Assembly: GCF_009931615.1 (NCBI RefSeq)
Contig: NZ_CP046620.1
Span: forward strand, 3,146,501-3,210,500
Direction of reading: 5' to 3'
DNA: 64,000 bases
DNA from: Algicella marina
GTDB lineage: Bacteria > Pseudomonadota > Alphaproteobacteria > Rhodobacterales > Rhodobacteraceae
The translations under genes were made by a program, and so were the position numbers. The notes under the pieces are model-generated. The model had not been told where the DNA came from. It made no database searches and worked only from the letters and a program-made list of their open reading frames with translations. Of the stretch, positions 1 through 64,000 are shown in pieces (within the stretch, counting starts at the first letter, position 1; each line of letters opens with the position of its first letter).

Positions 1-1593
1 GAAGGCGGTGGAGCCGCCGATCTGGACGAGGGAGTAGCCGTCAAGCGAGGTGCCGGCCTGCCCGAAGAGTTCGACGAATTCCCAATCCGTGCCGGTGGTG
101 GAGACGGCAAGCTCGTTGATGATCAGGGGCTGGGGCGCGTTGTCCTCGCCGCGGGTTTCGGCGCGGGGGCCATCCCAATCGTCGTCCTCGCCGCGCTGGA
201 CGGAGAAGCCGATGGGCGTGTCGCCGGGCTCAGATACGCCGATATCGGTGGAGAGGACGCCATCGGCCGCACCGCCGGAGCCGGTGAGCGTGCCTTCGTA
301 GGAGAGGAATTCGATCAGCGTGCCATCTTGCGAAAGGGCGATGCCATCGGGGCTGCCGTTCTGGATGCCCGAGACTTCGACCACGTAGTAATCGTAGGTG
401 CCATCGCTGGAGGCGAAATCGGCGGCCTCGACGGCCTCGGTGTCGTACACGGCGCTGTTGGAACCGTTGTAGAATTCGAGCAGCATGCCGGTGATGTCGG
501 CCCCTGCGGCGGTGCGGATCTCGACGAATTCGCCGACATCGCCGCCGTCGTTATCGTAGTGGATCTCGTTGATGCGGGGGGCGATGACCGGGGTTTCGGT
601 GACATCCGCGACGGTGACGGAAATGGTCTCGGAGGCGCTGCCGCCATCGCCATCGGACACGGTGACCGTAACCTCGTAGATATTGTCTCCATCGAGATCG
701 AGCGGGGTCTCGAAATCGGGGGCGACGACGAAGGAGAGGGTGCCGGTTTCGGGGTCGATGGCGAAGAAGAGCGCGTCGTCGCCGCCGGTGATCGAGAAGG
801 CGAGGGTGTCGCTGTCCACGTCCGTCGCCGCGATGCTGGCGGGAATATCGGTGGTGTTTTCGTCGATGGTCACGGCGGTGTCGGCCACAAGCTCGGGATC
901 GTCGTTGGTGCCGGTGATCGTCACCGTCACGGTGGCGGTGTCGGTGCCGCCGTTGCCGTCATCCACGGTGTAGGTGAAGGTGTCCGTTACGGTCTCACCC
1001 TCGGCCAGATAATCGAACAGGTCGCCGGGATCGTATGAAACGGTGCCACCGGAGAGGGTGACGGCCGCACCGCTGGCAGCAGTTGCGGAAACGGCGGTGA
1101 TGTCGATCGTGTCGCCATCAAACTCGCGGTCATTCGACAGAAGAGTGGCGACATCGATGGCAAGCGGTGCGTTTTCGCCGGTGGCGACAGAATCATCTCC
1201 GGCCAACACGGCGTTGTTGGTGCCGTCGAGATAGAGTGTGTAGCCATCGGTGTCGAAATAGATCGCCTCGACGCCGCGCAGGGTATCGCGGCCCTCGTCG
1301 CCCGTCAGGTCGCGAATGCGGATGCGCCCGCCCGACATCTCCCGGATCGCGTAATCATCGATGCCACCGGCATAGATCGCGGTGTCGAAGCCTGAGCCAC
1401 CGATCAGATTGTCGTTGCCGGTACCGCCGATCAGGACATCGTTGCCGCGGCCCGCGACGATCCTGTCGTCACCGCCTTCGGAGAAAATGAGATCGTCCCC
1501 GGCATAACCGAATACCCTGTCCGACAGGCTTGTGCCGTCGAGGATGTCATCCTGATTGGTGCCGAAGATGAATGCGCGCGGAGTTCTTGCCAT
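1..1593 (-). CDS. RTX/cadherin-like/lamin-tail-domain surface protein, 3' end outside window
   Basis: Open from the ATG at 1593 to base 1 without a stop (531 codons), so the C-terminus is missing. Residues about 15-60 carry glycine/aspartate-rich calcium-binding repeats (GYAGDD, GGTGND), unusually at the N-terminus. A VCBS/cadherin-like stretch follows, with TATVTVTITGTNDD and a second segment rich in D and T. Then comes a lamin-tail domain starting INEIHYDNDGG and the start of a second one (LIINELAVS). There is no Sec signal, which fits type I secretion. It is probably an extracellular adhesin or matrix protein. It is not obviously part of the neighbouring methanol locus. Domain calls come from motif reading only. 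Confidence 0.8.
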   Translation of the reverse strand, partial: MARTPRAFIFGTNQDDILDGTSLSDRVFGYAGDDLIFSEGGDDRIVAGRGNDVLIGGTGNDNLIGGSGFDTAIYAGGIDDYAIREMSGGRIRIRDLTGDEGRDTLRGVEAIYFDTDGYTLYLDGTNNAVLAGDDSVATGENAPLAIDVATLLSNDREFDGDTIDITAVSATAASGAAVTLSGGTVSYDPGDLFDYLAEGETVTDTFTYTVDDGNGGTDTATVTVTITGTNDDPELVADTAVTIDENTTDIPASIAATDVDSDTLAFSITGGDDALFFAIDPETGTLSFVVAPDFETPLDLDGDNIYEVTVTVSDGDGGSASETISVTVADVTETPVIAPRINEIHYDNDGGDVGEFVEIRTAAGADITGMLLEFYNGSNSAVYDTEAVEAADFASSDGTYDYYVVEVSGIQNGSPDGIALSQDGTLIEFLSYEGTLTGSGGAADGVLSTDIGVSEPGDTPIGFSVQRGEDDDWDGPRAETRGEDNAPQPLIINELAVSTTGTDWEFVELFGQAGTSLDGYSLVQIGGSTAF

Positions 1594-1758
1594 GACTGTT
1601 CCCCCTGTTGGTCATGCTGTTCTGCCAAGGATGTGACACCGCCCTGTCTCAGTTTTGTGTCGGCCGCCTGAAAAGACGGTGTGACTGAAGGGCAAACTCG
1701 GAACGGCGGGCGGCAGCGCGCCCGGAACGGGGCAAGTCTAGACGGAAACCGCCACGCT

Positions 1759-2556
1759 TCAAGCGGGGCGTTTTCGGCGCATCATGCCGCGGGCAGGATC
1801 GTAGCCGATGACCGCGCCGCCGAGAAACACCGTGAGCGACAGCAGCACCCAGAGGAGTGCCCAGCCATTGAAACTCTCGTACAGAGCGAAACGGACGAGC
1901 TCGACGGCATGGGTGAAGGGATTGACGGCGCAGATGTCGCGCAGCAGTTCGGAACTCTCCGCCATTTTCCAAAGCGGATAGAGAGCGGTGGACATGAAGA
2001 ACATCGGAAAGATGACGAAGTTCATGACGCCGGCGAAATTTTCCAGCTGGCGGATGGTGGAGGAGATCACGAGACCGAGTGCACCGAGCATCAGGCCGGA
2101 AAGGATGAGAGCGGGGAAGGCGTAGAGGTAGCCCATCGGCGGCATGGTGATGCCGAAACCGGCGGCGATGGCGAGGAAGACGTAGACCTGAAGGATGGAG
2201 ACGGCGACACCGGCCACGAGTTTGGAAAACAGGAGCCACCAGCGTGGAAGCGGGCTGGTGAGCAAGAGACGCATCGAGCCCATTTCCTGATCGTATACCA
2301 GCGAGAGCGAGGACTGCATGCCGTTGAAGAGCTGGATCATGCCGCAGAGACCGGGGACGATGTAAACCTCGTAGGTGATGTAGGTCTGGTAAGGCGGGAT
2401 GATCGAGAGGCCCAGCGCGGCCCGGAACCCGGCGGCGAAGACCACAAGCCAGACGAGCGGGCGGACGAGGGCCGCGAGAAAGCGGCCGCGCTGGTGGATG
2501 AAGCGCAGGCTTTCACGCATGACGATGGCCCACATGGCGGTGAGATACGGCATCAT
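1759..2556 (-). CDS. ABC-2 type permease of quinoprotein-associated ABC system
   Basis: 265 residues with about six hydrophobic segments, first near residue 25 and last near 235, and a basic C-terminal tail (MMRRKRPA). This is the architecture of ABC-2 type exporter permeases. The start ATG overlaps the stop of the ATPase gene (2553) by four bases (ATGA), so the two are translationally coupled and probably form one transporter. By context it belongs to the ABC system repeatedly found with PQQ-dependent alcohol dehydrogenases. The substrate is unknown. Last gene of a seven-gene minus-strand operon. Confidence 0.85.
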   Translation of the reverse strand: MMPYLTAMWAIVMRESLRFIHQRGRFLAALVRPLVWLVVFAAGFRAALGLSIIPPYQTYITYEVYIVPGLCGMIQLFNGMQSSLSLVYDQEMGSMRLLLTSPLPRWWLLFSKLVAGVAVSILQVYVFLAIAAGFGITMPPMGYLYAFPALILSGLMLGALGLVISSTIRQLENFAGVMNFVIFPMFFMSTALYPLWKMAESSELLRDICAVNPFTHAVELVRFALYESFNGWALLWVLLSLTVFLGGAVIGYDPARGMMRRKRPA

Positions 2557-3281
2557 TGCGCTGGTTCCTCCAGCCCTGTCATGGCGACGAAGGCGTCGAG
2601 CAGGGTGCCCCCCGGACCGGCGATGCCGGCGGCGGTATCCTGTGCCAGTTTCCGGCCCTTGTGGAGGATGACCACTTCGTCTGTCGGCTGAATCTCGTCA
2701 ACCAGATGCGTCGCCCAGAAGACGGTGAGGCCGCTTTCGGCGAGATCGTGGACATGGGCGGTGATCGACTGGCGGCTGGCGGTGTCGAGACCGACGGTGG
2801 CCTCATCGAGGAGCAGCACCTCGGGGCCGTGGATCAGGGCGCGGGCAATCTCCATGCGGCGGCGGTGGCCGCCGTTGAGAGCGCGGACCTTCTCGCCGCT
2901 GCGTTCGCGCATGCCGAGCCGGTCCAGTGCTGCCTCCGTGCTGGTGCGCGCCTGTTTGCCGGACAGGCCCTGGAGCGCGGCGAAGTAGGACAGGTTGCGG
3001 GCGACCGTCATGTCGAGATCCAGCGTCTGCTGCTGGAAGACGACGCCGATGCGGGCGAGGGCGGCGCGGGGATTCTCGGCAAGGTCGTGACCGGCGACCG
3101 ATATGGCGCCGTGGCGGGTGACGAACAGCCGGGTAAGCAGCGAAAACAGCGTCGATTTACCGGCGCCGTTGGGACCGAGCAGGGCGCAGAAGCGCCCGGC
3201 CTCCAGGTCGAAAGACACGTCGTCCAGCGCCTTTTTGGGGCCGTAGCTGTAGGAGACGTTCTGAACGCTGAGTGCTGGCAT
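2553..3281 (-). CDS. ABC transporter ATPase, PQQ-dependent alcohol dehydrogenase-associated
   Basis: 242 residues from ATG 3281 (MPALSVQNV). This start lies 4 bases after the preceding stop and avoids the long overlap that the upstream ATG at 3329 would need. Walker A GPNGAGKST, a divergent signature LNGGHRRRMEIAR instead of LSGGQ, Walker B LLLDEAT and switch histidine in WATHLVDE are all visible. The family matches ATPases encoded beside quinoprotein dehydrogenases; the partner is the ABC-2 permease just downstream. The unusual signature motif is noted but should not abolish function. Confidence 0.88.
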   Translation of the reverse strand: MPALSVQNVSYSYGPKKALDDVSFDLEAGRFCALLGPNGAGKSTLFSLLTRLFVTRHGAISVAGHDLAENPRAALARIGVVFQQQTLDLDMTVARNLSYFAALQGLSGKQARTSTEAALDRLGMRERSGEKVRALNGGHRRRMEIARALIHGPEVLLLDEATVGLDTASRQSITAHVHDLAESGLTVFWATHLVDEIQPTDEVVILHKGRKLAQDTAAGIAGPGGTLLDAFVAMTGLEEPAQ

Positions 3282-3285
3282 GGCC

Positions 3286-3894
3286 CTAGCCTGCCCCAGT
3301 TTCGGGCTGGAGTGTAGCGGGTTCGCCACCGAGCCTGAGAATTCGGGTTGCGAGGCGCTCCGCCTCTTCGCGCGCGTGGGTGACGAAGATGGTGGCCGGA
3401 TTGGCCTCTCGGATCAGGGTTTCGGTGAGGGTCATCATCTCGTCGGCTTTGTCGGCATCCAGGGAGACGAAGGGTTCGTCCATGATCAGCAGGTCCGGTT
3501 GGCCGGCGAAGGCACGGGCGAGGGCGAGGCGGCGTTGCTGGCCGAGGGATAGCTGGCCGGGAAAGAGCGCGGCCTTGTCGGCGATGCCGACGCGGTCGAG
3601 GGCCTCCCTTGCCTCCGCCACCGGCAGTTGCGGATGGATCAGGGTAATATTGGCGAGGACGGAGCGCCACGGCAGGAGCGTCGGCTCCTGGAAGACGATA
3701 GCCATGTTGTCGGGTCGCTCTATCGTGCCGCTAAAGTTGCTGTCGATCCCGGCGACCAGCCGGAGGAGCGTGGACTTGCCGATGCCGGACGGGCCGAGCA
3801 GGGCGAGAGTTTCGCCCTTGTCCAGCGTGAAGGAGATGTCGCGGAGGATTTCCGTGCCGCCGAAGGCCTTGGATCTGACGTCTACGCGGATCAT
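3286..3894 (-). CDS. ABC transporter ATPase, NitT/TauT type (short)
   Basis: 202 residues starting at MIRVDVRSK. The ATG at 3894 overlaps the permease stop (ATGA), which decides this start over the upstream ATG at 3945. Walker A GPSGIGKST, signature LSLGQQRRLALARA, Walker B LLIMDEPF and H-loop VTHAREEAERL are present. It is shorter than typical NitT/TauT ATPases (about 250) because the C-terminal extension is missing. It should power the importer formed by the permease and binding protein upstream. Substrate unknown; the operon places it with methanol oxidation. Confidence 0.88.
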   Translation of the reverse strand: MIRVDVRSKAFGGTEILRDISFTLDKGETLALLGPSGIGKSTLLRLVAGIDSNFSGTIERPDNMAIVFQEPTLLPWRSVLANITLIHPQLPVAEAREALDRVGIADKAALFPGQLSLGQQRRLALARAFAGQPDLLIMDEPFVSLDADKADEMMTLTETLIREANPATIFVTHAREEAERLATRILRLGGEPATLQPETGAG

Positions 3895-4625
3895 TCCTGC
3901 CTCCACCGGCGGACGCGCCGTTCCCATGGCTGGAGGACGAGCCATTCGACCAGCAGCATCAGGGCGATGAAGGAAAGCGAGTAGACCAGGACGTGGGCAA
4001 CATCGAAAAGCTGGAAGTAGAGGTGGATCTGGAAGCCGACGCCGTTGGAGCGTCCGAGGAATTCCACGACGAGAACGATCTTCCAGATGACGGCGATGCC
4101 GGAGCGGGCGGCACCGGTGATGTAAGGGGCCATCTGCGGCAGGATGACGTGGCGCAGGTAGGTGCGGCGCGACATGTGGAACACCTGAGCCATCGCGCGC
4201 AGGTTCGGATCCATCGCGCGGGCGCCTTCGCGGATTATGGTCGTGACATTTGGGATCTTGTTGAGGGTGACGGCTATGATCGCCGCCGTTTCATTCAGGC
4301 CGATCCAGAGATAGCAGAGGACAATCAGCACCAGCGCGGGCAGGTTGAGAAAAACGACGAGCCATGGATCCAGCCATTTGTCGATGGCCGGGTACCGCCC
4401 CATGACGAGGCCGAGCGCGAGGCCGATGGACATGGCCAGCGCAAAGGCCCAGAGCACCCGGATAGCGGTGACGCCAAGATGGTAGACGAGTTCGCCGGAA
4501 GCCAGTTCTGCCCGAAACGGCCCTACCAATGCCTGCGGCATCGGCAGGACCTGCGGGTCCGCCGTGAGGGCCGCTGCCACAACCCAGAGGGCGAGCAGCG
4601 AGAGGAGGGACAGGAGGCGGACCAT
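3891..4625 (-). CDS. ABC transporter permease, NitT/TauT type
   Basis: 244 residues from ATG 4625 (MVRLLSLLSL), 20 bases after the stop of the binding-protein gene. The ATG at 4712 lies inside that gene and is not favoured. Several transmembrane helices are seen, with the BPD_transp_1 EAA-like loop around EGARAMDPNLRAMAQVFHM followed by ILPQMAPYITGA. This loop contacts the ATPase. Overlaps the ATPase gene by four bases. Confidence 0.88.
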   Translation of the reverse strand: MVRLLSLLSLLALWVVAAALTADPQVLPMPQALVGPFRAELASGELVYHLGVTAIRVLWAFALAMSIGLALGLVMGRYPAIDKWLDPWLVVFLNLPALVLIVLCYLWIGLNETAAIIAVTLNKIPNVTTIIREGARAMDPNLRAMAQVFHMSRRTYLRHVILPQMAPYITGAARSGIAVIWKIVLVVEFLGRSNGVGFQIHLYFQLFDVAHVLVYSLSFIALMLLVEWLVLQPWERRVRRWRQE

Positions 4626-4644
4626 TGCCGGCCTTGAAGCGGAG

Positions 4645-5619
4645 TTATTCGACGTCCGGGAACAACCCTTCCGGCAGGGTAGTGGCCTGACCCACCAGCT
4701 TCTCGCCGCCAAGCTCCGCCATCAGTTGCAGGAAGCGGTCAGCGCCATCGAGATCGACATTGCCGGGTGCGGGCATGCCGGCACGGAAATCATCCCGCAG
4801 GGCGATGAACTGTTCATCGTTGCTGGCGTTCATGTTGCCGCGGATCGCCTCCCAGGCAGAATCGTCCGACTTCAGCAGTTCCTTCGCGTCGCGGCTGGCG
4901 GCATAGAGCGCCTTGGCTATGCCGGGATTCTCGGCGATGAAGCTTTCCTTGAGTACATAGCCCAGAAGCGGAGTTTCCGGGTCCAGCCCGAGCGATTCGG
5001 AGGCGGCGGAGACGGAGATGAGTTCGCGCATTCCACCGGCCTTCATCTTGGCCATGAAATGCCAGAAATTGATGGCGCCGTCCGTCTCTCCCTGCAGTGC
5101 CGTCTTGAAGACCAGCGGGGGCGCACCGAAGACCTGCTCGGTCTCGCCGGCGAGATCCATTCCGTATTCCTGTTCGGCATAGGCCTGAAGTATCAGCCAG
5201 CTTTTGTCCAGCGGACCACCGGCGATGCCGATCTTCTTGCCAGCGAGATCCTGCAGGGTCGTCGCCTCGCTGTCAGCCGGCACGACGAGGCCGCCAACGG
5301 CCTTTGAGTAGGGGACGAACACGTAATCCTTGCCGGCGGCACGCTGGCGGGCAACCCAGATCCAGTCCGCCACGGCCAAGTCCGCCTCGCCCCCTTCAAG
5401 GGCGACGCGGGTAGCGCCGTTGTCGGCGAAGGGCTGCATTTCGAGGTTGAAGCCGTGGGCTTCGTCGAAACCGTTATTGATTATGGTGTCGAGTTCCCAG
5501 TTGACCGTGCCGATCTTGAGAACAGCGGCACGGATGGTGGGCATGTCGGCGGCGGTGGCCATTCCGGCGGCGCAGAGTGCGAGCGCGGCCGTGAACGTGG
5601 CTTTCAAAGTGTGTTTCAC
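4645..5619 (-). CDS. ABC transporter substrate-binding protein, NitT/TauT type
   Basis: 324 residues with a Sec signal peptide (MKHTLKATFTAALALCAAGMATA, cleavage near residue 24). The mature part has the SsuA/TauA-like fold pattern: ADLAVADWIWVARQRAAG, then LVVPADSEATTLQDLAGKKIGI, where the ligand cleft is usually built. Genes of this kind occur beside xoxF in several methylotrophic alphaproteobacteria, but the ligand is not known. It is one of two different binding proteins in the same operon. Confidence 0.85.
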   Translation of the reverse strand: MKHTLKATFTAALALCAAGMATAADMPTIRAAVLKIGTVNWELDTIINNGFDEAHGFNLEMQPFADNGATRVALEGGEADLAVADWIWVARQRAAGKDYVFVPYSKAVGGLVVPADSEATTLQDLAGKKIGIAGGPLDKSWLILQAYAEQEYGMDLAGETEQVFGAPPLVFKTALQGETDGAINFWHFMAKMKAGGMRELISVSAASESLGLDPETPLLGYVLKESFIAENPGIAKALYAASRDAKELLKSDDSAWEAIRGNMNASNDEQFIALRDDFRAGMPAPGNVDLDGADRFLQLMAELGGEKLVGQATTLPEGLFPDVE

Positions 5620-5699
5620 GTCTCTCTCCCTGAGATAATCTTGTTTGCCTTACATGTAAGCGTATCGGGCCGGAAAGCGAGGCCCGGAGGCGGCACGGT

Positions 5700-6683
5700 T
5701 CAGTCCGGTGTCACCACCACGCCCCAGGGTTGCTGACCTACCTGGATGGACTTGATCGCCTTTTCCGCGGCAACGTCGATGACCGTTATATCGTTGGAGT
5801 TTCCGTTGGTCGTCAGCAGGTATTTCTGGTCGGGTGTGAAGTCCATCTGCCAGACGCGTTGGCCGACAAGGATATAATCCTTCACCTCGTGGCTCTCGAC
5901 ATCGATGACGGCGACGCGGTTGGCCGGGCCCAGCGCCACGAACAGGGTCTTGCCGTCGGATGTCACCTTGGCGCCCACCGGTTGAAGCCATTCAGGCTCC
6001 ACACCCGTTACCTCGAAGCTGATCTTGTGCACCAGTTCCGGAACTTCTCCGGTCATGTCGATCACCGAGACGGTACCGCCGATTTCCGAAGTGACGAAAA
6101 GCTTGGAACCGTCATCGGTAAAGACAGCGTAGCGCGGACGCTGGTCCACGAGGATATTGTGCTTGATGGCGTAGTCCGACGTGTCGATGAAATGGGCCAT
6201 GTTCGTCGTTTCCGACGTGTTGATCACCCACTTGCTGTCCGGACTGATGGCCATGCCTTCCGGCTCCACACCGACTGGGACTTCGGCGAGCACCGTGTGG
6301 CTCTCGGTATCGACGACGGTGACCAGATTGTCATCCTCGTTGGCGATATAGAGAGGATTGCCCGATGGATGCAGCACAAAAAGTTCGGGATCCGGGCCGG
6401 ACGGCAGGGTGTAGAGTTCCTCGTAGGTTTCGGTGTCGTAGACGCGGACGAGATCGTCATCGGAGGCGCAAACGTAAAGGAGTTTGCCATCCGGCGAGAC
6501 GGTGATGCCGCGCGGGCGGTTGCCGCCGCCGAAAGTGTCGATCACCTCCCAGCTCTCGGTATCAACAACGGTGACATCGTTGCCCTTTTCGTTGGAAACG
6601 AATGCCTTGTTGGCAAGTGCCGGTAGCGGCAGGGCCAGCGAAGCGGCGAGCAGGGCCGGTGCGAGTTTCATTGCGTTCCTCAT
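5700..6683 (-). CDS. PQQ-associated YVTN beta-propeller protein
   Basis: 327 residues with a signal peptide ending near LPALA and seven or so repeats of the YVTN type (VTVVDTESWEVIDTF, VRVYDTETYEELYTL, VTVVDTESHTVLAEV and so on, each about 42 residues). This matches the PQQ-dependent catabolism-associated beta-propeller family, periplasmic and of unknown biochemical role. The ATG overlaps the preceding stop at 6680-6683 (ATGA). A second propeller protein lies at 9007-9987. Confidence 0.9.
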   Translation of the reverse strand: MRNAMKLAPALLAASLALPLPALANKAFVSNEKGNDVTVVDTESWEVIDTFGGGNRPRGITVSPDGKLLYVCASDDDLVRVYDTETYEELYTLPSGPDPELFVLHPSGNPLYIANEDDNLVTVVDTESHTVLAEVPVGVEPEGMAISPDSKWVINTSETTNMAHFIDTSDYAIKHNILVDQRPRYAVFTDDGSKLFVTSEIGGTVSVIDMTGEVPELVHKISFEVTGVEPEWLQPVGAKVTSDGKTLFVALGPANRVAVIDVESHEVKDYILVGQRVWQMDFTPDQKYLLTTNGNSNDITVIDVAAEKAIKSIQVGQQPWGVVVTPD

Positions 6684-7867
6684 TCGGTGAATGCCGTGCA
6701 GGCGGATTCGGGCTGGTCGAGCCCGAGCGTATCCAGGGTGGTGACCTGATGCAGGTAGCCTTCCTGCGGCGAGACGGTGACCGTTGTCTTGTCATCCGTC
6801 ATGATGATGGGCTGGCGCAACTGGCCGTTCCACGGGCGGAAGGAAACCGCGCGGCCCTTGAAGGCGGCAAGCTCGAACTGGTCGGTGAGCATGTAGTCGC
6901 GCAGGGCAACGGGATCTGCGGTATTGGTGCGGATCACCGCCTCACCGATGGCGCGGATGGCGAGCCAGACATCGTAGTCCTTTTCCTGTACGTAACGGCC
7001 TGTCAGTTCCTCGAACCGGCGCTGAAACTGGGTCGCACCCCATGCCTCGTGCGCGGCGTGGAAGGTGACGGGGCGGAGGCCGCCGGAGCCCATGACGGGG
7101 CGCGGTTCCCATGTGTGATAGGGCAGATGCAGTGCGAAGACATCGGATTCGTCGGCGCCGATGATGACGTCGTGATCCTTCGCGCCCTGGGTGAATACGG
7201 GTATCTGGCGCTGAACGAGAACATGGCCGGTGTCGGTACGGCGCGAGCCGCCGGTATCCTCAAACACCCGGCTCTCGACGATCTTCGCGCCGAATTTCTT
7301 TGCGGAACGGCGGTAGGCTTCGGCAAGGGCGGTGTCTTTGGGGTTCGAACCCTCGATCAGGAACCAGTCCGGCCATTTCTTCCAGATCGCGAACTGGGTG
7401 ACGGCATCAGCGATCATCGCGTGGCTGGGGCCGGTGTGCAGCAGATTGGCGCGGCACGCGTCATCGCGGAGGCTGACGTCGCGGGCGCTGGCATTGAGAA
7501 CGAGCGCACCCTCGCCCGCCGCATCGGCGAGGCGCAGGACATCCGGGCCTTCGGCAACCACCACGAGGAGGGCCACACCGTCCTCCAGAAAGGCCTGGAG
7601 GGCAGCGTCGGCGCCTTCGGGCGGTGTGGCGGTGTAGTCGACGGTGAAATTCATGCCGAGGAAGGCACCTGTCGTCTGGTTGTCCTCCTCGCCCAGCTTG
7701 CCGCCCGCGAAGCCGAGATCGTCCGGTCTTTCGTCATAGCGCGATATGGGCAGAAGTCTGGGATAGTCGATGCGCAGAACGCCCATGCGAATATCCAGCG
7801 CCGACGCGGGCGCGACAAATGCGAGAGTGGCCACAAGGGCCACCAGTACCAGTCGGATCGCTGACAT
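6680..7867 (-). CDS. ABC transporter substrate-binding protein, PQQ-dependent alcohol dehydrogenase system
   Basis: 395 residues from ATG 7867 with a clear signal peptide (MSAIRLVLVALVATLAFVAPASA). The 673-codon open frame continues upstream but only noise is encoded there. The protein has a type I periplasmic fold like branched-chain amino acid binding proteins (LVLNASARDVSLRDD, HVLVQRQIPVFTQGAKDHDVIIGADE). Family members are found only with quinoprotein systems. First gene of the seven-gene operon; its promoter must lie in the 114-bp gap shared with the divergent gene at 7982. Confidence 0.88.
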   Translation of the reverse strand: MSAIRLVLVALVATLAFVAPASALDIRMGVLRIDYPRLLPISRYDERPDDLGFAGGKLGEEDNQTTGAFLGMNFTVDYTATPPEGADAALQAFLEDGVALLVVVAEGPDVLRLADAAGEGALVLNASARDVSLRDDACRANLLHTGPSHAMIADAVTQFAIWKKWPDWFLIEGSNPKDTALAEAYRRSAKKFGAKIVESRVFEDTGGSRRTDTGHVLVQRQIPVFTQGAKDHDVIIGADESDVFALHLPYHTWEPRPVMGSGGLRPVTFHAAHEAWGATQFQRRFEELTGRYVQEKDYDVWLAIRAIGEAVIRTNTADPVALRDYMLTDQFELAAFKGRAVSFRPWNGQLRQPIIMTDDKTTVTVSPQEGYLHQVTTLDTLGLDQPESACTAFTE

Positions 7868-7931
7868 TGTGGAAGCCTCCTCCCAAAGGCTTTTTCCGCA
7901 AGTGTGCCAGAGCGTGCGATGCCTGCGAAAC

Positions 7932-7950
7932 CAATACTTTTGGCGTATTG
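7932..7950. promoter_or_regulatory. Inverted repeat in divergent promoter region
   Basis: CAATAC, seven-base spacer, GTATTG: a perfect six-base inverted repeat in the 114-bp gap between the operons starting at 7867 (minus) and 7982 (plus). Its position fits a shared operator. The binding protein is not known; the LuxR-type regulator encoded at 26773-27495 is one candidate. Confidence 0.4.
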
Positions 7951-7981
7951 CGGCGCATAGGGTGCGGGGTAGTCTGACTGG

Positions 7982-8482
7982 ATGAAACGTTTGCTCTCCG
8001 CCGCGTGCCTGATGCTTCTGGCAAGCAGCCTTTCGGCTGCGGCCGCTGAAGGAACCGGCAAGGTCGCTTTCCTCGGTCTCGTGTTTCTCGATACATCCAC
8101 CGAGGGTGACTACAACGGTATTCGGGAAGATGAGGCGCAGCGGCTGGAGTTGCTGGAAGAGGAAGTCCGGAAAAGGTTCTTGGCGGAAGGTTACGACTTG
8201 CTGGACCTTGGCCCGATTGCGGAGGAGCTGGAAAACACGGTCAACCCCGCCGATTGCTATGGATGCGACTTCCGGATGGCGGAGAAGCTTGGTGCCGAAT
8301 ACGTTCTGGTGGGCGTGGTGCAGAAGGTTTCCAACCTGATCCTGTCCATGAACCTGGTGATGAAGGATGTGGAAACCAAGGATGTGACGCACGCGCGGTC
8401 CGTCGATATCCGGTCCAACACCGATGATTCTTGGCTGCGCGGCATGCGGTACATCATGAAGACCGCGTTCTTCAAAGAATAA
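7982..8482 (+). CDS. DUF3280-like periplasmic protein
   Basis: 166 residues, signal peptide of about 22 residues (LSAAAAEG). The rest resembles DUF3280 proteins: VAFLGLVFLDTS, a CYGCDFRMAEKLGAEYVLVG core and a final WLRGMRYIMKTAFF. The GAEYVLVG strand pattern recalls TolB N-terminal and LpoB-like folds (inference). The family recurs in quinoprotein dehydrogenase loci and has no assigned activity. First gene of a four-gene plus-strand operon. No strong Shine-Dalgarno is seen before the ATG. Confidence 0.8.
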   Translation: MKRLLSAACLMLLASSLSAAAAEGTGKVAFLGLVFLDTSTEGDYNGIREDEAQRLELLEEEVRKRFLAEGYDLLDLGPIAEELENTVNPADCYGCDFRMAEKLGAEYVLVGVVQKVSNLILSMNLVMKDVETKDVTHARSVDIRSNTDDSWLRGMRYIMKTAFFKE

Positions 8483-8501
8483 ACGAACTGGAGAGGAAGA
8501 A

Positions 8502-9038
8502 ATGAGAATCCTGAGATACCTGGCGGTGCTTTTCGCCCTGCTGGTGCCGGCGATGGCACTGGCGCACGGGCCGACACGGCAGAAGGTGACCCTGACCGTG
8601 GAACTGCCGGCAGCGCCGGAGGATGTGTGGGCCGTGATCGGCGATTTCCAAGACATGAGCTGGCATCCGGCCGTGTTCTCGACGACCGGCGAGGGTGGCA
8701 ACGAGATCGACGCGACGCGGTTGCTGACGCTTTCCGAGGAAGGCGGGCCGACGATCGACGAGGTGCTCTATAAATACGACGCCGAGAAAATGACCTATTC
8801 CTACCGGATCAACGAAGTGGATGTGGCCGTGTTGCCGGTGACGAACTATTCCAGCCACCTGACGGTGAAACCCGTGGATGGCGGCGGCTCACTGGTGGAA
8901 TGGCGCGGGGCATTCTATCGCGGCTATCCCAACAACGATCCTCCTGAAGAGCTGAATGACGAAGCGGCTATTGCCGGTGTAAGCGCGGTTTATCAGGCCG
9001 GGCTGGATGCACTGGCGGCGCGGTTTGCGGGCAACTGA
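8502..9038 (+). CDS. MxaD-like SRPBCC family periplasmic protein
   Basis: 178 residues, signal peptide ending LALA-HG. The mature protein is an SRPBCC/polyketide-cyclase-like domain (VELPAAPEDVWAVIGDFQDMSWHPAV ... LVEWRGAFYRG, broken here for length). MxaD of methylotrophs is in this superfamily and is reported to help methanol dehydrogenase interact with its cytochrome. A similar role with XoxF is inferred here from context. Good Shine-Dalgarno GGAGAGG upstream. The next gene starts inside its 3' end. Confidence 0.82.
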   Translation: MRILRYLAVLFALLVPAMALAHGPTRQKVTLTVELPAAPEDVWAVIGDFQDMSWHPAVFSTTGEGGNEIDATRLLTLSEEGGPTIDEVLYKYDAEKMTYSYRINEVDVAVLPVTNYSSHLTVKPVDGGGSLVEWRGAFYRGYPNNDPPEELNDEAAIAGVSAVYQAGLDALAARFAGN

Positions 9039-9987
9039 GGCCTTTCTCCCTGTCGCAGTTGTCCTGTCCCTCGCGGCGGCTTGTGCCGGCGCGGGGGATT
9101 TTGCTTTCGTGACCAACCAGAACAGCAGCGATGTCAGCGTGCTGGACGTGGCAACGCGCGAGGAAGTGCAGCGGATAGACGTGCCGGGGCAACCGGCGGG
9201 CGTGGCCGTGCATGACGGGACGGGCGTGTTCTATACCGTCAGCCCGGAGAGCAAGACCGTGCGCAAATTTGCGTTGGAAACGGGCGCGGAACTGGCTTCG
9301 GTGGTGCTGGACGGTGGACCGATCGGGATTGCGGTGCAGCCGGACGGGGCGCGGATTTTTGTTTCGGACTGGTACAATGCGCGCATCTGGGTGATCGACG
9401 CCGGCGACATGGCGGTGGTCGGCGAACTGGAGACGGGAAGCGCGCCCGCAGGGCTGGTGGTGAGCGCGGACGGGCAGTGGCTCGGCTCCGCTGACCGAGA
9501 CAGCCACCAGGTTTCCATTTTCGAGCTGGATAGTTTGTCTCTGCATGCGCGGCTGGCTGTGGGCGTGCGTCCATTCGGCATCTCCGAAGGGCCGGACGGA
9601 CGGTTCTACACGGCCGATGTCGGCTCCAATTCTGTCACGGTTATCGAACCGGTGGCGGGTGAGGTAACGGGGAGTGTGGCCGTGGGGGAGCGGCCCTATG
9701 GTGTCGCCTTTGCGCAAGGTCGTGGATTCGTAACCAATCAATACGCCGACAGCGTTTCCGTCTTTGACCTGGAAACGCTTGAGGTGGTAGAATTGATATA
9801 TGTCGGGGAATACCCCGAAGGCATAGACACGACTTCGGACGGGGCGACCATACTTGTCGCCAACTGGTTTTCGAATACCGTCAGCCTGATCGACGCCGAA
9901 ACACTCACAGTGACCGGCGAGATGGAAGCGGGTGATGGTCCGCGTGCATTCGGGAAGTTCCTGAGTGCGGCTTCGGGGAGGAAATGA
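9007..9987 (+). CDS. YncE-like beta-propeller protein, periplasmic
   Basis: 326 residues. The ATG at 9007 overlaps the preceding gene by 32 bases, but it is the only nearby start that gives a full signal peptide with an n-region (WRRG) and h-region (LPVAVVLSLAAACAGA). Repeats of about 42 residues of the YVTN type run along the protein (FVTNQNSSDVSVLDV, FVTNQYADSVSVFDL, LVANWFSNTVSLIDA). Second propeller of the locus, possibly a scaffold or electron-transfer accessory; the activity is unknown. Confidence 0.85.
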   Translation: MHWRRGLRATEAFLPVAVVLSLAAACAGAGDFAFVTNQNSSDVSVLDVATREEVQRIDVPGQPAGVAVHDGTGVFYTVSPESKTVRKFALETGAELASVVLDGGPIGIAVQPDGARIFVSDWYNARIWVIDAGDMAVVGELETGSAPAGLVVSADGQWLGSADRDSHQVSIFELDSLSLHARLAVGVRPFGISEGPDGRFYTADVGSNSVTVIEPVAGEVTGSVAVGERPYGVAFAQGRGFVTNQYADSVSVFDLETLEVVELIYVGEYPEGIDTTSDGATILVANWFSNTVSLIDAETLTVTGEMEAGDGPRAFGKFLSAASGRK

Positions 9988-10805
9988 GTATGAAGACCCT
10001 TGCCTTGATCGCACTGCTGGCTGCGAGCCCGGCCTTTGCTGCCGGTCCGGAACCGAGTTGGCCGATGCTGGAGAAGGAACTTTATGGCGACCAGTTCCTG
10101 GTTCCGGCGGGGGACCTGATCACCCTCGATGTGCCCTACCGCACCGACGACGACGCCCGTACCCGGATAGCGGCGAACGTGGCCGCGCCCGCCGGGCGTA
10201 TGCTGGAGAGCGTGACGGTGGTGCTGGACGAAAACCCGATGCCGGTATCCGCCGTATTCGAATTCGATCGGCCGGTGCCACGCTTCTTCTTCGACGTGAC
10301 AATGCGGGTCAACGGGCCAACGCCGGTACATGTGGTGGCCAGGACGGTTGAAGGCCAGTTGCTGATCGCCGAGGGTTACGTGAAGACCTCGGGACAGGGT
10401 GCCTGCTCCGCCCCGCCGGGGACGGACCCCAAGGAGGCGTTGGCAAACCTGGGCGAGATGACGATCACTGTATCGGAATTGATCCGGGCGCGCGAACTGG
10501 GAGAGAAACTTACCGGGGTGACGGTGGCGGAAGATCGTCGTCTGGACCTCGACATCAAGCATCCCAGCCATTCGGGTATGCAGATGAACCAGATCTCGCT
10601 GCTTTTCATTCCGATGCGTTATGTCGAAACGGTGGAGATCGACCTCGACGGAGCGGGATACGTGGATGTGACGGGCAGCATCTCCGTTAGCGAAAACCCG
10701 CAAATCAGCCTGTCTGTGCCTCGGGAAACGGAGACCGTCGGCGTGACGATGACCGATACGGACGGCACGGTGGCGCGGATCGAGAAGGTGTTGCCAGGGT
10801 TCTGA
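9984..10805 (+). CDS. Quinoprotein-associated SoxYZ-like fusion carrier protein (copy 1)
   Basis: 273 residues with a signal peptide (ending AFAAG). A SoxY-like beta-sandwich domain (about 25-145) is joined to a SoxZ-like domain (about 160-270). The single key cysteine is C141 in SGQGACSAPP at the domain junction, where SoxY would carry its substrate-binding GGCGG cysteine. The ATG overlaps the propeller stop (ATGA); an in-frame ATG at 9990 is an alternative. In Sox systems such proteins carry sulfur intermediates; the cargo in quinoprotein loci is unknown. Ends 7 bases from the convergent HxlR gene. Confidence 0.88.
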   Translation: MSMKTLALIALLAASPAFAAGPEPSWPMLEKELYGDQFLVPAGDLITLDVPYRTDDDARTRIAANVAAPAGRMLESVTVVLDENPMPVSAVFEFDRPVPRFFFDVTMRVNGPTPVHVVARTVEGQLLIAEGYVKTSGQGACSAPPGTDPKEALANLGEMTITVSELIRARELGEKLTGVTVAEDRRLDLDIKHPSHSGMQMNQISLLFIPMRYVETVEIDLDGAGYVDVTGSISVSENPQISLSVPRETETVGVTMTDTDGTVARIEKVLPGF

Positions 10806-10812
10806 CCGGGGA

Positions 10813-11187
10813 TCAGGCGGCCTTCGTCTCCGCCTTGTTGTCAAAGGCGCTGCGGGCCTTTTCCACCTGTTCGAAGTTCGTGTGTGTCCAACAATAGAGG
10901 GCGCGGAAGGGCGGCAGCAGTGTCTGGCCCAGTTCCGACATCTCGTATTCAACCGCAACGGGCGACGTGTCCATTACCCGGCGGGTGACGATGCCGTTGC
11001 GTTCCAGCCTGCGCAGGGTCTGGGTAAGGGATTTCTGCGAGACGCCTTCGAGGCGACGTTTGATGTCGTTGAACCGGCGCGGCTCTCCGTCGAGAATGGT
11101 GAGGACCATCATGGACCACTTGTCCGCGATTTCTGCGAACAGGGTGCGACAGGGGCAATCGGCGCTGAACTTCTGGACGCTGGACAT
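10813..11187 (-). CDS. HxlR-family transcriptional regulator
   Basis: 124 residues, single winged-helix domain with the HxlR pattern CPCRTLFAEIADKWSMMVL and QKSLTQTLRRLERNGIV. Two N-terminal cysteines (C11, C13) sit where redox-sensing HxlR proteins such as YodB/QorR carry theirs. It is divergent from the flavin reductase at 11290, its probable target together with the aldo/keto reductase. Inverted repeats in the shared gap are candidate operators. Confidence 0.88.
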   Translation of the reverse strand: MSSVQKFSADCPCRTLFAEIADKWSMMVLTILDGEPRRFNDIKRRLEGVSQKSLTQTLRRLERNGIVTRRVMDTSPVAVEYEMSELGQTLLPPFRALYCWTHTNFEQVEKARSAFDNKAETKAA

Positions 11188-11190
11188 CGG

Positions 11191-11208
11191 AGTTACCTTC
11201 AGGTGACT
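11191..11208. promoter_or_regulatory. Inverted repeat, candidate HxlR operator
   Basis: AGTTACC, four-base spacer, GGTGACT (six of seven positions pair). It lies 3 bases upstream of the HxlR start codon in the divergent gap, a usual place for autoregulation. A second wider inverted repeat, ACTTGGT (11206-11212) with ACCAAGT (11235-11241), spans the middle of the gap and covers a TTGACA at 11230-11235. Confidence 0.4.
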
Positions 11209-11289
11209 TGGTTGCGTTCTGGTGCGTTATTGACACCAAGTATCCAAATTATACCTGTGAAGCAACCCCAAGGCAAAAGGAGTTGCTGC

Positions 11290-12420
11290 ATGTCTTTCGA
11301 TACTACCAAGACGGATGTTTCCGCGTTGTTCGAACCCCTCAAGATCGGCCCGCTGGAGCTGAAGAACCGGATCGTGATGGCACCGATGACGCGTGCGATG
11401 GCGCCCGATGGCATTCCGGGCCCGACCAACGCCGCGTACTACCGAAAGCGTGCAGAGGGCGACGTCGGGCTGATCCTTTCCGAAGGAACGGTGATCGACC
11501 GTCCCGGGTCGCGTAACGAGGCGGGTATCCCGTTCTTCTTCGGCGAACAGGCCTTGGCAGGCTGGAAGGGTGTGATCGACGCCGTTCATGAGGCGGGCGG
11601 CCGGATGGGTCCGCAGATCTGGCATGTCGGCTCCGCCCCCGGACAGAGCGGATGGGAATCCCCCGATGGTACCGAGAGCCCCTCTGGCCTGTTTGCTCCG
11701 GATACGGCGCGCGGCGGCGCCATGAGCGAGGAGGACATTGCCGACGCGATCGATGCCTTCGCCCGCAGCGCGGAACACGCGAAGAACCTTGGGTTCGACA
11801 TGGCCGAAATTCACGGCGCACATGGTTACCTGATCGACCAGTTTTTCTGGAACGGAACCAACCTCCGCACGGACCGCTGGGGCGGTGACACGCTGGCAGA
11901 GCGATCACGATTTGCCGTGGAGGTCGTGAAGGCGTCGCGGGCGGCCGTGGGGCCGGACTTCCCGCTGTTCTTGCGGCTTAGCCAGTGGAAACAGCAGGAT
12001 TACGCGGTGAAGCTGGCAGCGGACCCTCAGGCGCTGGAGGCGTGGCTGGGACCGCTTGCAGATGCCGGGGTGGATGTTTTCCATGCTTCGCAGCGACGGT
12101 TCTGGGAACCCGAGTTCCCGGAGATCGACGGTGAAGAGGGGCTCAACTTCGCAGGCTGGGCCAAGAAGGTCACAGGCAAGCCAAGTGTCTCTGTCGGTTC
12201 CGTAGGGCTGGACGGCGATTTCTTCGGCGCTTTCGGTGGCGAAAGCTCCGGGTCGGCAGAGCTCGACGGGCTGGTACGGAGGATGGAACGCGGCGAATTC
12301 GATCTGATCGCCGTCGGTCGGGCGTTGTTGAGCGATGCGGCCTGGGCCGACAAGGTCAGACGTGGCGCAACCGGCGAACTGCGGGGATTCTCGGCCAGCG
12401 ACCTGGCCACTCTCGCCTGA
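11290..12420 (+). CDS. NADH:flavin oxidoreductase, old yellow enzyme family
   Basis: 376 residues from ATG 11290, preceded by AAAGGAG; the longer open frame starting at 10882 runs antisense through the HxlR gene and is not used. FMN-binding motif MAPMTRAMA near residue 30 and the OYE active-site region AEIHGAHGYLIDQFFW plus TDRWGG are present. Such enzymes reduce electrophilic alkenes, quinones or aldehyde derivatives with NAD(P)H. With the HxlR regulator next door it may serve a stress response to reactive electrophiles. It is not a known part of quinoprotein loci. Confidence 0.9.
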   Translation: MSFDTTKTDVSALFEPLKIGPLELKNRIVMAPMTRAMAPDGIPGPTNAAYYRKRAEGDVGLILSEGTVIDRPGSRNEAGIPFFFGEQALAGWKGVIDAVHEAGGRMGPQIWHVGSAPGQSGWESPDGTESPSGLFAPDTARGGAMSEEDIADAIDAFARSAEHAKNLGFDMAEIHGAHGYLIDQFFWNGTNLRTDRWGGDTLAERSRFAVEVVKASRAAVGPDFPLFLRLSQWKQQDYAVKLAADPQALEAWLGPLADAGVDVFHASQRRFWEPEFPEIDGEEGLNFAGWAKKVTGKPSVSVGSVGLDGDFFGAFGGESSGSAELDGLVRRMERGEFDLIAVGRALLSDAAWADKVRRGATGELRGFSASDLATLA

Positions 12421-12532
12421 AAAGCGGGCAGGCGGGGCGGCACCTGCGCGCCCTGCCCACCCCCTGCATCCTTCGCGTTTGACCTTGCCAAGAAGCTGGG
12501 GCACGACTGTGGCGGGTTGCAGGGAGACGACG

Positions 12533-13516
12533 ATGCGAACACGGAAACTGGGCGCGAATGGACCGGAGGTTTCGGCCATCGGTCTTGGATGCATGAGCTT
12601 TGCCGGGGCTTTCGGCGAAACGGACGAAGCGACCAGCCTGCGCTGCCTCGACGAAGCGTATGAACGGGGATTGAACTTTCTCGATACGGCCAACGTCTAT
12701 GGCGCCGGGCGCTCCGAGAGCGTGCTGGCCACGTGGCTGGCGTCACGCAAGCCGGAGGTGGTGCTGGCGACGAAGGGCGGCATTTCCAGGGAGCCGGGGC
12801 GGCGCGCGAACAATGAGCCGGACTACCTGCGCCGCGAGTTGCAGGGATCTCTGAAGCGGCTTGGAGTGGATCGGGTCGATCTGTACTACGTTCACCGGCG
12901 CGACCATACCGTGCCGCTGGCCGATGTGGTCGGTGTGCTAGGCGAAATGATCGACGAGGGATTGATCGGCGGATACGGGCTTTCCGAAGTGGGACCTTAT
13001 ACGGTGCGCGAAGCCCACGCGATCCGGCCCTGCACGGCGGTGCAGAGCGAGTATTCCCTGTGGACGCGGCTGCCGGAACTGGGGCTGTTGCAGACCTGTG
13101 CGGAGCTTGGGGTGGCCTTCGTACCGTTCTCGCCGCTGGCACGCGGGGTGCTGTCGGAGACCTATCCGGACACGGCAGCGATGGCGGAAGGCGACTTCCG
13201 CTTGCCGATGCCAAGATTTTCGAACGAATTCTATCCGAAGAACAAGGCGATCATCGACCGTTTCAAGACCCATGCGCGGGAGCGCGGGCAGAAAGTGGCG
13301 GAGCTGGCATTGGCATGGGTGCTGAGCCGGGGTGAACACCTGATCCCCATTCCCGGAACGCGCACGGCGGAACATCTGCGGGAGTGGATAAATGCCAGCG
13401 AGGTTACCCTTTCGCCTGAAGAAATCGCCGAGATAGAGGCCATTCTGCCGGTGGGCTTCGCCTATGGGGATCGCTATGCGGATGAGCAGATCCCGGCAGT
13501 GGAGCGTTATTGCTGA
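12533..13516 (+). CDS. Aldo/keto reductase
   Basis: 327 residues from ATG 12533 (MRTRKLGANG). The AKR tetrad is visible: D and Y in FLDTANVYGAGRSE, K in LATKGG and H in YYVHRRD. The C-terminus has the NADPH-site IPIPGTRTAEHLREW. Length and motifs fit the YajO/IolS-like AKR group. It follows the OYE gene by 112 bases on the same strand and probably belongs to the same regulon. Reduces carbonyls with NADPH; the substrate is not evident. Confidence 0.9.
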   Translation: MRTRKLGANGPEVSAIGLGCMSFAGAFGETDEATSLRCLDEAYERGLNFLDTANVYGAGRSESVLATWLASRKPEVVLATKGGISREPGRRANNEPDYLRRELQGSLKRLGVDRVDLYYVHRRDHTVPLADVVGVLGEMIDEGLIGGYGLSEVGPYTVREAHAIRPCTAVQSEYSLWTRLPELGLLQTCAELGVAFVPFSPLARGVLSETYPDTAAMAEGDFRLPMPRFSNEFYPKNKAIIDRFKTHARERGQKVAELALAWVLSRGEHLIPIPGTRTAEHLREWINASEVTLSPEEIAEIEAILPVGFAYGDRYADEQIPAVERYC

Positions 13517-13540
13517 TCGAAACCGGCACGCGGAGGTGCC

Positions 13541-14080
13541 CTACGGCTCCGGTTGGGCGGTGATTTCGGCCAAGGGGAATTCCTCAAATTCCCAAGTGTC
13601 GGTGCCGCCGGGCAACCAGTAGACATCGGTGTAGCCGTATTCGAGCGCGCGTTTCGCGGCGTTCCAGCTCATCCAGCAATTCGCGAGGCAGAAGAACAGT
13701 ACCGGCCGGGACGTGTCTTCCCCGGTGGCATTGGTGAGACCATCGCGGAACCACTGGTCGGTGACTTCGGCAATGCGCCCGTAGCCAACGTTGGGCAACC
13801 AGATGGAGCCGGGAATGGATAGGCGCGGGCGTTCGCGCCAGATCGTGCCCTCCGGCAGGTTTTTCGGTTTCGGCGGGCGGGGAAGAACATCGACAAAGAC
13901 GACATTGCCGCTCTGCCAGAGATCATGCGCCTCGACCGCATCGACGACGGTTGCACCGGCGAGCGTATCCGGCACCGGGGCCCGGTATTCATCCTCCCGG
14001 TAATCGGATGGTTCGGGAACGGGTTCGGCGAAGGCTGGGCCGGTGATGAGAAGTGCGGCAAGGCATGCCGCACGGATCAA
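13541..14080 (-). CDS. PQQ-dependent catabolism-associated CXXCW-motif (rhodanese-like) protein
   Basis: 179 residues, signal peptide ending AFA. Rhodanese-like fold with the diagnostic CLANCW motif near residue 131, after RPVLFF, in the position of the rhodanese active-site loop. This is the CXXCW family found with PQQ-dependent catabolism. It may exchange thiols or sulfur with the SoxYZ-like carriers (inference). The ATG overlaps the xoxJ stop (ATGA). Ends 24 bases from the convergent aldo/keto reductase. Confidence 0.9.
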   Translation of the reverse strand: MIRAACLAALLITGPAFAEPVPEPSDYREDEYRAPVPDTLAGATVVDAVEAHDLWQSGNVVFVDVLPRPPKPKNLPEGTIWRERPRLSIPGSIWLPNVGYGRIAEVTDQWFRDGLTNATGEDTSRPVLFFCLANCWMSWNAAKRALEYGYTDVYWLPGGTDTWEFEEFPLAEITAQPEP

Positions 14081-15015
14081 TTCACGGCCTCGAGCGGGGC
14101 GGTGCCCATGTCGTTCATCAATGGAACGCCTGCCTCTTCCAGCAGGGCATTGATTTCCTGCTGGTTGCGGCGGATCAGCGAGTTCAACTTACGCTCCCAC
14201 ACCTTTTCTCCCATACGGACCCCCATGGTGATGCGGAAGAACAGGCGGGGCGGAAACTCCTCCTTCAGCATCGGCGTCACCTGAAAATCCGGGTAGCTTT
14301 CCTTGACGAGCGGGCCGGCGATCGGACCCCAGAGCACAGCAGCATCGATTTCGCCTGCCTCCATATCCCGCAGCATGTCGACGGCGGGGGACTCCACGCG
14401 ACGATCGACAACGAGGTTGTAGGCGCGCGCGCCGGCCAGAAGGCCGTTGCGGACCATGTGGGTGGCGGGCGGCGAGCCGGCGATGATGCCGAGTGTCTTA
14501 CCCTGCAGCGCCGGGTCGGAAAATGTTTCAACGCCGGCAAGGTCACTGTCCTTGCGAGTGACGAGGGTGTAGGCGGAAACCATGTAGTGGTTGGTGTTCA
14601 GAACCAGTTCATGCCCCTGGGCATAGCCCATGACCACATCGCATTTGTTGGCGCGCAGGGTCTGGCGAATGAAGCCGGTTGCCATCGGAAACCAGGTGTA
14701 TTCGACCGGCAGTTCAAGCTTGGAGGCTATGAGATCCGCCAGCTTGTTCTCGTAGCCGCTGCCGTCTTCGCTGGACATTGGTGCGTTGGCCGGATCGGCG
14801 CAGACGCGGAATGCAGTCTTTGACACGAGGTCGGACGTCTGCGCGCTGACACTTTCCGCCGTCATGGGCTGGAAGGCCATGACCAGTGCCGCAAACGCAA
14901 CGAGGCCGGAGCGGATCAGGTTACCCTTACCCGGCCCGGACCCGGCACAATCTGCGCTGCGTGTCTGCATCCGCCCAAAGGCCAGTCGCAGACTTCGTTG
15001 CGGAAGTGTTGGCAT
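14077..15015 (-). CDS. xoxJ: XoxJ/MxaJ-like periplasmic binding protein
   Basis: 312 residues from ATG 15015, one base after the cupredoxin stop. The hydrophobic export segment begins late (residues 35-55), so an internal start such as M16 is possible. The mature part starts FRVCADPANAPMSS and has the two-lobe solute-binding fold of the quinoprotein dehydrogenase-associated family. XoxJ is required with XoxF in methylotrophs and is thought to help the dehydrogenase mature or bind its partner. Gene order xoxF - cupredoxin - xoxJ. Confidence 0.88.
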   Translation of the reverse strand: MPTLPQRSLRLAFGRMQTRSADCAGSGPGKGNLIRSGLVAFAALVMAFQPMTAESVSAQTSDLVSKTAFRVCADPANAPMSSEDGSGYENKLADLIASKLELPVEYTWFPMATGFIRQTLRANKCDVVMGYAQGHELVLNTNHYMVSAYTLVTRKDSDLAGVETFSDPALQGKTLGIIAGSPPATHMVRNGLLAGARAYNLVVDRRVESPAVDMLRDMEAGEIDAAVLWGPIAGPLVKESYPDFQVTPMLKEEFPPRLFFRITMGVRMGEKVWERKLNSLIRRNQQEINALLEEAGVPLMNDMGTAPLEAVN

Positions 15016-15016
15016 C

Positions 15017-15490
15017 TCAGACGAGACCCTGTTTCTCCATGTCCGCGCGGAGCTTCTTGATCAGGCCGCGTGCGGGCAGGTATTCTTTCTCTTCATCGGT
15101 GGTCGCCAAGTAGGCGTCGAGAATCTCACCCGGATTTTCGGGCTGGCCGACAACAATGAAGCCACCCATGCGATTGCCCCAATGCGGCGTGCATTTGTAG
15201 GTAACGATGCCGACGGTATCGAAAGTCTGGGTAAAGTTCTGACCGATCTCGGACTTGATCTTTTCCTGGCCCTCCGGGCACAGACCTTCAAGCGTCTCGA
15301 TGTTGTGGGTCGGCATGTTTTCGAAACTGACTATATCGCCGGGCTCGATGTAGATGAACAACGGATCGAAACGCACACCCTTCGCCATCACTACGTGAGT
15401 TTCCTGCGCGAATACAGAAGAACCGATGCCGGTGGGCATAACGGCTGCGGCCAGGCCGGCACGCAATAGGAAACGTCGATCAGTTATCAT
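15017..15490 (-). CDS. Pseudoazurin-like cupredoxin in the XoxG position
   Basis: 157 residues with a twin-arginine-like signal (DRRFLLRAGL). Type 1 copper ligands are H62 (MPTHN), C100, H103 (CTPHW) and M108 (NRMGG). The spacings H-38-C-3-H-5-M match pseudoazurin. Between xoxF and xoxJ one normally finds the c-type cytochrome xoxG; here the slot holds a blue copper protein and no CXXCH protein was seen in the window. It probably takes electrons from XoxF PQQ, or passes them on. Separated from xoxF by a strong stem-loop. Confidence 0.85.
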   Translation of the reverse strand: MITDRRFLLRAGLAAAVMPTGIGSSVFAQETHVVMAKGVRFDPLFIYIEPGDIVSFENMPTHNIETLEGLCPEGQEKIKSEIGQNFTQTFDTVGIVTYKCTPHWGNRMGGFIVVGQPENPGEILDAYLATTDEEKEYLPARGLIKKLRADMEKQGLV

Positions 15491-15527
15491 CTTTCAGCAT
15501 TCCTTTGTTTTGCTGTTTCTCCCTTGC

Positions 15528-15557
15528 GAGTGCCGGCGCATCGCGGCGCCGGCACTC
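15528..15557. other. 12-bp stem-loop between xoxF and the cupredoxin gene
   Basis: GAGTGCCGGCGC, six-base loop, GCGCCGGCACTC: a perfect 12-bp GC-rich stem in the 86-bp gap after xoxF. There is no U-run on the minus strand, so it is more likely an mRNA-stabilising or processing structure that raises xoxF over downstream genes than a complete terminator. The function is inferred. Confidence 0.6.
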
Positions 15558-15576
15558 TTTCTTACAGTACCGGATA

Positions 15577-17379
15577 TCAGTCCGGCAGTGCGAACACGGT
15601 CAGCTGTCCGCCGAGGTTCGTGTAGTCGCTGAGGGCAGCGTAGCCACCCACGGCGCCGAGACCGTCATTGGGGTTGGTGAGACCAGCCGCGAGGCCGATA
15701 CCCGCCCAGCCACCGACACCGGAGAGGATGCCGACATACTGTTTGCCTTCGAACTCGTATGTCATCACGTTCCCGATGATGCCGGACGGAGTCTTGAACT
15801 TGTAGAGTTCGTCGCCCGTTTCGGCATCGACAGCTTTCAGGTAACCTTCCAGCGTGCCGTAGAACACGATGTCACCGGCCGTGGCCAGAGCACCGGACCA
15901 TACGGAGAACTGCTCGGGGATCGACCATTTGATCTCACCCGCGAGGTTGTCCCACGCGATGAAGTTACCCATGCCGCCATGGCTGTCCGGAGCCGGATAC
16001 ATGGCAAGTGTCGCACCCACGTAGGGCTGACCTGCCGTGTAGGCGACGCGGAACGGCTCATAATCCATGCAGACGTGGTTTGTCGGCACGTAGAACAGTT
16101 CCGTTTCCGGAGAGTAGGCAGCGGGCTGCTGGTCCTTGGAACCGAGAGCGGCCGGGCAGATGCCGGTGGAGTTCACGTCTTCACCGTTCTGTTCGGTCGA
16201 GTATTCGGCGACAACGGCCGGACGACCGTATGTATCCGAATTCGGGTCCATGTCGACGCCTGTCGTCCAGTTGACGGCGGGGTCGTACTTCTCGGCAACG
16301 AGAAGCTCACCAGTGACACGGTCCATCGTGTAGCCGAGGCCGTTGCGGTCGAAGTGGGTCAGAAGCTTGCGCTCCTCGCCATCAATTTCCTGCTCCGTGA
16401 GGATCATTTCGTTGATGCCGTCATAATCCCACTCGTCGTGCGGGGTCATCTGGTAGAACCACTTGGCCATACCTGTATCCACATCGCGGGCCATGACCGT
16501 CATGGACCAGCGGTTGTCGCCCGGGCGCTGTGCCGGGTTCCATGTGGAGGGGTTACCGGTGCCGTAGTAGACGAGGTTTTCCTCGGCGTCATACGAATAC
16601 CAGCCCCATGTGGTGCCGCCACCGATCTTCCACTGATCGCCTTCCCAGGTGTTCGTGCCGGAGTTTTCGCCGACAGGCTCGCCCAGGTGGGTCGTGTTTT
16701 CGGGATCGACGAGGATGTCCTCATCCGGACCCATGGAATAGGCGCGCCATGCCTGGCTGCCGTCAGCGATGTTGTACGCTGTCACCGAGCCGCGAACACC
16801 GAACTCACCACCGGAGATACCGACGATGACCTTGTCGTTGACGGGCAGGACGGTTGCGGTGTTGGTTTCACCGATCGCCGGATCGCCGTTCTGTACCGAC
16901 CATTCGACGGCACCGGTTTCCGCGTTCAGCGCAACCAGCGTCGTATCCGCCTGATGGAGGAAGATCTTGTTGTCGGCATAGGCCACACCGCGGTTCACGG
17001 TGTCACAGCACATCACCGGGATAACGTCCGGATCCTGCTTCGGCTCATACTTCCAGATGATCCGGCCCTCGTCCGCGAGGTCGAGCGCATAGACGATGTT
17101 CGGGAACGGTGTATGGACATACATGACGTTGCCGATAACGAGCGGCGAGCCTTCGTGGCCGCGCAGAACGCCGGTGGAGAAGGTCCATGCGACCTGAAGA
17201 TCGCCGACATTGTCCTTGTTGATCTCTTCAAGCTGCGAGAACCGCTGGTTCTTGTAGTCGCCTGTCTGGATCGCCCATTGGGTCGAATCGTCGATCAGAC
17301 CCTGCAGTTCGTCGTTTGCCAGGGCAACTCCGCCCGAGCAAATCGCTACTGCTGATGTAAGCGCAAGTAGCTTCTTCAT
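15577..17379 (-). CDS. xoxF: Lanthanide-dependent methanol dehydrogenase XoxF
   Basis: 600 residues from ATG 17379, which has a GGGAGGT Shine-Dalgarno six bases upstream; the ATG at 17415 lacks one. Signal peptide ends GGVALA. Eight-bladed PQQ quinoprotein with vicinal C124-C125 ([11 protein letters not shown]), metal/PQQ residues E192 and N276, catalytic D318 and the extra D320 in HDEWDYDG. That second Asp marks the lanthanide (XoxF) rather than calcium (MxaF) type, which has Ala there. Sequence style suggests the XoxF5 clade. It oxidises methanol to formaldehyde (or formate) in the periplasm. No MxaI small subunit gene is present. Confidence 0.97.
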
Positions 17380-17611
17380 GTGCACCTCCCTACGGTGTTT
17401 ACAGTTTTGGTTCACACCCGGCTGTTTTGCAGCTTTGACCGAATGCGTACCGCTCGTTATCCCGGTTTTGCCACGAGGGCGCCGTGGGATTGAACTCTGC
17501 TTCTCGACAACTCTTGAGCGAGTCGTTTCTTGGTTTTGTAATTCAACAGTGTGGTCTTCCGGGCTTCAAGCCCGCGCGTGGCATTACCTGTGCAAGCCGC
17601 GCGATACATCT

Positions 17612-18448
17612 TCAATTTCCCGTGCTCTGAAGCCGTTCCGCGTGCCAGGCAACGTGATCGGCAGCGAAAGTCGAGACAAAGAAGTAACTGTGATCGTAAC
17701 CTTCCTGCATGCGGATTACCGCCGGCTGACGGCGCGCGGCCACTGCCTCGGCGAAGGATTCCGGTTTCAGCAGGTCAAGAAACTGGTCGGATGCGCCCTG
17801 GTCGATCAGGATATCGCCTTTCCAGCCCCGTTCCTTCAGGAGGATCGTGGCGTCGTAATCCGCCCATGTGCTTTCGTCATCGCCGAGATAGGCGCTGAAC
17901 TGCTTGCGTCCCCAATCCGACTGTGACGGGTTGACGATCGGTGCGAAGGCGGACAGCGAGGTGAACAGATCGGGGTTCTTCATGGCGATGGTCAGGGCGC
18001 CGTGGCCGCCCATCGAATGCCCGGTGATGCCGTGAAGACCGTTGGACGGCACGATACCCTGAACGATGCCGCGCAATTCCTGCACGATGTAGTCGTACAT
18101 GCGGAAGTGCGGCTTCCACGGATCCTGGGTCGCGTTTACATAGAACCCCGCGCCCATCCCCAGATCATAGGCGTCGTCGTCGGCAACGCCCTCACCGCGG
18201 GGTGAGGTGTCGGGGAAGACGAGAGCGATGCCGTGCTCGGCAGCGGCCTGCTGGAAGCCGCCCTTGGTCATCGCATTTTCGTGGGTGCAGGTCAGACCGG
18301 ACAGGTACCAGAGCACCGGTACGGACTTCTTTTTCGCTTCTTCCGGCAGGAAGACTGCAAAGGTCATATCCGTGCCGCACACTTCTGACGCGTGAGTGTA
18401 GACGTTCTGTTCGCCGCCGAAGCATCGGTTGGATGAGACAGGTTCCAT
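17612..18448 (-). CDS. fghA: S-formylglutathione hydrolase
   Basis: 278 residues from ATG 18448, 5 bases after the stop of the dehydrogenase gene. Esterase D family: nucleophile in GHSMGGHGA, Asp in DQGASD, His in EGYDHSYFF, and the LWYLSGLTCTHEN motif near residue 50. It hydrolyses S-formylglutathione to formate and glutathione in the cytoplasm, completing formaldehyde oxidation begun by the upstream enzyme. A 612-codon open frame extends upstream only because it runs through the neighbour in another frame. Confidence 0.95.
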   Translation of the reverse strand: MEPVSSNRCFGGEQNVYTHASEVCGTDMTFAVFLPEEAKKKSVPVLWYLSGLTCTHENAMTKGGFQQAAAEHGIALVFPDTSPRGEGVADDDAYDLGMGAGFYVNATQDPWKPHFRMYDYIVQELRGIVQGIVPSNGLHGITGHSMGGHGALTIAMKNPDLFTSLSAFAPIVNPSQSDWGRKQFSAYLGDDESTWADYDATILLKERGWKGDILIDQGASDQFLDLLKPESFAEAVAARRQPAVIRMQEGYDHSYFFVSTFAADHVAWHAERLQSTGN

Positions 18449-18453
18449 ATTCG

Positions 18454-19566
<1,113 letters not shown>

Positions 19567-19720
19567 CGGCATCTCTCCCTGTCTTCAATTGTATGCTCTT
19601 GGCGGCTTTGCCAAAAAGTACAAATAGCGAGGGCCATCCCACAACTAAGACCTTGGTGTGTGTTTTGCCGGATGGACAAGATCGGCGGATGGGCTAGGCT
19701 CCCGCATGGGAGGACTAGCC

Positions 19721-20326
19721 ATGAAAAAGCCTTGCATTCCGGGGGCCGTGCTGGCCGCGCTGTTCGCTTGGGCGCCGGCCCATGCCGCCGACTTTTCCGA
19801 TCCGACCTGGCCCTGCATCCAGCGCAAGGTCGAATCCCTGTCGCTGGGGCTGATGTGGCCGCTGCCGCTGCCCGAAGAGGTGGAACTGGACGGGGACGCG
19901 GAAGACCTCGCCGCCAAGCTGGCGCTGCGACGCGTCAGTCTCGAAGAGGCCGAGCAACTGATCTCGGAGTTCGTTGCCAGCCATCCCGATGCCGGGCCGG
20001 ACGTGCTGGGCGCGACGTTCAGGAAGGCGTTCGAGAAGCTGAACGCGGACCGCAAACGGTTGATCAACGGTATCGGTGAATACTCGCTGAAGCAGATTCA
20101 ACTGGCGGAGAAGATCGACGGGACGCGGGCCGAGATGGCCAAGCTGATGGAAGCCGCAGAACCGGATTTCGACAGGGTCGACGCGCTGGAAGAAGCCTTG
20201 GACTGGGATGAGCGGATCTACACGGACCGGCAGAAATCGCTGACTTATGTGTGTGAAACCCCGGTTTTGCTGGAGAAACGCGCGTATTCACTGGCGCAGA
20301 CACTTCTGGAACACGCCGGTAGCTGA
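19721..20326 (+). CDS. Conserved secreted protein of quinoprotein loci, unknown function
   Basis: 201 residues from ATG 19721, preceded by GGGAGG; an in-frame ATG at 19706 is less likely. Signal peptide ends AHAA. The mature protein starts DFSDPTWPCIQRKVESLS and is mostly predicted helix with charged stretches (residues 60-180), suggesting a coiled or helical bundle. C30 and a second Cys near 184 (YVCETP) could pair. I do not recognise a catalytic motif. Divergent from frmA and convergent with the metallohydrolase, so it is likely part of the same regulon. Confidence 0.75.
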   Translation: MKKPCIPGAVLAALFAWAPAHAADFSDPTWPCIQRKVESLSLGLMWPLPLPEEVELDGDAEDLAAKLALRRVSLEEAEQLISEFVASHPDAGPDVLGATFRKAFEKLNADRKRLINGIGEYSLKQIQLAEKIDGTRAEMAKLMEAAEPDFDRVDALEEALDWDERIYTDRQKSLTYVCETPVLLEKRAYSLAQTLLEHAGS

Positions 20327-20329
20327 GGG

Positions 20330-21355
20330 CTATTCCCATTCCAGTTCGGTAAAGGCGACGGTGGCGTTGCGCGGGTTGAACAGGTCGAAGAGTTGCCAGT
20401 TGGCGGCTTCGCCCTGACCGATCCGCTCCGCCGCCTGTGCAAGGCTGGCACCGGCCGCAACCTCCCGGCGGGCGTCGCCTTCAAGAACGTCGAGATAGTG
20501 GCGAACCGGGGCGGCGGCGGCAGGCCAGTCCAGCACCGGCCCCCCGTGGCCCGGAACGACGCGGGCGGCCGGGATTGCTGCCAGTTCCTCCAGGACCGAT
20601 TGCCAACCACCCAGCGATCCATCCAGTGCCGGCGTATGGACATGGAAGATCAGATCGCCGGTGAAGAGCGTGCCAGAGGTCTCATCCAGCACCGTCAGGT
20701 CGGTGCCGGTATGCGAGAGCGGCCAGGTGCGCAGCGAAATCATGCGGTCGCCGAGGTCGATTTCCATACTGTCTTCGACGGTAATCGTCGGTACGGCCAC
20801 ACTCGCCGGCAGTGTGTCCGCGGGATCGAGGCGGCCGATATAATTGGAGAGATAGGTCTGTTGACGGTCGCGCAGCGCATTCTCCAGCGCGTGATGACCG
20901 ACGATTTCCGCCCCTGCGTCGACGAAGACCGGTGCGCCGAAGATATGGTCCGGGTGCATATGGGTCAGAATCAGGTGGGAGATCGGCAACTGGGTGCGGG
21001 CGCGAATGGCGCGGTAGAGTTCCTCGCCCGCGCGGGCGGAACCGCCCGAGTCGATCACGGCGACCGAACGCGCACCGATAATGAAACCACTGTTGGAGAT
21101 GTCGCCGTAGGTTTCCGGCTCTGCATCTGCGATATGGCCGTGGTGGACGAAGACACCGGGGGCGGCCTCCGTCACCTCGGCGACGGGCCCCGTCGGGCGG
21201 CATTCCGTTCCTTCCACGGAATGGCCAAGCGGAGGGTACAAGACGAAAGGAACTCCGCATTCGGCCTGTGAGTCCGCCTCATGCCCGGGCACGAGGACCG
21301 CGCGGCAGACTTCCGGCTGCGCAAGCAGGCAGAGCGTGACGATTGCTTCGAACAT
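20330..21355 (-). CDS. Quinoprotein relay system zinc metallohydrolase (SoxH-like)
   Basis: 341 residues, metallo-beta-lactamase fold. Zinc ligands are visible: THMHPDH (H132, H134, D136, H137), H in PLSHTGTD, D in LFTGDL and H in VPGHGG. An N-terminal segment with Cys 9, 17, 33 and 52 precedes the hydrolase domain; the first 20 residues look like a weak signal. The family is SoxH-related and travels with SoxYZ-like carriers in quinoprotein loci. It could hydrolyse a thioester or persulfide on the carrier cysteine (inference). Confidence 0.88.
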   Translation of the reverse strand: MFEAIVTLCLLAQPEVCRAVLVPGHEADSQAECGVPFVLYPPLGHSVEGTECRPTGPVAEVTEAAPGVFVHHGHIADAEPETYGDISNSGFIIGARSVAVIDSGGSARAGEELYRAIRARTQLPISHLILTHMHPDHIFGAPVFVDAGAEIVGHHALENALRDRQQTYLSNYIGRLDPADTLPASVAVPTITVEDSMEIDLGDRMISLRTWPLSHTGTDLTVLDETSGTLFTGDLIFHVHTPALDGSLGGWQSVLEELAAIPAARVVPGHGGPVLDWPAAAAPVRHYLDVLEGDARREVAAGASLAQAAERIGQGEAANWQLFDLFNPRNATVAFTELEWE

Positions 21356-21476
21356 CTATCCCCCCATCCCCACCGGTGCCGGGCTTGTGAACGCCGAGCC
21401 TAAAGGCGAGATTTATTTTTTTCACATTCAATGCTAATGTTGCGACCGGTTTATAGCGTTTTCCGGAGTTTTAGCC

Positions 21477-22283
21477 ATGAAGTCTCTTCTCGCCGCCTCC
21501 CTTCTCGCCCTGATGGCTCAATCGGCGCTGGCCGCCGACACGACTGTCCGCAATCCGCTGACAGACGAGGGCAGTTGGGAGTATCTGCGCGAAGAGATGA
21601 TCGGTGACGCGGTGGCACAAGACGGCGCAGCCGTGTTCGAAGTTGAGGCCCCTTACCGTGCGCATGATGCCGCGACGGTGCCGGTGACGATCCACCAGAC
21701 TGGCGATGTGCCGATCAACAACTTCAAGGTGATCGTTGACGAGAACCCGGCGCCGATGGCCGGTCATTTCACGGTTGGCGAGGCGATGCTGCCGCTGGAT
21801 TTCGAGCTGCGGGTGCGGGTGGACATGTATTCCAACCTGCGGGTCGTGGCGGAAACACCGGATGGCGTGTTCATGGACGGCCGGTTCGTGAAAGCCTCCG
21901 GCGGATGCTCTGCCCCGGCGACGAAAGACGCAGCGCTGGCGCTGGCCTCGATGGGCCAGATGAAGCTGCGGCAATTTGGCGATGCACCGATGGCCAGTGG
22001 CCAGAAACGGGAAGCGCAGATCATGATCCGCCATCCGAACTATTCGGGAATGCAGCGCGACCAGATCACGCAGTTGTTCATGGAAGCGCATTTCATCAGC
22101 GATCTGGAAGTCTACCAGGGTGATGACCTGCTGTTCACGATGGAAGGTGGCATCTCGATCAGCGAGAATCCGGTGTTCCGGTTCACCTACACCGACAATG
22201 GCGCACCGACGTTGCGCATCCGGGCCGAGGACACGGAAGGCAACGTGTTCGAGCAGGAACTTGCGAAAGACGCCCGGACCTGA
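21477..22283 (+). CDS. Quinoprotein-associated SoxYZ-like fusion carrier protein (copy 2)
   Basis: 268 residues, signal peptide ending ALAA. Same layout as the copy at 9984: SoxY-like domain, carrier cysteine C144 in ASGGCSAPAT, then a SoxZ-like domain (HPNYSGMQRDQIT and GGISISENPVFRF). The two copies are clearly paralogous (HPSHSGMQMNQIS and GSISVSENPQISL in copy 1). Shine-Dalgarno CGGAG upstream; the region before it is AT-rich and divergent from the metallohydrolase, so a shared promoter is likely. Confidence 0.9.
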   Translation: MKSLLAASLLALMAQSALAADTTVRNPLTDEGSWEYLREEMIGDAVAQDGAAVFEVEAPYRAHDAATVPVTIHQTGDVPINNFKVIVDENPAPMAGHFTVGEAMLPLDFELRVRVDMYSNLRVVAETPDGVFMDGRFVKASGGCSAPATKDAALALASMGQMKLRQFGDAPMASGQKREAQIMIRHPNYSGMQRDQITQLFMEAHFISDLEVYQGDDLLFTMEGGISISENPVFRFTYTDNGAPTLRIRAEDTEGNVFEQELAKDART

Positions 22284-22305
22284 CGGACCGGGCAGTACCG
22301 CCACT

Positions 22306-22656
22306 TCAGAAACAGACGATTTCGGCTTCGGCCTGCGCCCGGCGCAGGTCTGCCACGGGCAGTTGCGCAGCCGGTGCGGAGCGGAAGATCGCCATGCGCT
22401 CCCCTCCCACCTGCTGCATGGAGAGAACGGTCTCCGCCTCCACGTATTTCTCATAAGGCAGGATCGACGCGATGGTGTCGATCGAGCATGAGCATCTGAT
22501 GAGCACATCCTGCCCCTGCCCGTTGGCTGCCATGCAACCAAAGACATAATCGGCGCGGGCGGCAGTGGGATAGTCGTTCAACTGTTCCTCGATGCTCTGA
22601 GCACCGGCGGCAGTGGCGAAAAACGCGGCGGCGATGATTGTCAGGCAACGCATCAT
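22306..22656 (-). CDS. Small secreted protein, unknown function
   Basis: 116 residues with a signal peptide (AAAFFATAAGA). The mature protein holds three central cysteines (VFGCMAANG, IRCSCSID) and one at the C-terminal end (EIVCF). The ATG overlaps the stop of the upstream gene (ATGA). Not recognised outside its context; the cysteine pattern would fit disulfides or metal binding. Convergent with the SoxYZ-like gene. Confidence 0.7.
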   Translation of the reverse strand: MMRCLTIIAAAFFATAAGAQSIEEQLNDYPTAARADYVFGCMAANGQGQDVLIRCSCSIDTIASILPYEKYVEAETVLSMQQVGGERMAIFRSAPAAQLPVADLRRAQAEAEIVCF

Positions 22657-23303
22657 TCGGCCTCCTGCGGCATCAGGACGAGAGTCTGGAAATAGATCGG
22701 CTCCTCGCCTTCGTCACCGGGAACGGAGGCCGTGAGGGAATGATACCAGCCCGGAACGGCATCCGACATCACTACGGTCAGTGCCAGATCGCCATAGCCC
22801 TTCATTCTGTCCACGTTCGGGTCGCCTTCGAACGGTCTCAGCGTAATGCTACGGGTCGGGATTTCCTCGTCGCCAAACGGCTGCACGGCCTCGCGCACCT
22901 CCGATGGCTGCACCAGCGAGTCCTTCACGCGGTTGCGGATATAAAACGGGCTGCCGCCGGCCTGCTGGGCTACATCGCGGATGACGGATTCGTAAAAATA
23001 CATGATCATCGGGTTGCCGACACTTGCGGGGAAGCTGCCGATCCGGCGGCTGCGGTCATCCTTGTGAAAGGAAAGGTCGGCCATGTTCTCATCGGTGATG
23101 GCGAGTTGCACGGAGCCGGTGGCATTTTCGGCCTGACCGGCGTCGGCGGCGATTTCCGTCGTCTTGGCGTAGGTGAGGGTGGTTTCGCGGCTCAATTCAT
23201 CGAGCGTGCCTTCCTTGAACAGCAGGTCATAGGTCTCTGCTGATTGTGCAGGCAGGGCGAAGGCAATCGCCAGGATTGCCAGAGTGCGGGTGAAGCGATG
23301 CAT
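22653..23303 (-). CDS. Secreted protein of quinoprotein locus, unknown function
   Basis: 216 residues, signal peptide ending PAQSA. Mature sequence is mixed beta with the segment GNPMIMYFYESVIRDVAQQ near residue 95 and no cysteines. No catalytic motif recognised. Preceded by GGAGAGA. It sits 65 bases after the sensor kinase gene on the same strand and is coupled to the following small secreted protein. Confidence 0.72.
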   Translation of the reverse strand: MHRFTRTLAILAIAFALPAQSAETYDLLFKEGTLDELSRETTLTYAKTTEIAADAGQAENATGSVQLAITDENMADLSFHKDDRSRRIGSFPASVGNPMIMYFYESVIRDVAQQAGGSPFYIRNRVKDSLVQPSEVREAVQPFGDEEIPTRSITLRPFEGDPNVDRMKGYGDLALTVVMSDAVPGWYHSLTASVPGDEGEEPIYFQTLVLMPQEAE

Positions 23304-23368
23304 TTCTCTCTCCTGTCTGGTGCGACCATACTCTGCGGCAGGTTCGTGTCACCGGATACTTTCGTCTT

Positions 23369-25600
23369 TTAACTTACGCCGGCAGCGCGGGTTTTCCAGT
23401 CTATCAGCGAGCGCAGGCGTGAAGGTTGCACGGGCTTGGTGAGGACCGAGAAGCGGTGGATGCTGCCGGCGGTGAGCAGGCTCTCCTCCCGGTTGGCGGT
23501 GATCATGATGGCCGGTATGTCGGTGCCGGTGCCGGAGCGGATCGCCCGGATCGACTTCATGCCGTTGTCGTCGTCATCAAGCTGGTAGTCCGCAAGGATG
23601 ATGTCGGGCGCCATGCCGATCTCATCGACCAGTTTCAGGGCGGCCTCCGTGGAATCTGCACCAAGCACGCTGGCGCCCCAGCTTTCCAGCATCTGGGTGG
23701 TGGCGAAGAGGACGTTGGGGTCATTCTCTATGATCAGGACGATCAGATCCATGTCCTGATTGCGCGGACTGGGGGCTGGCGCTTTCTGTTCACTCCTGCC
23801 GAGACCTGCCTGAACGACCGGCAACTCAATTGAAAAGACGGAGCCGACACCCGGTTTCGAGCGGACCCGGACCTTATGGCCGAGGTGGCGGCACGCCCGT
23901 TCCACGATCGAGAGACCGAGACCCATTCCATAACCGGACTTGCTGGGGCCTATGCGGGTGAACTCCGTAAATATCCGATGCTGATCTTTCTTGGAAATGC
24001 CGATGCCTGTATCCCAGACCTCCAGCGCCACTGTGTCGCCCCGACGCCGACACCCGACGACGATACGACCTTTTTCGGTATACTGGATCGCGTTGACGAC
24101 GAGGTTCTGGAGCGAGCGCAGCAGATAGCGCTGATCACTTCGCACCCAGAGGGAAGACGGCAAGATGGAGAGCATCAGGTCCTTTTCCTCGGCCATCTGG
24201 GAAAAGTCTTCCCGGATCGTGCGCAGTATATCCTCCACTGGGAAGTCGTTGACGGTAAGTTCGGTTCCCGTGGAGTCCAGCCGGGACACATCCAGCAACG
24301 CGTGCAGCAACTGTTCTATGGAGCGGAAAGAGCCTTCGAGACGGTTCACCGTCTCCGAGAGTTTCTCATCGCCGTTGAACTCCAGAAGATTGGAGATCAG
24401 AAGCTTGGCGGCGTTGATCGGTTGCAGGAGGTCGTGGCTGGCGGCGGCGAGGAAGCGCGTCTTGGAGGAGACGGCGGCCTCGGCCTCTTCCTTGGCGAGC
24501 CGCAACTGCTCTTCCACCTTGGCCTGTTGCTGATGCTGTTCACGCAGGCGGGCGTTTGCTTCCGTCAACTCGGCGGTGCGGTCCTGCACACGCTTCTCCA
24601 GCATCTCGGTTGTCTGGTATTCGACCGTCACGTCCATCACGTTGACAATGAAACCGCCATCCGGCAGCCCGTGGACCTGAATGTCGAGGATGGCGCCGTT
24701 GGCATGGCGGATGCGGCTGGCCAGCGTGCCCTTGACCCGCAAAATCTCCGCCCATCGCTCTATTCCCTGATCAGGATCGGCGGTGGCGATAAGCTGGTTC
24801 TTCTTGACGAATTCGAGGATCTGGACGATGGCGGTGCCCTCGCGGGTCAGGGCGAAGGGCAGGCCGAGGATCTCTCCGAACCTTGCATTGTTGATCAGGA
24901 GCGTGCCTTCGGCCGAGAACGTGCACACGCCCTGCGCCATGTGATCGAAGGCCGCCTGCAGGAAATGCGCCTGCTCGTCGATCAACCTGTCCTTTTCCAG
25001 CCTGTTGCGGCGAACGACGGAGGTGATTTCCGTCAGCAGGACCACATTGTTCTCGGAACTGGTCTGCTTGTGCGAGACCTGAAACCAGCGATCGTTGCGC
25101 AGCGCGATGACGAATGGTGCTGCGTGAGAGGGCTTGCGGTTGACGGAGGGCCTGCGGTTGCCCTCTCTGCTGATCTTGACTGAAGGGCTGGATTCCAGCG
25201 CACTGAAGAAATCATCGAAGGCCAGACCCGGCTGAATGGTCTCGGATATGTCAGGGATCAGTTTCTTGAACAGGTCGTTGAAGATTCTCAGGTGCCCGTC
25301 GGTAAAAAGGGCGAACCCGCCTTCCATGGAATCCAGCGCATCGCCGAGGTTGCGCTGCATCTGTTCGCGGGCAGTTTCCGCAGTTTCCAGCTGGTAGGAA
25401 GCGCGGCCAAGGGTGTCGAGGGCACGTTCAAGGTCGCGGGTTTTCTCCGAGACCTCGCCTTGCAGGGCGATGGCCGACTGGAACAGCGAGTAGGCGGAGC
25501 CGCCGATGTCGTGCTCTCTGTTCGCGCGGGAGATCAGCGCATCGATGATCTTGGACTGCTTCCTTACCTGAACCTCCAGCGGGTCTCGCGGGTCGATCAA
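23369..25600 (-). CDS. Hybrid sensor histidine kinase/response regulator (FlhS/RfdS, NahK-like)
   Basis: 743 residues, no transmembrane segment. N-terminal helical and PAS-like parts (about 80-200 and 205-330), a coiled coil around 330-375, phosphoacceptor H389 in AAASHDLLQP, N-box N499/N503, DTGIG at 530-534, GMGLGLS at 559-565, and a C-terminal receiver domain with E625/D627, phosphorylatable D671, T701 and K722. This resembles NahK/ErcS'-type kinases and the FlhS/RfdS kinases that control formaldehyde oxidation in Paracoccus and Rhodobacter. The ATG overlaps the FIST gene stop (ATGA), so sensing by the FIST protein is likely. Confidence 0.9.
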   Translation of the reverse strand: MIDPRDPLEVQVRKQSKIIDALISRANREHDIGGSAYSLFQSAIALQGEVSEKTRDLERALDTLGRASYQLETAETAREQMQRNLGDALDSMEGGFALFTDGHLRIFNDLFKKLIPDISETIQPGLAFDDFFSALESSPSVKISREGNRRPSVNRKPSHAAPFVIALRNDRWFQVSHKQTSSENNVVLLTEITSVVRRNRLEKDRLIDEQAHFLQAAFDHMAQGVCTFSAEGTLLINNARFGEILGLPFALTREGTAIVQILEFVKKNQLIATADPDQGIERWAEILRVKGTLASRIRHANGAILDIQVHGLPDGGFIVNVMDVTVEYQTTEMLEKRVQDRTAELTEANARLREQHQQQAKVEEQLRLAKEEAEAAVSSKTRFLAAASHDLLQPINAAKLLISNLLEFNGDEKLSETVNRLEGSFRSIEQLLHALLDVSRLDSTGTELTVNDFPVEDILRTIREDFSQMAEEKDLMLSILPSSLWVRSDQRYLLRSLQNLVVNAIQYTEKGRIVVGCRRRGDTVALEVWDTGIGISKKDQHRIFTEFTRIGPSKSGYGMGLGLSIVERACRHLGHKVRVRSKPGVGSVFSIELPVVQAGLGRSEQKAPAPSPRNQDMDLIVLIIENDPNVLFATTQMLESWGASVLGADSTEAALKLVDEIGMAPDIILADYQLDDDDNGMKSIRAIRSGTGTDIPAIMITANREESLLTAGSIHRFSVLTKPVQPSRLRSLIDWKTRAAGVS

Positions 25601-26769
25601 AACGGCAGCCTCTCGGTCGTCGGGAAAAAGGCGATACCCACGAATGTCTGGTTCACGTGGACGCCCCGGTGCTGCTCCCCATAGGTGTTGAAGCCGAGGA
25701 CACGGTGGGATTTCAGCAGTTCAGAAGCCGGCTTCGTCAGCCCGTTCTGCTCGATCTCCAGCCGGCGCAGGAAGCAATCGAAGCCGAGGATGAAATCGGG
25801 CTTCGCCCCCGCGCGATCCGGCAGGGAAAGACAGGTATCCATGGTCCGCAGTATCTCCTGGCCACGGCCAAGGGTGAGCAGGAGACCGTCGTCGATGGCG
25901 GAAAAGAAGGAGAGGGCGTTATCGCCGACGACCTGCTGGATCGCGCGGACATGCCAGGCATTGTGATTGCGCACGAGCACCGGGTTCTCGGCAAAGACCT
26001 GCGGCGAAAGATCGGCGATGTCGCGTTCGATGAGGCGGGCGTATTCCTGCGCCGCCGGGGAGCCGTTGATCTCCAGCACAAGCCGTTCCTCCGGTACCGC
26101 ACGGGTAACGACCATGCGTTTTTCTGTGGGAAGAAAATGATCGAATCCGAGTTCGAGGAAGGAGAGATCGGTCTCCAGCAGCACGAGCAGCGCGGCATTG
26201 CCGTGGGCCTGGCCGCCATGAAGTACGAAAGTCTCGTCAAAGGCGAGGCCATGGCCGGCGGAACCGCCGCAGACAGGGACATCTTCCAGCCCTGCCTCCA
26301 GCGCGGCCACCAGAACGTCCTCCTGCTTGGAAAGGCCATCGGCGAAGATGAGGGCGAGACGGTTCCAGTTGGCCGTCCTTTGGAAGCGGGTGGAAAGGCG
26401 GCGTGCCTCTGTCGCCGTCTGCTCTATGGACACTGGCTTCAGCGGCTTGATCAGTGTGGAAGCACAGCGGAAATGATCCTTGGGAAAGGCGATGAGCAGC
26501 AACGCGTCATCCTGATATCCGCTGTTGGTGATCTGGCCTGCGGTGGTGCAGCCGAAGACCGGCGTGGAAGGCAACAATCGGCCCATTTCGCTGACGACGA
26601 TGTGCGGATCAAGCGCATCCGGCACGAAGGCGAGGACGAAGCAGGAGCCGGTTTCGCGCAGGGATGCCAGCGCCTCGCGTACGGCGGCCACGGGATCCCG
26701 CGCATGGGAAACGCCCACCCCGACGAGTGACGGGCTGGGTTGTGTCTGGTGCACCGCTGCGTCCATCAC
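25597..26769 (-). CDS. FIST-domain sensory protein (NosP-like)
   Basis: 390 residues. An N-terminal FIST domain (about 15-225; PVFGCTTAGQITNSGY, VCGGSAGHG) is followed by a FIST_C domain (about 230-375; YARLIERDIADLS, ILGFDCFLRRLE). FIST proteins encoded next to NahK-type kinases include NosP, a haem nitric-oxide sensor; whether this one binds haem or NO cannot be told from sequence alone. Starts 3 bases after the response regulator gene and overlaps the kinase gene, giving the order regulator - sensor - kinase. Confidence 0.87.
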   Translation of the reverse strand: MMDAAVHQTQPSPSLVGVGVSHARDPVAAVREALASLRETGSCFVLAFVPDALDPHIVVSEMGRLLPSTPVFGCTTAGQITNSGYQDDALLLIAFPKDHFRCASTLIKPLKPVSIEQTATEARRLSTRFQRTANWNRLALIFADGLSKQEDVLVAALEAGLEDVPVCGGSAGHGLAFDETFVLHGGQAHGNAALLVLLETDLSFLELGFDHFLPTEKRMVVTRAVPEERLVLEINGSPAAQEYARLIERDIADLSPQVFAENPVLVRNHNAWHVRAIQQVVGDNALSFFSAIDDGLLLTLGRGQEILRTMDTCLSLPDRAGAKPDFILGFDCFLRRLEIEQNGLTKPASELLKSHRVLGFNTYGEQHRGVHVNQTFVGIAFFPTTERLPF

Positions 26770-26772
26770 TGG

Positions 26773-27495
26773 CTAGCTCAGCAGCGCGCGGGCATCCGCT
26801 TCGGAAAGGCTGGAATTCTCGTCGAAGCTGGCACTGCGGACCAGAACGGCGGCCTGTGTGCGGTTGTTTACACCCAGGCGGCGCAGCAGGGCTGTGATGT
26901 GTGCCTTTACCGTCGCTTCCGCCAGCGAGAGTTCATAGGCGATCTGCTTGTTCGGCTTGCCCGCGCAGATCAGGCGCATGATGCGGCTCTGCTGCGGAGT
27001 CAGATCTGCGATGCGCTGGGCGATTTCCTGCGCCGACATTTCCTCGGGCGTGGGTCGGGCAGAGGAAGAATATTGCGCCGGCAGGTACTTGCGCCCTTCC
27101 CGGATCGTCATGAGAGCTTCCTGAAGCACCTTGTGCGAGGAGTCCTTGGTGACGAAACCGGCTGCGCCTGCGGACATCATCGCCTGAATCGCCTCGGTCG
27201 AGGACTCCGCCGAGATCACCAGAACCGGCACATCGGGCAACTTGTCCTTGATCTTCAGAAAGCCCGAGAGGCCAGTGACGTCCGGCAAACGCAGATCCAG
27301 GATCACGAGATCGGGCGAGAAGCGTGCGCCGACCAGTTTCAGCCCCTCGTTGAGCGAGTTGGCCTTCTTGATCGAGCGCGCATCGTAAATCCGCTCCAGA
27401 CTCGACGCGAGAGCGTCACAGTAGAGCGGATGATCGTCGATCACGAGAACCGACTGGATAATGACTTTGGTGTGCGTTTCCTTTTCAGAAATCAT
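26773..27495 (-). CDS. LuxR-family response regulator (FlhR/RfdR-like)
   Basis: 240 residues from ATG 27495 with a GGGAGG Shine-Dalgarno; the ATG at 27675 is inside unrelated sequence. Receiver domain with D20/D21, phosphorylatable D67 (VILDLRLPD), S95 and K117, then a LuxR-type helix-turn-helix at about 165-230 (LTPQQSRIMRLICAGKPNKQ, ATVKAHITALLRRLGV). Related regulators FlhR, RfdR and AgmR/ErbR activate quinoprotein and formaldehyde oxidation genes. It is the best candidate activator of xoxF, frmA-fghA and the accessory operons here. Confidence 0.9.
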   Translation of the reverse strand: MISEKETHTKVIIQSVLVIDDHPLYCDALASSLERIYDARSIKKANSLNEGLKLVGARFSPDLVILDLRLPDVTGLSGFLKIKDKLPDVPVLVISAESSTEAIQAMMSAGAAGFVTKDSSHKVLQEALMTIREGRKYLPAQYSSSARPTPEEMSAQEIAQRIADLTPQQSRIMRLICAGKPNKQIAYELSLAEATVKAHITALLRRLGVNNRTQAAVLVRSASFDENSSLSEADARALLS

Positions 27496-27614
27496 CACGC
27501 GGGCCCTCCCTAGGCTATGGAGAATTAAGACATCGCGCCCCGGGGGAGTCAACTCGATCGCGGCCTTTCCCACCTTGCAGGAAAGGCCCAAGCGACCATG
27601 CGGGGCTGTGGATG

Positions 27615-28232
27615 TCAGGTGCGGGACTTGGCCACGTGGGTTGCGATCGCATCCATCAGGGGCGGCGAGAGGCAATCATAGGGCTCCAGCCCCAGTTCCC
27701 GCAGGCGGCCGCGCACACCATCCATCCGCGACGGGTCCACACCGGTTTCGATGATCGAGGACACGAAGGCCGCGAACTCGGGCTGGGACCAGCCGGACTG
27801 GTCCGACAATTCCGTGTGAACGAAGTCGAGGCCGTGGAACGGGTGGCCGGTGTTCTCGATGCGGCCATACATATGGACTCCGCAGCCCTTGCAGGCATGG
27901 CGCTGGATCGCGGCGGTTGGGTCTACAACCTCCAGCTTGTCTTCGTTGGCGGTAACCTTCACGTGGTCACGACCGACAACTGCGACGACGGAAAAGATTG
28001 CGCCGTCCGGCTTCCAGCACTTGGAACACCCGCAGGCATGGTTGTGTGCTGTCTGCGCGGAGATTTCCACAATCACGGGATCGGTCGCGCATTTGCATTT
28101 GATAGTTCCGCCGGAAAAACTGCTTGATCCGGGTTTCACCCCTTTGTCTACGGCGGGGTGGATTTTCACAGATGCATATTGGTTCGCAGGCGGTTTTGCG
28201 CCGCCACCAAACAGGCTGTCGAAGAGACCCAT
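27615..28232 (-). CDS. gfa: S-(hydroxymethyl)glutathione synthase / glutathione-dependent formaldehyde-activating protein
   Basis: 205 residues from ATG 28232 ([11 protein letters not shown]), with GGGAGC upstream. Zinc cysteines are seen in [23 protein letters not shown] and [13 protein letters not shown], the Gfa pattern; length fits Gfa of Paracoccus (about 190). Gfa was described as speeding condensation of formaldehyde with glutathione, though that activity has been questioned; it may instead bind glutathione. It supplies or buffers the FrmA substrate. Lies between the Bat/Mxa-like operon and the regulators. Confidence 0.9.
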
Positions 28233-28306
28233 TGTTCGCTCCCTATAAATTATTGGTTCTTGTTGGTCGTGCGCGAATGGTCTCTCAACCATTGGTATTA
28301 GGCAAC

Positions 28307-29557
28307 TCAGCCAAAAGACTTGGTTTTGCTGCGTGGAAAATCACGGAAATCAAAGGCTTTTGCACTCTCTCCGCCGGCAAGTGACGCCCTGAACGACTTG
28401 TCGAAGGCCTTAAGGTCGAAGCCGGTATCGCGCTCGGCGAACAGGGCGCTGTCAAGCTTCCGGAGGAGTTCGAACCGTTCCTCGTTCGCCGGACGACGCG
28501 CAGAGAGTTCGCGGGCCGCACGGCGCAACGACGGGAGGTTACCGGCGGCTACGGCACGGCGATAAGCCAATTGGCGATGGCAGTCAGCGGCCATTTGCCG
28601 GGGCGCGGCGAAGGAGAGGACGCGACCCTGGCCCAATACCAACAGAAAACCCCCGATGACCGCAAGAAACAGTGCTGCCCGAACCGGCAGTGCGGCGAGA
28701 TTGACGGGTTCGGCCGAGGCGACGGCACCGGGTGGCGGCAACTCGCCTTCCGCGTAGGCTACGCGCTGAGAGGAGATGACGACGTCCCGCATCAGCCGGT
28801 TTTCGGTATCAAAATAGGAGAAGGTGATTGGCTCAAGGATCGCTGAAGGCGGGTTCGCAGGCCGGATGGTCCATCGCCAGAAGGCGCGGGACACGGGGCC
28901 ATGTGGCGAAAGTTCCACCAGCCGTTTTTCAGGATGGGGAAAGATATGAGCGCTGGGGCTGCGCAATTCCGGCATCGGCGGGATCATGTCCGGCGAGGCA
29001 CCGACGGCTATGACCGTGATGATCCGCAACACGCCGTCGCCTTCGCCCAACTGGTCCGGTGCATTGGACCATGAATCTGAAATCTGCAACCTGCGTACCG
29101 GAAACCACCAGTCCTCCACGGCCGGTGCGGGCGCGACATCGAGTTGGACCGGTTCGGAATGGATGTCGTATTCGAACCAGTTGTTGTTGTCGTCCAGAAG
29201 GGTGAGGTGGTGGGTGAAGCTGCCGATCTCGATCTTGCCTTCCTCGTCGGGAAAGAGGGCCATGCGCCGTCGCATGTTTTTAACCGGCAAACCATCGACC
29301 ATGCTCTCATACCAGTGATCGGAACCGAGTTGCATCCAGTTGAAGCCCGCAAGGTCCGGCATCACCAGCTTTTCACGGGTGATGTGGCGGCGATAGGTGC
29401 CGTGAATGGTGATCAGCACCATTTCCTGCTGAAAGGGCGTGACGTTCTGCTGGTCCAGCGTCACCGTCAGGCTGAAATCTTCCGGGTCCACCTCCGTCTG
29501 GGCGAGAGCGATGCCGGGCAGGAGGAGAAAAAGGAGGGCGGCAAAGACTCTCACCAT
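28307..29557 (-). CDS. BatD-like membrane-anchored protein
   Basis: 416 residues, signal peptide ending ALAQ. A large periplasmic beta-rich region ([29 protein letters not shown]) is followed by a transmembrane segment near 300-320 ([16 protein letters not shown]) and a cytoplasmic helical tail. This is the BatD layout. Overlaps the upstream TPR gene by 7 bases. Last gene of an eight-gene MoxR/Bat-type operon that resembles mxaR-S-A-C-K-L and may help insert metal or assemble the methanol dehydrogenase (inference). Confidence 0.82.
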
Positions 29558-30246
29558 GGTTCCTCCGCTTCCGGCTGACCGATTCCCGCCGCCTTGCGCC
29601 GCTTGTATTCATGCTTGATCCGCTCCGCCAGATAGGTGCCGGGCACGTCTTCCAGCGTTGCGAGCCAGCGTTCGTTGGCGACAACGAACTTGTCATCGAA
29701 CACCTTGCGAACGCGGGCCTCGCCGGTGCTCTGCAATTCGGGCAGGCCAAGCAGCGGTGCGGCGTTGGTGATGCCGTCGCCGCCACCCGCCGCTCTTGCC
29801 GTGCCCTGAGCGACATCAGCTGCGACCACCTCGTCGCCCTCCTTATCCTCGAACCATTTGACCGGGGCCTCTGCCGATACGGCCGTTCCGGCGTAGAAGG
29901 CACGGACGAGGTCGAAGTTGGCCTGGGCCTCCTCGTCCGCCGGATTGGCGAGCAGGGCAATGTCATAAGCCTCCAGCGCGGCTGCGTAGCGCCCTTCCAT
30001 CGCGGCAGCATTGCCGCGATTGAAAGCCGTGGCCATGCCACCGGTTCTGAAACTCTCGTCCGCCTGCGCGAAGTAACCAGCGCGGTACTGGGCAACACCC
30101 TGCCACGCCGGATCGTCGAAAGCGTGCGCCGCCAGCCCCGGCAGACCCAGCGAGAGCGCGAGACGACCAAACGGCGCGGTTCCGCCGAGCAGGTAGGCGG
30201 CAAGGAGGCTGATAACGGCGAGAGTGAAGAGGATAAGGCGGTTCAT
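29551..30246 (-). CDS. MxaK/BatB-C-like TPR membrane protein
   Basis: 231 residues, one N-terminal transmembrane segment (LILFTLAVISLLAAYLLGG) and a TPR-like region at about 50-115 (AQYRAGYFAQADESF, AFNRGNAAAMEGRYAAALEAY). MxaK and the TPR parts of Bat operons share this plan. Four-base overlap with the VWA gene upstream. Expected to act in the periplasm next to the VWA proteins. Confidence 0.8.
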   Translation of the reverse strand: MNRLILFTLAVISLLAAYLLGGTAPFGRLALSLGLPGLAAHAFDDPAWQGVAQYRAGYFAQADESFRTGGMATAFNRGNAAAMEGRYAAALEAYDIALLANPADEEAQANFDLVRAFYAGTAVSAEAPVKWFEDKEGDEVVAADVAQGTARAAGGGDGITNAAPLLGLPELQSTGEARVRKVFDDKFVVANERWLATLEDVPGTYLAERIKHEYKRRKAAGIGQPEAEEPW

Positions 30247-31166
30247 GCGCTTTGCCTTCGGAAAAAGCCGAGGGCGGGAAGCAGGGCCAGAAGCAGAAGG
30301 TAACGACCGAAATCTCGCCAGACCAGAAGTTGGTAGCTCTGCTGTTCCAGTCGCGAGGTGGCATCATTGCTGAGATCGGCAGCCAGCGCATTGGCTTCGT
30401 TCAACTCATAGAGTCGGCCGCCGCCGAGACTGGCAAGCGTTTCTGCCTGAGCGCGCATCTCGCCCGTTTCACGGGCCCGCTCCGTCGGCGCGTAGACGAC
30501 AGAAAGCCGGCCGCCGATATCCGCGATCTCCGCAGCCTGTGCCAGCGCTTCGGGGCCAAGCCCGGCACCGTCTGTCATCAGCACGACATCGCCGGCCAGA
30601 ATGCGGGCCTCGCGCAAAAGCTCCGCCGCACGGGAGAGACCGAGCGCCGGTCGCGTTCCGGTGTCCGGTACGGTTTCATCGTTGAGCAGCGTCATTGTGA
30701 AACCCAGATTGCGGGTGTCGGCCGTCAATGGTGCGGCGAGGTAGGCATCGCCCGCATAGACGATCAGGGCCCCCGGCTTCGTGGACAGAGCGTTCACCCC
30801 GACGCGGCCCATGGTGACGGTCGCGGGCCAGAGTGCACTGCCGGTCATCGAGGGGGAGACGTCCATCACGAAAATTACGCCATCGAGGTTGCGGAATGAC
30901 AACGCATCGCGCCGTTCCAGCGCCGGGCCGGTCAGCGCAAGGGCCGTAAGTGCGGCGGCCAGCAACGGCAGGTGGTTGGCGGAGTGGCGCGGCGAAGTTT
31001 CCACCCGGCCGAGCGCCCGCATTGCCGCCATAAGGTCCGGGTCGATCACGCTTTCCCAATCGCCGATGCGGTTGCGACGTCGGTAGAGGCGGACAGCAAG
31101 AATGGCTATGGCCACGATCGCCAGCAGCCAGAACGGGCGAAGGAGGGAAAAGACCGCCAGTGTCAT
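30243..31166 (-). CDS. VWA-domain membrane protein (MxaL/BatB-like)
   Basis: 307 residues from ATG 31166, which overlaps the preceding stop (ATGA); the ATG at 31229 would overlap further. Two N-terminal hydrophobic segments (about 7-25 and 65-80), a VWA domain with MIDAS motif FVMDVSPSM, and a C-terminal transmembrane helix (YLLLLALLPALGFF). The second of two consecutive VWA genes, as in mxaC-mxaL and batA-batB. Confidence 0.87.
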   Translation of the reverse strand: MTLAVFSLLRPFWLLAIVAIAILAVRLYRRRNRIGDWESVIDPDLMAAMRALGRVETSPRHSANHLPLLAAALTALALTGPALERRDALSFRNLDGVIFVMDVSPSMTGSALWPATVTMGRVGVNALSTKPGALIVYAGDAYLAAPLTADTRNLGFTMTLLNDETVPDTGTRPALGLSRAAELLREARILAGDVVLMTDGAGLGPEALAQAAEIADIGGRLSVVYAPTERARETGEMRAQAETLASLGGGRLYELNEANALAADLSNDATSRLEQQSYQLLVWRDFGRYLLLLALLPALGFFRRQSA

Positions 31167-32116
31167 GCCCGCTCCCTCCACCCCAGCAGCAGGCAGCCGA
31201 GACCGGCGAGGATTGCCGGATAAATCCAAAGGTCATGGTAGATGGCCGCCGAGAGACCGGCGCTTTCGGTCGATTCCAGCCGGTCGAGATCCTGCGTCAC
31301 GGCGACAAGGTCATCGGAGGTGCGGACGCGAAACATCGTTCCACCGGAAAGATCGGCCATGGACTGGAGCGTGGTGGCATCGACAACACCGCGTTCGTTC
31401 GGGCTTTCCTCCACCGATTTTGGGCCGAACGCGATGGTGTGCACGCGTACTCCCAGTTCGGCGGCCAGCTTGGCGACATCCCGCGGCGTTGCGGCGCCGG
31501 CGTTGCTGGCACCATCGGAGAGAAGGATGACGACGCGGCTTTCGGCCTCGGAAACAGACAGGCGTTTGAGGGCGATGCCCAGCGCGTCGGAAATGTTGGT
31601 GGCGCGACCGGAAACGCCGATCACGGCTTCCTCCACCGTTCGGGCGACGGATTCCACATCAAAAGTCAGGGGCGAGGCGAAATAGGCTTCCGACCCGAAG
31701 ACGACGAGGCCCACACGGTCACCGCCACGGCGGCGGATGAAGTCGGCGCCAACTGTTCGGACAACGTCGAGACGGCTGGCAGTCTCGCCATCGAGCTCGA
31801 AATCCTCGCGCACCATCGAACCGGACAGGTCCAGCGCGATGACGAGATCACGGCCGGACATCGGCAGGGCACCGGAAGGTTGCAGCAAGCGCGGGCCGGA
31901 AATGGCCGTGACCAGCAACACCCAGATCGCGATGGGTAGCAACAGATTGGCGGAGCGGGCTCGGCCTTCAGCCCGGGACTGCCCGAGGATCGAACGGGCG
32001 ACGCCTTCGGGGACGGTAAGAAGGGCTCCTTCGGCGGGGCGCGGGGCAAGCAGAAACCAGGCAAGTAGCGGCAAGGGCAGCAGAAGCAGCGCCCAGGGGT
32101 CCGCCAGTTCAGGCAT
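31163..32116 (-). CDS. VWA-domain membrane protein (MxaC/BatA-like)
   Basis: 317 residues from ATG 32116 (MPELADPW), overlapping the 82-residue gene upstream by 8 bases. Hydrophobic segments at about 10-25 and 55-75, then a VWA domain with the intact MIDAS motif IALDLSGSM, TNISDALG and LLSDG, and a C-terminal transmembrane helix. BatA/MxaC-type proteins bind metal through the MIDAS site and work with MoxR ATPases. Confidence 0.88.
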   Translation of the reverse strand: MPELADPWALLLLPLPLLAWFLLAPRPAEGALLTVPEGVARSILGQSRAEGRARSANLLLPIAIWVLLVTAISGPRLLQPSGALPMSGRDLVIALDLSGSMVREDFELDGETASRLDVVRTVGADFIRRRGGDRVGLVVFGSEAYFASPLTFDVESVARTVEEAVIGVSGRATNISDALGIALKRLSVSEAESRVVILLSDGASNAGAATPRDVAKLAAELGVRVHTIAFGPKSVEESPNERGVVDATTLQSMADLSGGTMFRVRTSDDLVAVTQDLDRLESTESAGLSAAIYHDLWIYPAILAGLGCLLLGWRERA

Positions 32117-32357
32117 TGCGCGCTCCGTTGACCATGGCTTCAAGATCGTCGTAATCGGGCTTGGCCGATTTGGCCTTGCGGGCCCCGTCCTCTGCCTCTT
32201 GCAAGGTGCGGACGAGACTGACTATGCGGGCGTCCACTGGCTCGCCGGTTCGGGCAGGTTTGCCGGTGTTGGTAGCGGGCATAACCCGGCGGAACAGCGT
32301 CAGCGGCAGCAGCACGAGAGCAGCAATTGCGAGGCGAAGCGTCGTTGTGTCAGGCAT
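32109..32357 (-). CDS. Small membrane protein of MoxR/Bat operon
   Basis: 82 residues from ATG 32357. One transmembrane segment near the N-terminus (LAIAALVLLPLTLF) and a charged cytoplasmic tail (RTLQEAEDGARKAKSAKPDYDD). The start lies within the last codons of the preceding gene, so the two are coupled. No family recognised. Its position and tight overlaps on both sides support it as a real gene. Confidence 0.65.
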   Translation of the reverse strand: MPDTTTLRLAIAALVLLPLTLFRRVMPATNTGKPARTGEPVDARIVSLVRTLQEAEDGARKAKSAKPDYDDLEAMVNGARNA

Positions 32358-32727
32358 TGCTGATCCCCCTGATACTGGCCACGAGCCGCTCAGCATCCGG
32401 CAGCGGGCCTTTACGGTACAGTTCTTCGGTAAATTCGCGGGCGCGCGCGGGATCATGCGACCGCAGGATATGCAGGAGGCCAATGACGCGCATGTCCTCC
32501 GGCAGGCCGTCAAGACGGCCCATGCTTTCCTCCGCCGTGGGCGGACGTGGCGGTTGCTGTCGGCGGGTGACGAGCGGCAGGACAGCGCTGAACAGCAAGG
32601 CGACCAGCAATCCGAGACCGATGGCAACGGCCAGATCAGCAATGAGGCCGCCCGGCGCTTCGGCGGGCAGGCGGATATCCTGCATGGCGGCGATCATGTC
32701 ATCCCGTGTCAGCCCCCGCTCCGACAT
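32350..32727 (-). CDS. Small membrane protein, DUF4381-like position in MoxR/Bat operon
   Basis: 125 residues, one central transmembrane segment (about 28-50: LIADLAVAIGLGLLVALLF) and a soluble C-terminal part with LHILRSHDPARAREFTEELYRKGPLPD. Between DUF58 and the VWA genes, Bat operons usually carry a DUF4381 protein; the plan fits, but I cannot confirm the family by motif. Stop of the DUF58 gene is 1 base away. Confidence 0.7.
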   Translation of the reverse strand: MSERGLTRDDMIAAMQDIRLPAEAPGGLIADLAVAIGLGLLVALLFSAVLPLVTRRQQPPRPPTAEESMGRLDGLPEDMRVIGLLHILRSHDPARAREFTEELYRKGPLPDAERLVASIRGISNA

Positions 32728-32728
32728 T

Positions 32729-33622
32729 TCAGCCCCCCAGCGTCCGGATCATGGCCTCGGTGGAACCACCGGCGTCGAGGGTGATGCATGGGATATCGGC
32801 GGGCAGGGTGGCCCCGCGCGGTTCGGTCGCGCCCCGCCCGGAAACGCGGGCCCGCATGCGGCGGCCGCCGACCGCCATAGGGTACTGACCTGCGGGCAGA
32901 TTGCCGAGGATACTGTCGCCGATCATCAGCACCCGCGGGTTGCGGCGGCGCGAAAGATCGCCAAGGACGTCGGCCAGCCCATCGCCCGGGGTGTCGAGGC
33001 CCGAGGCCAGCACGATCTCCGCACCGCTGGGTGTGATGCGGGAAATGCCGGTCAGTGCCTGATCGAGCGGCGGATCTGCTCGCGCGCCCGAAGGACCGGC
33101 CAGCGCGGCCTCGTGCGCCCGCGCCAGACCGCCAATGACGGCGAGCATTCCCCGGCTCCGCCCGCGTGGCGATACGGCGAAGGAGCCATCTGCCGTGAGG
33201 GCGAGCAGGGCCACACGCTCACCCGCCTCCACTGCCCGCCAGCCGGTGATTGCCAGCGCCTCGGCGGCGGCGACGGAGCGAAAGGCCCTTTGCATTCCCC
33301 AGAGCATGGAGGGTCGGAAATCAGCGACCAGCAGTGTCACCCTGTCGCGTTCCTCGTGGAAGCGGCGAATATAGAGATGGCCAGTGCGTGCCGTCGCGCC
33401 CCGGTCGATGTGGCGAAGGTCGTCGCCCTCGGCATATATGCGGTTGTCGGCGACTTCCTGGCCATTGCCGCGCCGCTTGATGACAAAACCGCCCGGCATT
33501 GCGGACACGGGTCCAGCGTCGCGGTTTTCAGCGCCGAGCATGTCCGCCCGCAAGGCAATCAGCACCGCCGGATCAACATGGGTTCCGGGGTGACTGAATG
33601 CCGATGCGGGCTGCGGCTTCAC
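32729..33622 (-). CDS. DUF58-domain protein (MxaS-like)
   Basis: 297 residues using a GTG start at 33622 that overlaps the MoxR stop (GTGA). The first in-frame ATG (33694) would force a 76-base overlap and encode low-complexity sequence. The DUF58 core is seen at GNGQEVADNRIYAEGDDLRHIDRGATARTG (written here as the region near residues 50-80) with the conserved D-R-H-I-D. A degenerate VWA-like domain follows. Works with MoxR ATPases in the MxaR-MxaS pair. Confidence 0.85.
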   Translation of the reverse strand: MKPQPASAFSHPGTHVDPAVLIALRADMLGAENRDAGPVSAMPGGFVIKRRGNGQEVADNRIYAEGDDLRHIDRGATARTGHLYIRRFHEERDRVTLLVADFRPSMLWGMQRAFRSVAAAEALAITGWRAVEAGERVALLALTADGSFAVSPRGRSRGMLAVIGGLARAHEAALAGPSGARADPPLDQALTGISRITPSGAEIVLASGLDTPGDGLADVLGDLSRRRNPRVLMIGDSILGNLPAGQYPMAVGGRRMRARVSGRGATEPRGATLPADIPCITLDAGGSTEAMIRTLGG

Positions 33623-34581
33623 AGGGCTTCCGTTGCCGACAGGATGTCGGCGATGATGCCACGGGCCGTGCGGCCGTCGGCTGTCGCCCGCCAACTGAGC
33701 ACCAACCGGTGAGAGAGAGCATCGCCGGCAACGGCTTCCACGTCTTCCGGAAGCGCATGGTCGCGGCCGCGAAGGTAGGCACGGGCCTTTGCACAGGCCG
33801 CAAGGGCAAGCGACCCACGGGGAGAGACGGGATGGTCGATTTCGGATCGGAACGGTTCGTCCCGCGTGGCCATGACCAGGCGGACGATGAAATCCCGCAA
33901 CGCCGGTGACAGATGCACCGCCATCGCCTCTGATCGGGCGGCAGTGATGTCACCGAGATCGAGACTGCTGATCGCCCCGCCTGTGCCGGATTGCTCCGCT
34001 TCCACAAGATCGAGGATTTGCCGTTCCGCCACGGCGTCTGGCAGTTCGAGCATGATGTGGAGGAGAAACCGGTCGAGTTGGGCCTCCGGCAAGGGAAAGG
34101 TGCCTTCATGCTCTATCGGATTCTGGGTGGCGACGACGGTAAAGGGGTCGGGCAGCGGATGGGTTTCGCCGCCACTGGTGACCTGCTGTTCTGCCATCGC
34201 CTCCAGCAGGGCGGATTGCACCTTCGGAGGTGCGCGATTGATCTCATCGACCAGCAGCAGGTTGTGGAACACCGGGCCGGGCGAAAACTCGAAGGAGCCC
34301 GTCTCCGGGCGGTAGACGTGTGTGCCGGTCGCGTCCGAAGGCAGCAGATCCGGTGTGCACTGGATACGGGCAAAACTGCCGCCCTGTGCGGCGGCCAGCA
34401 GCTTGACCGCGCGTGTCTTGGCAAGGCCGGGTGCGCCTTCCACCAGCACGTGGCCGCCAGCGAGGATGGCAATCAGCAGGCGTTCGATCAGGACGTCATG
34501 GCCAATAAGCCCGGCGGTGAGCGTTTCACCAAGGCTGGCAATCTTCTGCGCGTGCAGCGCAGAACCGGTTTCCGGCATCAT
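33619..34581 (-). CDS. moxR: MoxR-type AAA+ ATPase (MxaR-like)
   Basis: 320 residues. Walker A GAPGLAKT (49-56), Walker B LLLVDEINRAP (108-118), sensor region VVATQNPIEHEGTFPLPEAQ with arginine finger in LDRF. MoxR ATPases act as metal-insertion chaperones with VWA partners. First gene of an operon whose order (MoxR, DUF58, two small proteins, VWA, VWA, TPR, BatD) mirrors mxaRSACKL. A second ATG lies one codon later. Confidence 0.93.
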   Translation of the reverse strand: MMPETGSALHAQKIASLGETLTAGLIGHDVLIERLLIAILAGGHVLVEGAPGLAKTRAVKLLAAAQGGSFARIQCTPDLLPSDATGTHVYRPETGSFEFSPGPVFHNLLLVDEINRAPPKVQSALLEAMAEQQVTSGGETHPLPDPFTVVATQNPIEHEGTFPLPEAQLDRFLLHIMLELPDAVAERQILDLVEAEQSGTGGAISSLDLGDITAARSEAMAVHLSPALRDFIVRLVMATRDEPFRSEIDHPVSPRGSLALAACAKARAYLRGRDHALPEDVEAVAGDALSHRLVLSWRATADGRTARGIIADILSATEAL

Positions 34582-34668
34582 TCCCTCCCCCGCCCGTTAG
34601 CGGGCTTATCGGTTTGTTGGTGCGAGTGTGCGATTCCCGCGCCACCAGCACCATACAGCTTTTCGTCT

Positions 34669-35625
34669 TTATTTTCGTGTGTCGAGTCCGGCAAAGCCCG
34701 GCATGTGGCCGCATTCCGGGTCGACGATTTCGTCGGCGATTCCATCCGCCAGTGTCCTGTGCGCCATCTCCTCCAGATCGGTGAAACGGTCAGAGATGTA
34801 TTGTAGGAATGCAGGCGAATTGGATGAGGTGAGGCGGGTTCGGGCGAGGGCGTGCAGCATGAAGAGATCGAACTCGCACAAACCGCCCGGGTTGCTGCTG
34901 AGCATACCTTCCATGTAGCGAGGATCGTTCCAGTTCATATGGCGGAGGTTGACCGGGGTTTCCTGGATCTTGGACAGGAAAGGGCCGGTGGGCTCGAACA
35001 CGAGTATGTCGACGCCAAAGGAAAAGGCCTGGAACAGTTCCTCTGTCAGGATGGAGCGGTAGAAGCGCCGCTCAAGTTCACTTGGCTCAGGGCCACGCGG
35101 CTGTTTTACCAATAGATAGACGGCAGTGCCCTTCCGGCCGAAGTAGGTGATGGCCTGCGCGGGAGAAAATATGCGGTGATCACGATCCTTCGGCAAGCCG
35201 ATGTCGAATGTCTCGTCGATCCAGCGCAGATCCCGGTTATAGGCGATGAACGGCGGGCGGCCGCTGTAAAGGCGGATGTAGGTTTGCGCCGGTCCGCATG
35301 CCGATGCGTCGGCACCACTGCTCAGAAAGCCTTCGCTGCGGTTGAAGATGTTCCGCAGAAGGCGGTCGAAAGTTGCCAGTGTGGCGCGGGTTTCGTTGTG
35401 GGGTTTCTCGCCGATCAGGCAGACAGAGCCCTGCGCGATTTTCTTGCTGTCCAGGCGCACCGGCGGCATGGAGGCATCGCGCCGAAGGACCGAGGACCGA
35501 AGTTCGTAGACCCAGCCTTTCTGGGCGAGGCTGAGAAACGCTTCCTTGTCCGGCTCGGCCGCGGCGGCACCGGCGAAAGCCGAGGCCAGGGAGAGAAACA
35601 GAACCGTCAGGAACGATTTTGACAT
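34669..35625 (-). CDS. Secreted protein of unknown function
   Basis: 318 residues, signal peptide ending AGAAAA. Notable parts are RATLATFDRLLRNIFNRSEGF, SILTEELFQAFSFGVDI and GGLCEFDLFMLHALARTRL, a helix pattern loosely like DUF2927 proteins (EELxQA followed later by D-x-x-x-L-x-x-L). The HExxH zinc motif is absent. No close functional assignment. It stands between the MoxR operon and the ThDP enzyme on the same strand, with gaps of 87 and 124 bases. Confidence 0.7.
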   Translation of the reverse strand: MSKSFLTVLFLSLASAFAGAAAAEPDKEAFLSLAQKGWVYELRSSVLRRDASMPPVRLDSKKIAQGSVCLIGEKPHNETRATLATFDRLLRNIFNRSEGFLSSGADASACGPAQTYIRLYSGRPPFIAYNRDLRWIDETFDIGLPKDRDHRIFSPAQAITYFGRKGTAVYLLVKQPRGPEPSELERRFYRSILTEELFQAFSFGVDILVFEPTGPFLSKIQETPVNLRHMNWNDPRYMEGMLSSNPGGLCEFDLFMLHALARTRLTSSNSPAFLQYISDRFTDLEEMAHRTLADGIADEIVDPECGHMPGFAGLDTRK

Positions 35626-35749
35626 GATTGAACTAGAATGCGCGTCCGGTCATTTGTCCAGAAATACGCAAGGAAATGCCATATGGATCACGATCAAGCC
35701 CTCGTGACCTGCAATCGTGGCGCGTCGGACAGCCTTGCCTTGACCTCGT

Positions 35750-37453
35750 TCAATCCGGAAGGATGCGGATATCCAGCAAAGCGAGCCTGCCCTTGGCGGT
35801 TGCGGCCAGCGCCTTTTCCAGCGCCGGGATAACATCTGCGGGTTCCCGGACGGTGCGTGTCCACGCCCGGCTCGCCTCTGCTGTTTTCGTGAAATCCGGA
35901 GAGGGTTTCAATGCCGTCAGCGGCATGCGGTTGGCGCGGGAGGCGAAACCGTCTGGATAGACGCCGGTGACGGAGTGCCGCACGGCGCCCCATTCCTCGT
36001 TGTTGAGAACTATGACCAGGATGCCGAGTTCGAGTGCCTCGGCGATCTGGTGGCAGACTGTTGGGTTGGCGAACATGTAGGAGCCGTCGCCCATCGTGGC
36101 GACGACCGTGCGCGTTGGATCGGCAAGTTTCGCGCCGAGCGCTGCCGGGAAGGACCAGCCTAGGCCGCCGGAATGCGGCTCCACCAGCCAACTGAGATGC
36201 TCTCGCCGTTCCAACGGGCCCAGGATCGTGCCAAGTTCCGACAGAACGGTGGACGTTTCGCCTGCCAGAACCTCGCCCAGACAATGGCTGACATAGGCTT
36301 TGGTGATGCCCTTGGCGGTGCTGGCGGTGGCCAGTTCGTGGCGGACTTTACGCTCGGCGGCAGCGGCCTTTGCCAAGGCAGTGCGGCGGGTGGGCAGTTC
36401 CGCGCCACGCGGCATGTCCGACATCTCCGCCATCAGCGCCTCCATAATCGGAGCTACCTCTCCGGTCAGCGTAAGATCCGATCGGAAGGTCCGGGTGGGG
36501 AAACGGCTGAACAGCGGGTCTGGACCGATATGAATGACTTTGGCATCCGGGTTTACCGAGTGCTTGTCAGGCCACCACGGTGCGAGGGCATTGATGACCA
36601 CTACGACATCCGCCTCTTCCAGCCAGTGGCCGGGTTCCGGGCCAATGTGGCAGGGATGATCGGTTGGCAGGGCCAGCTGGGTGATCCACCAGCTTGGATA
36701 GGCGATGGCCCAGTCCTCCAACCATGCGCCGAAGGCCGTGAATGCCTCGTCGGATCCGAGACCGCGCTGCGCGAAGACGATGGGGCGTTTCGCATCCGCA
36801 ATCATCTCCGCCGCAGCGCGGATGGATGCCGGGCTGGCCATGGTTTCTGATGGCTGGATCGCAGGCGGTGCGAACAGGCCTTGGGTATCGATCTGCTCAC
36901 ACAGAACTTCGCGTGGCAGTGACAGATAGACGGGCCCTTTCGGGGTTGAGTTGGCAATCGCATGTGCACGATCGAGCAGTGGGGCCATCTGTTCGGGGAA
37001 ACGGAGTTCGTTTTCCCACTTGCAGGCCTCGCGCACCAGCGCCGCCTGGTCGAACATTTCCTGACCCCAACCGATCGGCACGGTGCGGGAGCCGAGTCGA
37101 CCCGCCTCCGTCACCGGCGTCCGCCCCGACATCAGCAGCATGGGAATATGTTCGCATGCAGCGTTGATCGCGCCGATGGCCCCGTTGGCCAGACCGACAT
37201 TCGTGTGCAACATCACCGCCTGCGCGCGTCCTGTCATCAGGTAGTAGCCGTGGGCCATGCCCATCGCGGCATGCTCGTGCGGGATCACCAGCGCCTGCGG
37301 CAGCTCCTGCCCACGCGCCCCTGCCTCGGCCAGCCCCTCGATAATCGGCGGAAAATCGGTGCCGGAATTGGCGAAGACATAATCGACGCCCAGCGCCTTC
37401 AGGCGTGGGAAGATGGCTCCGCCGGCCGTCATCTGTTCGTTTGCATCCGTCAT
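35750..37453 (-). CDS. Thiamine diphosphate-dependent enzyme, acetolactate synthase-like
   Basis: 567 residues from ATG 37453, overlapping the dctM stop (ATGA). Three-domain ThDP fold: N-terminal Pyr domain with catalytic Glu in IPHEHAAMGMAHG, central domain around 195-330, and PP domain with MGDGSYMFANP ... VLNNEEWG binding ThDP-Mg. Substrate unclear; benzoylformate decarboxylase, sulfoacetaldehyde acetyltransferase and oxalyl-CoA decarboxylase share this fold. Co-transcription with a TRAP transporter suggests it cleaves the imported 2-oxo or related acid (inference). Confidence 0.85.
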   Translation of the reverse strand: MTDANEQMTAGGAIFPRLKALGVDYVFANSGTDFPPIIEGLAEAGARGQELPQALVIPHEHAAMGMAHGYYLMTGRAQAVMLHTNVGLANGAIGAINAACEHIPMLLMSGRTPVTEAGRLGSRTVPIGWGQEMFDQAALVREACKWENELRFPEQMAPLLDRAHAIANSTPKGPVYLSLPREVLCEQIDTQGLFAPPAIQPSETMASPASIRAAAEMIADAKRPIVFAQRGLGSDEAFTAFGAWLEDWAIAYPSWWITQLALPTDHPCHIGPEPGHWLEEADVVVVINALAPWWPDKHSVNPDAKVIHIGPDPLFSRFPTRTFRSDLTLTGEVAPIMEALMAEMSDMPRGAELPTRRTALAKAAAAERKVRHELATASTAKGITKAYVSHCLGEVLAGETSTVLSELGTILGPLERREHLSWLVEPHSGGLGWSFPAALGAKLADPTRTVVATMGDGSYMFANPTVCHQIAEALELGILVIVLNNEEWGAVRHSVTGVYPDGFASRANRMPLTALKPSPDFTKTAEASRAWTRTVREPADVIPALEKALAATAKGRLALLDIRILPD

Positions 37454-38808
37454 CCCGCCAGCACTCCCGGCAACCAAAGTGTTATCGCTGGGAACGCCAG
37501 CAGTACGACGACACGGACAAGCTCGGCGCCGAAGAATGGCGCAACGCCCTTGAAGGTCTCGATCATTGGCGTGTCCTTGGCCAAGGCGGAAATGACGAAG
37601 ACGTTCATTCCGACAGGCGGCGTGATCAGCCCCAGTTCCACGACGATCAGTGCAAGGATGCCGAACCAGATCTTGAGATCTTCCGTGCTCATCCCGAAGC
37701 CCGCTGTATCAGCCGTCGCGTACAAACCGCCGTTGAGATCGACCAGAACCGGCCAGAAGAACGGGATGACAAGCAGGATCATCGACAGGCTGTCCATCAG
37801 ACAGCCGAGGAAGATCAGGGCGATCAGCAGGATGATCATGACCGTCATCGGCTCCAGCCCGCTGGCAATTATCCACTCGGCGGTGGCCTGCGGCAGGCCG
37901 ATCCGGCTCATGTAGATCTTCATCAGTTCGGCGCCGAGCAGGATGAGGTAGATCATGCCGGTCGTGCCTGCCGTTTCCTTCAGCGACTGGATCAGGATGG
38001 CAAACCCGATTTCCCCACGGAGCGTGCCATAGAGCCAGACGAGCGCGACACCGATGGCGGCAGCAGGCGTCGGATTGTAGAGACCGGCATAGATGCCACC
38101 GAGGACGATACCGAAGATCAGCATGACCGGGATCAGGCCGGCAGTGGCGGCGATGAATTCCTCCCTGTCCACGTGGCCGCTGCGCGGGGCCGCGTCAGGG
38201 CGCAACGTGACGTAAAGCGCGATGGTGATTATGAACAGGATCACGGCCATGATGCCAGGGAGCAGAGCGGCCGCGAACATGGTGACTATGTTGGCCTCGA
38301 CAATGATCGCGTAGATGATCAGCACCACCGAGGGTGGGATCAGGATACCCAGCACGCCACCGGCAGCCAGCGACCCTGTGGCCAGCGCACCGGAATAGTT
38401 GTAGCGCCGCAGTTCCGGCAAGGCGACCTTGCCCATGGTGGAGGCGGTGGCGAGCGAGGAACCGCAGACCGCCCCGAAGCCGGCACAGCCGGCAATGGCC
38501 GCCATCGCGGTGCCGCCACGCAGCCAGCCGAGCCACGCGTTTGCGCCCCGGAAAAGTGCCGAGGAGAGACCGGCGTGCGAGGCCAGTGCGCCCATCAGTA
38601 TGAACATGGGTACGACCGAGAGGTCGTAGGTGGAGAACTGGCCATAGGCGAGCGTCTTGAGCTGGTTCAGCAAAAGGCCCGGTCCGTTGACCACGGCGAT
38701 ACCGATGCCGCCGACAAGGATCATGGCGTAGGCGATCGGCATGCGGATACCGATGAGCACAATCAGCGCGACGAGCGACCCTATGCCCAGCAGGATTGAA
38801 TCGATCAT
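37450..38808 (-). CDS. dctM: TRAP transporter large permease (DctM)
   Basis: 452 residues with about 12 hydrophobic segments and the DctM signatures FGAVCGSSLATASTMGKVALPEL and GILIPPSVVLIIYA. Na+-coupled import of organic acids together with DctP and DctQ. Overlaps dctQ upstream and the ThDP enzyme downstream by four bases each. Confidence 0.95.
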   Translation of the reverse strand: MIDSILLGIGSLVALIVLIGIRMPIAYAMILVGGIGIAVVNGPGLLLNQLKTLAYGQFSTYDLSVVPMFILMGALASHAGLSSALFRGANAWLGWLRGGTAMAAIAGCAGFGAVCGSSLATASTMGKVALPELRRYNYSGALATGSLAAGGVLGILIPPSVVLIIYAIIVEANIVTMFAAALLPGIMAVILFIITIALYVTLRPDAAPRSGHVDREEFIAATAGLIPVMLIFGIVLGGIYAGLYNPTPAAAIGVALVWLYGTLRGEIGFAILIQSLKETAGTTGMIYLILLGAELMKIYMSRIGLPQATAEWIIASGLEPMTVMIILLIALIFLGCLMDSLSMILLVIPFFWPVLVDLNGGLYATADTAGFGMSTEDLKIWFGILALIVVELGLITPPVGMNVFVISALAKDTPMIETFKGVAPFFGAELVRVVVLLAFPAITLWLPGVLAG

Positions 38809-39341
38809 TGTCTGTCAGCGTCCAGTACGGTCCCGCCGTTCTCCAGCAGCGTCAGGCAAGCGGCGACGGCGAGAAGGGCGAGAGAGACGAGGATGGGAAT
38901 GAAGGCCACCCACGTCGGAAATTGCAGGATCGCGGTGGTGTACTCGTATTCCTTCTGGCTCTGCATGTTGGCGTAGTTGCGCCAGAGCAGCAGAAGGCTG
39001 AATATCACCGCGACGATGGAGCCGAGCAGCTTGAAAAACGCAATTGTGCGCGGTCCTGCACGGGCTGTGAAGATGTCCGCCGTGACATTGCTGCCTGTCA
39101 GTTCGCAATAGGGCAGAAACATGAAAACGGCGACGGCGACGCCGATTTCCGTCATCTCGAAATCGCCCGGTAACGGCACCCAGACGGCAGCGCCGATGAC
39201 GGACAGCACATTCATGATCACAACGACCAGCAACAGGGCCCCGCCGAGCACCGCCCAGAGGGTTATGAGGCTGGCTGCCGCCCCGGAAATCCCGGAGCGG
39301 CTGGTTTCGAAGGAGTCGGTCACGTCAGCTCGCGCCGCCAT
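38805..39341 (-). CDS. dctQ: TRAP transporter small permease (DctQ)
   Basis: 178 residues with four transmembrane segments and the DctQ pattern FEMTEIGVAVAVFMFLPYCELTGSN (around residues 60-85). The ATG at 39341 overlaps the end of dctP by 17 bases; a GTG at 39323 just after the dctP stop is an alternative start. Links DctP and DctM. Confidence 0.92.
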   Translation of the reverse strand: MAARADVTDSFETSRSGISGAAASLITLWAVLGGALLLVVVIMNVLSVIGAAVWVPLPGDFEMTEIGVAVAVFMFLPYCELTGSNVTADIFTARAGPRTIAFFKLLGSIVAVIFSLLLLWRNYANMQSQKEYEYTTAILQFPTWVAFIPILVSLALLAVAACLTLLENGGTVLDADRQ

Positions 39342-40359
39342 TGGTGGCGATCAGTTCGCGAGCCTTTTCGACAAGACCGGCGCCATCGATGCCCTTGGAT
39401 GAGACATCGTCGATCCAGCGGTCGACCACGGGCGCCAGGGCTTCGCGGAAGGCTGCGGTTTCCTCCTCCGACAGAGTGGTGTGTGTGTTGCCGGATTTGA
39501 CGGCAAGTTCGATGCCGAAGTCATCGGTCGCGCGCCACACGTTGCCGACTTCGCCCCACCATTCGCGGCCGGATGCATCCTTGAATGCCTGCTGGATTTC
39601 CGGCGGCAGGCTTCCCCAGCGATCACCGTTCATGGACACCTGGAACGTGGTGGTGCCAAGGCGTTCCTTTTCCGCGCCTTCGATCTGGAACTCTGTCTGT
39701 TCCTGAATCTTCAGGGGTGCGATGATTTCCCAGGGGATCAGGGCGCCATCTACGACGCCCTTCTGCAGCGCGGGCGGAAGTTCAGGTACCGGCATGGCCA
39801 CCGGGCTGGCGCCGAGTGCTTCGATCACCCATGCGCCGGTGCGCGTCGGAATGCGGAGCTTCTTGCCTGCGAGATCCGCCGGGCTGCGAACGTCGTCCGA
39901 ACGCATGTGGATGGCCTGGCCCGCGTGGACGTGCAGGAACATGACTTCCAGACCCTTGTAATCGTCCTTCAGCGACTCCTCGAACATGTCGTACATCGCA
40001 AGGTTCGCCGCAACCGGGTCATTCTTGAAGACGGTGGGCAGTTCAAAGACTTCGGTACGGGGGAACAGGCCGGGTGTGTATCCGTTCACGGTCCAGATCA
40101 GATCCACAACACCATCGCGGGCCTGCTGAATGAGTTCGGGCGGGCGGCCGCCGAGGGTCATGGACGGGAAGATTTCGATCTTCACCTTGCCGCCGGAGTT
40201 CTCCTCCACGGCGCGGGCCCACGGCTCCAGCATCTCCGTATGCGAGGGCGCCTTGGCGCTGAGCATGTGATGCAGCTTGAATGTGTACTCCTGCGCCAGC
40301 GCACTGGTCGTCATGACCAGCGACGCCCCGAGGGCTAGTGCCACTGTCTTGATGTTCAT
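39325..40359 (-). CDS. dctP: TRAP transporter substrate-binding protein (DctP)
   Basis: 344 residues, signal peptide ending SALA. DctP fold with KIEIFPSMTLGG, the ligand-anchoring Arg in LRIPTRTGAWVIEALG and PVPELPPALQKGVVDGA. The arginine predicts a carboxylate ligand. ATG overlaps the GntR stop (ATGA), so the regulator and transporter are one transcript. Confidence 0.94.
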   Translation of the reverse strand: MNIKTVALALGASLVMTTSALAQEYTFKLHHMLSAKAPSHTEMLEPWARAVEENSGGKVKIEIFPSMTLGGRPPELIQQARDGVVDLIWTVNGYTPGLFPRTEVFELPTVFKNDPVAANLAMYDMFEESLKDDYKGLEVMFLHVHAGQAIHMRSDDVRSPADLAGKKLRIPTRTGAWVIEALGASPVAMPVPELPPALQKGVVDGALIPWEIIAPLKIQEQTEFQIEGAEKERLGTTTFQVSMNGDRWGSLPPEIQQAFKDASGREWWGEVGNVWRATDDFGIELAVKSGNTHTTLSEEETAAFREALAPVVDRWIDDVSSKGIDGAGLVEKARELIATNGGAS

Positions 40360-41150
40360 TCTCTTCTCCCTTGCTGAACAGGTCGGTCGCTGCGCATGTT
40401 GGATTCTGCGGCAGTCACCATGGAAAGGCCCGGAATCATTTCTGCCAAGTCCTGATTGTCGAGCATCACGTAATCGAGATTGATCCGGGCAAGACGCGCG
40501 TGTTCCCGCGCTATGGCCTCTGCGCGCGCGCCCTCCCGGCTGGCGATCGCGGCAAGTATGTCCTTGTGCTGCTCCTGCCCGCGAAACAGGGAACGGCGGA
40601 CATCCGGCACGTTGAAGTGGCTATGCAACAGCGCGTTCGGCGACGCGAGCGGCAGGCGGTAGGATCGCAGCACCTCACGCTCCAGCGTCTCGGAGCCGGA
40701 AAGAGCAGCGAGAGTGTCATGGAACTGTGCGTTGAGTTCGGTGTAGCGCTGGAAATCTGCGACAGCTTCATTCGTACCGAGCGCCGCGTCTATTTCAGCG
40801 GCGATTTCCTGGCAGCGGGCGAAGGCCGCCGGCTCCGGCCCGCGCTCCGCTGCAATGCGGACCAAAGTGCCTTCAAGCACGCCGCGGACTTCGATGGCAT
40901 CAACGACGTCGCGGCGGGTGTGCCGACGAACCGTGCAACGGCCGGTCTCCGTGCGGGAGAGCAGGCCCTCTTCGACCAGCCGCGCCATCGCCTCGCGCAT
41001 CGGCGTTCGGGAGATACCGAGAAGGTCGGCGGCGGCAGTTTCGGAGATGTGCTGGTCGGGGAGGAATTCACCGGACAGAATTCGGGAGCGCAGAGCGCGC
41101 AAGGCACGTTCCGACTGGTGCGTCTTACCGGAGTCCGCAGAATCGCGCAC
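40356..41150 (-). CDS. GntR-family regulator, FCD (FadR) subfamily, of the TRAP operon
   Basis: 264 residues. Winged helix (about 15-80; ISETAAADLLGISRTPMREAMARL) and an FCD ligand domain with metal-binding residues in ELNAQFHDTL and REGARAEAIAREHARL. First gene of the operon GntR-dctP-dctQ-dctM-ThDP enzyme, all overlapping, so autoregulation is expected. A GTATAC palindrome lies 46 bases upstream of its start. Paralogous to the regulator at 44220. Confidence 0.9.
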   Translation of the reverse strand: MRDSADSGKTHQSERALRALRSRILSGEFLPDQHISETAAADLLGISRTPMREAMARLVEEGLLSRTETGRCTVRRHTRRDVVDAIEVRGVLEGTLVRIAAERGPEPAAFARCQEIAAEIDAALGTNEAVADFQRYTELNAQFHDTLAALSGSETLEREVLRSYRLPLASPNALLHSHFNVPDVRRSLFRGQEQHKDILAAIASREGARAEAIAREHARLARINLDYVMLDNQDLAEMIPGLSMVTAAESNMRSDRPVQQGRRE

Positions 41151-41195
41151 TGTCCCCCCCTGATGTTTTGTTATCTTTTTCCAAACGCATAACTT

Positions 41196-41201
41196 GTATA
41201 C
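41196..41201. promoter_or_regulatory. GTATAC palindrome, candidate GntR operator
   Basis: CTTGTATACCGT centred on GTATAC, 46 bases upstream of the GntR start at 41150. FadR/FCD regulators commonly bind palindromes with a GTATAC-like core. A second copy, GGTATACT, is at 41394-41399 just after the BKACE stop, and a third lies at 44200-44205 before the other GntR gene. Confidence 0.45.
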
Positions 41202-41393
41202 CGTTGGTCGTCAAAGAGAGATTTGATCGTTTCGCACCCTTGGGCATCTTGGCGAAAAATTCGCGCCTAAGAGCGGCGCTCTTGACGATAATCCGAGCTT
41301 AATGCGTAATGAAACTTAGGTTATGAAATTGGCTGCAATTCCGGCATCGACCATTTGCCGATGCCGAATTCGATCCGGTACATGCGTGCTTTG

Positions 41394-41399
41394 GTATAC
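41394..41399. promoter_or_regulatory. GTATAC palindrome (second copy)
   Basis: TTGGTATACTGTT, core GTATAC, at the far end of the 252-bp gap between the GntR gene (41150) and the BKACE stop (41403). Together with the copy at 41196 it could allow looping. The gap also holds small GC hairpins (41269-41283, AAGAGC-GGC-GCTCTT), possibly the end of the BKACE transcript. Confidence 0.3.
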
Positions 41400-41402
41400 T
41401 GT

Positions 41403-42236
41403 TCAGGCCGCGAGGCCGAGGATCTGCCGGGCCTGCGCGACGGTTGCCACGGGACGTTCATACTTCGCACATAGGTCCGCCGCCCGGGCCACAAGAGCTG
41501 CATTCGATGGCGCAAGATTGTCGCGATCCAGCCGTACGTTGTCCTCCAGACCGGTGCGGGCATGGCCCCCTGCCGCAATTGACCACTCGTTGACCTTGAT
41601 CTGGTTCGCACCGATCCCCGCCGCACACCACGGCGCGCCCGGCAGCAGGCGGTTCGTGGTGTGGACATAGAAATCAAACACCTCCTTGTCCGCAGGCATT
41701 GCGTTCTTCACGCCCATGACAAACTGGATGTAGGGGATGTCGCGGATCTTGCCTTCGGCATGCATTGCCGCCGCACGAAATATGTGGCTGAGATCGAAGG
41801 CCTCGATCTCGGGCTTGATATTGAAGGTCACCATTTCGGAGGCGAGCCACTCCACCAGATCGGGCGGGTTTTCATAAACGCGGGTCGGAAAGTTGTTGGA
41901 GCCGACAGTGAGCGATGCCATATCCGGCGCGAGCGACAGCATCCCGCCGCGCTCCTGCCCGGCTCCGGAGCGCCCACCGGTGGAAAACTGGATGATCATT
42001 CCAGGACAATGTTTCTCCAGCCCTTCCTTCAGCAACGCGAACTTCTCCGGGTCGGACGTTGGTGTTTCATCGGGGTTGCGGACATGCGCGTGACAGATGG
42101 TGGCCCCGGCCTCGAAGGCCTCCTGGGTACTTTCCACCTGCTCTGAAATCGTCACCGGAACGGCCGGATTGTCCTTCTTGCGCGGGACAGAACCCGTGAT
42201 GGCCACGCAGATAATGCAAGGGTTCCTGTCTGACAT
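41403..42236 (-). CDS. BKACE-family beta-keto acid cleavage enzyme (DUF849)
   Basis: 277 residues. BKACE signature: zinc ligands in CHAHVRN, substrate loop STGGRSG, and the terminal zinc/substrate residues in the RTGLEDNVRL region. These enzymes split a beta-keto acid with acetyl-CoA to a CoA thioester and acetoacetate; specificity varies widely. The absence of an obvious 3-keto-5-aminohexanoate context leaves the substrate open. Probably in one transcript with the hemerythrin-like and P450 genes upstream. Confidence 0.9.
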   Translation of the reverse strand: MSDRNPCIICVAITGSVPRKKDNPAVPVTISEQVESTQEAFEAGATICHAHVRNPDETPTSDPEKFALLKEGLEKHCPGMIIQFSTGGRSGAGQERGGMLSLAPDMASLTVGSNNFPTRVYENPPDLVEWLASEMVTFNIKPEIEAFDLSHIFRAAAMHAEGKIRDIPYIQFVMGVKNAMPADKEVFDFYVHTTNRLLPGAPWCAAGIGANQIKVNEWSIAAGGHARTGLEDNVRLDRDNLAPSNAALVARAADLCAKYERPVATVAQARQILGLAA

Positions 42237-42259
42237 GTTGGCGCTCCCGTTCTAGATTT

Positions 42260-42841
42260 TCAGACGAATTGCTCTGGTGCATATTTGAGCAGTACCGGCA
42301 CGACAAGGTCTTCCTCGTCCACGAGGTGCCTGTCCAGCAGGCTTTCGAGACCGCGAACCTCACCCAGAAATGTGGCCAGCGGCTTGTCTGCCGCCTTGGC
42401 ATCCTCGCTTTGCAACACACCGTTTGCCCGCTCGGCAAAGCGTTGCAGCAACGGGTCAAGCGCGTGGTGATCGGCCTCCAGGATGTCAAAGCCGCGCTCC
42501 AGGCGGGTATCCAGTTTCTGCAAGACCGGGAAATAATGCTGGTCTTCAATGGTGTGGTGGCCGTGAAGCTCCTGAAGCAGGACGGATCCGCGCCGGGACA
42601 GGACGGCACGATAGCGATCAAACTCCTTCCGGCCATCCAGCATCGCCTCGGTTTCCTGTCTGATCGCCTCCAGAAACGAACGGAAACCGAGGTGTCTGTC
42701 GAGCCAGAAGGAAATCAGGCCCGAGAAGTTTGGATGATCGGCCCATGCGTCCCTGTCGAACTCCGCAGTCAGAACGCGGAGGGCGTCGGGCAATCCTTCA
42801 CGCTCCGAGAGAGCCAGATTTTCGCTGTCTTGCAAGTTCAA
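42260..42841 (-). CDS. Hemerythrin-like domain protein
   Basis: 193 residues. Di-iron hemerythrin pattern: H in RHLGFRSFL, HGHHTIEDQHYFP (H-x-x-x-E), ILEADHHALDP and RHLVDEEDLVVP. Such HHE proteins bind O2, NO or store iron. Located between the BKACE and P450 genes, 23 and 78 bases away, it may supply oxygen or sense it for the P450 (inference). Confidence 0.87.
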   Translation of the reverse strand: MNLQDSENLALSEREGLPDALRVLTAEFDRDAWADHPNFSGLISFWLDRHLGFRSFLEAIRQETEAMLDGRKEFDRYRAVLSRRGSVLLQELHGHHTIEDQHYFPVLQKLDTRLERGFDILEADHHALDPLLQRFAERANGVLQSEDAKAADKPLATFLGEVRGLESLLDRHLVDEEDLVVPVLLKYAPEQFV

Positions 42842-42919
42842 GCCTCCGATTGGGCTATCCGGTTTCAGCCATCAGGGTCTGTCAGCGTCTAGGATTCTGC
42901 AACCTGAGCCGCCTGGTCG

Positions 42920-44095
42920 TCACTCGAGGATCACAGGCATGTTTATGGGGCCGCGAAAACCGAAGCCTCGCCAGACCACGGATTCAGGCTCCGGCAAGCG
43001 CATGTTCGGGAAGCGTTCGAACATCATCGGCAGCATCACGTCGGCCACCGCCCGTCGCGCAACGTGGGTGCCCTGACAGAAATGCGGACCGTTGCCGAAG
43101 GCCTGATGGGGGTTGGAGGGACGATAAACCTGAAACTCCTCGCCGTTCTCGAAGAGTTCTTCATCCCGGTTGGAGGACGCCTGAATGGTCATCACCGTGT
43201 CGCCCTTCGGAATCTCATGACCGCGGATTTCCGTATCCTCGGTAACGAGACGGGACGAGGCCTGTATCGGCGCCACCCACCGCACACCTTCCTCGAAAGC
43301 TGCACGCCAATCCTGCCGGGCAACGACCTCTTCCTTCTGGTCGGGGTTGGTCAGCAAGCCATAAATTATGGTGCAGAGCGCATCGCGCGGCTCATTGATG
43401 CCACCGCCGATGGCTATCTTGATGTTGGCGTAAATCTGCGTCATCGGGATCGGATCATCGGCGTTGACCATGACGGAAAGAGCACTCTCGTTCGGTTCCG
43501 ATCGCCATTTTTCCGCGAGTTTGTCGAAGAGCGCATCCATCTCGGCGTTGGCCTTGTCCGTCGCCTCGAAAAGCTCCGGCTGCCAGCCGAAATTGCCGGC
43601 ACCGTCGATGAGGGTCTGGCTCCAGCGCTCCATTTCCTCGTCCGTTGCCTCTTCAGTGCCGAGCAGGATCGCGAGACCACGGGCGGCATAAGGCGCGGCA
43701 AGGGCGGAGAACAGGTCGACGACCTCGCCTTTCGGCAGACGGTCGAGGTAGTCGGATGCAACCTCCTGATACTTGGGAATCCACGTGCTCTGGATCACCT
43801 TCGGCGAAAAAGCCGGTGCCATGGCCATGCGTTCGCGCATGTGCTCCTTGCCATCCTTGCGCATGAGCGTCTGGCTGTTGAAGGCGCGTTGCATCGGCGT
43901 GTTGGGATCGTCGGAACTGAAGAGGACCGGATTGTCCTTCACGTACTTGGTATCGGCGGCCTTGGTCAGAAGCGTGCGGCCGACGGATTTTACCCGCAGT
44001 ACGGGCGCCTCGGCGCGGAGGCGCCGGTAGATCGGATAGGGATCGTTCGTCAGTTGGTCGATGGTGATGGTTTCGTCCAGCGGGGCCAGGGCCAT
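42920..44095 (-). CDS. Cytochrome P450
   Basis: 391 residues from ATG 44095 (MALAPLDET), the first start after the divergent promoter; the open frame to 44611 is antisense to the GntR gene. Haem-binding loop FGNGPHFCQGTHVAR, ExxR-like segment in EEGVRWVAPI region, and I-helix IAIGGGINEPRD in which the usual Thr of (A/G)GxxT is Pro. That change suggests non-standard oxygen activation. Divergent from the GntR regulator at 44220. No ferredoxin gene is adjacent. Confidence 0.9.
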   Translation of the reverse strand: MALAPLDETITIDQLTNDPYPIYRRLRAEAPVLRVKSVGRTLLTKAADTKYVKDNPVLFSSDDPNTPMQRAFNSQTLMRKDGKEHMRERMAMAPAFSPKVIQSTWIPKYQEVASDYLDRLPKGEVVDLFSALAAPYAARGLAILLGTEEATDEEMERWSQTLIDGAGNFGWQPELFEATDKANAEMDALFDKLAEKWRSEPNESALSVMVNADDPIPMTQIYANIKIAIGGGINEPRDALCTIIYGLLTNPDQKEEVVARQDWRAAFEEGVRWVAPIQASSRLVTEDTEIRGHEIPKGDTVMTIQASSNRDEELFENGEEFQVYRPSNPHQAFGNGPHFCQGTHVARRAVADVMLPMMFERFPNMRLPEPESVVWRGFGFRGPINMPVILE

Positions 44096-44199
44096 GATTT
44101 CCTCCGATATCCTTTGTTGGAATCGTTCTACGCCGATTTTCAATTTTGTCGACATTTTCGTGTTAATAATGCTAGATTCAAGCCGTGAAGTGGAAAAAC

Positions 44200-44205
44200 G
44201 TATAC
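44200..44205. promoter_or_regulatory. GTATAC palindrome before GntR gene 2
   Basis: AACGTATACATT (10 of 12 positions symmetric) lies 15 bases before the GntR ATG at 44220 and 105 bases upstream of the P450 start. Placement fits an operator that controls both directions. Confidence 0.45.
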
Positions 44206-44219
44206 ATTTTGGGTGCGTA

Positions 44220-44963
44220 ATGGCTGAATTGTCCAAGAAGAGGAGCTTCCAGCGGGCTTTGGAGCAACTGCGCTGCGACGTCATGGCGGGGCGATTCGAT
44301 TCCGGGCAGAAACTTTCGGAGACGAGCCTCGCTTCGGCGATCGGCGTATCGCGGACGCCGCTGCGGGAAGCGATTGCGCAACTGGTTGAGGAAGGGCTGC
44401 TGGAACGGATGCCGAGCGGGGGGACACGGGTGCGGCGCATGACACGCGCCGACGTGGCCGACACCATCGAGTTACGGGGCACGCTGGAGGGGCTGGCGCT
44501 GCGCCGGGCGGCGGAGGCAGGGGTGGACGCCGGGCGTTTGCGGGGCTGCTCCGATATTCTCGATCGGATCGACGTGCTGCTGCAGGCGTCTGAAAACACC
44601 TTTGACTTCAATGGCTACGCGCGCGCTAACGAAGCTTTTCACACAGCGTTGCTGGCGCTCTGCCCCAGCTCCGTTCTGGCGGAGGAGGTGACACGGGTGT
44701 CCTTGATGCCACTGGCGGGGCCAAGTTCCTTCCTTGGCGGACAGGCGGAGCAACCGGAACTCCGGCGCTCCCTTCAAGTTGCGCAGGCGCAGCACCGGGC
44801 GATGGTGGAGGCGGTGGCGGCGCGGGAAAGTGCGCGGGCGGAAGCGCTGGCACGGGAGCATGCGCGACTGGCGCGAAGCAACCTCGAGTTCTTCCTTGGA
44901 GAGGGTGTCGGACAGGCCGACCGCATCCCCGGTTTCGCCCTGCTGAGCACCGCTGCGGAGTGA
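44220..44963 (+). CDS. GntR-family regulator, FCD subfamily, divergent from P450
   Basis: 247 residues from ATG 44220 (MAELSKKRS). Winged helix with LSETSLASAIGVSRTPLREA and an FCD domain with ANEAFHTALLAL and ARAEALAREHARLARSN. It closely parallels the regulator at 40356, ending in a similar way (IPGFALLSTAAE against IPGLSMVTAAE), so one probably arose by duplication. Likely controls the P450 - hemerythrin - BKACE transcript. Confidence 0.9.
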   Translation: MAELSKKRSFQRALEQLRCDVMAGRFDSGQKLSETSLASAIGVSRTPLREAIAQLVEEGLLERMPSGGTRVRRMTRADVADTIELRGTLEGLALRRAAEAGVDAGRLRGCSDILDRIDVLLQASENTFDFNGYARANEAFHTALLALCPSSVLAEEVTRVSLMPLAGPSSFLGGQAEQPELRRSLQVAQAQHRAMVEAVAARESARAEALAREHARLARSNLEFFLGEGVGQADRIPGFALLSTAAE

Positions 44964-45181
44964 CTTTCCGCCTATGGATTGGGTATGGTTGCGGTAAGGG
45001 CAATTGCCGACGCCGGATCTTGCGAAATCGCGTGATGGGGTTACCCCCAAGCAGCGGCTGCACCGTGCGACGATCTGCCTGCAACAGGCAACAGGATTGC
45101 TGTTTGTCGGAGGTTTCGTTGAAATTGCCCGGAAACCCTCGGCATTTCTGACAGGTCGCGAGTAATCGGATCAGACGGCGT

Positions 45182-46372
45182 TCAGGCCGAGTTTTCGGCT
45201 TTGATCCGCATCGCCCAAAGCACCGAAACCAATCCCGCACCGGAAGCCGCCAGCATCAACGAATGAAGGATCACTCCACCGCCTTCTTCGGGCAACACCA
45301 GGCCAGTCAAGGTTGTCAGTATTGCCCCACTGGCAACGACCAAAGCACCGTTCAGACCGGCGGCACTGCCTGCGAGACTGGGCCGAACCGACATCGCGCT
45401 CGTGTTGCTGCTTGGCATGGTAAGGCCGTTGCCGAGGCCCACAAAGATTGTACTGCCAAAGAAAATGATCGGGGTCAGGAATCCTGCCGTCATCACCAGG
45501 AGGCCGACAGCAAGCCCGATGCAAGCAGTGAGACGGCCCGTCAACATCATTGTTGTTGGCTCGTACTTTGGCGCGAGGCGTCTGGACAGGAAACTGCCAA
45601 ACATGAAGCCTGCCGTGATCGTTCCGATGAAGAACCCCAGTTGGGCCGTGCTCACGCCGAACTCTGATGCAGCGACAAGTGGCGCACCTGTCAGGAAGAT
45701 ATAGAAGGCCCCCGTGGAGAATGCCGTGCAGAGTGAGTAAGCCCAAAACAACGGTTCCCTGAGGAGGGTCCGAAAGCGCTCCGGCGGTGCGAACCCGTGC
45801 TCGGCCCGGGCAGGCCTTGTTTCACCCAGATCTATCCAACAGATGACCAGCAGAACCAGACCGAGAACAGCGTATAGATAGAAGTTGGCGCGCCAACCGA
45901 AAGCGGTATCCAGCAGACCGCCGAGCATCGGGCCCACCATCGGGGCAATCGCCATGGTCATGCTTATGTAGCCAATAAGACCGGCCGCTTCACGCTCTGA
46001 AGTGGTATCTCTGACTATCGCAAGGGACAGTGCATAGCCGGAAATGATGCCGCCCTGAAGCATTCGGAAAATCAGAAATGTCCGGACATCCTGAGCGAGC
46101 GAACAGGCGACCGACGCGACAAAAAAGGAGGTGAGCGCAGCCAACAGAACGGGGCGCCTGCCTATGCGATCAGACAGTGGCCCGACAACAAGCTGAACAA
46201 TGGCGGTTACAGCGAGATAGCCCGCGACCGCGAGACTGACCAGCCCATAGTCAGCCCCCAGATCGGCAGAGATGTTTGCAAGTGACGGCAAGAACATATT
46301 GAGCGACAGCACCGAAAACGCCGGCAGCAGAATGAGGGTTGCAAGGTGAGGCGGGGTTTTGGTTCGGGGCAT
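45182..46372 (-). CDS. MFS multidrug-type exporter, Bcr/CflA family
   Basis: 396 residues from ATG 46372 (MPRTKTPPH); the ATG at 46414 lies within the leader terminator region. Twelve hydrophobic segments, motif A GPLSDRIGRRPVLL and motif C-like APMVGPMLGGLL, and MFLPSLANISADLG near the start, as in Bcr/CflA drug:H+ antiporters. The gene has a Rho-independent terminator in its 5' leader. Confidence 0.9.
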   Translation of the reverse strand: MPRTKTPPHLATLILLPAFSVLSLNMFLPSLANISADLGADYGLVSLAVAGYLAVTAIVQLVVGPLSDRIGRRPVLLAALTSFFVASVACSLAQDVRTFLIFRMLQGGIISGYALSLAIVRDTTSEREAAGLIGYISMTMAIAPMVGPMLGGLLDTAFGWRANFYLYAVLGLVLLVICWIDLGETRPARAEHGFAPPERFRTLLREPLFWAYSLCTAFSTGAFYIFLTGAPLVAASEFGVSTAQLGFFIGTITAGFMFGSFLSRRLAPKYEPTTMMLTGRLTACIGLAVGLLVMTAGFLTPIIFFGSTIFVGLGNGLTMPSSNTSAMSVRPSLAGSAAGLNGALVVASGAILTTLTGLVLPEEGGGVILHSLMLAASGAGLVSVLWAMRIKAENSA

Positions 46373-46402
46373 GGCGGAAATCTTTGGCTTGGAAACAAAA
46401 AA

Positions 46403-46424
46403 GCCCCCGAACACGGTCGGGGGC
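46403..46424 (-). terminator. Rho-independent terminator in the MFS gene leader
   Basis: On the minus strand GCCCCCGA, six-base loop, TCGGGGGC, then a run of six T (46402-46397). It lies 31-52 bases upstream of the MFS start codon, in the sense direction, so it would stop transcription before the gene. Confidence 0.8.
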
Positions 46425-46465
46425 GCATGGTAATGGATATGGAAACCCTTATCGGACCATGCACC
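46422..46465 (-). promoter_or_regulatory. Candidate anti-terminator stem overlapping the leader terminator
   Basis: Minus-strand RNA from 46465 to 46456 (GGUGCAUGGU) pairs over ten bases, one of them U-G, with 46431 to 46422 (ACCAUGCGCC). The 3' arm shares three bases with the terminator's 5' arm, so the two stems compete in part. This suggests transcription attenuation or a small riboswitch. No known aptamer was recognised. Confidence 0.4.
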
Positions 46466-46565
46466 TCTGGCTCACCACGACGACAGTTGTCAGTTTCATT
46501 TCCGGTCTCCTGCTGGGCTGAACGTAGGACGACAGCATAATTTTGGCAATGTCCGCGTTCGACGG

Positions 46566-46756
46566 ATGTTTCGACCCGACAGGAACGTCGGTCGCGCCCG
46601 GCTTCGGTCAAATAGGGTGTGGAACGTTGTGCACCGTTGAGTCGGTGCCGCATTTTCTGAATCTTCAGTCGGGCGCGTCAAGCAATACTGACCTAAACGT
46701 CAAGCATTTCTGACCCAGACCAGACTTTGACTGCGACCAATCCAAGGATCTGGTCG
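46566..46756. repeat. 191-bp direct repeat, copy A
   Basis: Begins ATGTTTCGACCCGACAGG and ends GGATCTGGTCG. It matches 47497-47688 with four substitutions and one single-base indel by eye (about 97% identity), offset 931 bases. The two copies flank the orphan gene at 46951-47451. No open frame is kept in both copies, so it is not a simple gene duplication. Confidence 0.9.
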
Positions 46757-46950
46757 CGGACTTTGCTGACCTTCCCGGATACAACTCGAATGTCGGCTAA
46801 CAGTGTCCAGTTCGGAAGGTCTGTTGGATCGCAAGGAAACCAGTTAAACCATGTTCCCAGCTTTCAGGCCGTTTTCTTCTTGGCAGTGAGATATTTGATT
46901 ACGCGCGGTTTGAGAGCGCTCGACAGAAATCGCGTCAGTGGATTGGCCAA

Positions 46951-47451
46951 ATGACTCACGAAACAAAAAATTCATTCTCAAGAACAAATCGAAATTTGGT
47001 TCGGTATGTAGTATTTCCAGTCGCGGTACTGGCGTCGGCGGCCCTCATTGTTTGGTCGGCAGCCAGCTATTGGTGGTTTGACAGATATACGACAACATTC
47101 GTGGTCACCGCCCCGATTGACGTCATGTCGAATTGCACATGGGAGATAATCCAAAGTGGTTATGGCGACCCTGTTGCCAAGTTACCGGCATTCAACTGGG
47201 CGACATTCAAATGCGGTCTCGTCAAAACAGACGCCGGTTACTTCGCGCTTCCACAGAGCGGACATAGTTTGGTTCGCGACACTCGATCGGCGATGTTGGA
47301 AAGGCTCCAACAAGGTAAAAGCTATCACGCGGTTTATCATTCTCCCCAGCATGTGCCAGATCGTGACGGAAAGTTCGTAGGGAAAGACGGACAAATTAGG
47401 CTGGCGTCTCCGCCTCCTACTCTTCTTCGGCTTCTTGAAAGCTCTGAGTAG
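46951..47451 (+). CDS. Orphan membrane-anchored protein between direct repeats
   Basis: 166 residues. One N-terminal transmembrane helix (VVFPVAVLASAALIVWSA) and a periplasmic domain with two Cys (NCTWEII, FKCGLV). No family recognised. Base composition is lower in GC than the flanking operons. Lying between two copies of a 191-bp repeat, it may have come in with the repeated segment. Confidence 0.65.
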   Translation: MTHETKNSFSRTNRNLVRYVVFPVAVLASAALIVWSAASYWWFDRYTTTFVVTAPIDVMSNCTWEIIQSGYGDPVAKLPAFNWATFKCGLVKTDAGYFALPQSGHSLVRDTRSAMLERLQQGKSYHAVYHSPQHVPDRDGKFVGKDGQIRLASPPPTLLRLLESSE

Positions 47452-47862
47452 TTCTTGGTCAGAACAAGCGCCCCGATACGTAAACGGCTTTCGGTCATGT
47501 TTCGACCCGACAGGAACGTCGGTCGTGCCCGGCTTCGGTCAAATAGGGTGTGGAACGTTGTGCACCGTTGAGACGATGCCGCATTTTTCTGAATCTTCAG
47601 TCGGGCGCGTCAAGCAATACAGACCTAAACGTCAAGCATTTCTGACCCAGACCAGACTTTGACTGCGACCAATCCAAGGATCTGGTCGAGGACAAAGCTG
47701 CCTGCAAATCCAAACACTCGAAATTCTGCTTTGATCTATTCGGGCTTAGGGATGCTTTGGTGGGGCGTGGAGCCTTTGGCAAAACTCGGATAGATTTACC
47801 GGGCGGGTCGGTTGCACGGTCGCCGGCCAACATCGACATCAAACAGTATTTTCGGAGAAATC
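47452..47862. other. 411-bp intergenic stretch
   Basis: Mostly repeat copy B (47497-47688). The plus frame through copy B reads into a 75-codon open frame (47435-47662) that is broken in copy A, so I do not call it. Between 47689 and 47862 lies the upstream region of the TetR gene, with no clear palindrome. Confidence 0.5.
47497..47688. repeat. 191-bp direct repeat, copy B
   Basis: Second copy of the repeat at 46566-46756; 192 bases because of one extra T in the run before CTGAATCTTCAG. After the shared end (GGTCG) the two copies diverge within a few bases (CGGACTTTGC in A, AGGACAAAGC in B). Confidence 0.9.
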
Positions 47863-48411
47863 ATGCCCCGCCCCAAGACCGTATCTGATGAGGAAGTTCT
47901 AGGTGCAGCTTTGGATGTCATGGCAAGCCGCGGTATGATTTTCACGTTGTCTGACATCGCACGGCATGTGGGTCTATCTCGGGCGACATTGATCCAGAGG
48001 TTCGGTGATCGGGATTCGATCCTCCGCAGGATTGCCGAGCAAGAGGTTGAAGCGACCCGTTTATGGCTTGAAGGACTTCCGATTATCGAGGGCGACGATG
48101 CGCTTTGGCAGTTTCTCGAAATGATCGTCAGCAGCATGGGACAGGGAGATGGCTTTTCTGCACGTGTTCAAATCGCAGCTTTCGAGTCGCGCGACGCCAA
48201 ATTGCGATCACTGGCTGCCCAAAGATATGCCCTTGTCCAGAAGGCCATTGCTGCCCGGATTCCGAACAACGCGGAACGGTTTGAAACGTCGCAGCACCTC
48301 CACGCGATCATTGCCGGAGCCACAATGCAGTGGGTTGTCACTGATGGATCCGAAGGATTGTCCGATTTCGTCCTTCGCAGGCTTCGTTGGGCGGTGGACA
48401 ACCTCGCGTAA
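47863..48411 (+). CDS. TetR/AcrR-family transcriptional regulator
   Basis: 182 residues from ATG 47863, with CGGAGAA upstream; the ATG at 47812 lacks one. N-terminal helix-turn-helix (FTLSDIARHVGLSRATLIQRFGDRDSI) followed by a helical ligand domain. A near-perfect 28-bp palindrome lies between this gene and the hydrolase downstream, so it probably represses that gene. Confidence 0.9.
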   Translation: MPRPKTVSDEEVLGAALDVMASRGMIFTLSDIARHVGLSRATLIQRFGDRDSILRRIAEQEVEATRLWLEGLPIIEGDDALWQFLEMIVSSMGQGDGFSARVQIAAFESRDAKLRSLAAQRYALVQKAIAARIPNNAERFETSQHLHAIIAGATMQWVVTDGSEGLSDFVLRRLRWAVDNLA

Positions 48412-48437
48412 GACTTGACCGTGCTTTAACTTAATCG

Positions 48438-48465
48438 ATATATAACCAACATGTAGGTTATATAT
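48438..48465. promoter_or_regulatory. 28-bp palindrome, probable TetR operator
   Basis: ATATATAACC (48438-48447), eight-base centre AACATGTA, GGTTATATAT (48456-48465). Symmetric at 26 of 28 positions. It ends 13 bases before the hydrolase ATG, a position where bound repressor would block transcription. Size and symmetry fit a TetR dimer pair. Confidence 0.75.
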
Positions 48466-48478
48466 TTCGGGATTCGAG

Positions 48479-49405
48479 ATGTACCGTCGGGGATTTCTTG
48501 GTGGGCTGGTTGCTTTTGGGGCATTGCCGCAGACCACTTTAGCTCAAATGAACGGGGAGCAAGATATGAGGATGATCAAGTCTCAGGGCATCCTTATCGC
48601 CACGCAAGTATTCGGCGTACCTGACGATCCGGCTCTGATTCTGGTGATGGGCGCGACGGCCTCGATGCTGGGGTGGCCCGATGCATTTTGTACCGCACTA
48701 GCGAACCGTGGGTTTTACGTCATTCGGTTTGATCATCGCGACACGGGGCAATCGACAACGGTGCAGCCCGGCGAGGCAAGCTATGCGGTGGAAGACTTGG
48801 CAGCCGATGTTATCGGGGTTATGGACGGCTACAATCTAGACAGCGCCCATATTCTGGGCATGTCTTTAGGTGGGTATATCTCGCAGATCGTTGCCCTGAC
48901 CCATCCCGGCCGTGTCCGATCGCTCACGCTCCTTGCTTCGGAACCCCTCGGCTGGGACGGCCCCGCGCTGCCTCACATCTCGCAAGAATTCCTCGATCAT
49001 TTTGGGATTCTGGCGTCTCTGGATTGGGCGAGCGAGACGGCAACAATAGAATTCCTGCTGACCAGCGAACGACTGAGCGCCGGGTCGGGCCAGGCTTTTG
49101 ACGAAACCTACATGCGCGGCCGCATCAGGCAGATACTTGCGCGCACGACCAGCCCCGCCAGCATGTTCAATCATGCGATACTCGATACACGACAAGACTG
49201 GATAGGCCGTTATCGCGACATAACCGTTCCGGTTCTGATCCTCCACGGTTCGGATGATCCAATCCTCCCAGTTAAAAACGGTGAAGCACTTGCCGCAGGT
49301 ATCGCAGGATCGGAGTTGATCGTCGTGGATGGTGTAGGGCACGAATTGCCTCTTTCCAAAGTCGAAACGATTGCCGACCTCATAGCGGGCGGTATCCCGC
49401 AATAA
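48479..49405 (+). CDS. Alpha/beta hydrolase with twin-arginine-like signal
   Basis: 308 residues. Alpha/beta hydrolase fold: oxyanion region LVMGATASMLGWPD, nucleophile Ser in GMSLGGY, Asp in LHGSDDPILP and His in GVGHELP. The N-terminus MYRRGFLGGLVAFGALPQTTLAQ (about 23 residues) looks like a Tat or Sec signal, unusual for this group, where a start at M24 or M30 would give a cytoplasmic form. Controlled by the palindrome just upstream. Substrate unknown. Confidence 0.87.
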   Translation: MYRRGFLGGLVAFGALPQTTLAQMNGEQDMRMIKSQGILIATQVFGVPDDPALILVMGATASMLGWPDAFCTALANRGFYVIRFDHRDTGQSTTVQPGEASYAVEDLAADVIGVMDGYNLDSAHILGMSLGGYISQIVALTHPGRVRSLTLLASEPLGWDGPALPHISQEFLDHFGILASLDWASETATIEFLLTSERLSAGSGQAFDETYMRGRIRQILARTTSPASMFNHAILDTRQDWIGRYRDITVPVLILHGSDDPILPVKNGEALAAGIAGSELIVVDGVGHELPLSKVETIADLIAGGIPQ

Positions 49406-49786
49406 GGCGGCCTTCGACATTCCTTCAGGGACGCTCGCAAGCAGCCATTCGCTGCATAGCAGAAGATGGTTAAAGTGGGCTCGTAGTTGCAATTAGCTGC
49501 GGTGTTCACCGGTGATCACAACGCGGGGCTTTGCTACCGTTCGTCAGCTGATTGGAATATCAGCTATGAGATTGGCAGCTCGAAAGTCGCTTTCTCCGTT
49601 GAAACCATGATGGAAGTCCGAAATTTTTGGACATTCTTGTCTGCATAAATAATTGTGCGTGAAAGTCTCGTAGCCGGGGATGTCCTTTGCCATGACGACG
49701 AGGATGAAATCCGACTCGCCCGCAATACACTAATCGGCGTGCCCAGGGCCAAAACGCCAGAGCGGCCCCCCGTGCATCTCTTCCCC
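49406..49786. other. 381-bp intergenic stretch with a gene remnant
   Basis: Between the hydrolase and mtgA. The part from 49564 to about 49729 is a broken Lrp/AsnC fragment on the minus strand. The rest (49406-49563 and 49730-49786) shows no coding signal or clear regulatory site. Confidence 0.6.
49564..49729 (-). pseudogene. Lrp/AsnC-family regulator remnant, truncated and frameshifted
   Basis: Minus-strand reading from 49729 gives CIAGESDFILVVMAKDIPGY and ETFTHNYL in one frame, then, after a shift near 49640-49665, IIYADKNVQKFRTSIMVSTE and KATFELPIS ending at a stop at 49564. Together these are the ligand-domain C-terminus of an Lrp/AsnC protein. The DNA-binding half is missing. Clear evidence of gene decay in this patch. 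Confidence 0.8.
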
Positions 49787-50527
49787 TCAGCCAAAGCGGA
49801 AACAGGCCGCCCGCCCCTCCGCCTCCAGCGTCCGCGCCCCGGCGGCAATACTCCGTGCCCGCCGCTGCAACCCGGCGGTCGGCTGGCTGGCGGAGCGATC
49901 CTTGGGGTTGGGCAGCACTGCCATCAACGCCGAGGAACGCTGCGGGCCCAGGTCCGCCGCTGCCATCCCGAAGTAGTGCTGCGCCGCCGCCTCCACCCCG
50001 AACACGCCGGTATCGAACTCCGCGACGTTCAGATACACCTCCATGATCCGCCGCTTGCCCCACAGCCCCTCGATCAGCACCGTGAACCCGGCCTCCAGCC
50101 CCTTGCGCACCCAGCTTCGCCCCTGCCACAGGAACACGTTCTTCGACACCTGCTGGCTGATGGTGCTGGCACCACGCCGCGCGCCGCCCTCCAGCGCCTC
50201 CTGAATGGCATCAAAATCAAACCCGTAGTGATCGCAGAACTTGGCATCCTCCGCCGCCGCCGCGCTCAGCGGCAGGTGGCGCGACATCCGCTCCAGCGGC
50301 ACCCAGTCCCGCCGGAACTCGCCGTGTCGCACCCATTCGGCTGCCTGATAGTAGTTGATCGGTGGATTGACGAAGCGGAACATGCCCACGAAGAGCAGCA
50401 GGAAGACGCAGACGCCGACAATCGTCATCCCCGTCCACCGCAGCAGCCGCCGCCACAGTGCCGGTTTCTTCTTGCCCTTTGATTTCGCAGGCTTCTTCGC
50501 GGTCTTCGCCGGTTTTGCCTTCGCCAT
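49787..50527 (-). CDS. mtgA: Monofunctional biosynthetic peptidoglycan transglycosylase
   Basis: 246 residues. Lysine-rich N-terminus, one transmembrane helix (about 33-52) and a GT51 domain: EDAKFCDHYGFDFDAI (catalytic Glu), GASTISQQVSKN, KRRIMEVYLNVAEFDTGVFG. It polymerises lipid II into glycan strands at the periplasmic face. In the first motif Lys-Phe-Cys replaces the usual R-F, a small oddity. Confidence 0.94.
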   Translation of the reverse strand: MAKAKPAKTAKKPAKSKGKKKPALWRRLLRWTGMTIVGVCVFLLLFVGMFRFVNPPINYYQAAEWVRHGEFRRDWVPLERMSRHLPLSAAAAEDAKFCDHYGFDFDAIQEALEGGARRGASTISQQVSKNVFLWQGRSWVRKGLEAGFTVLIEGLWGKRRIMEVYLNVAEFDTGVFGVEAAAQHYFGMAAADLGPQRSSALMAVLPNPKDRSASQPTAGLQRRARSIAAGARTLEAEGRAACFRFG

Positions 50528-50582
50528 GCGCTGCCTTTCAATCCCCCCGCCGGGTCCACCCTAGCGGGAGGATTGTGTCAAG

Positions 50583-53500
50583 TCACTCGGCTGGTATCGC
50601 CGCTTCCTCGTCGGACAGCGGGTGCGACAGGCGGCTCAGCATCTCCTTCGGACAGATCTGCACGAAATTGCCAAGCTCCTCGTCCCAGTTGCGCAGGATA
50701 TCTGCACCGCGCGGGCTTCCCGTCTCGGCCACATGGCTCTCGATCAGCTCCCTCAGCACGCTTTCCCAGTGGGCGGATTGTACCGTCTGGGAGATAATGC
50801 TCTCAGGGTTCATCCGCTCCTCGATCTCACCGTTGGGATCGTACAGATAAGCCATGCCGCCCGTCATCCCGGCGCCGAAATTGTCGCCGATGGCACCGAG
50901 GATCACGGCAACTCCACCCGTCATGTACTCGCACCCGTTGGAGCCGCAGCCCTCCACCACCACGTGGGCGCCGGAGTTGCGCACGCAGAACCGTTCGCCG
51001 GCACGGCCCGAGGCGAACAATTGCCCCGCCGTCGCGCCGTAGAGCACCGTGTTGCCGATGATCGTGTTCTCATGCGGCACCAGCGGGCTGCCAAGCGGCG
51101 GCCGCACGACGATACGCGCACCGGACAGACCTTTGCCCACGTAGTCATTGGCATCGCCGGAGACCTCGATCTTCAGCCCCGGAGCCCCGAAGGCTCCAAG
51201 GCTCTGCCCGGCGGAGCCCTGCAACTTCACCGTCAGATGGTCCTTCTGTAGCCGGTTCTGCATCCCGAAACGCTGCACGATGTGGCTGGAAACCCGCGTG
51301 CCGATGGTCCGCAGCGTGTTCTGCACCGCATAGGAAAGCTGCATCTTCTCGCCATCCTTGAAGAACGGCTCCGCATCCGCAACGATCTGGGCATCCAGCG
51401 TATCGGGCACCACCTGACGCGGCTTGTTGCGGTCATAGTGGATCGCCTCCGCCGCATCGACAGAGATCAGCAGCGGGTTGAGGTCGAGGTCGTCGAGATG
51501 TTCGGAGCCACGGCTAACCTGCGTCAGCATGTCGGCCCGCCCGATCACATCGTCGAGGCTGCGCGCACCAATGGATGCCAGAACCTCGCGCACTTCCTGC
51601 GCGTAGAAGGTGATCAGGTTTACCACCTTGTCGGCGTTGCCGGTGAACTTGGCCCGCAACTCGTCCTTCTGGGTACACACGCCCACCGGGCAGGTGTTGC
51701 TCTGACACTGGCGCACCATGATGCAGCCCATCGCGATCAGGGCGGCGGTGCCGATACCGTATTCCTCGGCGCCCATCATGGCAGCGATAACGATGTCCCG
51801 GCCCGTCCGCAGCCCGCCATCGGTGCGCAGCGTCACCCGGTCACGCAGCTTGTTCATCGCCAGAACCTGATGGCCCTCGGTCAGCCCCATCTCCCACGGC
51901 AGACCCGCGTATTTGATGGAAGTCTGCGGGCTGGCGCCGGTTCCGCCATTGTGGCCGGAAATCAGGATGACATCCGCCTTCGCCTTCGCCACCCCGGCGG
52001 CGATCGTGCCGACGCCGGACTGGCTGACCAGCTTCACCGTCACCTTGGCCCTCGGGTTTATCTGCTTCAGGTCATAGATCAGCTGCGCCAGATCCTCGAT
52101 TGAATAGATATCGTGATGCGGCGGTGGCGAAATCAGCGTGACCCCCGGCGTCGAATGCCGCAGCCGTGCGATCAGTTCCGTCACCTTGATGCCGGGCAAC
52201 TGCCCGCCTTCGCCGGGCTTGGCACCCTGCGCCACCTTGATCTCCAGTTCCTCGCACTGGTTCAGGTATTCCGCCGTCACCCCGAACCGGCCGCTGGCCA
52301 CCTGCTTGATTTTCGCACTCGGATTGTCGCCATTCGGCTCCGGGTGGAAATGCGCCGGGTCCTCGCCGCCCTCGCCGCTGTCGGATTTGGCACCGATGCG
52401 GTTCATGGCGATGTTCAGCGTCTTGTGCGCTTCCGGGCTCAGCGCGCCCAGGCTCATTCCCGGTGTCACGAACCGCTTGCGGATCGAGGTGATGCTCTCC
52501 ACCTCCTCGATGGGAATCGGCTCGGAAACCGGCTTGAAGTCCAGCAGGTCGCGCAGGTGGATCGGCGGTGCCGAACGCATCATCTGGGAATACTGTTTCC
52601 ACAGATCATAGGAAGACCGGTCGCAGGCGCTCTGCAGCACATGCATCGCCTGCGCGCCCCAGGCATGGGTCTCGCCGGACCGGCGGGACTTGTACAGCCC
52701 CCCGATCGGCAAAACATCCTGTCCCAGCTTCCAGCCCTTGGCGTGAACCGCCTCCACCTGTTTCTTGATGCCTGAGACCCCGATGCCGGAAATCCGGCTC
52801 AGCATGCCGGGGAAGTATTCCGCAACCATTGCCCGCGAAAGCCCCACGGCCTCGAAGTTCAGGCCGCCGCGATAGGACGAAATCACCGAGATTCCCATCT
52901 TCGACATGATCTTCAGCAGGCCCTGGTTGACTGCTTCGCGGAAGCGCTCCACCGCCACGTCCAGCGTCTGGTCAAGCAGGCCACGCTTGATCCGGTCGGC
53001 AAGACTGTCCTCCGCCAGATAGGCGTTCACCGTTGTCGCACCGCATCCGATCAGCACCGCGAAATAATGCGGATCCATGCACTCGGCAGACCGGACGTTG
53101 AGGGAGCAGAAGGTCCGCAATCCCTTGCGCGTCAGCCATGAATGCACCGCGCTGGTCGCCAGGATCATCGGCATCGCCACCCGGCTCTCGCTCTGGCCCG
53201 CATCCGACATCATGATGTGCTTGGCACCGGCCCGCACTGCTTCCTCTGCCTGCTGGCGGATGTCCTCCAGCGCCTCGCGCAGGGTATTCCGCTCGCCGCC
53301 GGCGGGGAAAGTGCAATCGAGCGCCACCGCATCTTCGCCGAAATAGGTCGCCATCGCGTCAAATTGCGCGTTGGAAACCACCGGGCTGTCCAGCGTGACG
53401 ATCTCGGTCTGGTTGTTGTCCTCGTCCAGCACGTTCTTCAGGTTGCCGAACCGAGTCTTCAGGCTCATCACCCGATGTTCGCGCAGACTGTCGATCGGCG

Positions 53501-55109
53501 GATTGGTAACCTGGCTGAAGTTCTGGCGGAAGAAGTGGCTCAGCGGCCGGTACTGTTCGCTCAGCACGGCCGACGGCGTGTCGTCACCCATCGAACCGAT
53601 CGCTTCCTTGGCATCCTCCGCCATCGGTGCGAGGATCGTCTCCAGATCTTCGAGGCTGAACCCGGCCGCGATCTGACGCTTGCGCAACTCGTTGCCTTCG
53701 AACAGCGGTGCTTCCGCCTCCGTCTGCAGCACATCTTCCAGCGCGTTGATGGATCCGACCCACTCTCCGAATGGTCGCGAGTTCGCCAGCAGGTCTTTCA
53801 ATTCGGTGTCGTGGAACAGCCGCTGCTCGGTCATGTCCACCGCCAGCATCTGCCCCGGGCCCAGCGCCCCACGCTCCACCACCCGGCTTTCGTCCACCGG
53901 CACCATGCCCGTCTCCGAACCGGCGATCACCAGCCCGTCGTTCGTCACCACGTACCGCATCGGCCGCAGCCCGTTGCGGTCCAGCCCCGCACAGACCCAG
54001 CGCCCGTCGGTCATCGCCAGCGCCGCAGGTCCGTCCCACGGTTCCATCACGGCGTTGGAATAGTTGTACATGTCCACCCAGGCCTCTGGCATCTTCGTGG
54101 CGATCTTGCTCCACGCCTCCGGCACCAGCATCGCCTTTGCCATCGGCGCCGACCGCCCGGCCCGCACCATAACTTCGAACACGCCGTCCAGCGCCGCACT
54201 GTCCGACGCCCCGGCCGCGACGATGGGCTTGATATCCTCCTGCAGATCCCCGAACGCGTCCGACGCCATCCGGATCTCGTGGCTCCGCATCCAGTTGATG
54301 TTGCCCTTCAGCGTGTTGATCTCGCCGTTATGCGCCAGCATCCGGAACGGCTGCGCCAGCCACCACTGCGGGAAGGTGTTGGTCGAATACCGCTGGTGAT
54401 AGATCGCGAACGCACTCTCGAACCGCTCGTCCTTGAGGTCGGGGTAGAACTCCGCCACCTGCTCGGCCAGCATCATCCCCTTGTAGATGATCGACCGGCA
54501 CGACAGGGATGCGAAATACAGGTCCTTCATCCCTGCCGCCTGCTTTTCGATCCGCCTGCGGATGACGTACAGTTCCCGCTCGAACGTCTCCTCGTCCACG
54601 CCCTTGGAGTTGCGGATCAGGATCTGCTCGATCTCCGGCCGCGTCGCATTCGCCTTCTCCCCCAGCACCGAGATATCCACCGGCACGTGCCGCCAGCCGT
54701 AGATGGTATAGCCCATCCGCAGCACCTCGGTCTCCACGATGGTCCGGCACGCCTCCTGCGCGCTGAAGTTGGTGCGCGGCAGGAACACCATGCCCACGGC
54801 CAGCATCTCGTCGCCCGGCTCGTGGCCGGTGCGCCGCACCTGATCGCGGAAGAAATCCACCGGAATCTGCACGTGGATGCCCGCGCCGTCGCCCGTCTTT
54901 CCGTCCGCATCCACGGCCCCGCGATGCCAGATCGCCTTCAGAGCCGTGATCCCGGCCTCCACCACCTGCCGCCGCGGCTGCCCGTCGATGGCCACCACCA
55001 GCCCGACCCCGCAGGACGAATGTTCCTGCTCTTCGCGGTAAAGACCGTCCTTCGCCAGACGCGTCCGTGCCGCTTCCATCTTCTCGGCCCAGTTCATGTC
55101 GTTCGTCAT
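50583..55109 (-). CDS. gltB: Glutamate synthase (NADPH) large subunit
   Basis: 1508 residues from ATG 55109, with GAGGAG upstream; the ATG at 55205 overlaps the hydrolase gene. Class II amidotransferase domain with nucleophile C33 (HSSCGVG) exposed after removal of a short propeptide, central and FMN domains (GHNGGTGASPQTSIKYAG region near residue 1070), the 3Fe-4S cysteines in CIMVRQCQSNTCPVGVC, and a C-terminal beta-helix (GGxxN-type repeats). With GltD it makes two glutamates from glutamine and 2-oxoglutarate. Confidence 0.97.
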   Translation of the reverse strand: MTNDMNWAEKMEAARTRLAKDGLYREEQEHSSCGVGLVVAIDGQPRRQVVEAGITALKAIWHRGAVDADGKTGDGAGIHVQIPVDFFRDQVRRTGHEPGDEMLAVGMVFLPRTNFSAQEACRTIVETEVLRMGYTIYGWRHVPVDISVLGEKANATRPEIEQILIRNSKGVDEETFERELYVIRRRIEKQAAGMKDLYFASLSCRSIIYKGMMLAEQVAEFYPDLKDERFESAFAIYHQRYSTNTFPQWWLAQPFRMLAHNGEINTLKGNINWMRSHEIRMASDAFGDLQEDIKPIVAAGASDSAALDGVFEVMVRAGRSAPMAKAMLVPEAWSKIATKMPEAWVDMYNYSNAVMEPWDGPAALAMTDGRWVCAGLDRNGLRPMRYVVTNDGLVIAGSETGMVPVDESRVVERGALGPGQMLAVDMTEQRLFHDTELKDLLANSRPFGEWVGSINALEDVLQTEAEAPLFEGNELRKRQIAAGFSLEDLETILAPMAEDAKEAIGSMGDDTPSAVLSEQYRPLSHFFRQNFSQVTNPPIDSLREHRVMSLKTRFGNLKNVLDEDNNQTEIVTLDSPVVSNAQFDAMATYFGEDAVALDCTFPAGGERNTLREALEDIRQQAEEAVRAGAKHIMMSDAGQSESRVAMPMILATSAVHSWLTRKGLRTFCSLNVRSAECMDPHYFAVLIGCGATTVNAYLAEDSLADRIKRGLLDQTLDVAVERFREAVNQGLLKIMSKMGISVISSYRGGLNFEAVGLSRAMVAEYFPGMLSRISGIGVSGIKKQVEAVHAKGWKLGQDVLPIGGLYKSRRSGETHAWGAQAMHVLQSACDRSSYDLWKQYSQMMRSAPPIHLRDLLDFKPVSEPIPIEEVESITSIRKRFVTPGMSLGALSPEAHKTLNIAMNRIGAKSDSGEGGEDPAHFHPEPNGDNPSAKIKQVASGRFGVTAEYLNQCEELEIKVAQGAKPGEGGQLPGIKVTELIARLRHSTPGVTLISPPPHHDIYSIEDLAQLIYDLKQINPRAKVTVKLVSQSGVGTIAAGVAKAKADVILISGHNGGTGASPQTSIKYAGLPWEMGLTEGHQVLAMNKLRDRVTLRTDGGLRTGRDIVIAAMMGAEEYGIGTAALIAMGCIMVRQCQSNTCPVGVCTQKDELRAKFTGNADKVVNLITFYAQEVREVLASIGARSLDDVIGRADMLTQVSRGSEHLDDLDLNPLLISVDAAEAIHYDRNKPRQVVPDTLDAQIVADAEPFFKDGEKMQLSYAVQNTLRTIGTRVSSHIVQRFGMQNRLQKDHLTVKLQGSAGQSLGAFGAPGLKIEVSGDANDYVGKGLSGARIVVRPPLGSPLVPHENTIIGNTVLYGATAGQLFASGRAGERFCVRNSGAHVVVEGCGSNGCEYMTGGVAVILGAIGDNFGAGMTGGMAYLYDPNGEIEERMNPESIISQTVQSAHWESVLRELIESHVAETGSPRGADILRNWDEELGNFVQICPKEMLSRLSHPLSDEEAAIPAE

Positions 55110-55179
55110 GGCTTCAACTCCTCGCTCGGGGAAGGCCGCTGGCCCTCCGGTAATGCTATGCCGGGTGCAATGCACCGTC

Positions 55180-56019
55180 TCATTGCGCCGCTCCTCGAAC
55201 ATCATCGGGATGCGGCACTTTCAGAATTTCCTTGTAGTACCAGTGGTTTGGATGCGTCTCCCAGGTCTCACCCGGCTGGCGCAGTCGTGCCTTCACCTGC
55301 CAGATCACCTTGCGGAACTTCTGGAAACGGTCCTCGAAGGCGGCGTCGAACAAGGCTGGCAGCGCGCCAGCCTCCTTCAACTTCGGCGTCACAGCATGGC
55401 CGATCATCGGCACGATGAAATGGCGGATGTTGGGGCCCTGCGGAAACCGCGACCAGTGCAGGATGTCGCACCCCTGCCGCCCGTGCAGCACGTAATAGGC
55501 GATGTCGTCGCTCATCTCTTCGCCGACGGGTCCGAGCGTGAATTCGGCAATCGCCCCCCGCTCCTCCGGCCAGCGCGGATCACCGGGCACCAGTTCGGGG
55601 TCCGGGTGATACTGCGGCCCGAAGGCCAGCACCGAATGCACGCCGAGCCGCTTCGCCAGCCGCATGGCGCCATAGGCCCCCATCGAGTAGCCCACCGCCA
55701 GCACCCGCTGCGACCCCCAAGCATCCAACTGCCCGCGCACGACCTCCACGACCTTTTCGGCCAACCCCTTCGTCTGATACCAGCTCTGCGTCTTGTCGGT
55801 CACGAAGATGCAGGCCCGCTCGCCGCCCTTGGAGGCCGTGCCGATGAATTCCGACTGCCCGCCACGCGCCGCGTAATTTCCGTTGAGCGAGGTGAACACC
55901 ACCACTGCCTCCGTCCCGGTGCCGGGAATGGCGGAGATATAGAGCGTGCCGTCCTCGAAAAGACACTCCGTCCGCAGCCGCTCCCGTATCCGCTGTATGC
56001 CCTTGCGCAGGTTCAGCAT
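55180..56019 (-). CDS. Alpha/beta-hydrolase-like protein in the glt cluster
   Basis: 279 residues. Nucleophile elbow VGYSMGAYGAMRLA near residue 110 and a possible late His in VPMIGHAVTPKL support an alpha/beta hydrolase. No signal peptide. It may be a thioesterase- or esterase-like enzyme, or an EpsI/acyltransferase-type protein; the substrate cannot be told. Starts 15 bases after the secreted protein gene and ends 70 bases before gltB. Confidence 0.7.
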   Translation of the reverse strand: MLNLRKGIQRIRERLRTECLFEDGTLYISAIPGTGTEAVVVFTSLNGNYAARGGQSEFIGTASKGGERACIFVTDKTQSWYQTKGLAEKVVEVVRGQLDAWGSQRVLAVGYSMGAYGAMRLAKRLGVHSVLAFGPQYHPDPELVPGDPRWPEERGAIAEFTLGPVGEEMSDDIAYYVLHGRQGCDILHWSRFPQGPNIRHFIVPMIGHAVTPKLKEAGALPALFDAAFEDRFQKFRKVIWQVKARLRQPGETWETHPNHWYYKEILKVPHPDDVRGAAQ

Positions 56020-56034
56020 GGCGTCACCCGATCC

Positions 56035-56682
56035 TCACTCATGCAAAGGCTCTCCGGGCTCGATCAGAAACTCGAAATTGGCGACCTCGGCTGCGATGCC
56101 ACTCGCGCGCTCCAGCGCTGCCTGCGCTTCTTCGGACAAGACGACCGTCAGGCAGATATTGTGCGGGGAGGTGGGCAGATAGCATGTGCTCATTTTGGCA
56201 TATCGCAGCGCCGGATACTCTCCCGCCGCCTCTTCCGGAAATACAGCCCTGAAGCCGGAACCATCGTGGATCGTCACGATGCCACCGCTCTGCCGCTCCC
56301 AGCCGAAGGGCTGCCTGCAGAACAGCAGATCAAAATCCGCGAAAACAGGCAACGCGTCTTCGATGACCACGTTAATCTCAAAAATCTCTTTGGTCAGCCC
56401 GCGCGTGACGGCCATCCTTTTTCTCTGCTCGGTCCGCGCGGGAATCCCCTCACCACGAACGCGAAACGGGCGTTCCATCCCTTCGCATCCCTCGTCGGGG
56501 AACGTGACCGTGGCCGTATTGGGTGCAACGTCTTCCGCACTCTGTGCAGCAGCAGGAAATACTCCGGTCAACAGCAGGCAAGCCAGGGCCACCGAAATCG
56601 CCCGCACGGAATTAAAGGCGAAGCCCGCCCTCCGGCCCGCCGCTGCGCTGTGATGCCCTGAATTGTTGCGGAACTTCACCAC
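56035..56682 (-). CDS. Secreted protein of unknown function in the glt cluster
   Basis: 215 residues. Hydrophobic export segment at about 28-46 (ISVALACLLLTGVFPAAAQ), so the real start may be later than the ATG at 56682. Mature part has several Cys (GCEGME, LLFCRQ, STCYLP, NICLTV) that could form two disulfides. No family recognised. Seven bases after the GFA gene stop. Confidence 0.65.
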   Translation of the reverse strand: MVKFRNNSGHHSAAAGRRAGFAFNSVRAISVALACLLLTGVFPAAAQSAEDVAPNTATVTFPDEGCEGMERPFRVRGEGIPARTEQRKRMAVTRGLTKEIFEINVVIEDALPVFADFDLLFCRQPFGWERQSGGIVTIHDGSGFRAVFPEEAAGEYPALRYAKMSTCYLPTSPHNICLTVVLSEEAQAALERASGIAAEVANFEFLIEPGEPLHE

Positions 56683-56689
56683 CGGAATC

Positions 56690-57124
56690 CTACTCCCCCG
56701 CCCCGATGGACTTCATGAATTCCTTCTCGGTCATCCGCACGTGATCGCCCGCGAAGGCGTAACCGTCCGGCTTGCTGTCCACGAAGATCTCCTTGGCCAG
56801 CGGCAACCCGTCGCGCGCATCCAGCGTGCCCACGCCCATCGCGTAGACGCCCTTGTGCGGGCCCTCCATCGTCAGCCGGTAATAGAGGTGCGAGCCGCAG
56901 GTCTTGCAGAAGGCCCGCTCCGCCCAGTCGGAAGACTGGTAGGCCGTGATGTTGTCCACACCCTCGAAGGTCACGCCGGCGGGGCTGGTGTCGAAGCCCA
57001 CATGCACGCCGCCGCCCCAGCGCTGGCACATGCCGCAATGGCAGGCCGTCAGTGCATTGATCTCGTCCGTCACGGTGAAGGTCACGGCGCCGCACAGGCA
57101 ACGCCCGGTTCTCGGTTCAGCCAT
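56690..57124 (-). CDS. GFA-family zinc protein (copy 1)
   Basis: 144 residues from ATG 57124, which overlaps the end of the previous GFA gene by 8 bases. Zinc cysteines in GRCLCGAVTF, ACHCGMCQRWGGG and FCKTCGSHLYYR mark the GFA/CENP-V fold. Relatives are often called glutathione-dependent formaldehyde-activating enzymes, but most lack a proven function. Paralog of the next gene (57117-57557). Confidence 0.88.
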   Translation of the reverse strand: MAEPRTGRCLCGAVTFTVTDEINALTACHCGMCQRWGGGVHVGFDTSPAGVTFEGVDNITAYQSSDWAERAFCKTCGSHLYYRLTMEGPHKGVYAMGVGTLDARDGLPLAKEIFVDSKPDGYAFAGDHVRMTEKEFMKSIGAGE

Positions 57125-57557
57125 CCGCCTTTTCCTTCTCAAGAAATGCCTCGAGTTCCGCCAGTTCTTCCGCCTCCGTCGTGCGCGATGTTCCGTCCAC
57201 AAGTTGCATCCATGGCGCACGCTGGTCCACGAAGATCTCGGACTCCATGGTCAATCCATCCTGATCGTCCAGCAAGCCCGGCGCGACATAGGCCACGGGC
57301 CGGCCCTGCATCCGCCAGTAAAGCGTGGTACCGCAGGTGCCGCAGAAAGTCCGCTCACCCCAACCGCTGTGGCGATAGCTCGCGATGGCGGCCTCTCCGG
57401 TCGTTTCCAGAACGTCGGCCCGGATGGAATAGAGCGGCCCCCCGCCTGTCCAGCGGCGGCACTGGCTGCAGTGGCAGGCACTCACGCCACCGCCTTGCAC
57501 GGCGATGCGCAGAGTAACCGAACCACAGAGACAGCGGCCTGTCCGGATATCGCTCAT
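57117..57557 (-). CDS. GFA-family zinc protein (copy 2)
   Basis: 146 residues. GFA motifs GRCLCGSVTL, ACHCSQCRRWTGGG and FCGTCGTTLYWR. Tandem with copy 1, with about 45% visible similarity in the zinc loops. The pair lies directly after gltD. The link to glutamate synthesis is unexplained; glutathione chemistry is one option. Confidence 0.88.
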   Translation of the reverse strand: MSDIRTGRCLCGSVTLRIAVQGGGVSACHCSQCRRWTGGGPLYSIRADVLETTGEAAIASYRHSGWGERTFCGTCGTTLYWRMQGRPVAYVAPGLLDDQDGLTMESEIFVDQRAPWMQLVDGTSRTTEAEELAELEAFLEKEKADG

Positions 57558-57647
57558 AAATCGCCCGTCCTCTCGTCGGTTGCCGAATTTGGTAATGATC
57601 GCTGACCTGTCGGTTTTCGAAACTTCGGCAAAACCGGCAAATCAGCC

Positions 57648-57680
57648 ATACCAAACCCATACCAAACCCATACCAAACCC
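57648..57680. repeat. Three tandem copies of an 11-bp unit
   Basis: ATACCAAACCC at 57648, 57659 and 57670, perfect, in the 134-bp gap between gltD and the GFA genes. On the minus strand it reads GGGTTTGGTAT and follows the gltD stop closely. Could be slippage-generated or a protein-binding array; no terminator-like stem is seen there. Confidence 0.85.
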
Positions 57681-57691
57681 AGATCGGGCTT

Positions 57692-59164
57692 TTACTCCGC
57701 CGCTACGCTCTCGGCGGCCTTGGCGTTCAGGCTCTGGATGATGCTTTCCGCGGCCTCGCGACCGTCGCGGATCGCCCACACCACCAGCGACGCCCCGCGC
57801 ACGATATCCCCGATGGCATAAACGCCGGGCAACGCCGTTTCCTTGGTGCCGAAATCGGCCTTCACCGTGCCCCAGCGCGTCACTTCCAGCCCCGGTTCGT
57901 CCCACAGTTTCGGCAGTTCCTCCGGTTCGAAACCCAGTGCCTTGATCACCAGGTCGGCGTCCTCGGTGTAGTCCGCACCCTCGATCACTTCCGGGCTCTG
58001 GCGGCCGGTGGCATCCGGTGCACCCAATCGCATTTTTGCGACGCGCACCCCTTTCACGCTGCCGGTCGGCGTTTCGCCGTCCGGGCCATTGCCTTCCCCG
58101 ACGAAGCCGCGCGGCGCGGTCAGCCAGACGAATTCCACGCCTTCCTCTTCGGCGTTTTCCACTTCCCGCTGGCTGCCGGGCATGTTTGCCCTGTCGCGCC
58201 TGTACAGCAGTTTCACCGATTTCGCGCCCTGCCGCACAGAGGTACGCACGCAGTCCATCGCCGTGTCGCCACCGCCGATCACGACCACGTTCTTGCCGTC
58301 GGCGTTCAATTCGCCGCTGTCGTACTCGGGCACCTCGTCGCCGAAGCTCTTGCGGTTGGAGGCGGTCAGGAAGTCAATCGCGCGTACGATACCGTTCAGT
58401 CGCGCACCCGGCCCGCCCAGTTCGCGTGACTGGTAAACGCCGGTGGCGATGATCACCGCGTCATGTGCTTCCCGGATCTCCGCGAAACTGATGTCCTCAC
58501 CGACATTGCAGTTCAATTTGAAGGTGATACCGCCCGCTGCCAACTGGTCGTTGCGGCGCGTTACCACGTCTTTTTCCAGCTTGAATCCGGGGATGCCGTA
58601 GATCAGCAACCCGCCTGCCCGGTCGTACCGGTCGTAGATCGTCACCTGAAAACCCTGCCGCCGCAGCATGTCCGCTGCCGCCAGCCCGCCCGGCCCCGCG
58701 CCGATGATGCCGATGGATTCCTTGCGTTCCTGCCCAGGCTGTATCGGCTTCACCCAGCCCTTTTCCCAGGCCGTGTCCGTGATGTATTTTTCCACCGCGC
58801 CGATTGTCACCGTGCCGTGGCCGGACTGCTCGATCACGCAGTTGCCTTCGCACAGCCGGTCTTGCGGACAGATGCGCCCGCAGATTTCGGGGAAGGTGTT
58901 GGTCGCCTGGCTGACCTCATAGGCCTCCTGCAACCGCCCCTCCGCCGTCAGTTTCAGCCAGTCGGGGATGTTGTTGTGCAGCGGGCAATGCGTCTGGCAG
59001 TAGGGCACGCCGCACTGGCTGCACCGCCCGGCCTGTTCGTTCGCCTTCTCCGCCGCGAATTCCCGGTAGATCTCGTCGAAATCACCCTTACGCTCTTCCG
59101 CCGCCCGCTTTGGCGGCGTGGCGCGGGCTACATCCACGAACTGCAACATCCTATTTTGCGCCAT
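57692..59164 (-). CDS. gltD: Glutamate synthase small subunit
   Basis: 490 residues from ATG 59164 (MAQNRMLQF); the ATG at 59227 would lie further into the divergent promoter. N-terminal 4Fe-4S cysteines in CSQCGVPYCQTHCP and CGRICPQDRLCEGNC, FAD motif GAGPGGLAAAD, NADPH motif IGGGDTAMDC, and the final GDIVRGASLVVWAIRDG. It transfers electrons from NADPH to GltB. Confidence 0.97.
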   Translation of the reverse strand: MAQNRMLQFVDVARATPPKRAAEERKGDFDEIYREFAAEKANEQAGRCSQCGVPYCQTHCPLHNNIPDWLKLTAEGRLQEAYEVSQATNTFPEICGRICPQDRLCEGNCVIEQSGHGTVTIGAVEKYITDTAWEKGWVKPIQPGQERKESIGIIGAGPGGLAAADMLRRQGFQVTIYDRYDRAGGLLIYGIPGFKLEKDVVTRRNDQLAAGGITFKLNCNVGEDISFAEIREAHDAVIIATGVYQSRELGGPGARLNGIVRAIDFLTASNRKSFGDEVPEYDSGELNADGKNVVVIGGGDTAMDCVRTSVRQGAKSVKLLYRRDRANMPGSQREVENAEEEGVEFVWLTAPRGFVGEGNGPDGETPTGSVKGVRVAKMRLGAPDATGRQSPEVIEGADYTEDADLVIKALGFEPEELPKLWDEPGLEVTRWGTVKADFGTKETALPGVYAIGDIVRGASLVVWAIRDGREAAESIIQSLNAKAAESVAAE

Positions 59165-59554
59165 CAACCGGATCTCCCGAGACCATATGTTTCGCACCAA
59201 AGGACCGGCGACACGCCAGCCCACCAACCGCCCGAAACGGTCGTAACCTTTACAGATCAGCAGACATTTCCGCCTGGAATGCAGCTTTCATGATGCCCGG
59301 GCCGCAACCATCACCGCGCCAACCCAAAACACCAAAAACAACCCACATCCCCTGTGAGACCCGAGTCATAGCGCGGTCTAAAATAAAAATAAAGTCATAC
59401 TTGCTGACCTAAATGACCGCGATTTGCACTTCTTCGCCAAAAACTCGCGCAATTTTTTCTATTTTAGGTATCAAACCGGACCTATCTATCACTCTGGCCC
59501 TGTTTACACTGAGATGATAGCACACGCTCATAAACATCGTCAGAGTTTTTCCAC
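59165..59554. other. 390-bp divergent intergenic region gltD/uppP
   Basis: Should contain the gltD promoter (minus) and the uppP promoter (plus). It becomes AT-rich from about 59380 (runs such as AAAATAAAAATAAAG and CAATTTTTTCTATTTTAGG). No convincing -35/-10 pair, RNA gene or additional open frame stands out. Confidence 0.5.
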
Positions 59555-60358
59555 ATGACCCTCGCACATCTTCTGATTCTTGCCATCGTGCAGGGCATCA
59601 CCGAGTTTCTGCCTGTTTCTTCATCAGGACACCTGATCCTGCTGCCTGCGGTTATGGGCTTTGACGATCAAGGAACCGCCCTCGACATCGCAGTTCACGT
59701 CGGCACCTTGGGCGCAGTCATGCTCTATTTTTGCGCCGACATGATGCGGATGATCAGGGGAATCGTTCCGCTGTTGAGAGGAAATCTTGCGGATCCCGAC
59801 GCCCGGCTAACTTTCCTGCTTGTGATAGCAACGATCCCAGTCGTCATTTTTGGACTGGCGCTGAAACTCACGGGTTTCGTCGATGCGCTCCGCTCGCCGG
59901 TCGTGGTCGGATGGTCGACCCTGATCTTCGGACTCGTTCTCTACTGGGCTGACCGCACCAACCCCGAAATCCGAACGGCAAAGGTTTGGACGGTGCGCCA
60001 CGCCATAACCATGGGCCTATGGCAGGCCATTGCCCTCATTCCTGGCGCTTCCCGCTCCGGCGTCACGATCAGTGGAGCGCGTGCGTTGGGATACACGCGA
60101 ACCGAAAGCGCCAGATTGGCGATGCTGATGTCCATCCCGACCATTCTTGCATCCGGCACACTCCTCGCAGGAGATGTCGTGGGCGAAGCAGACTGGAACC
60201 TTGCCAGACAGGCCGCCATAGCGGCTGCCTTTGCATTCGTTGCAGCCCTTGTAGCCCTAATACTGATGATGCGCCTGCTCCGCAGCATCAGCTTTACGCC
60301 CTATGTCGTCTACCGCATCTTTCTCGCCGTAGCGATCCTGGGCTACGCCTATCTTTGA
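59555..60358 (+). CDS. uppP: Undecaprenyl-diphosphate phosphatase
   Basis: 267 residues, about eight transmembrane segments. BacA/UppP motifs EFLPVSSSGH (residues 17-26) and PGASRSGVTISG are intact. It recycles the C55-PP carrier for cell-wall synthesis and gives bacitracin tolerance. Stop abuts the convergent NDUFA9-like gene with no terminator between them. Confidence 0.96.
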   Translation: MTLAHLLILAIVQGITEFLPVSSSGHLILLPAVMGFDDQGTALDIAVHVGTLGAVMLYFCADMMRMIRGIVPLLRGNLADPDARLTFLLVIATIPVVIFGLALKLTGFVDALRSPVVVGWSTLIFGLVLYWADRTNPEIRTAKVWTVRHAITMGLWQAIALIPGASRSGVTISGARALGYTRTESARLAMLMSIPTILASGTLLAGDVVGEADWNLARQAAIAAAFAFVAALVALILMMRLLRSISFTPYVVYRIFLAVAILGYAYL

Positions 60359-61348
60359 TCAGGCTTTCATGTGCTTGGCGGATTCAGTGATGTCGGAATA
60401 CTGACCATACGGCCGGTAGCTGTACAGGTACTCTTCCAGAACGCCTGCCATTTCCACCGGTTCAATACCGAGTTCGGCGAATCCCTTCGCACCCTCGGAA
60501 ACTACGTTGTCGTTCTCCAACAATGTCACCTGGTCGCGCGTCACGGGCGCAGGTAGCAAACCGCCGGACATCCTGCTGAGAAAATCAAATATCGAGCCCT
60601 GAACCCGCGCGACACCAAATGGAATTGGGGCAATCCATTTTCGGCGGCGAACCACCTTCAGCACTCGCTCCATCAATCCGCGGAACGTATCGACCTCCGG
60701 GCCACCAAGTTCATAAACTCCTGCTTCAACTTTTCCCATAGCGGCTTTCTCCGCAGCCTTGGCAATGTCGTCCACGTAAACAGGTTGAAATCTTGTGTCC
60801 GCTCCTATCACAGGTAAAAATGGTGCAATCCGCGCCATTCCGGCAAAACGGTTGAAGAATTGATCTTCCGGACCAAAGACAATTGAGGGCCGAAGGATGA
60901 CCGCGCCAGGAAAGGCTTCGATCAAAAGTTTTTCACCTAGCGCCTTCGAACTCGCATAATCGCTCTCGCTGTCTGAGTCTGCGCCGATCGCCGAAATATG
61001 CACCAGGCTGGCCACGCCTTCTGCGGTAGCTGCCCGAGCAATTCGTCCTGCGCCGTCCGCCTGCACCTCTTCGAACGTCTGCTTTCCGCTGGGTGCAAGA
61101 ATGCCAACCGCGTTGACCACCGCGGAGGAACCCAAAACTGCGGCAGCAACGCTCGCATCATCACGTATATTGGCGAAGACAGGCTCAACCTGCCCGACTG
61201 TACCATAGGTGCGGACGAACAAAGCCTCGTTGGGACGTCTCACAGCAACGCGAACCCGCCAACCTGATCGCGCCATGCGTCGCGCAATATAGCGGCCTAC
61301 AAAACCGGAGCCACCGAAGATCGTTACGAGGGGTGATGCGTTTGTCAT
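60359..61348 (-). CDS. NDUFA9-like NAD(P)-binding protein (extended SDR)
   Basis: 329 residues. Rossmann motif TIFGGSGFVGRYIARRM at the N-terminus, then VVNAVGILAPSG and ILRPSIVFGPEDQFFNRF, as in the complex I NDUFA9 subunit family common in alphaproteobacteria. The catalytic YxxxK is weak (SDYASSKALGEK). Probably a complex I-associated or quinone-related assembly factor. Confidence 0.88.
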   Translation of the reverse strand: MTNASPLVTIFGGSGFVGRYIARRMARSGWRVRVAVRRPNEALFVRTYGTVGQVEPVFANIRDDASVAAAVLGSSAVVNAVGILAPSGKQTFEEVQADGAGRIARAATAEGVASLVHISAIGADSDSESDYASSKALGEKLLIEAFPGAVILRPSIVFGPEDQFFNRFAGMARIAPFLPVIGADTRFQPVYVDDIAKAAEKAAMGKVEAGVYELGGPEVDTFRGLMERVLKVVRRRKWIAPIPFGVARVQGSIFDFLSRMSGGLLPAPVTRDQVTLLENDNVVSEGAKGFAELGIEPVEMAGVLEEYLYSYRPYGQYSDITESAKHMKA

Positions 61349-61468
61349 GACGAGCGCCTTCCTGAGGTTTCTCCCGAAATACCGCTCATGATCTAATGCA
61401 ACAAGGATGAATTCCGGATGAAGCCAGATGGATCAGGTCGACCGCCGGGAAAACCTGCTGTTATCCCG

Positions 61469-61497
61469 TTGACACCCGTTTCCAGCGCGGCTAAACG
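61469..61497 (+). promoter_or_regulatory. Sigma-70-type promoter of tRNA-Leu
   Basis: TTGACA (61469-61474), 17-base spacer, TAAACG (61492-61497). The tRNA begins 21 bases after the -10 element, a normal spacing. Confidence 0.7.
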
Positions 61498-61517
61498 GCA
61501 GGCTCCGAACAGCACCT

Positions 61518-61604
<87 letters not shown>

Positions 61605-61645
61605 CCGGTTCGAAACTCTAGGCACCAGTTTCGACAGAAAGGCTG

Positions 61646-62488
61646 TCAAAGCTTGCCTTCGGTACGCCATTTCAGAACCTGTTCCTGACTCACTTCGAAA
61701 TGCATACTGTCCTCGCGCGAGAAGCCTGCACCCCAAATCCATCCCTCACTTCTAAAGAAATCGGCTAGGATCGTCAGGCCAAGTTGGGTGTAGCCGTCAC
61801 CAAGTGTGTCTAGGTGGCCATCGATATTCAAATCGACCGCTAGTCCGAATGAGTGACTTGAAAGCGCGTTCCGACTCCCCCGAATTCGCCGTACACAGAG
61901 TGAGCCCGCTGTACTGATCCGGTCATGCAAGTCCGGGTCGCTGTCTCGGACATTTTCGAACACACGACGAAGGGAGTCGACCGCCGGGTCGAGCATTCGA
62001 ACCTTGATAGGCCCAACGTCCGCGACGACAAGCTTGCCCTTCAGGGTTGGGTTCGTCATTGGCTCGCAAGTATCGCCCAACTCCTCCCGGGGGCGGCCCA
62101 GCGTTTGCTCAAGAAACCGCGGTCCGGCAACCGAAATGCCCTTGTTTACGTTTCTGCGGTTGGCAATCAGCACAACCTGCGCGTAGGCATCGATAATGGA
62201 ATTGACACCGTCTCCCGGCAGGATTTCCTCCTGAGGTGAGCCAAGAGACACTGGAGGTATGGCAGAAGGTGACGGTGCCGGCGGTCTTTGCTCCAGCGCA
62301 GTCATCCTTTCCTGCATCGCTTCAATCTGCTGGCGAAGGTTCTCGATTTCGATGCGGGCACCGCTATCGACGGCTGGGCCACCAAAACTGTCTACTGGCG
62401 CTTCCGAGAGTAGCTTTGGTAACACAATCCAGACGACAGGTACCATTATGATGGCAACCGCTATCAGGATCGCTGGCAAAAACCGCAT
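61646..62488 (-). CDS. Membrane-anchored M15-type (DD-carboxypeptidase-like) peptidase
   Basis: 280 residues. N-terminal transmembrane anchor (LPAILIAVAIIMVPVVWIVL), a short coiled coil (about 45-68) and proline-rich linker, then a peptidase domain with zinc ligands in SSHSFGLAVDLN (H and D) and the late H in EDSMHFEVS. This is the M15 VanY/D-Ala-D-Ala carboxypeptidase pattern. Likely trims peptidoglycan stem peptides in the periplasm. Confidence 0.87.
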   Translation of the reverse strand: MRFLPAILIAVAIIMVPVVWIVLPKLLSEAPVDSFGGPAVDSGARIEIENLRQQIEAMQERMTALEQRPPAPSPSAIPPVSLGSPQEEILPGDGVNSIIDAYAQVVLIANRRNVNKGISVAGPRFLEQTLGRPREELGDTCEPMTNPTLKGKLVVADVGPIKVRMLDPAVDSLRRVFENVRDSDPDLHDRISTAGSLCVRRIRGSRNALSSHSFGLAVDLNIDGHLDTLGDGYTQLGLTILADFFRSEGWIWGAGFSREDSMHFEVSQEQVLKWRTEGKL

Positions 62489-62744
62489 TTCCTTCCTTTC
62501 ACTCGCCGCAAAAACGGGGCAAATACCTTGTAGCCACTTGCCAGACCGAAATTAAGGACATTGTTCGAGGTGTCATGTTCCGGCAATGGCGTTGTTCTGG
62601 TTCACACAGTCGTATAGTCTCTCGCAAGTAAGAACGGGCATCAGATGCAATTGAATTCAGGAACAATTTTTCCGGCTCTGGTTGGCCTTCAACCTCATCG
62701 AGGGGTCTTGATGCGGGCCTTTGTGCTCCCGGACATGTTGACCA

Positions 62745-64000
62745 ATGCTTGAGAGTCGGCCGAGCGATACTTTTCAGCCTGACATGGTGTTGAACAACAC
62801 CTATCGGATTGAGGGTATCATCGGGCGCGGCGGCACGTCGGAGGTATATCGAGCGCGCAGCGAGATCTCCCAGCGTGTCGTGGCGATCAAGGTCTTGAGA
62901 TCCGAGTTTTCCGGCAATGAAGATTACCTTCTGCTGATGAAGCGGGAAGAGGAGATCCGGGAGATCCGGCACGATGCGATCGTCCGTTATTCCGAGAACC
63001 ATCTGACACCGGAAGGCCATGTTTATCTGGTAATGGATTATGTGGACGGTCCGGGATTGGATGAGAAGCTGCACAGTGGCGGCCTGCCGGCAGACGATCT
63101 GATGACAATTGCCGCACGACTTGCCGATGGTCTGTATGTCGCACATGCCAGAAACATTGTTCACAGGGACCTTTCGCCGGACAATATCATTTTGCGCAAT
63201 GGAAATCCGACCGAGGCCGTGATCATCGACTTCGGCATTGCCAAGGACAGCAACCCCGGCGCCGGTACGATTGTTGGTAACGAATTCGCGGGCAAATACT
63301 CCTACGCGGCCCCTGAACAGCTGAACGGAACATCGGATTCGCGGTCGGACATCTATTCTCTTGGAGCATTGCTGTTGGCTTCGTTCCGAGGCGAAACTCC
63401 AAACGTCGGACGTAACCCGATGGAGGTGATCGCCAAGAAAAACGAGCCGCTGGATACAAGTGGCGTGCCGGAACCGCTGAAATCGCTCATTGATCGGATG
63501 ACACAACCGAACCCGGATGAAAGGTATCAGTCGGTTCTGGAGATTCTGGACGAGATCGACCCAGCTTTCCAGCAAACCGTAATAGGCGCACGACCAATCA
63601 GTGTGGTGCCGAGGCCCGAACAATCAACTGTTGGCATGACAGGCATTCCGCGGGAACCACAGTCGGCCAATCCCGCACGAAAAAAGGTTCCGGTTGTCAT
63701 TCTTCTGATACCTCTGGCGATCGTCGCCGTGGCTGCAGGAACCTATTTTTCGGGCATCCTGGATCGTGACCAGCTCACTACCTCCGAAATGCAGCCCGTT
63801 GCAGAAAAGCCGATCGCCCAATCTATCCCACCCGCCGATACTGAAACAGTAGCAGTGTTACCGGCGGAGCAAGTGCCTGTTGTCGAACCGGAGCCGGAAC
63901 CGACGCGCACTGCCGCGCCCGAGCCTGAATCCGCGCAAGGTATTCCCCGTGCCGACCCCTACACCTTAATCGGCGAGCGTAAGTCGGGCCAAACACTTCG
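62745..64000 (+). CDS. Ser/Thr protein kinase, membrane-anchored, 3' end outside window
   Basis: Open from ATG 62745 to the window end (418 codons); a stop just upstream (62739) limits the start, and ATG 62784 is an alternative. PknB-type kinase: glycine loop GRGGTSEVY, Lys K49, HRDLSPDN with catalytic D142 and N147, DFG (D162-G164) and APE (AAPEQL). The usual Lys of HRDLKP is Ser. A transmembrane helix at about 315-336 (VPVVILLIPLAIVAVAAGTYF) is followed by a Pro/Glu-rich extracytoplasmic part. Confidence 0.9.
   Translation, partial: MLESRPSDTFQPDMVLNNTYRIEGIIGRGGTSEVYRARSEISQRVVAIKVLRSEFSGNEDYLLLMKREEEIREIRHDAIVRYSENHLTPEGHVYLVMDYVDGPGLDEKLHSGGLPADDLMTIAARLADGLYVAHARNIVHRDLSPDNIILRNGNPTEAVIIDFGIAKDSNPGAGTIVGNEFAGKYSYAAPEQLNGTSDSRSDIYSLGALLLASFRGETPNVGRNPMEVIAKKNEPLDTSGVPEPLKSLIDRMTQPNPDERYQSVLEILDEIDPAFQQTVIGARPISVVPRPEQSTVGMTGIPREPQSANPARKKVPVVILLIPLAIVAVAAGTYFSGILDRDQLTTSEMQPVAEKPIAQSIPPADTETVAVLPAEQVPVVEPEPEPTRTAAPEPESAQGIPRADPYTLIGERKSGQTL

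Follow-up and report, generated by a model that had tools for sequence, protein, structure and literature searches.

The Direct Repeat and the Gene between Its Copies

What is represented by two nearly identical copies of a 191-bp sequence that stand on both sides of one orphan gene in the genome of Algicella marina? The locus was studied within a stretch of 64,000 nucleotides, analysed as a whole and called here the window. According to the original prediction, the segment may be a composite remnant, a duplication formed during integration or a cassette that can be lost by recombination.

The direct repeat itself, predicted at about 97% identity and an offset of 931 bases, was confirmed by alignment: the copies occupy positions 46566–46761 and 47497–47693 and agree in 191 of 197 columns, the differences being five substitutions and one 1-nt insertion, with a start-to-start spacing of 931, or 932 past the indel. 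The enclosed gene of different composition was also found as predicted. Only one plausible gene lies in the 735 bp between the copies, and the G+C content of this stretch (50.1%) is lower in just one of 1266 windows of the same size, which overlaps the stretch itself. In the whole 3.99-Mb genome, the search for the repeat proposed in the original prediction gave two strong copies, namely these; beyond the pair, the genome holds two weak remnants resembling a transposon left end and one right end. A 17-mer motif of the repeat has five matches in the window versus 0.07 expected in shuffled sequences, four within the two copies and one elsewhere with 2 mismatches.

The product of the orphan gene belongs to no family in PADLOC, PHROGs or NCBIfam, and Pfam gave a sub-threshold match only (CcmH, E 0.072). 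The gene had no tblastn match in 72,556 plasmids; in 147 genomes, its own included, it matched, besides itself, a single sequence weakly (E 8.6e-4, 24% identity, internal stop).

The coordinates of the features are collected in Table 1. A wider segment of low G+C content, which also contains an MFS transporter gene as well as TetR and hydrolase genes, is possibly the whole array to which the repeat pair belongs. Outer left and right ends and a target duplication around this segment were searched for with the end profiles described below, and none was found. No tRNA gene adjoins the repeat array, the only one in the window being tRNA-Leu at 61518. As for an empty site, mtgA is kept in relatives, with gltB beside it wherever the locus extended that far, but the window genes beyond mtgA were not found there, and no empty site was obtained.

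Table 1. Features of the repeat region, in window coordinates
Feature	Position	Strand	Remarks
Low-G+C segment	45000..49600		54.9% G+C versus 61.8% in the rest of the window; presumed, approximate extent
Putative right end of the neighbouring element	46566..46612		47 bp, common to both copies; degenerate or divergent
TAGGG, putative 5-bp spacer or target duplication	46613..46617		same in both copies
Left end 1	46618..46801	+	tip TGTGGAACGTT..., ~184 bp; nhmmer 7.5e-42 on excised copy
Putative transposase-binding site	46677..46693	+	GTCAAGCAATACTGACC; binding suggested by the architecture
Putative transposase-binding site	46699..46715	+	GTCAAGCATTTCTGACC; 22 bp from the previous site; well conserved block in 20 copies
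Orphan gene	46951..47451	+	166 aa, one N-terminal hydrophobic stretch, low G+C; presumed cargo of mini-element 1
Putative right end of mini-element 1	47497..47543		the 47 bp in their second copy, from the repeat alignment
TAGGG spacer, second copy	47544..47548		from the repeat alignment
Left end 2	47549..47735	+	tip TGTGGAACGTT..., ~187 bp; nhmmer 3.5e-39 on excised copy
Putative binding site	47609..47625	+	GTCAAGCAATACAGACC; 17-mer motif match
Putative binding site	47631..47647	+	GTCAAGCATTTCTGACC; 17-mer motif match

Left Ends of a Tn7-like Transposon Family

The rightmost ~145–190 bp of each repeat copy represent, as judged from sequence, a left end belonging to a family of Tn7-like transposons. 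Both copies have a TGT tip and several sites of ~20 bp, as the left ends of Tn7-like transposons do. The alignment of 20 copies has a sharp left edge at TGTGGAACGTC and a well conserved block, in which two motifs of 17 bp are spaced by 22 bp. The original prediction had found no transposase, terminal inverted repeats or target duplication. No transposase was recognised in the annotated parts of the 64-kb window here either; what the prediction overlooked is that the repeat itself is a transposon end.

When 147 relatives, a number that includes the own genome, were searched with the repeat by BLAST, nine other genomes showed partial and diverged matches (71–96% identity), the two weakest of which are at chance level; further matches were found in plasmids of Phaeobacter, Yoonia and Tritonibacter. 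The search in related strains, likewise proposed earlier, was extended with a first, sequence-only profile of the left end, built from 20 copies (including the two window copies and rows from 7 other matched genomes), and with at most 8 candidates scored per genome it matched 46 of 394 genomes of the family, the own one included, at E ≤ 1e-4. In a collection of 84,980 genomes, 49 stretches contain an exact 20-mer of the repeat, 45 of them assigned to Rhodobacterales by record titles; none of the viral contigs searched contains it. One contig carrying this left end (L084/L046) is labelled Enemella evansiae, an actinobacterial name, and the record is probably mislabelled or contaminated.

A profile made for nhmmer from 27 other copies, with both window copies left out, matches the A. 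marina left ends from the tip to +184 and +187, respectively, that is, past the stretch of 97% identity. The two copies keep this identity to +144 and then fall to ~52–57%, still being left-end-like. Such a drop with persisting family similarity suggests recombination or conversion at the ends after insertion.

The two remnants elsewhere in the genome are decayed and left-end-like (C1:917,629-917,707, L067, and 3,856,571-3,856,656, L068; E 9e-6 and 5e-5). An RNA gene was also considered for the repeat and rejected, the four Rfam matches (E 2.1–4.4) being all far below the gathering scores.

Right Ends, Junctions and Target Duplications in Relatives

In relatives, the DNA to the left of the TGTGG tips is either unrelated from place to place or one of a few conserved sequences. 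Read from their own tips inward, these conserved sequences mostly begin with TGTTGAACGTCA... or similar letters and contain repeated motifs. They are right ends, fall into four classes (A–D) and abut the left-end tips. The survey of ends covered 99 sequences and kept 89 left-end and 68 right-end tips. A match was excluded if it began past position 20 of the left-end model, which removed 5 of 94, or past position 8 of a right-end model, which removed 0 of 68. Each place had one representative; L007, L008, L036–L040, L043, L046, L049, L051, L060, L061, L066, L072, L088, L090 and L160 were set aside as duplicates or as contained in longer pieces.

Forty junctions of abutting tips were obtained, 38 of a right end with a left end and 2 of other combinations of ends. 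The gap between the tips is 5 bp in 25 of them, 6 bp in seven, 4 bp in four, 7 bp in three and 8 bp in one; these counts include related junctions, for example, those of Tritonibacter strains, with no correction for common descent, and the right-end profiles were built from junctions among the 40, which therefore match by construction.

The 5-bp flanks played no part in the placement of tips. Perfect 5-bp target duplications were found in 8 of 17 left/right pairs versus 1 of 272 cross-pairs, and at least four of five flanking bases match in 9 of 17 versus 4 of 272. Four of the nine imperfect pairs come from the arrays of Phaeobacter porticola and P. gallaeciensis, where a simple duplication rule need not hold; the other five, L041, L048 (4 of 5), L053, L065 and L202, simply lack it. 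Some of the counted pairs have weak right ends (L053 and L062, 8e-3; L017, 2e-3). In the two-element array of P. gallaeciensis (L021), AGCGC is common to both outer ends, a case outside the count of eight.

Nine of the 68 right-end tips, at 8 distinct places, lie 9–10 bp past the 3' end of a tRNA gene. At seven of these places the gene is tRNA-Arg(ACG), the right end being weak in one case (L155); at the eighth, in the genome of A. marina itself, it is tRNA-Lys(UUU). Most of the 68 tips have no neighbouring tRNA, many of them through the abutment of another element, and only 1 of 89 left-end tips is near one, at 22 bp from tRNA-Asp (L058). The A. marina site at C1:3,364,914 (L212, position 915) is a clear class-A-like right end 9 bp past tRNA-Lys(UUU), and no convincing left end partnering it was found in the 19.9 kb examined.

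On visual comparison, classes A, C and D of the right ends (L118 4350–4450, L106 5560–5620 and L156 540–600) are alike in their inner sequence and differ in their tips, which suggests that end tips may be exchanged between families.

Autonomous Relatives with tns Genes

Two relatives carry TnsA-TnsB-TnsC-TniQ genes between such ends. In Aliiroseovarius zhejiangensis (G454 contig 7; L198, L172), the order is tRNA-Arg(ACG), 4 bp, CCAAT, a class-A right end, TnsA, TnsB, TnsC/TniB, TniQ, further DNA, the family left end, CCAAT again and the next class-A right end, with 20,426 bp from tip to tip. Pfam gives the domains rve and Mu-transpos_C for its TnsB and recognises TniB as well as TniQ; TnsA is below the Pfam cut-off (E 0.0053) and clear in the related L156 operon (8.5e-8). 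On contig 20 of A. sediminis (G470), a family left end stands at 134,719 directly after AGGAT, and the tns operon lies at ~154–159 kb. A class-C right end extends to about 168,831, and past it come AGGAT, 4 bp and tRNA-Arg(ACG). The AGGAT match holds if the right-end tip is placed one base outside the profile edge; this element, whose contig was examined outside 137–150 kb, stands outside the count of 17. It had been ascribed to a sister family, an assignment dropped since it is bounded by the A. marina left-end family and by AGGAT on both sides. A sister family is represented by the tns element of G186 contig 7, with a class-C right end, a class-C-like other end and ACCCT on both sides; L152 and L156 contain tns operons whose ends were not both assigned.

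These operons bear on a first guess about the repeat, according to which its tandem 22-bp TGACC motifs would be IstA-type terminal repeats of the IS21 family. Termini of IS21 also have repeated TTGACCC motifs, as read in the letters of the IS21 copy near the P. porticola array, but that copy (L020) has different ends of its own on the same reading, and two elements bounded by the A. marina-type left end carry tns genes. Given the right ends, the target duplications and the tns operons, the guess was dropped, and we consider it extremely improbable.

TniQ and TnsB gave no match in the A. marina genome in either search. The search for TniQ took 34 of the 46 left-end genomes, and that for TnsB used 43 of the 49 loci L070–L118 as handles, covering 41 genomes, in 30 of which the query had matches. 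An apparent ORF common to 12 loci was rejected as probably non-coding sequence adjoining right ends; among these loci, L089 and L072 gave TniQ matches and L118 a TnsC match.

Mini-Elements, Their Cargo and Tandem Arrays

Besides the 20.4-kb element, the counted pairs (n = 16) delimit units of 681 to 4,028 bp with cargo. A search of every one of the 17 counted elements for tns genes found them in that of A. zhejiangensis only; the short loci favoured short elements, and larger units would have been missed in them. In a genome of the same genus as A. marina (G002, L017), a 1,575-bp element has a perfect CCTGA on both sides and a cargo of two ORFs, one of which we take to be RidA-like and the other to resemble WYL-type regulators. 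Other cargo includes a candidate defence gene, DUF3644/PDC-S19 (L044 and L021), a pentapeptide-repeat protein (L020) and two acetyltransferase-like ORFs, judged from sequence by eye (L062). On contig 4 of G186 (L153 170–12451), a left-end/right-end junction separates a weakly NACHT-like protein from SMODS cyclase and E1-E2 (CBASS-like) genes with TniQ.

The best model for the A. marina repeat pair is P. porticola. Its two junctions, each consisting of a right end, a spacer and a left end, form a direct repeat of 191 nt with 97% identity and a spacing of 1364, enclosing a hypothetical gene and a small HTH_35 regulator gene, and a third right end lies beyond, 9 bp from tRNA-Arg. The HTH_35 gene is related to that of A. 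zhejiangensis (55.6% identity, 63 aa, E 2e-15); in tns-bearing elements such a gene is situated before tnsA, and in the second P. porticola mini-element it is frameshifted. The retention of this gene points to an origin of the P. porticola mini-elements by internal deletion of Tn7-like parents. An IS21 element with an apparently interrupted istA (L020 1937–4400) was observed 200–300 bp outside these junctions.

Arrangements of the A. marina kind, with two copies, occur in P. porticola, P. gallaeciensis, Loktanella and the genome G370. As its refutation, the original prediction had named a conserved arrangement of two copies in distant relatives, pointing to a functional element; judged by this, the occurrence does argue for a functional element.

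Arrays of units with one or a few genes, parted by a repeat (L021, L020), might also be taken for integron-like gene cassettes with attC-type sites. Yet no conserved single-strand fold was found in the 20 aligned copies (−0.26 kcal/mol, 3 pairs), and relatives have 5-bp target duplications, so that the probability of this reading is, in our opinion, close to nil.

The Nature of the A. marina Unit

In our opinion, each 191-bp copy is probably a head-to-tail junction of two elements of the Tn7-like family, and the orphan gene is the cargo of a mini-element. The junction would consist of ~47 bp of a right end, 5 bp of duplicated target and ~145 bp or more of a left end, and the mini-element between the copies would extend from 46618 to ~47543 (926 bp). 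Such arrays could arise from the insertion of a TnsABC-TniQ element beside an attachment site, with duplication of 5 bp, if later elements of the same or a sister family insert alongside, repeated insertion beside an earlier element thus giving right-end/5-bp/left-end junctions; internal deletions would leave mini-elements made of the two ends with a cargo of one or a few genes.

The 47-bp stretch to the left of each tip is the weakest part of this scheme. The 52 bp left of the A. marina tip correspond in size and position to a right end with a 5-bp spacer, and the shared stretch left of the tip is 55 bp in P. porticola and 56 bp in G370. To the right of the tip, the extents in the three pairs differ (~144, 136 and 96 bp, respectively), which speaks against the scheme. 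TAGGG stands before both A. marina left ends, and no outer right end was found for comparison with it. Profiles of right-end classes A–D gave no match to the 47 bp, and among 1000 shuffled sequences its alignment score was reached by 198 for class A, 39 for B, 799 for C and 82 for D. In 394 genomes, the stretch has no standout homologue (31 other genomes at E ≤ 0.01, the best, L011, at 2e-4), and L011 was rejected as a chance-like BLAST match lying inside apparent coding sequence. Since the sequence is unrecognised despite its matching size and position, we infer a divergent or decayed right end. In G370 contig 3 (L214, 4238 and 4710, reverse complement), a "flank plus left end" is duplicated with a unit of 472 bp, and the 56-bp left flank shared by this pair contains no recognised right end.

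These data should be weighed against a solitary left-end remnant, the right end of which was lost, with the 47-bp flank and the left end copied later to both sides of the gene. Recombination, RecA-mediated or illegitimate, would have made the copies, for example, through integration of a circle with the gene and the repeat. The lack of a recognised right-end sequence in the 47 bp fits such a course, as do the similar shared flank of the G370 pair and the sharp break of identity on both sides with left-end homology running on. The three pairs are, however, nearly equal in extent on the left (52–56 bp from the tip), and in P. porticola the counterpart of the stretch is a right end, a third solo copy of which stands beside a tRNA gene. 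We regard the remnant as unlikely and prefer the junction of two elements.

A duplication formed at integration, one of the possibilities in the original prediction, is contradicted by the nature of the repeat as a conserved transposon end common to many Rhodobacterales. An accidental segmental duplication, at the integration of DNA belonging to no specific element, would agree with the orphan gene and with TniQ and TnsB not being found in the A. marina genome, but the widespread end with its target duplications in relatives makes it highly improbable. The composite remnant and the cassette come closer, as the gene does have transposon ends on both sides and the region is foreign in composition.

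Returning to the junction of two elements, the A. marina region most likely belongs to a tandem array, the mini-elements of which have no transposase. It is plausible that the mini-element could be moved by a transposase supplied in trans; at present it is probably immobile because TnsB and TniQ were not found in the genome. It is also plausible that the gene could be lost if the 191-bp copies recombined homologously with each other.

Comparison with Known Systems

Tn7-like transposons, their cargo and the targeting of tRNA genes with TnsD/TniQ selectors are already known (PMC8649781, PMC10293859 and PMC11406308). Tn7 and tRNA-targeting Tn7-like transposons (PMC11406308 and PMC10293859) share with the autonomous relatives the genes TnsA, TnsB, TnsC and TniQ, end repeats of ~20–22 bp, the 5-bp target duplication, the position of the right end upstream of the tns operon and, at some places, a fixed distance downstream of a tRNA gene. 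This distance is 9–10 bp in the relatives versus 30–33 nt reported for one I-D CAST (PMC10293859). The cargo islands of Tn7-like transposons (PMC8649781) include the same kind of accessory and defence cargo, represented here by SMODS and E1-E2 (G186) and PDC-S19/DUF3644 (L044, L021). The survey in that paper delimits transposons, whereas the units counted here are 0.7–4 kb long, free of tns genes and often tandem, A. zhejiangensis excepted.

The A. marina unit differs from Tn7-like transposons in having no tns genes, a one-gene cargo, an unrecognised right end and no adjacent tRNA. It is a derived, non-autonomous relative rather than a Tn7-like transposon proper, as no tns genes (TniQ/TnsB) were found.

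MITEs and other non-autonomous elements have ends with no transposase of their own, are presumably moved in trans and possess short symmetric inverted repeats. The mini-elements resemble them in the transposase-less ends and differ in having asymmetric ends of the Tn7 type and a real cargo gene. Integron cassettes are small head-to-tail units parted by a repeat, attC; the stacking is alike, but the mini-elements have transposon ends with 5-bp duplications and no attC-like fold. Among the matches listed in literature searches, titles and the openings of abstracts describe no such mini-elements or arrays in Rhodobacterales.

Conclusions

Recognition based on transposases easily misses units that have ends and cargo but no transposase. 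An end profile finds them directly and provides a practical way to delimit small cargo units in a major group of marine bacteria, and the units so delimited include candidate phage-defence genes. Tentatively, and with more doubt than confidence, one may imagine a roseobacter counterpart of the integron based on a transposase, in which mini-elements with Tn7-type ends and one or a few genes, stacked head to tail at common sites, would be moved in trans by TnsABC-TniQ elements located elsewhere in the population, and orphan or defence genes, that of A. marina included, would circulate as interchangeable cassettes. Should the mini-elements indeed be mobile in trans, the assembly of cassette arrays would be the work of Tn7-like systems.
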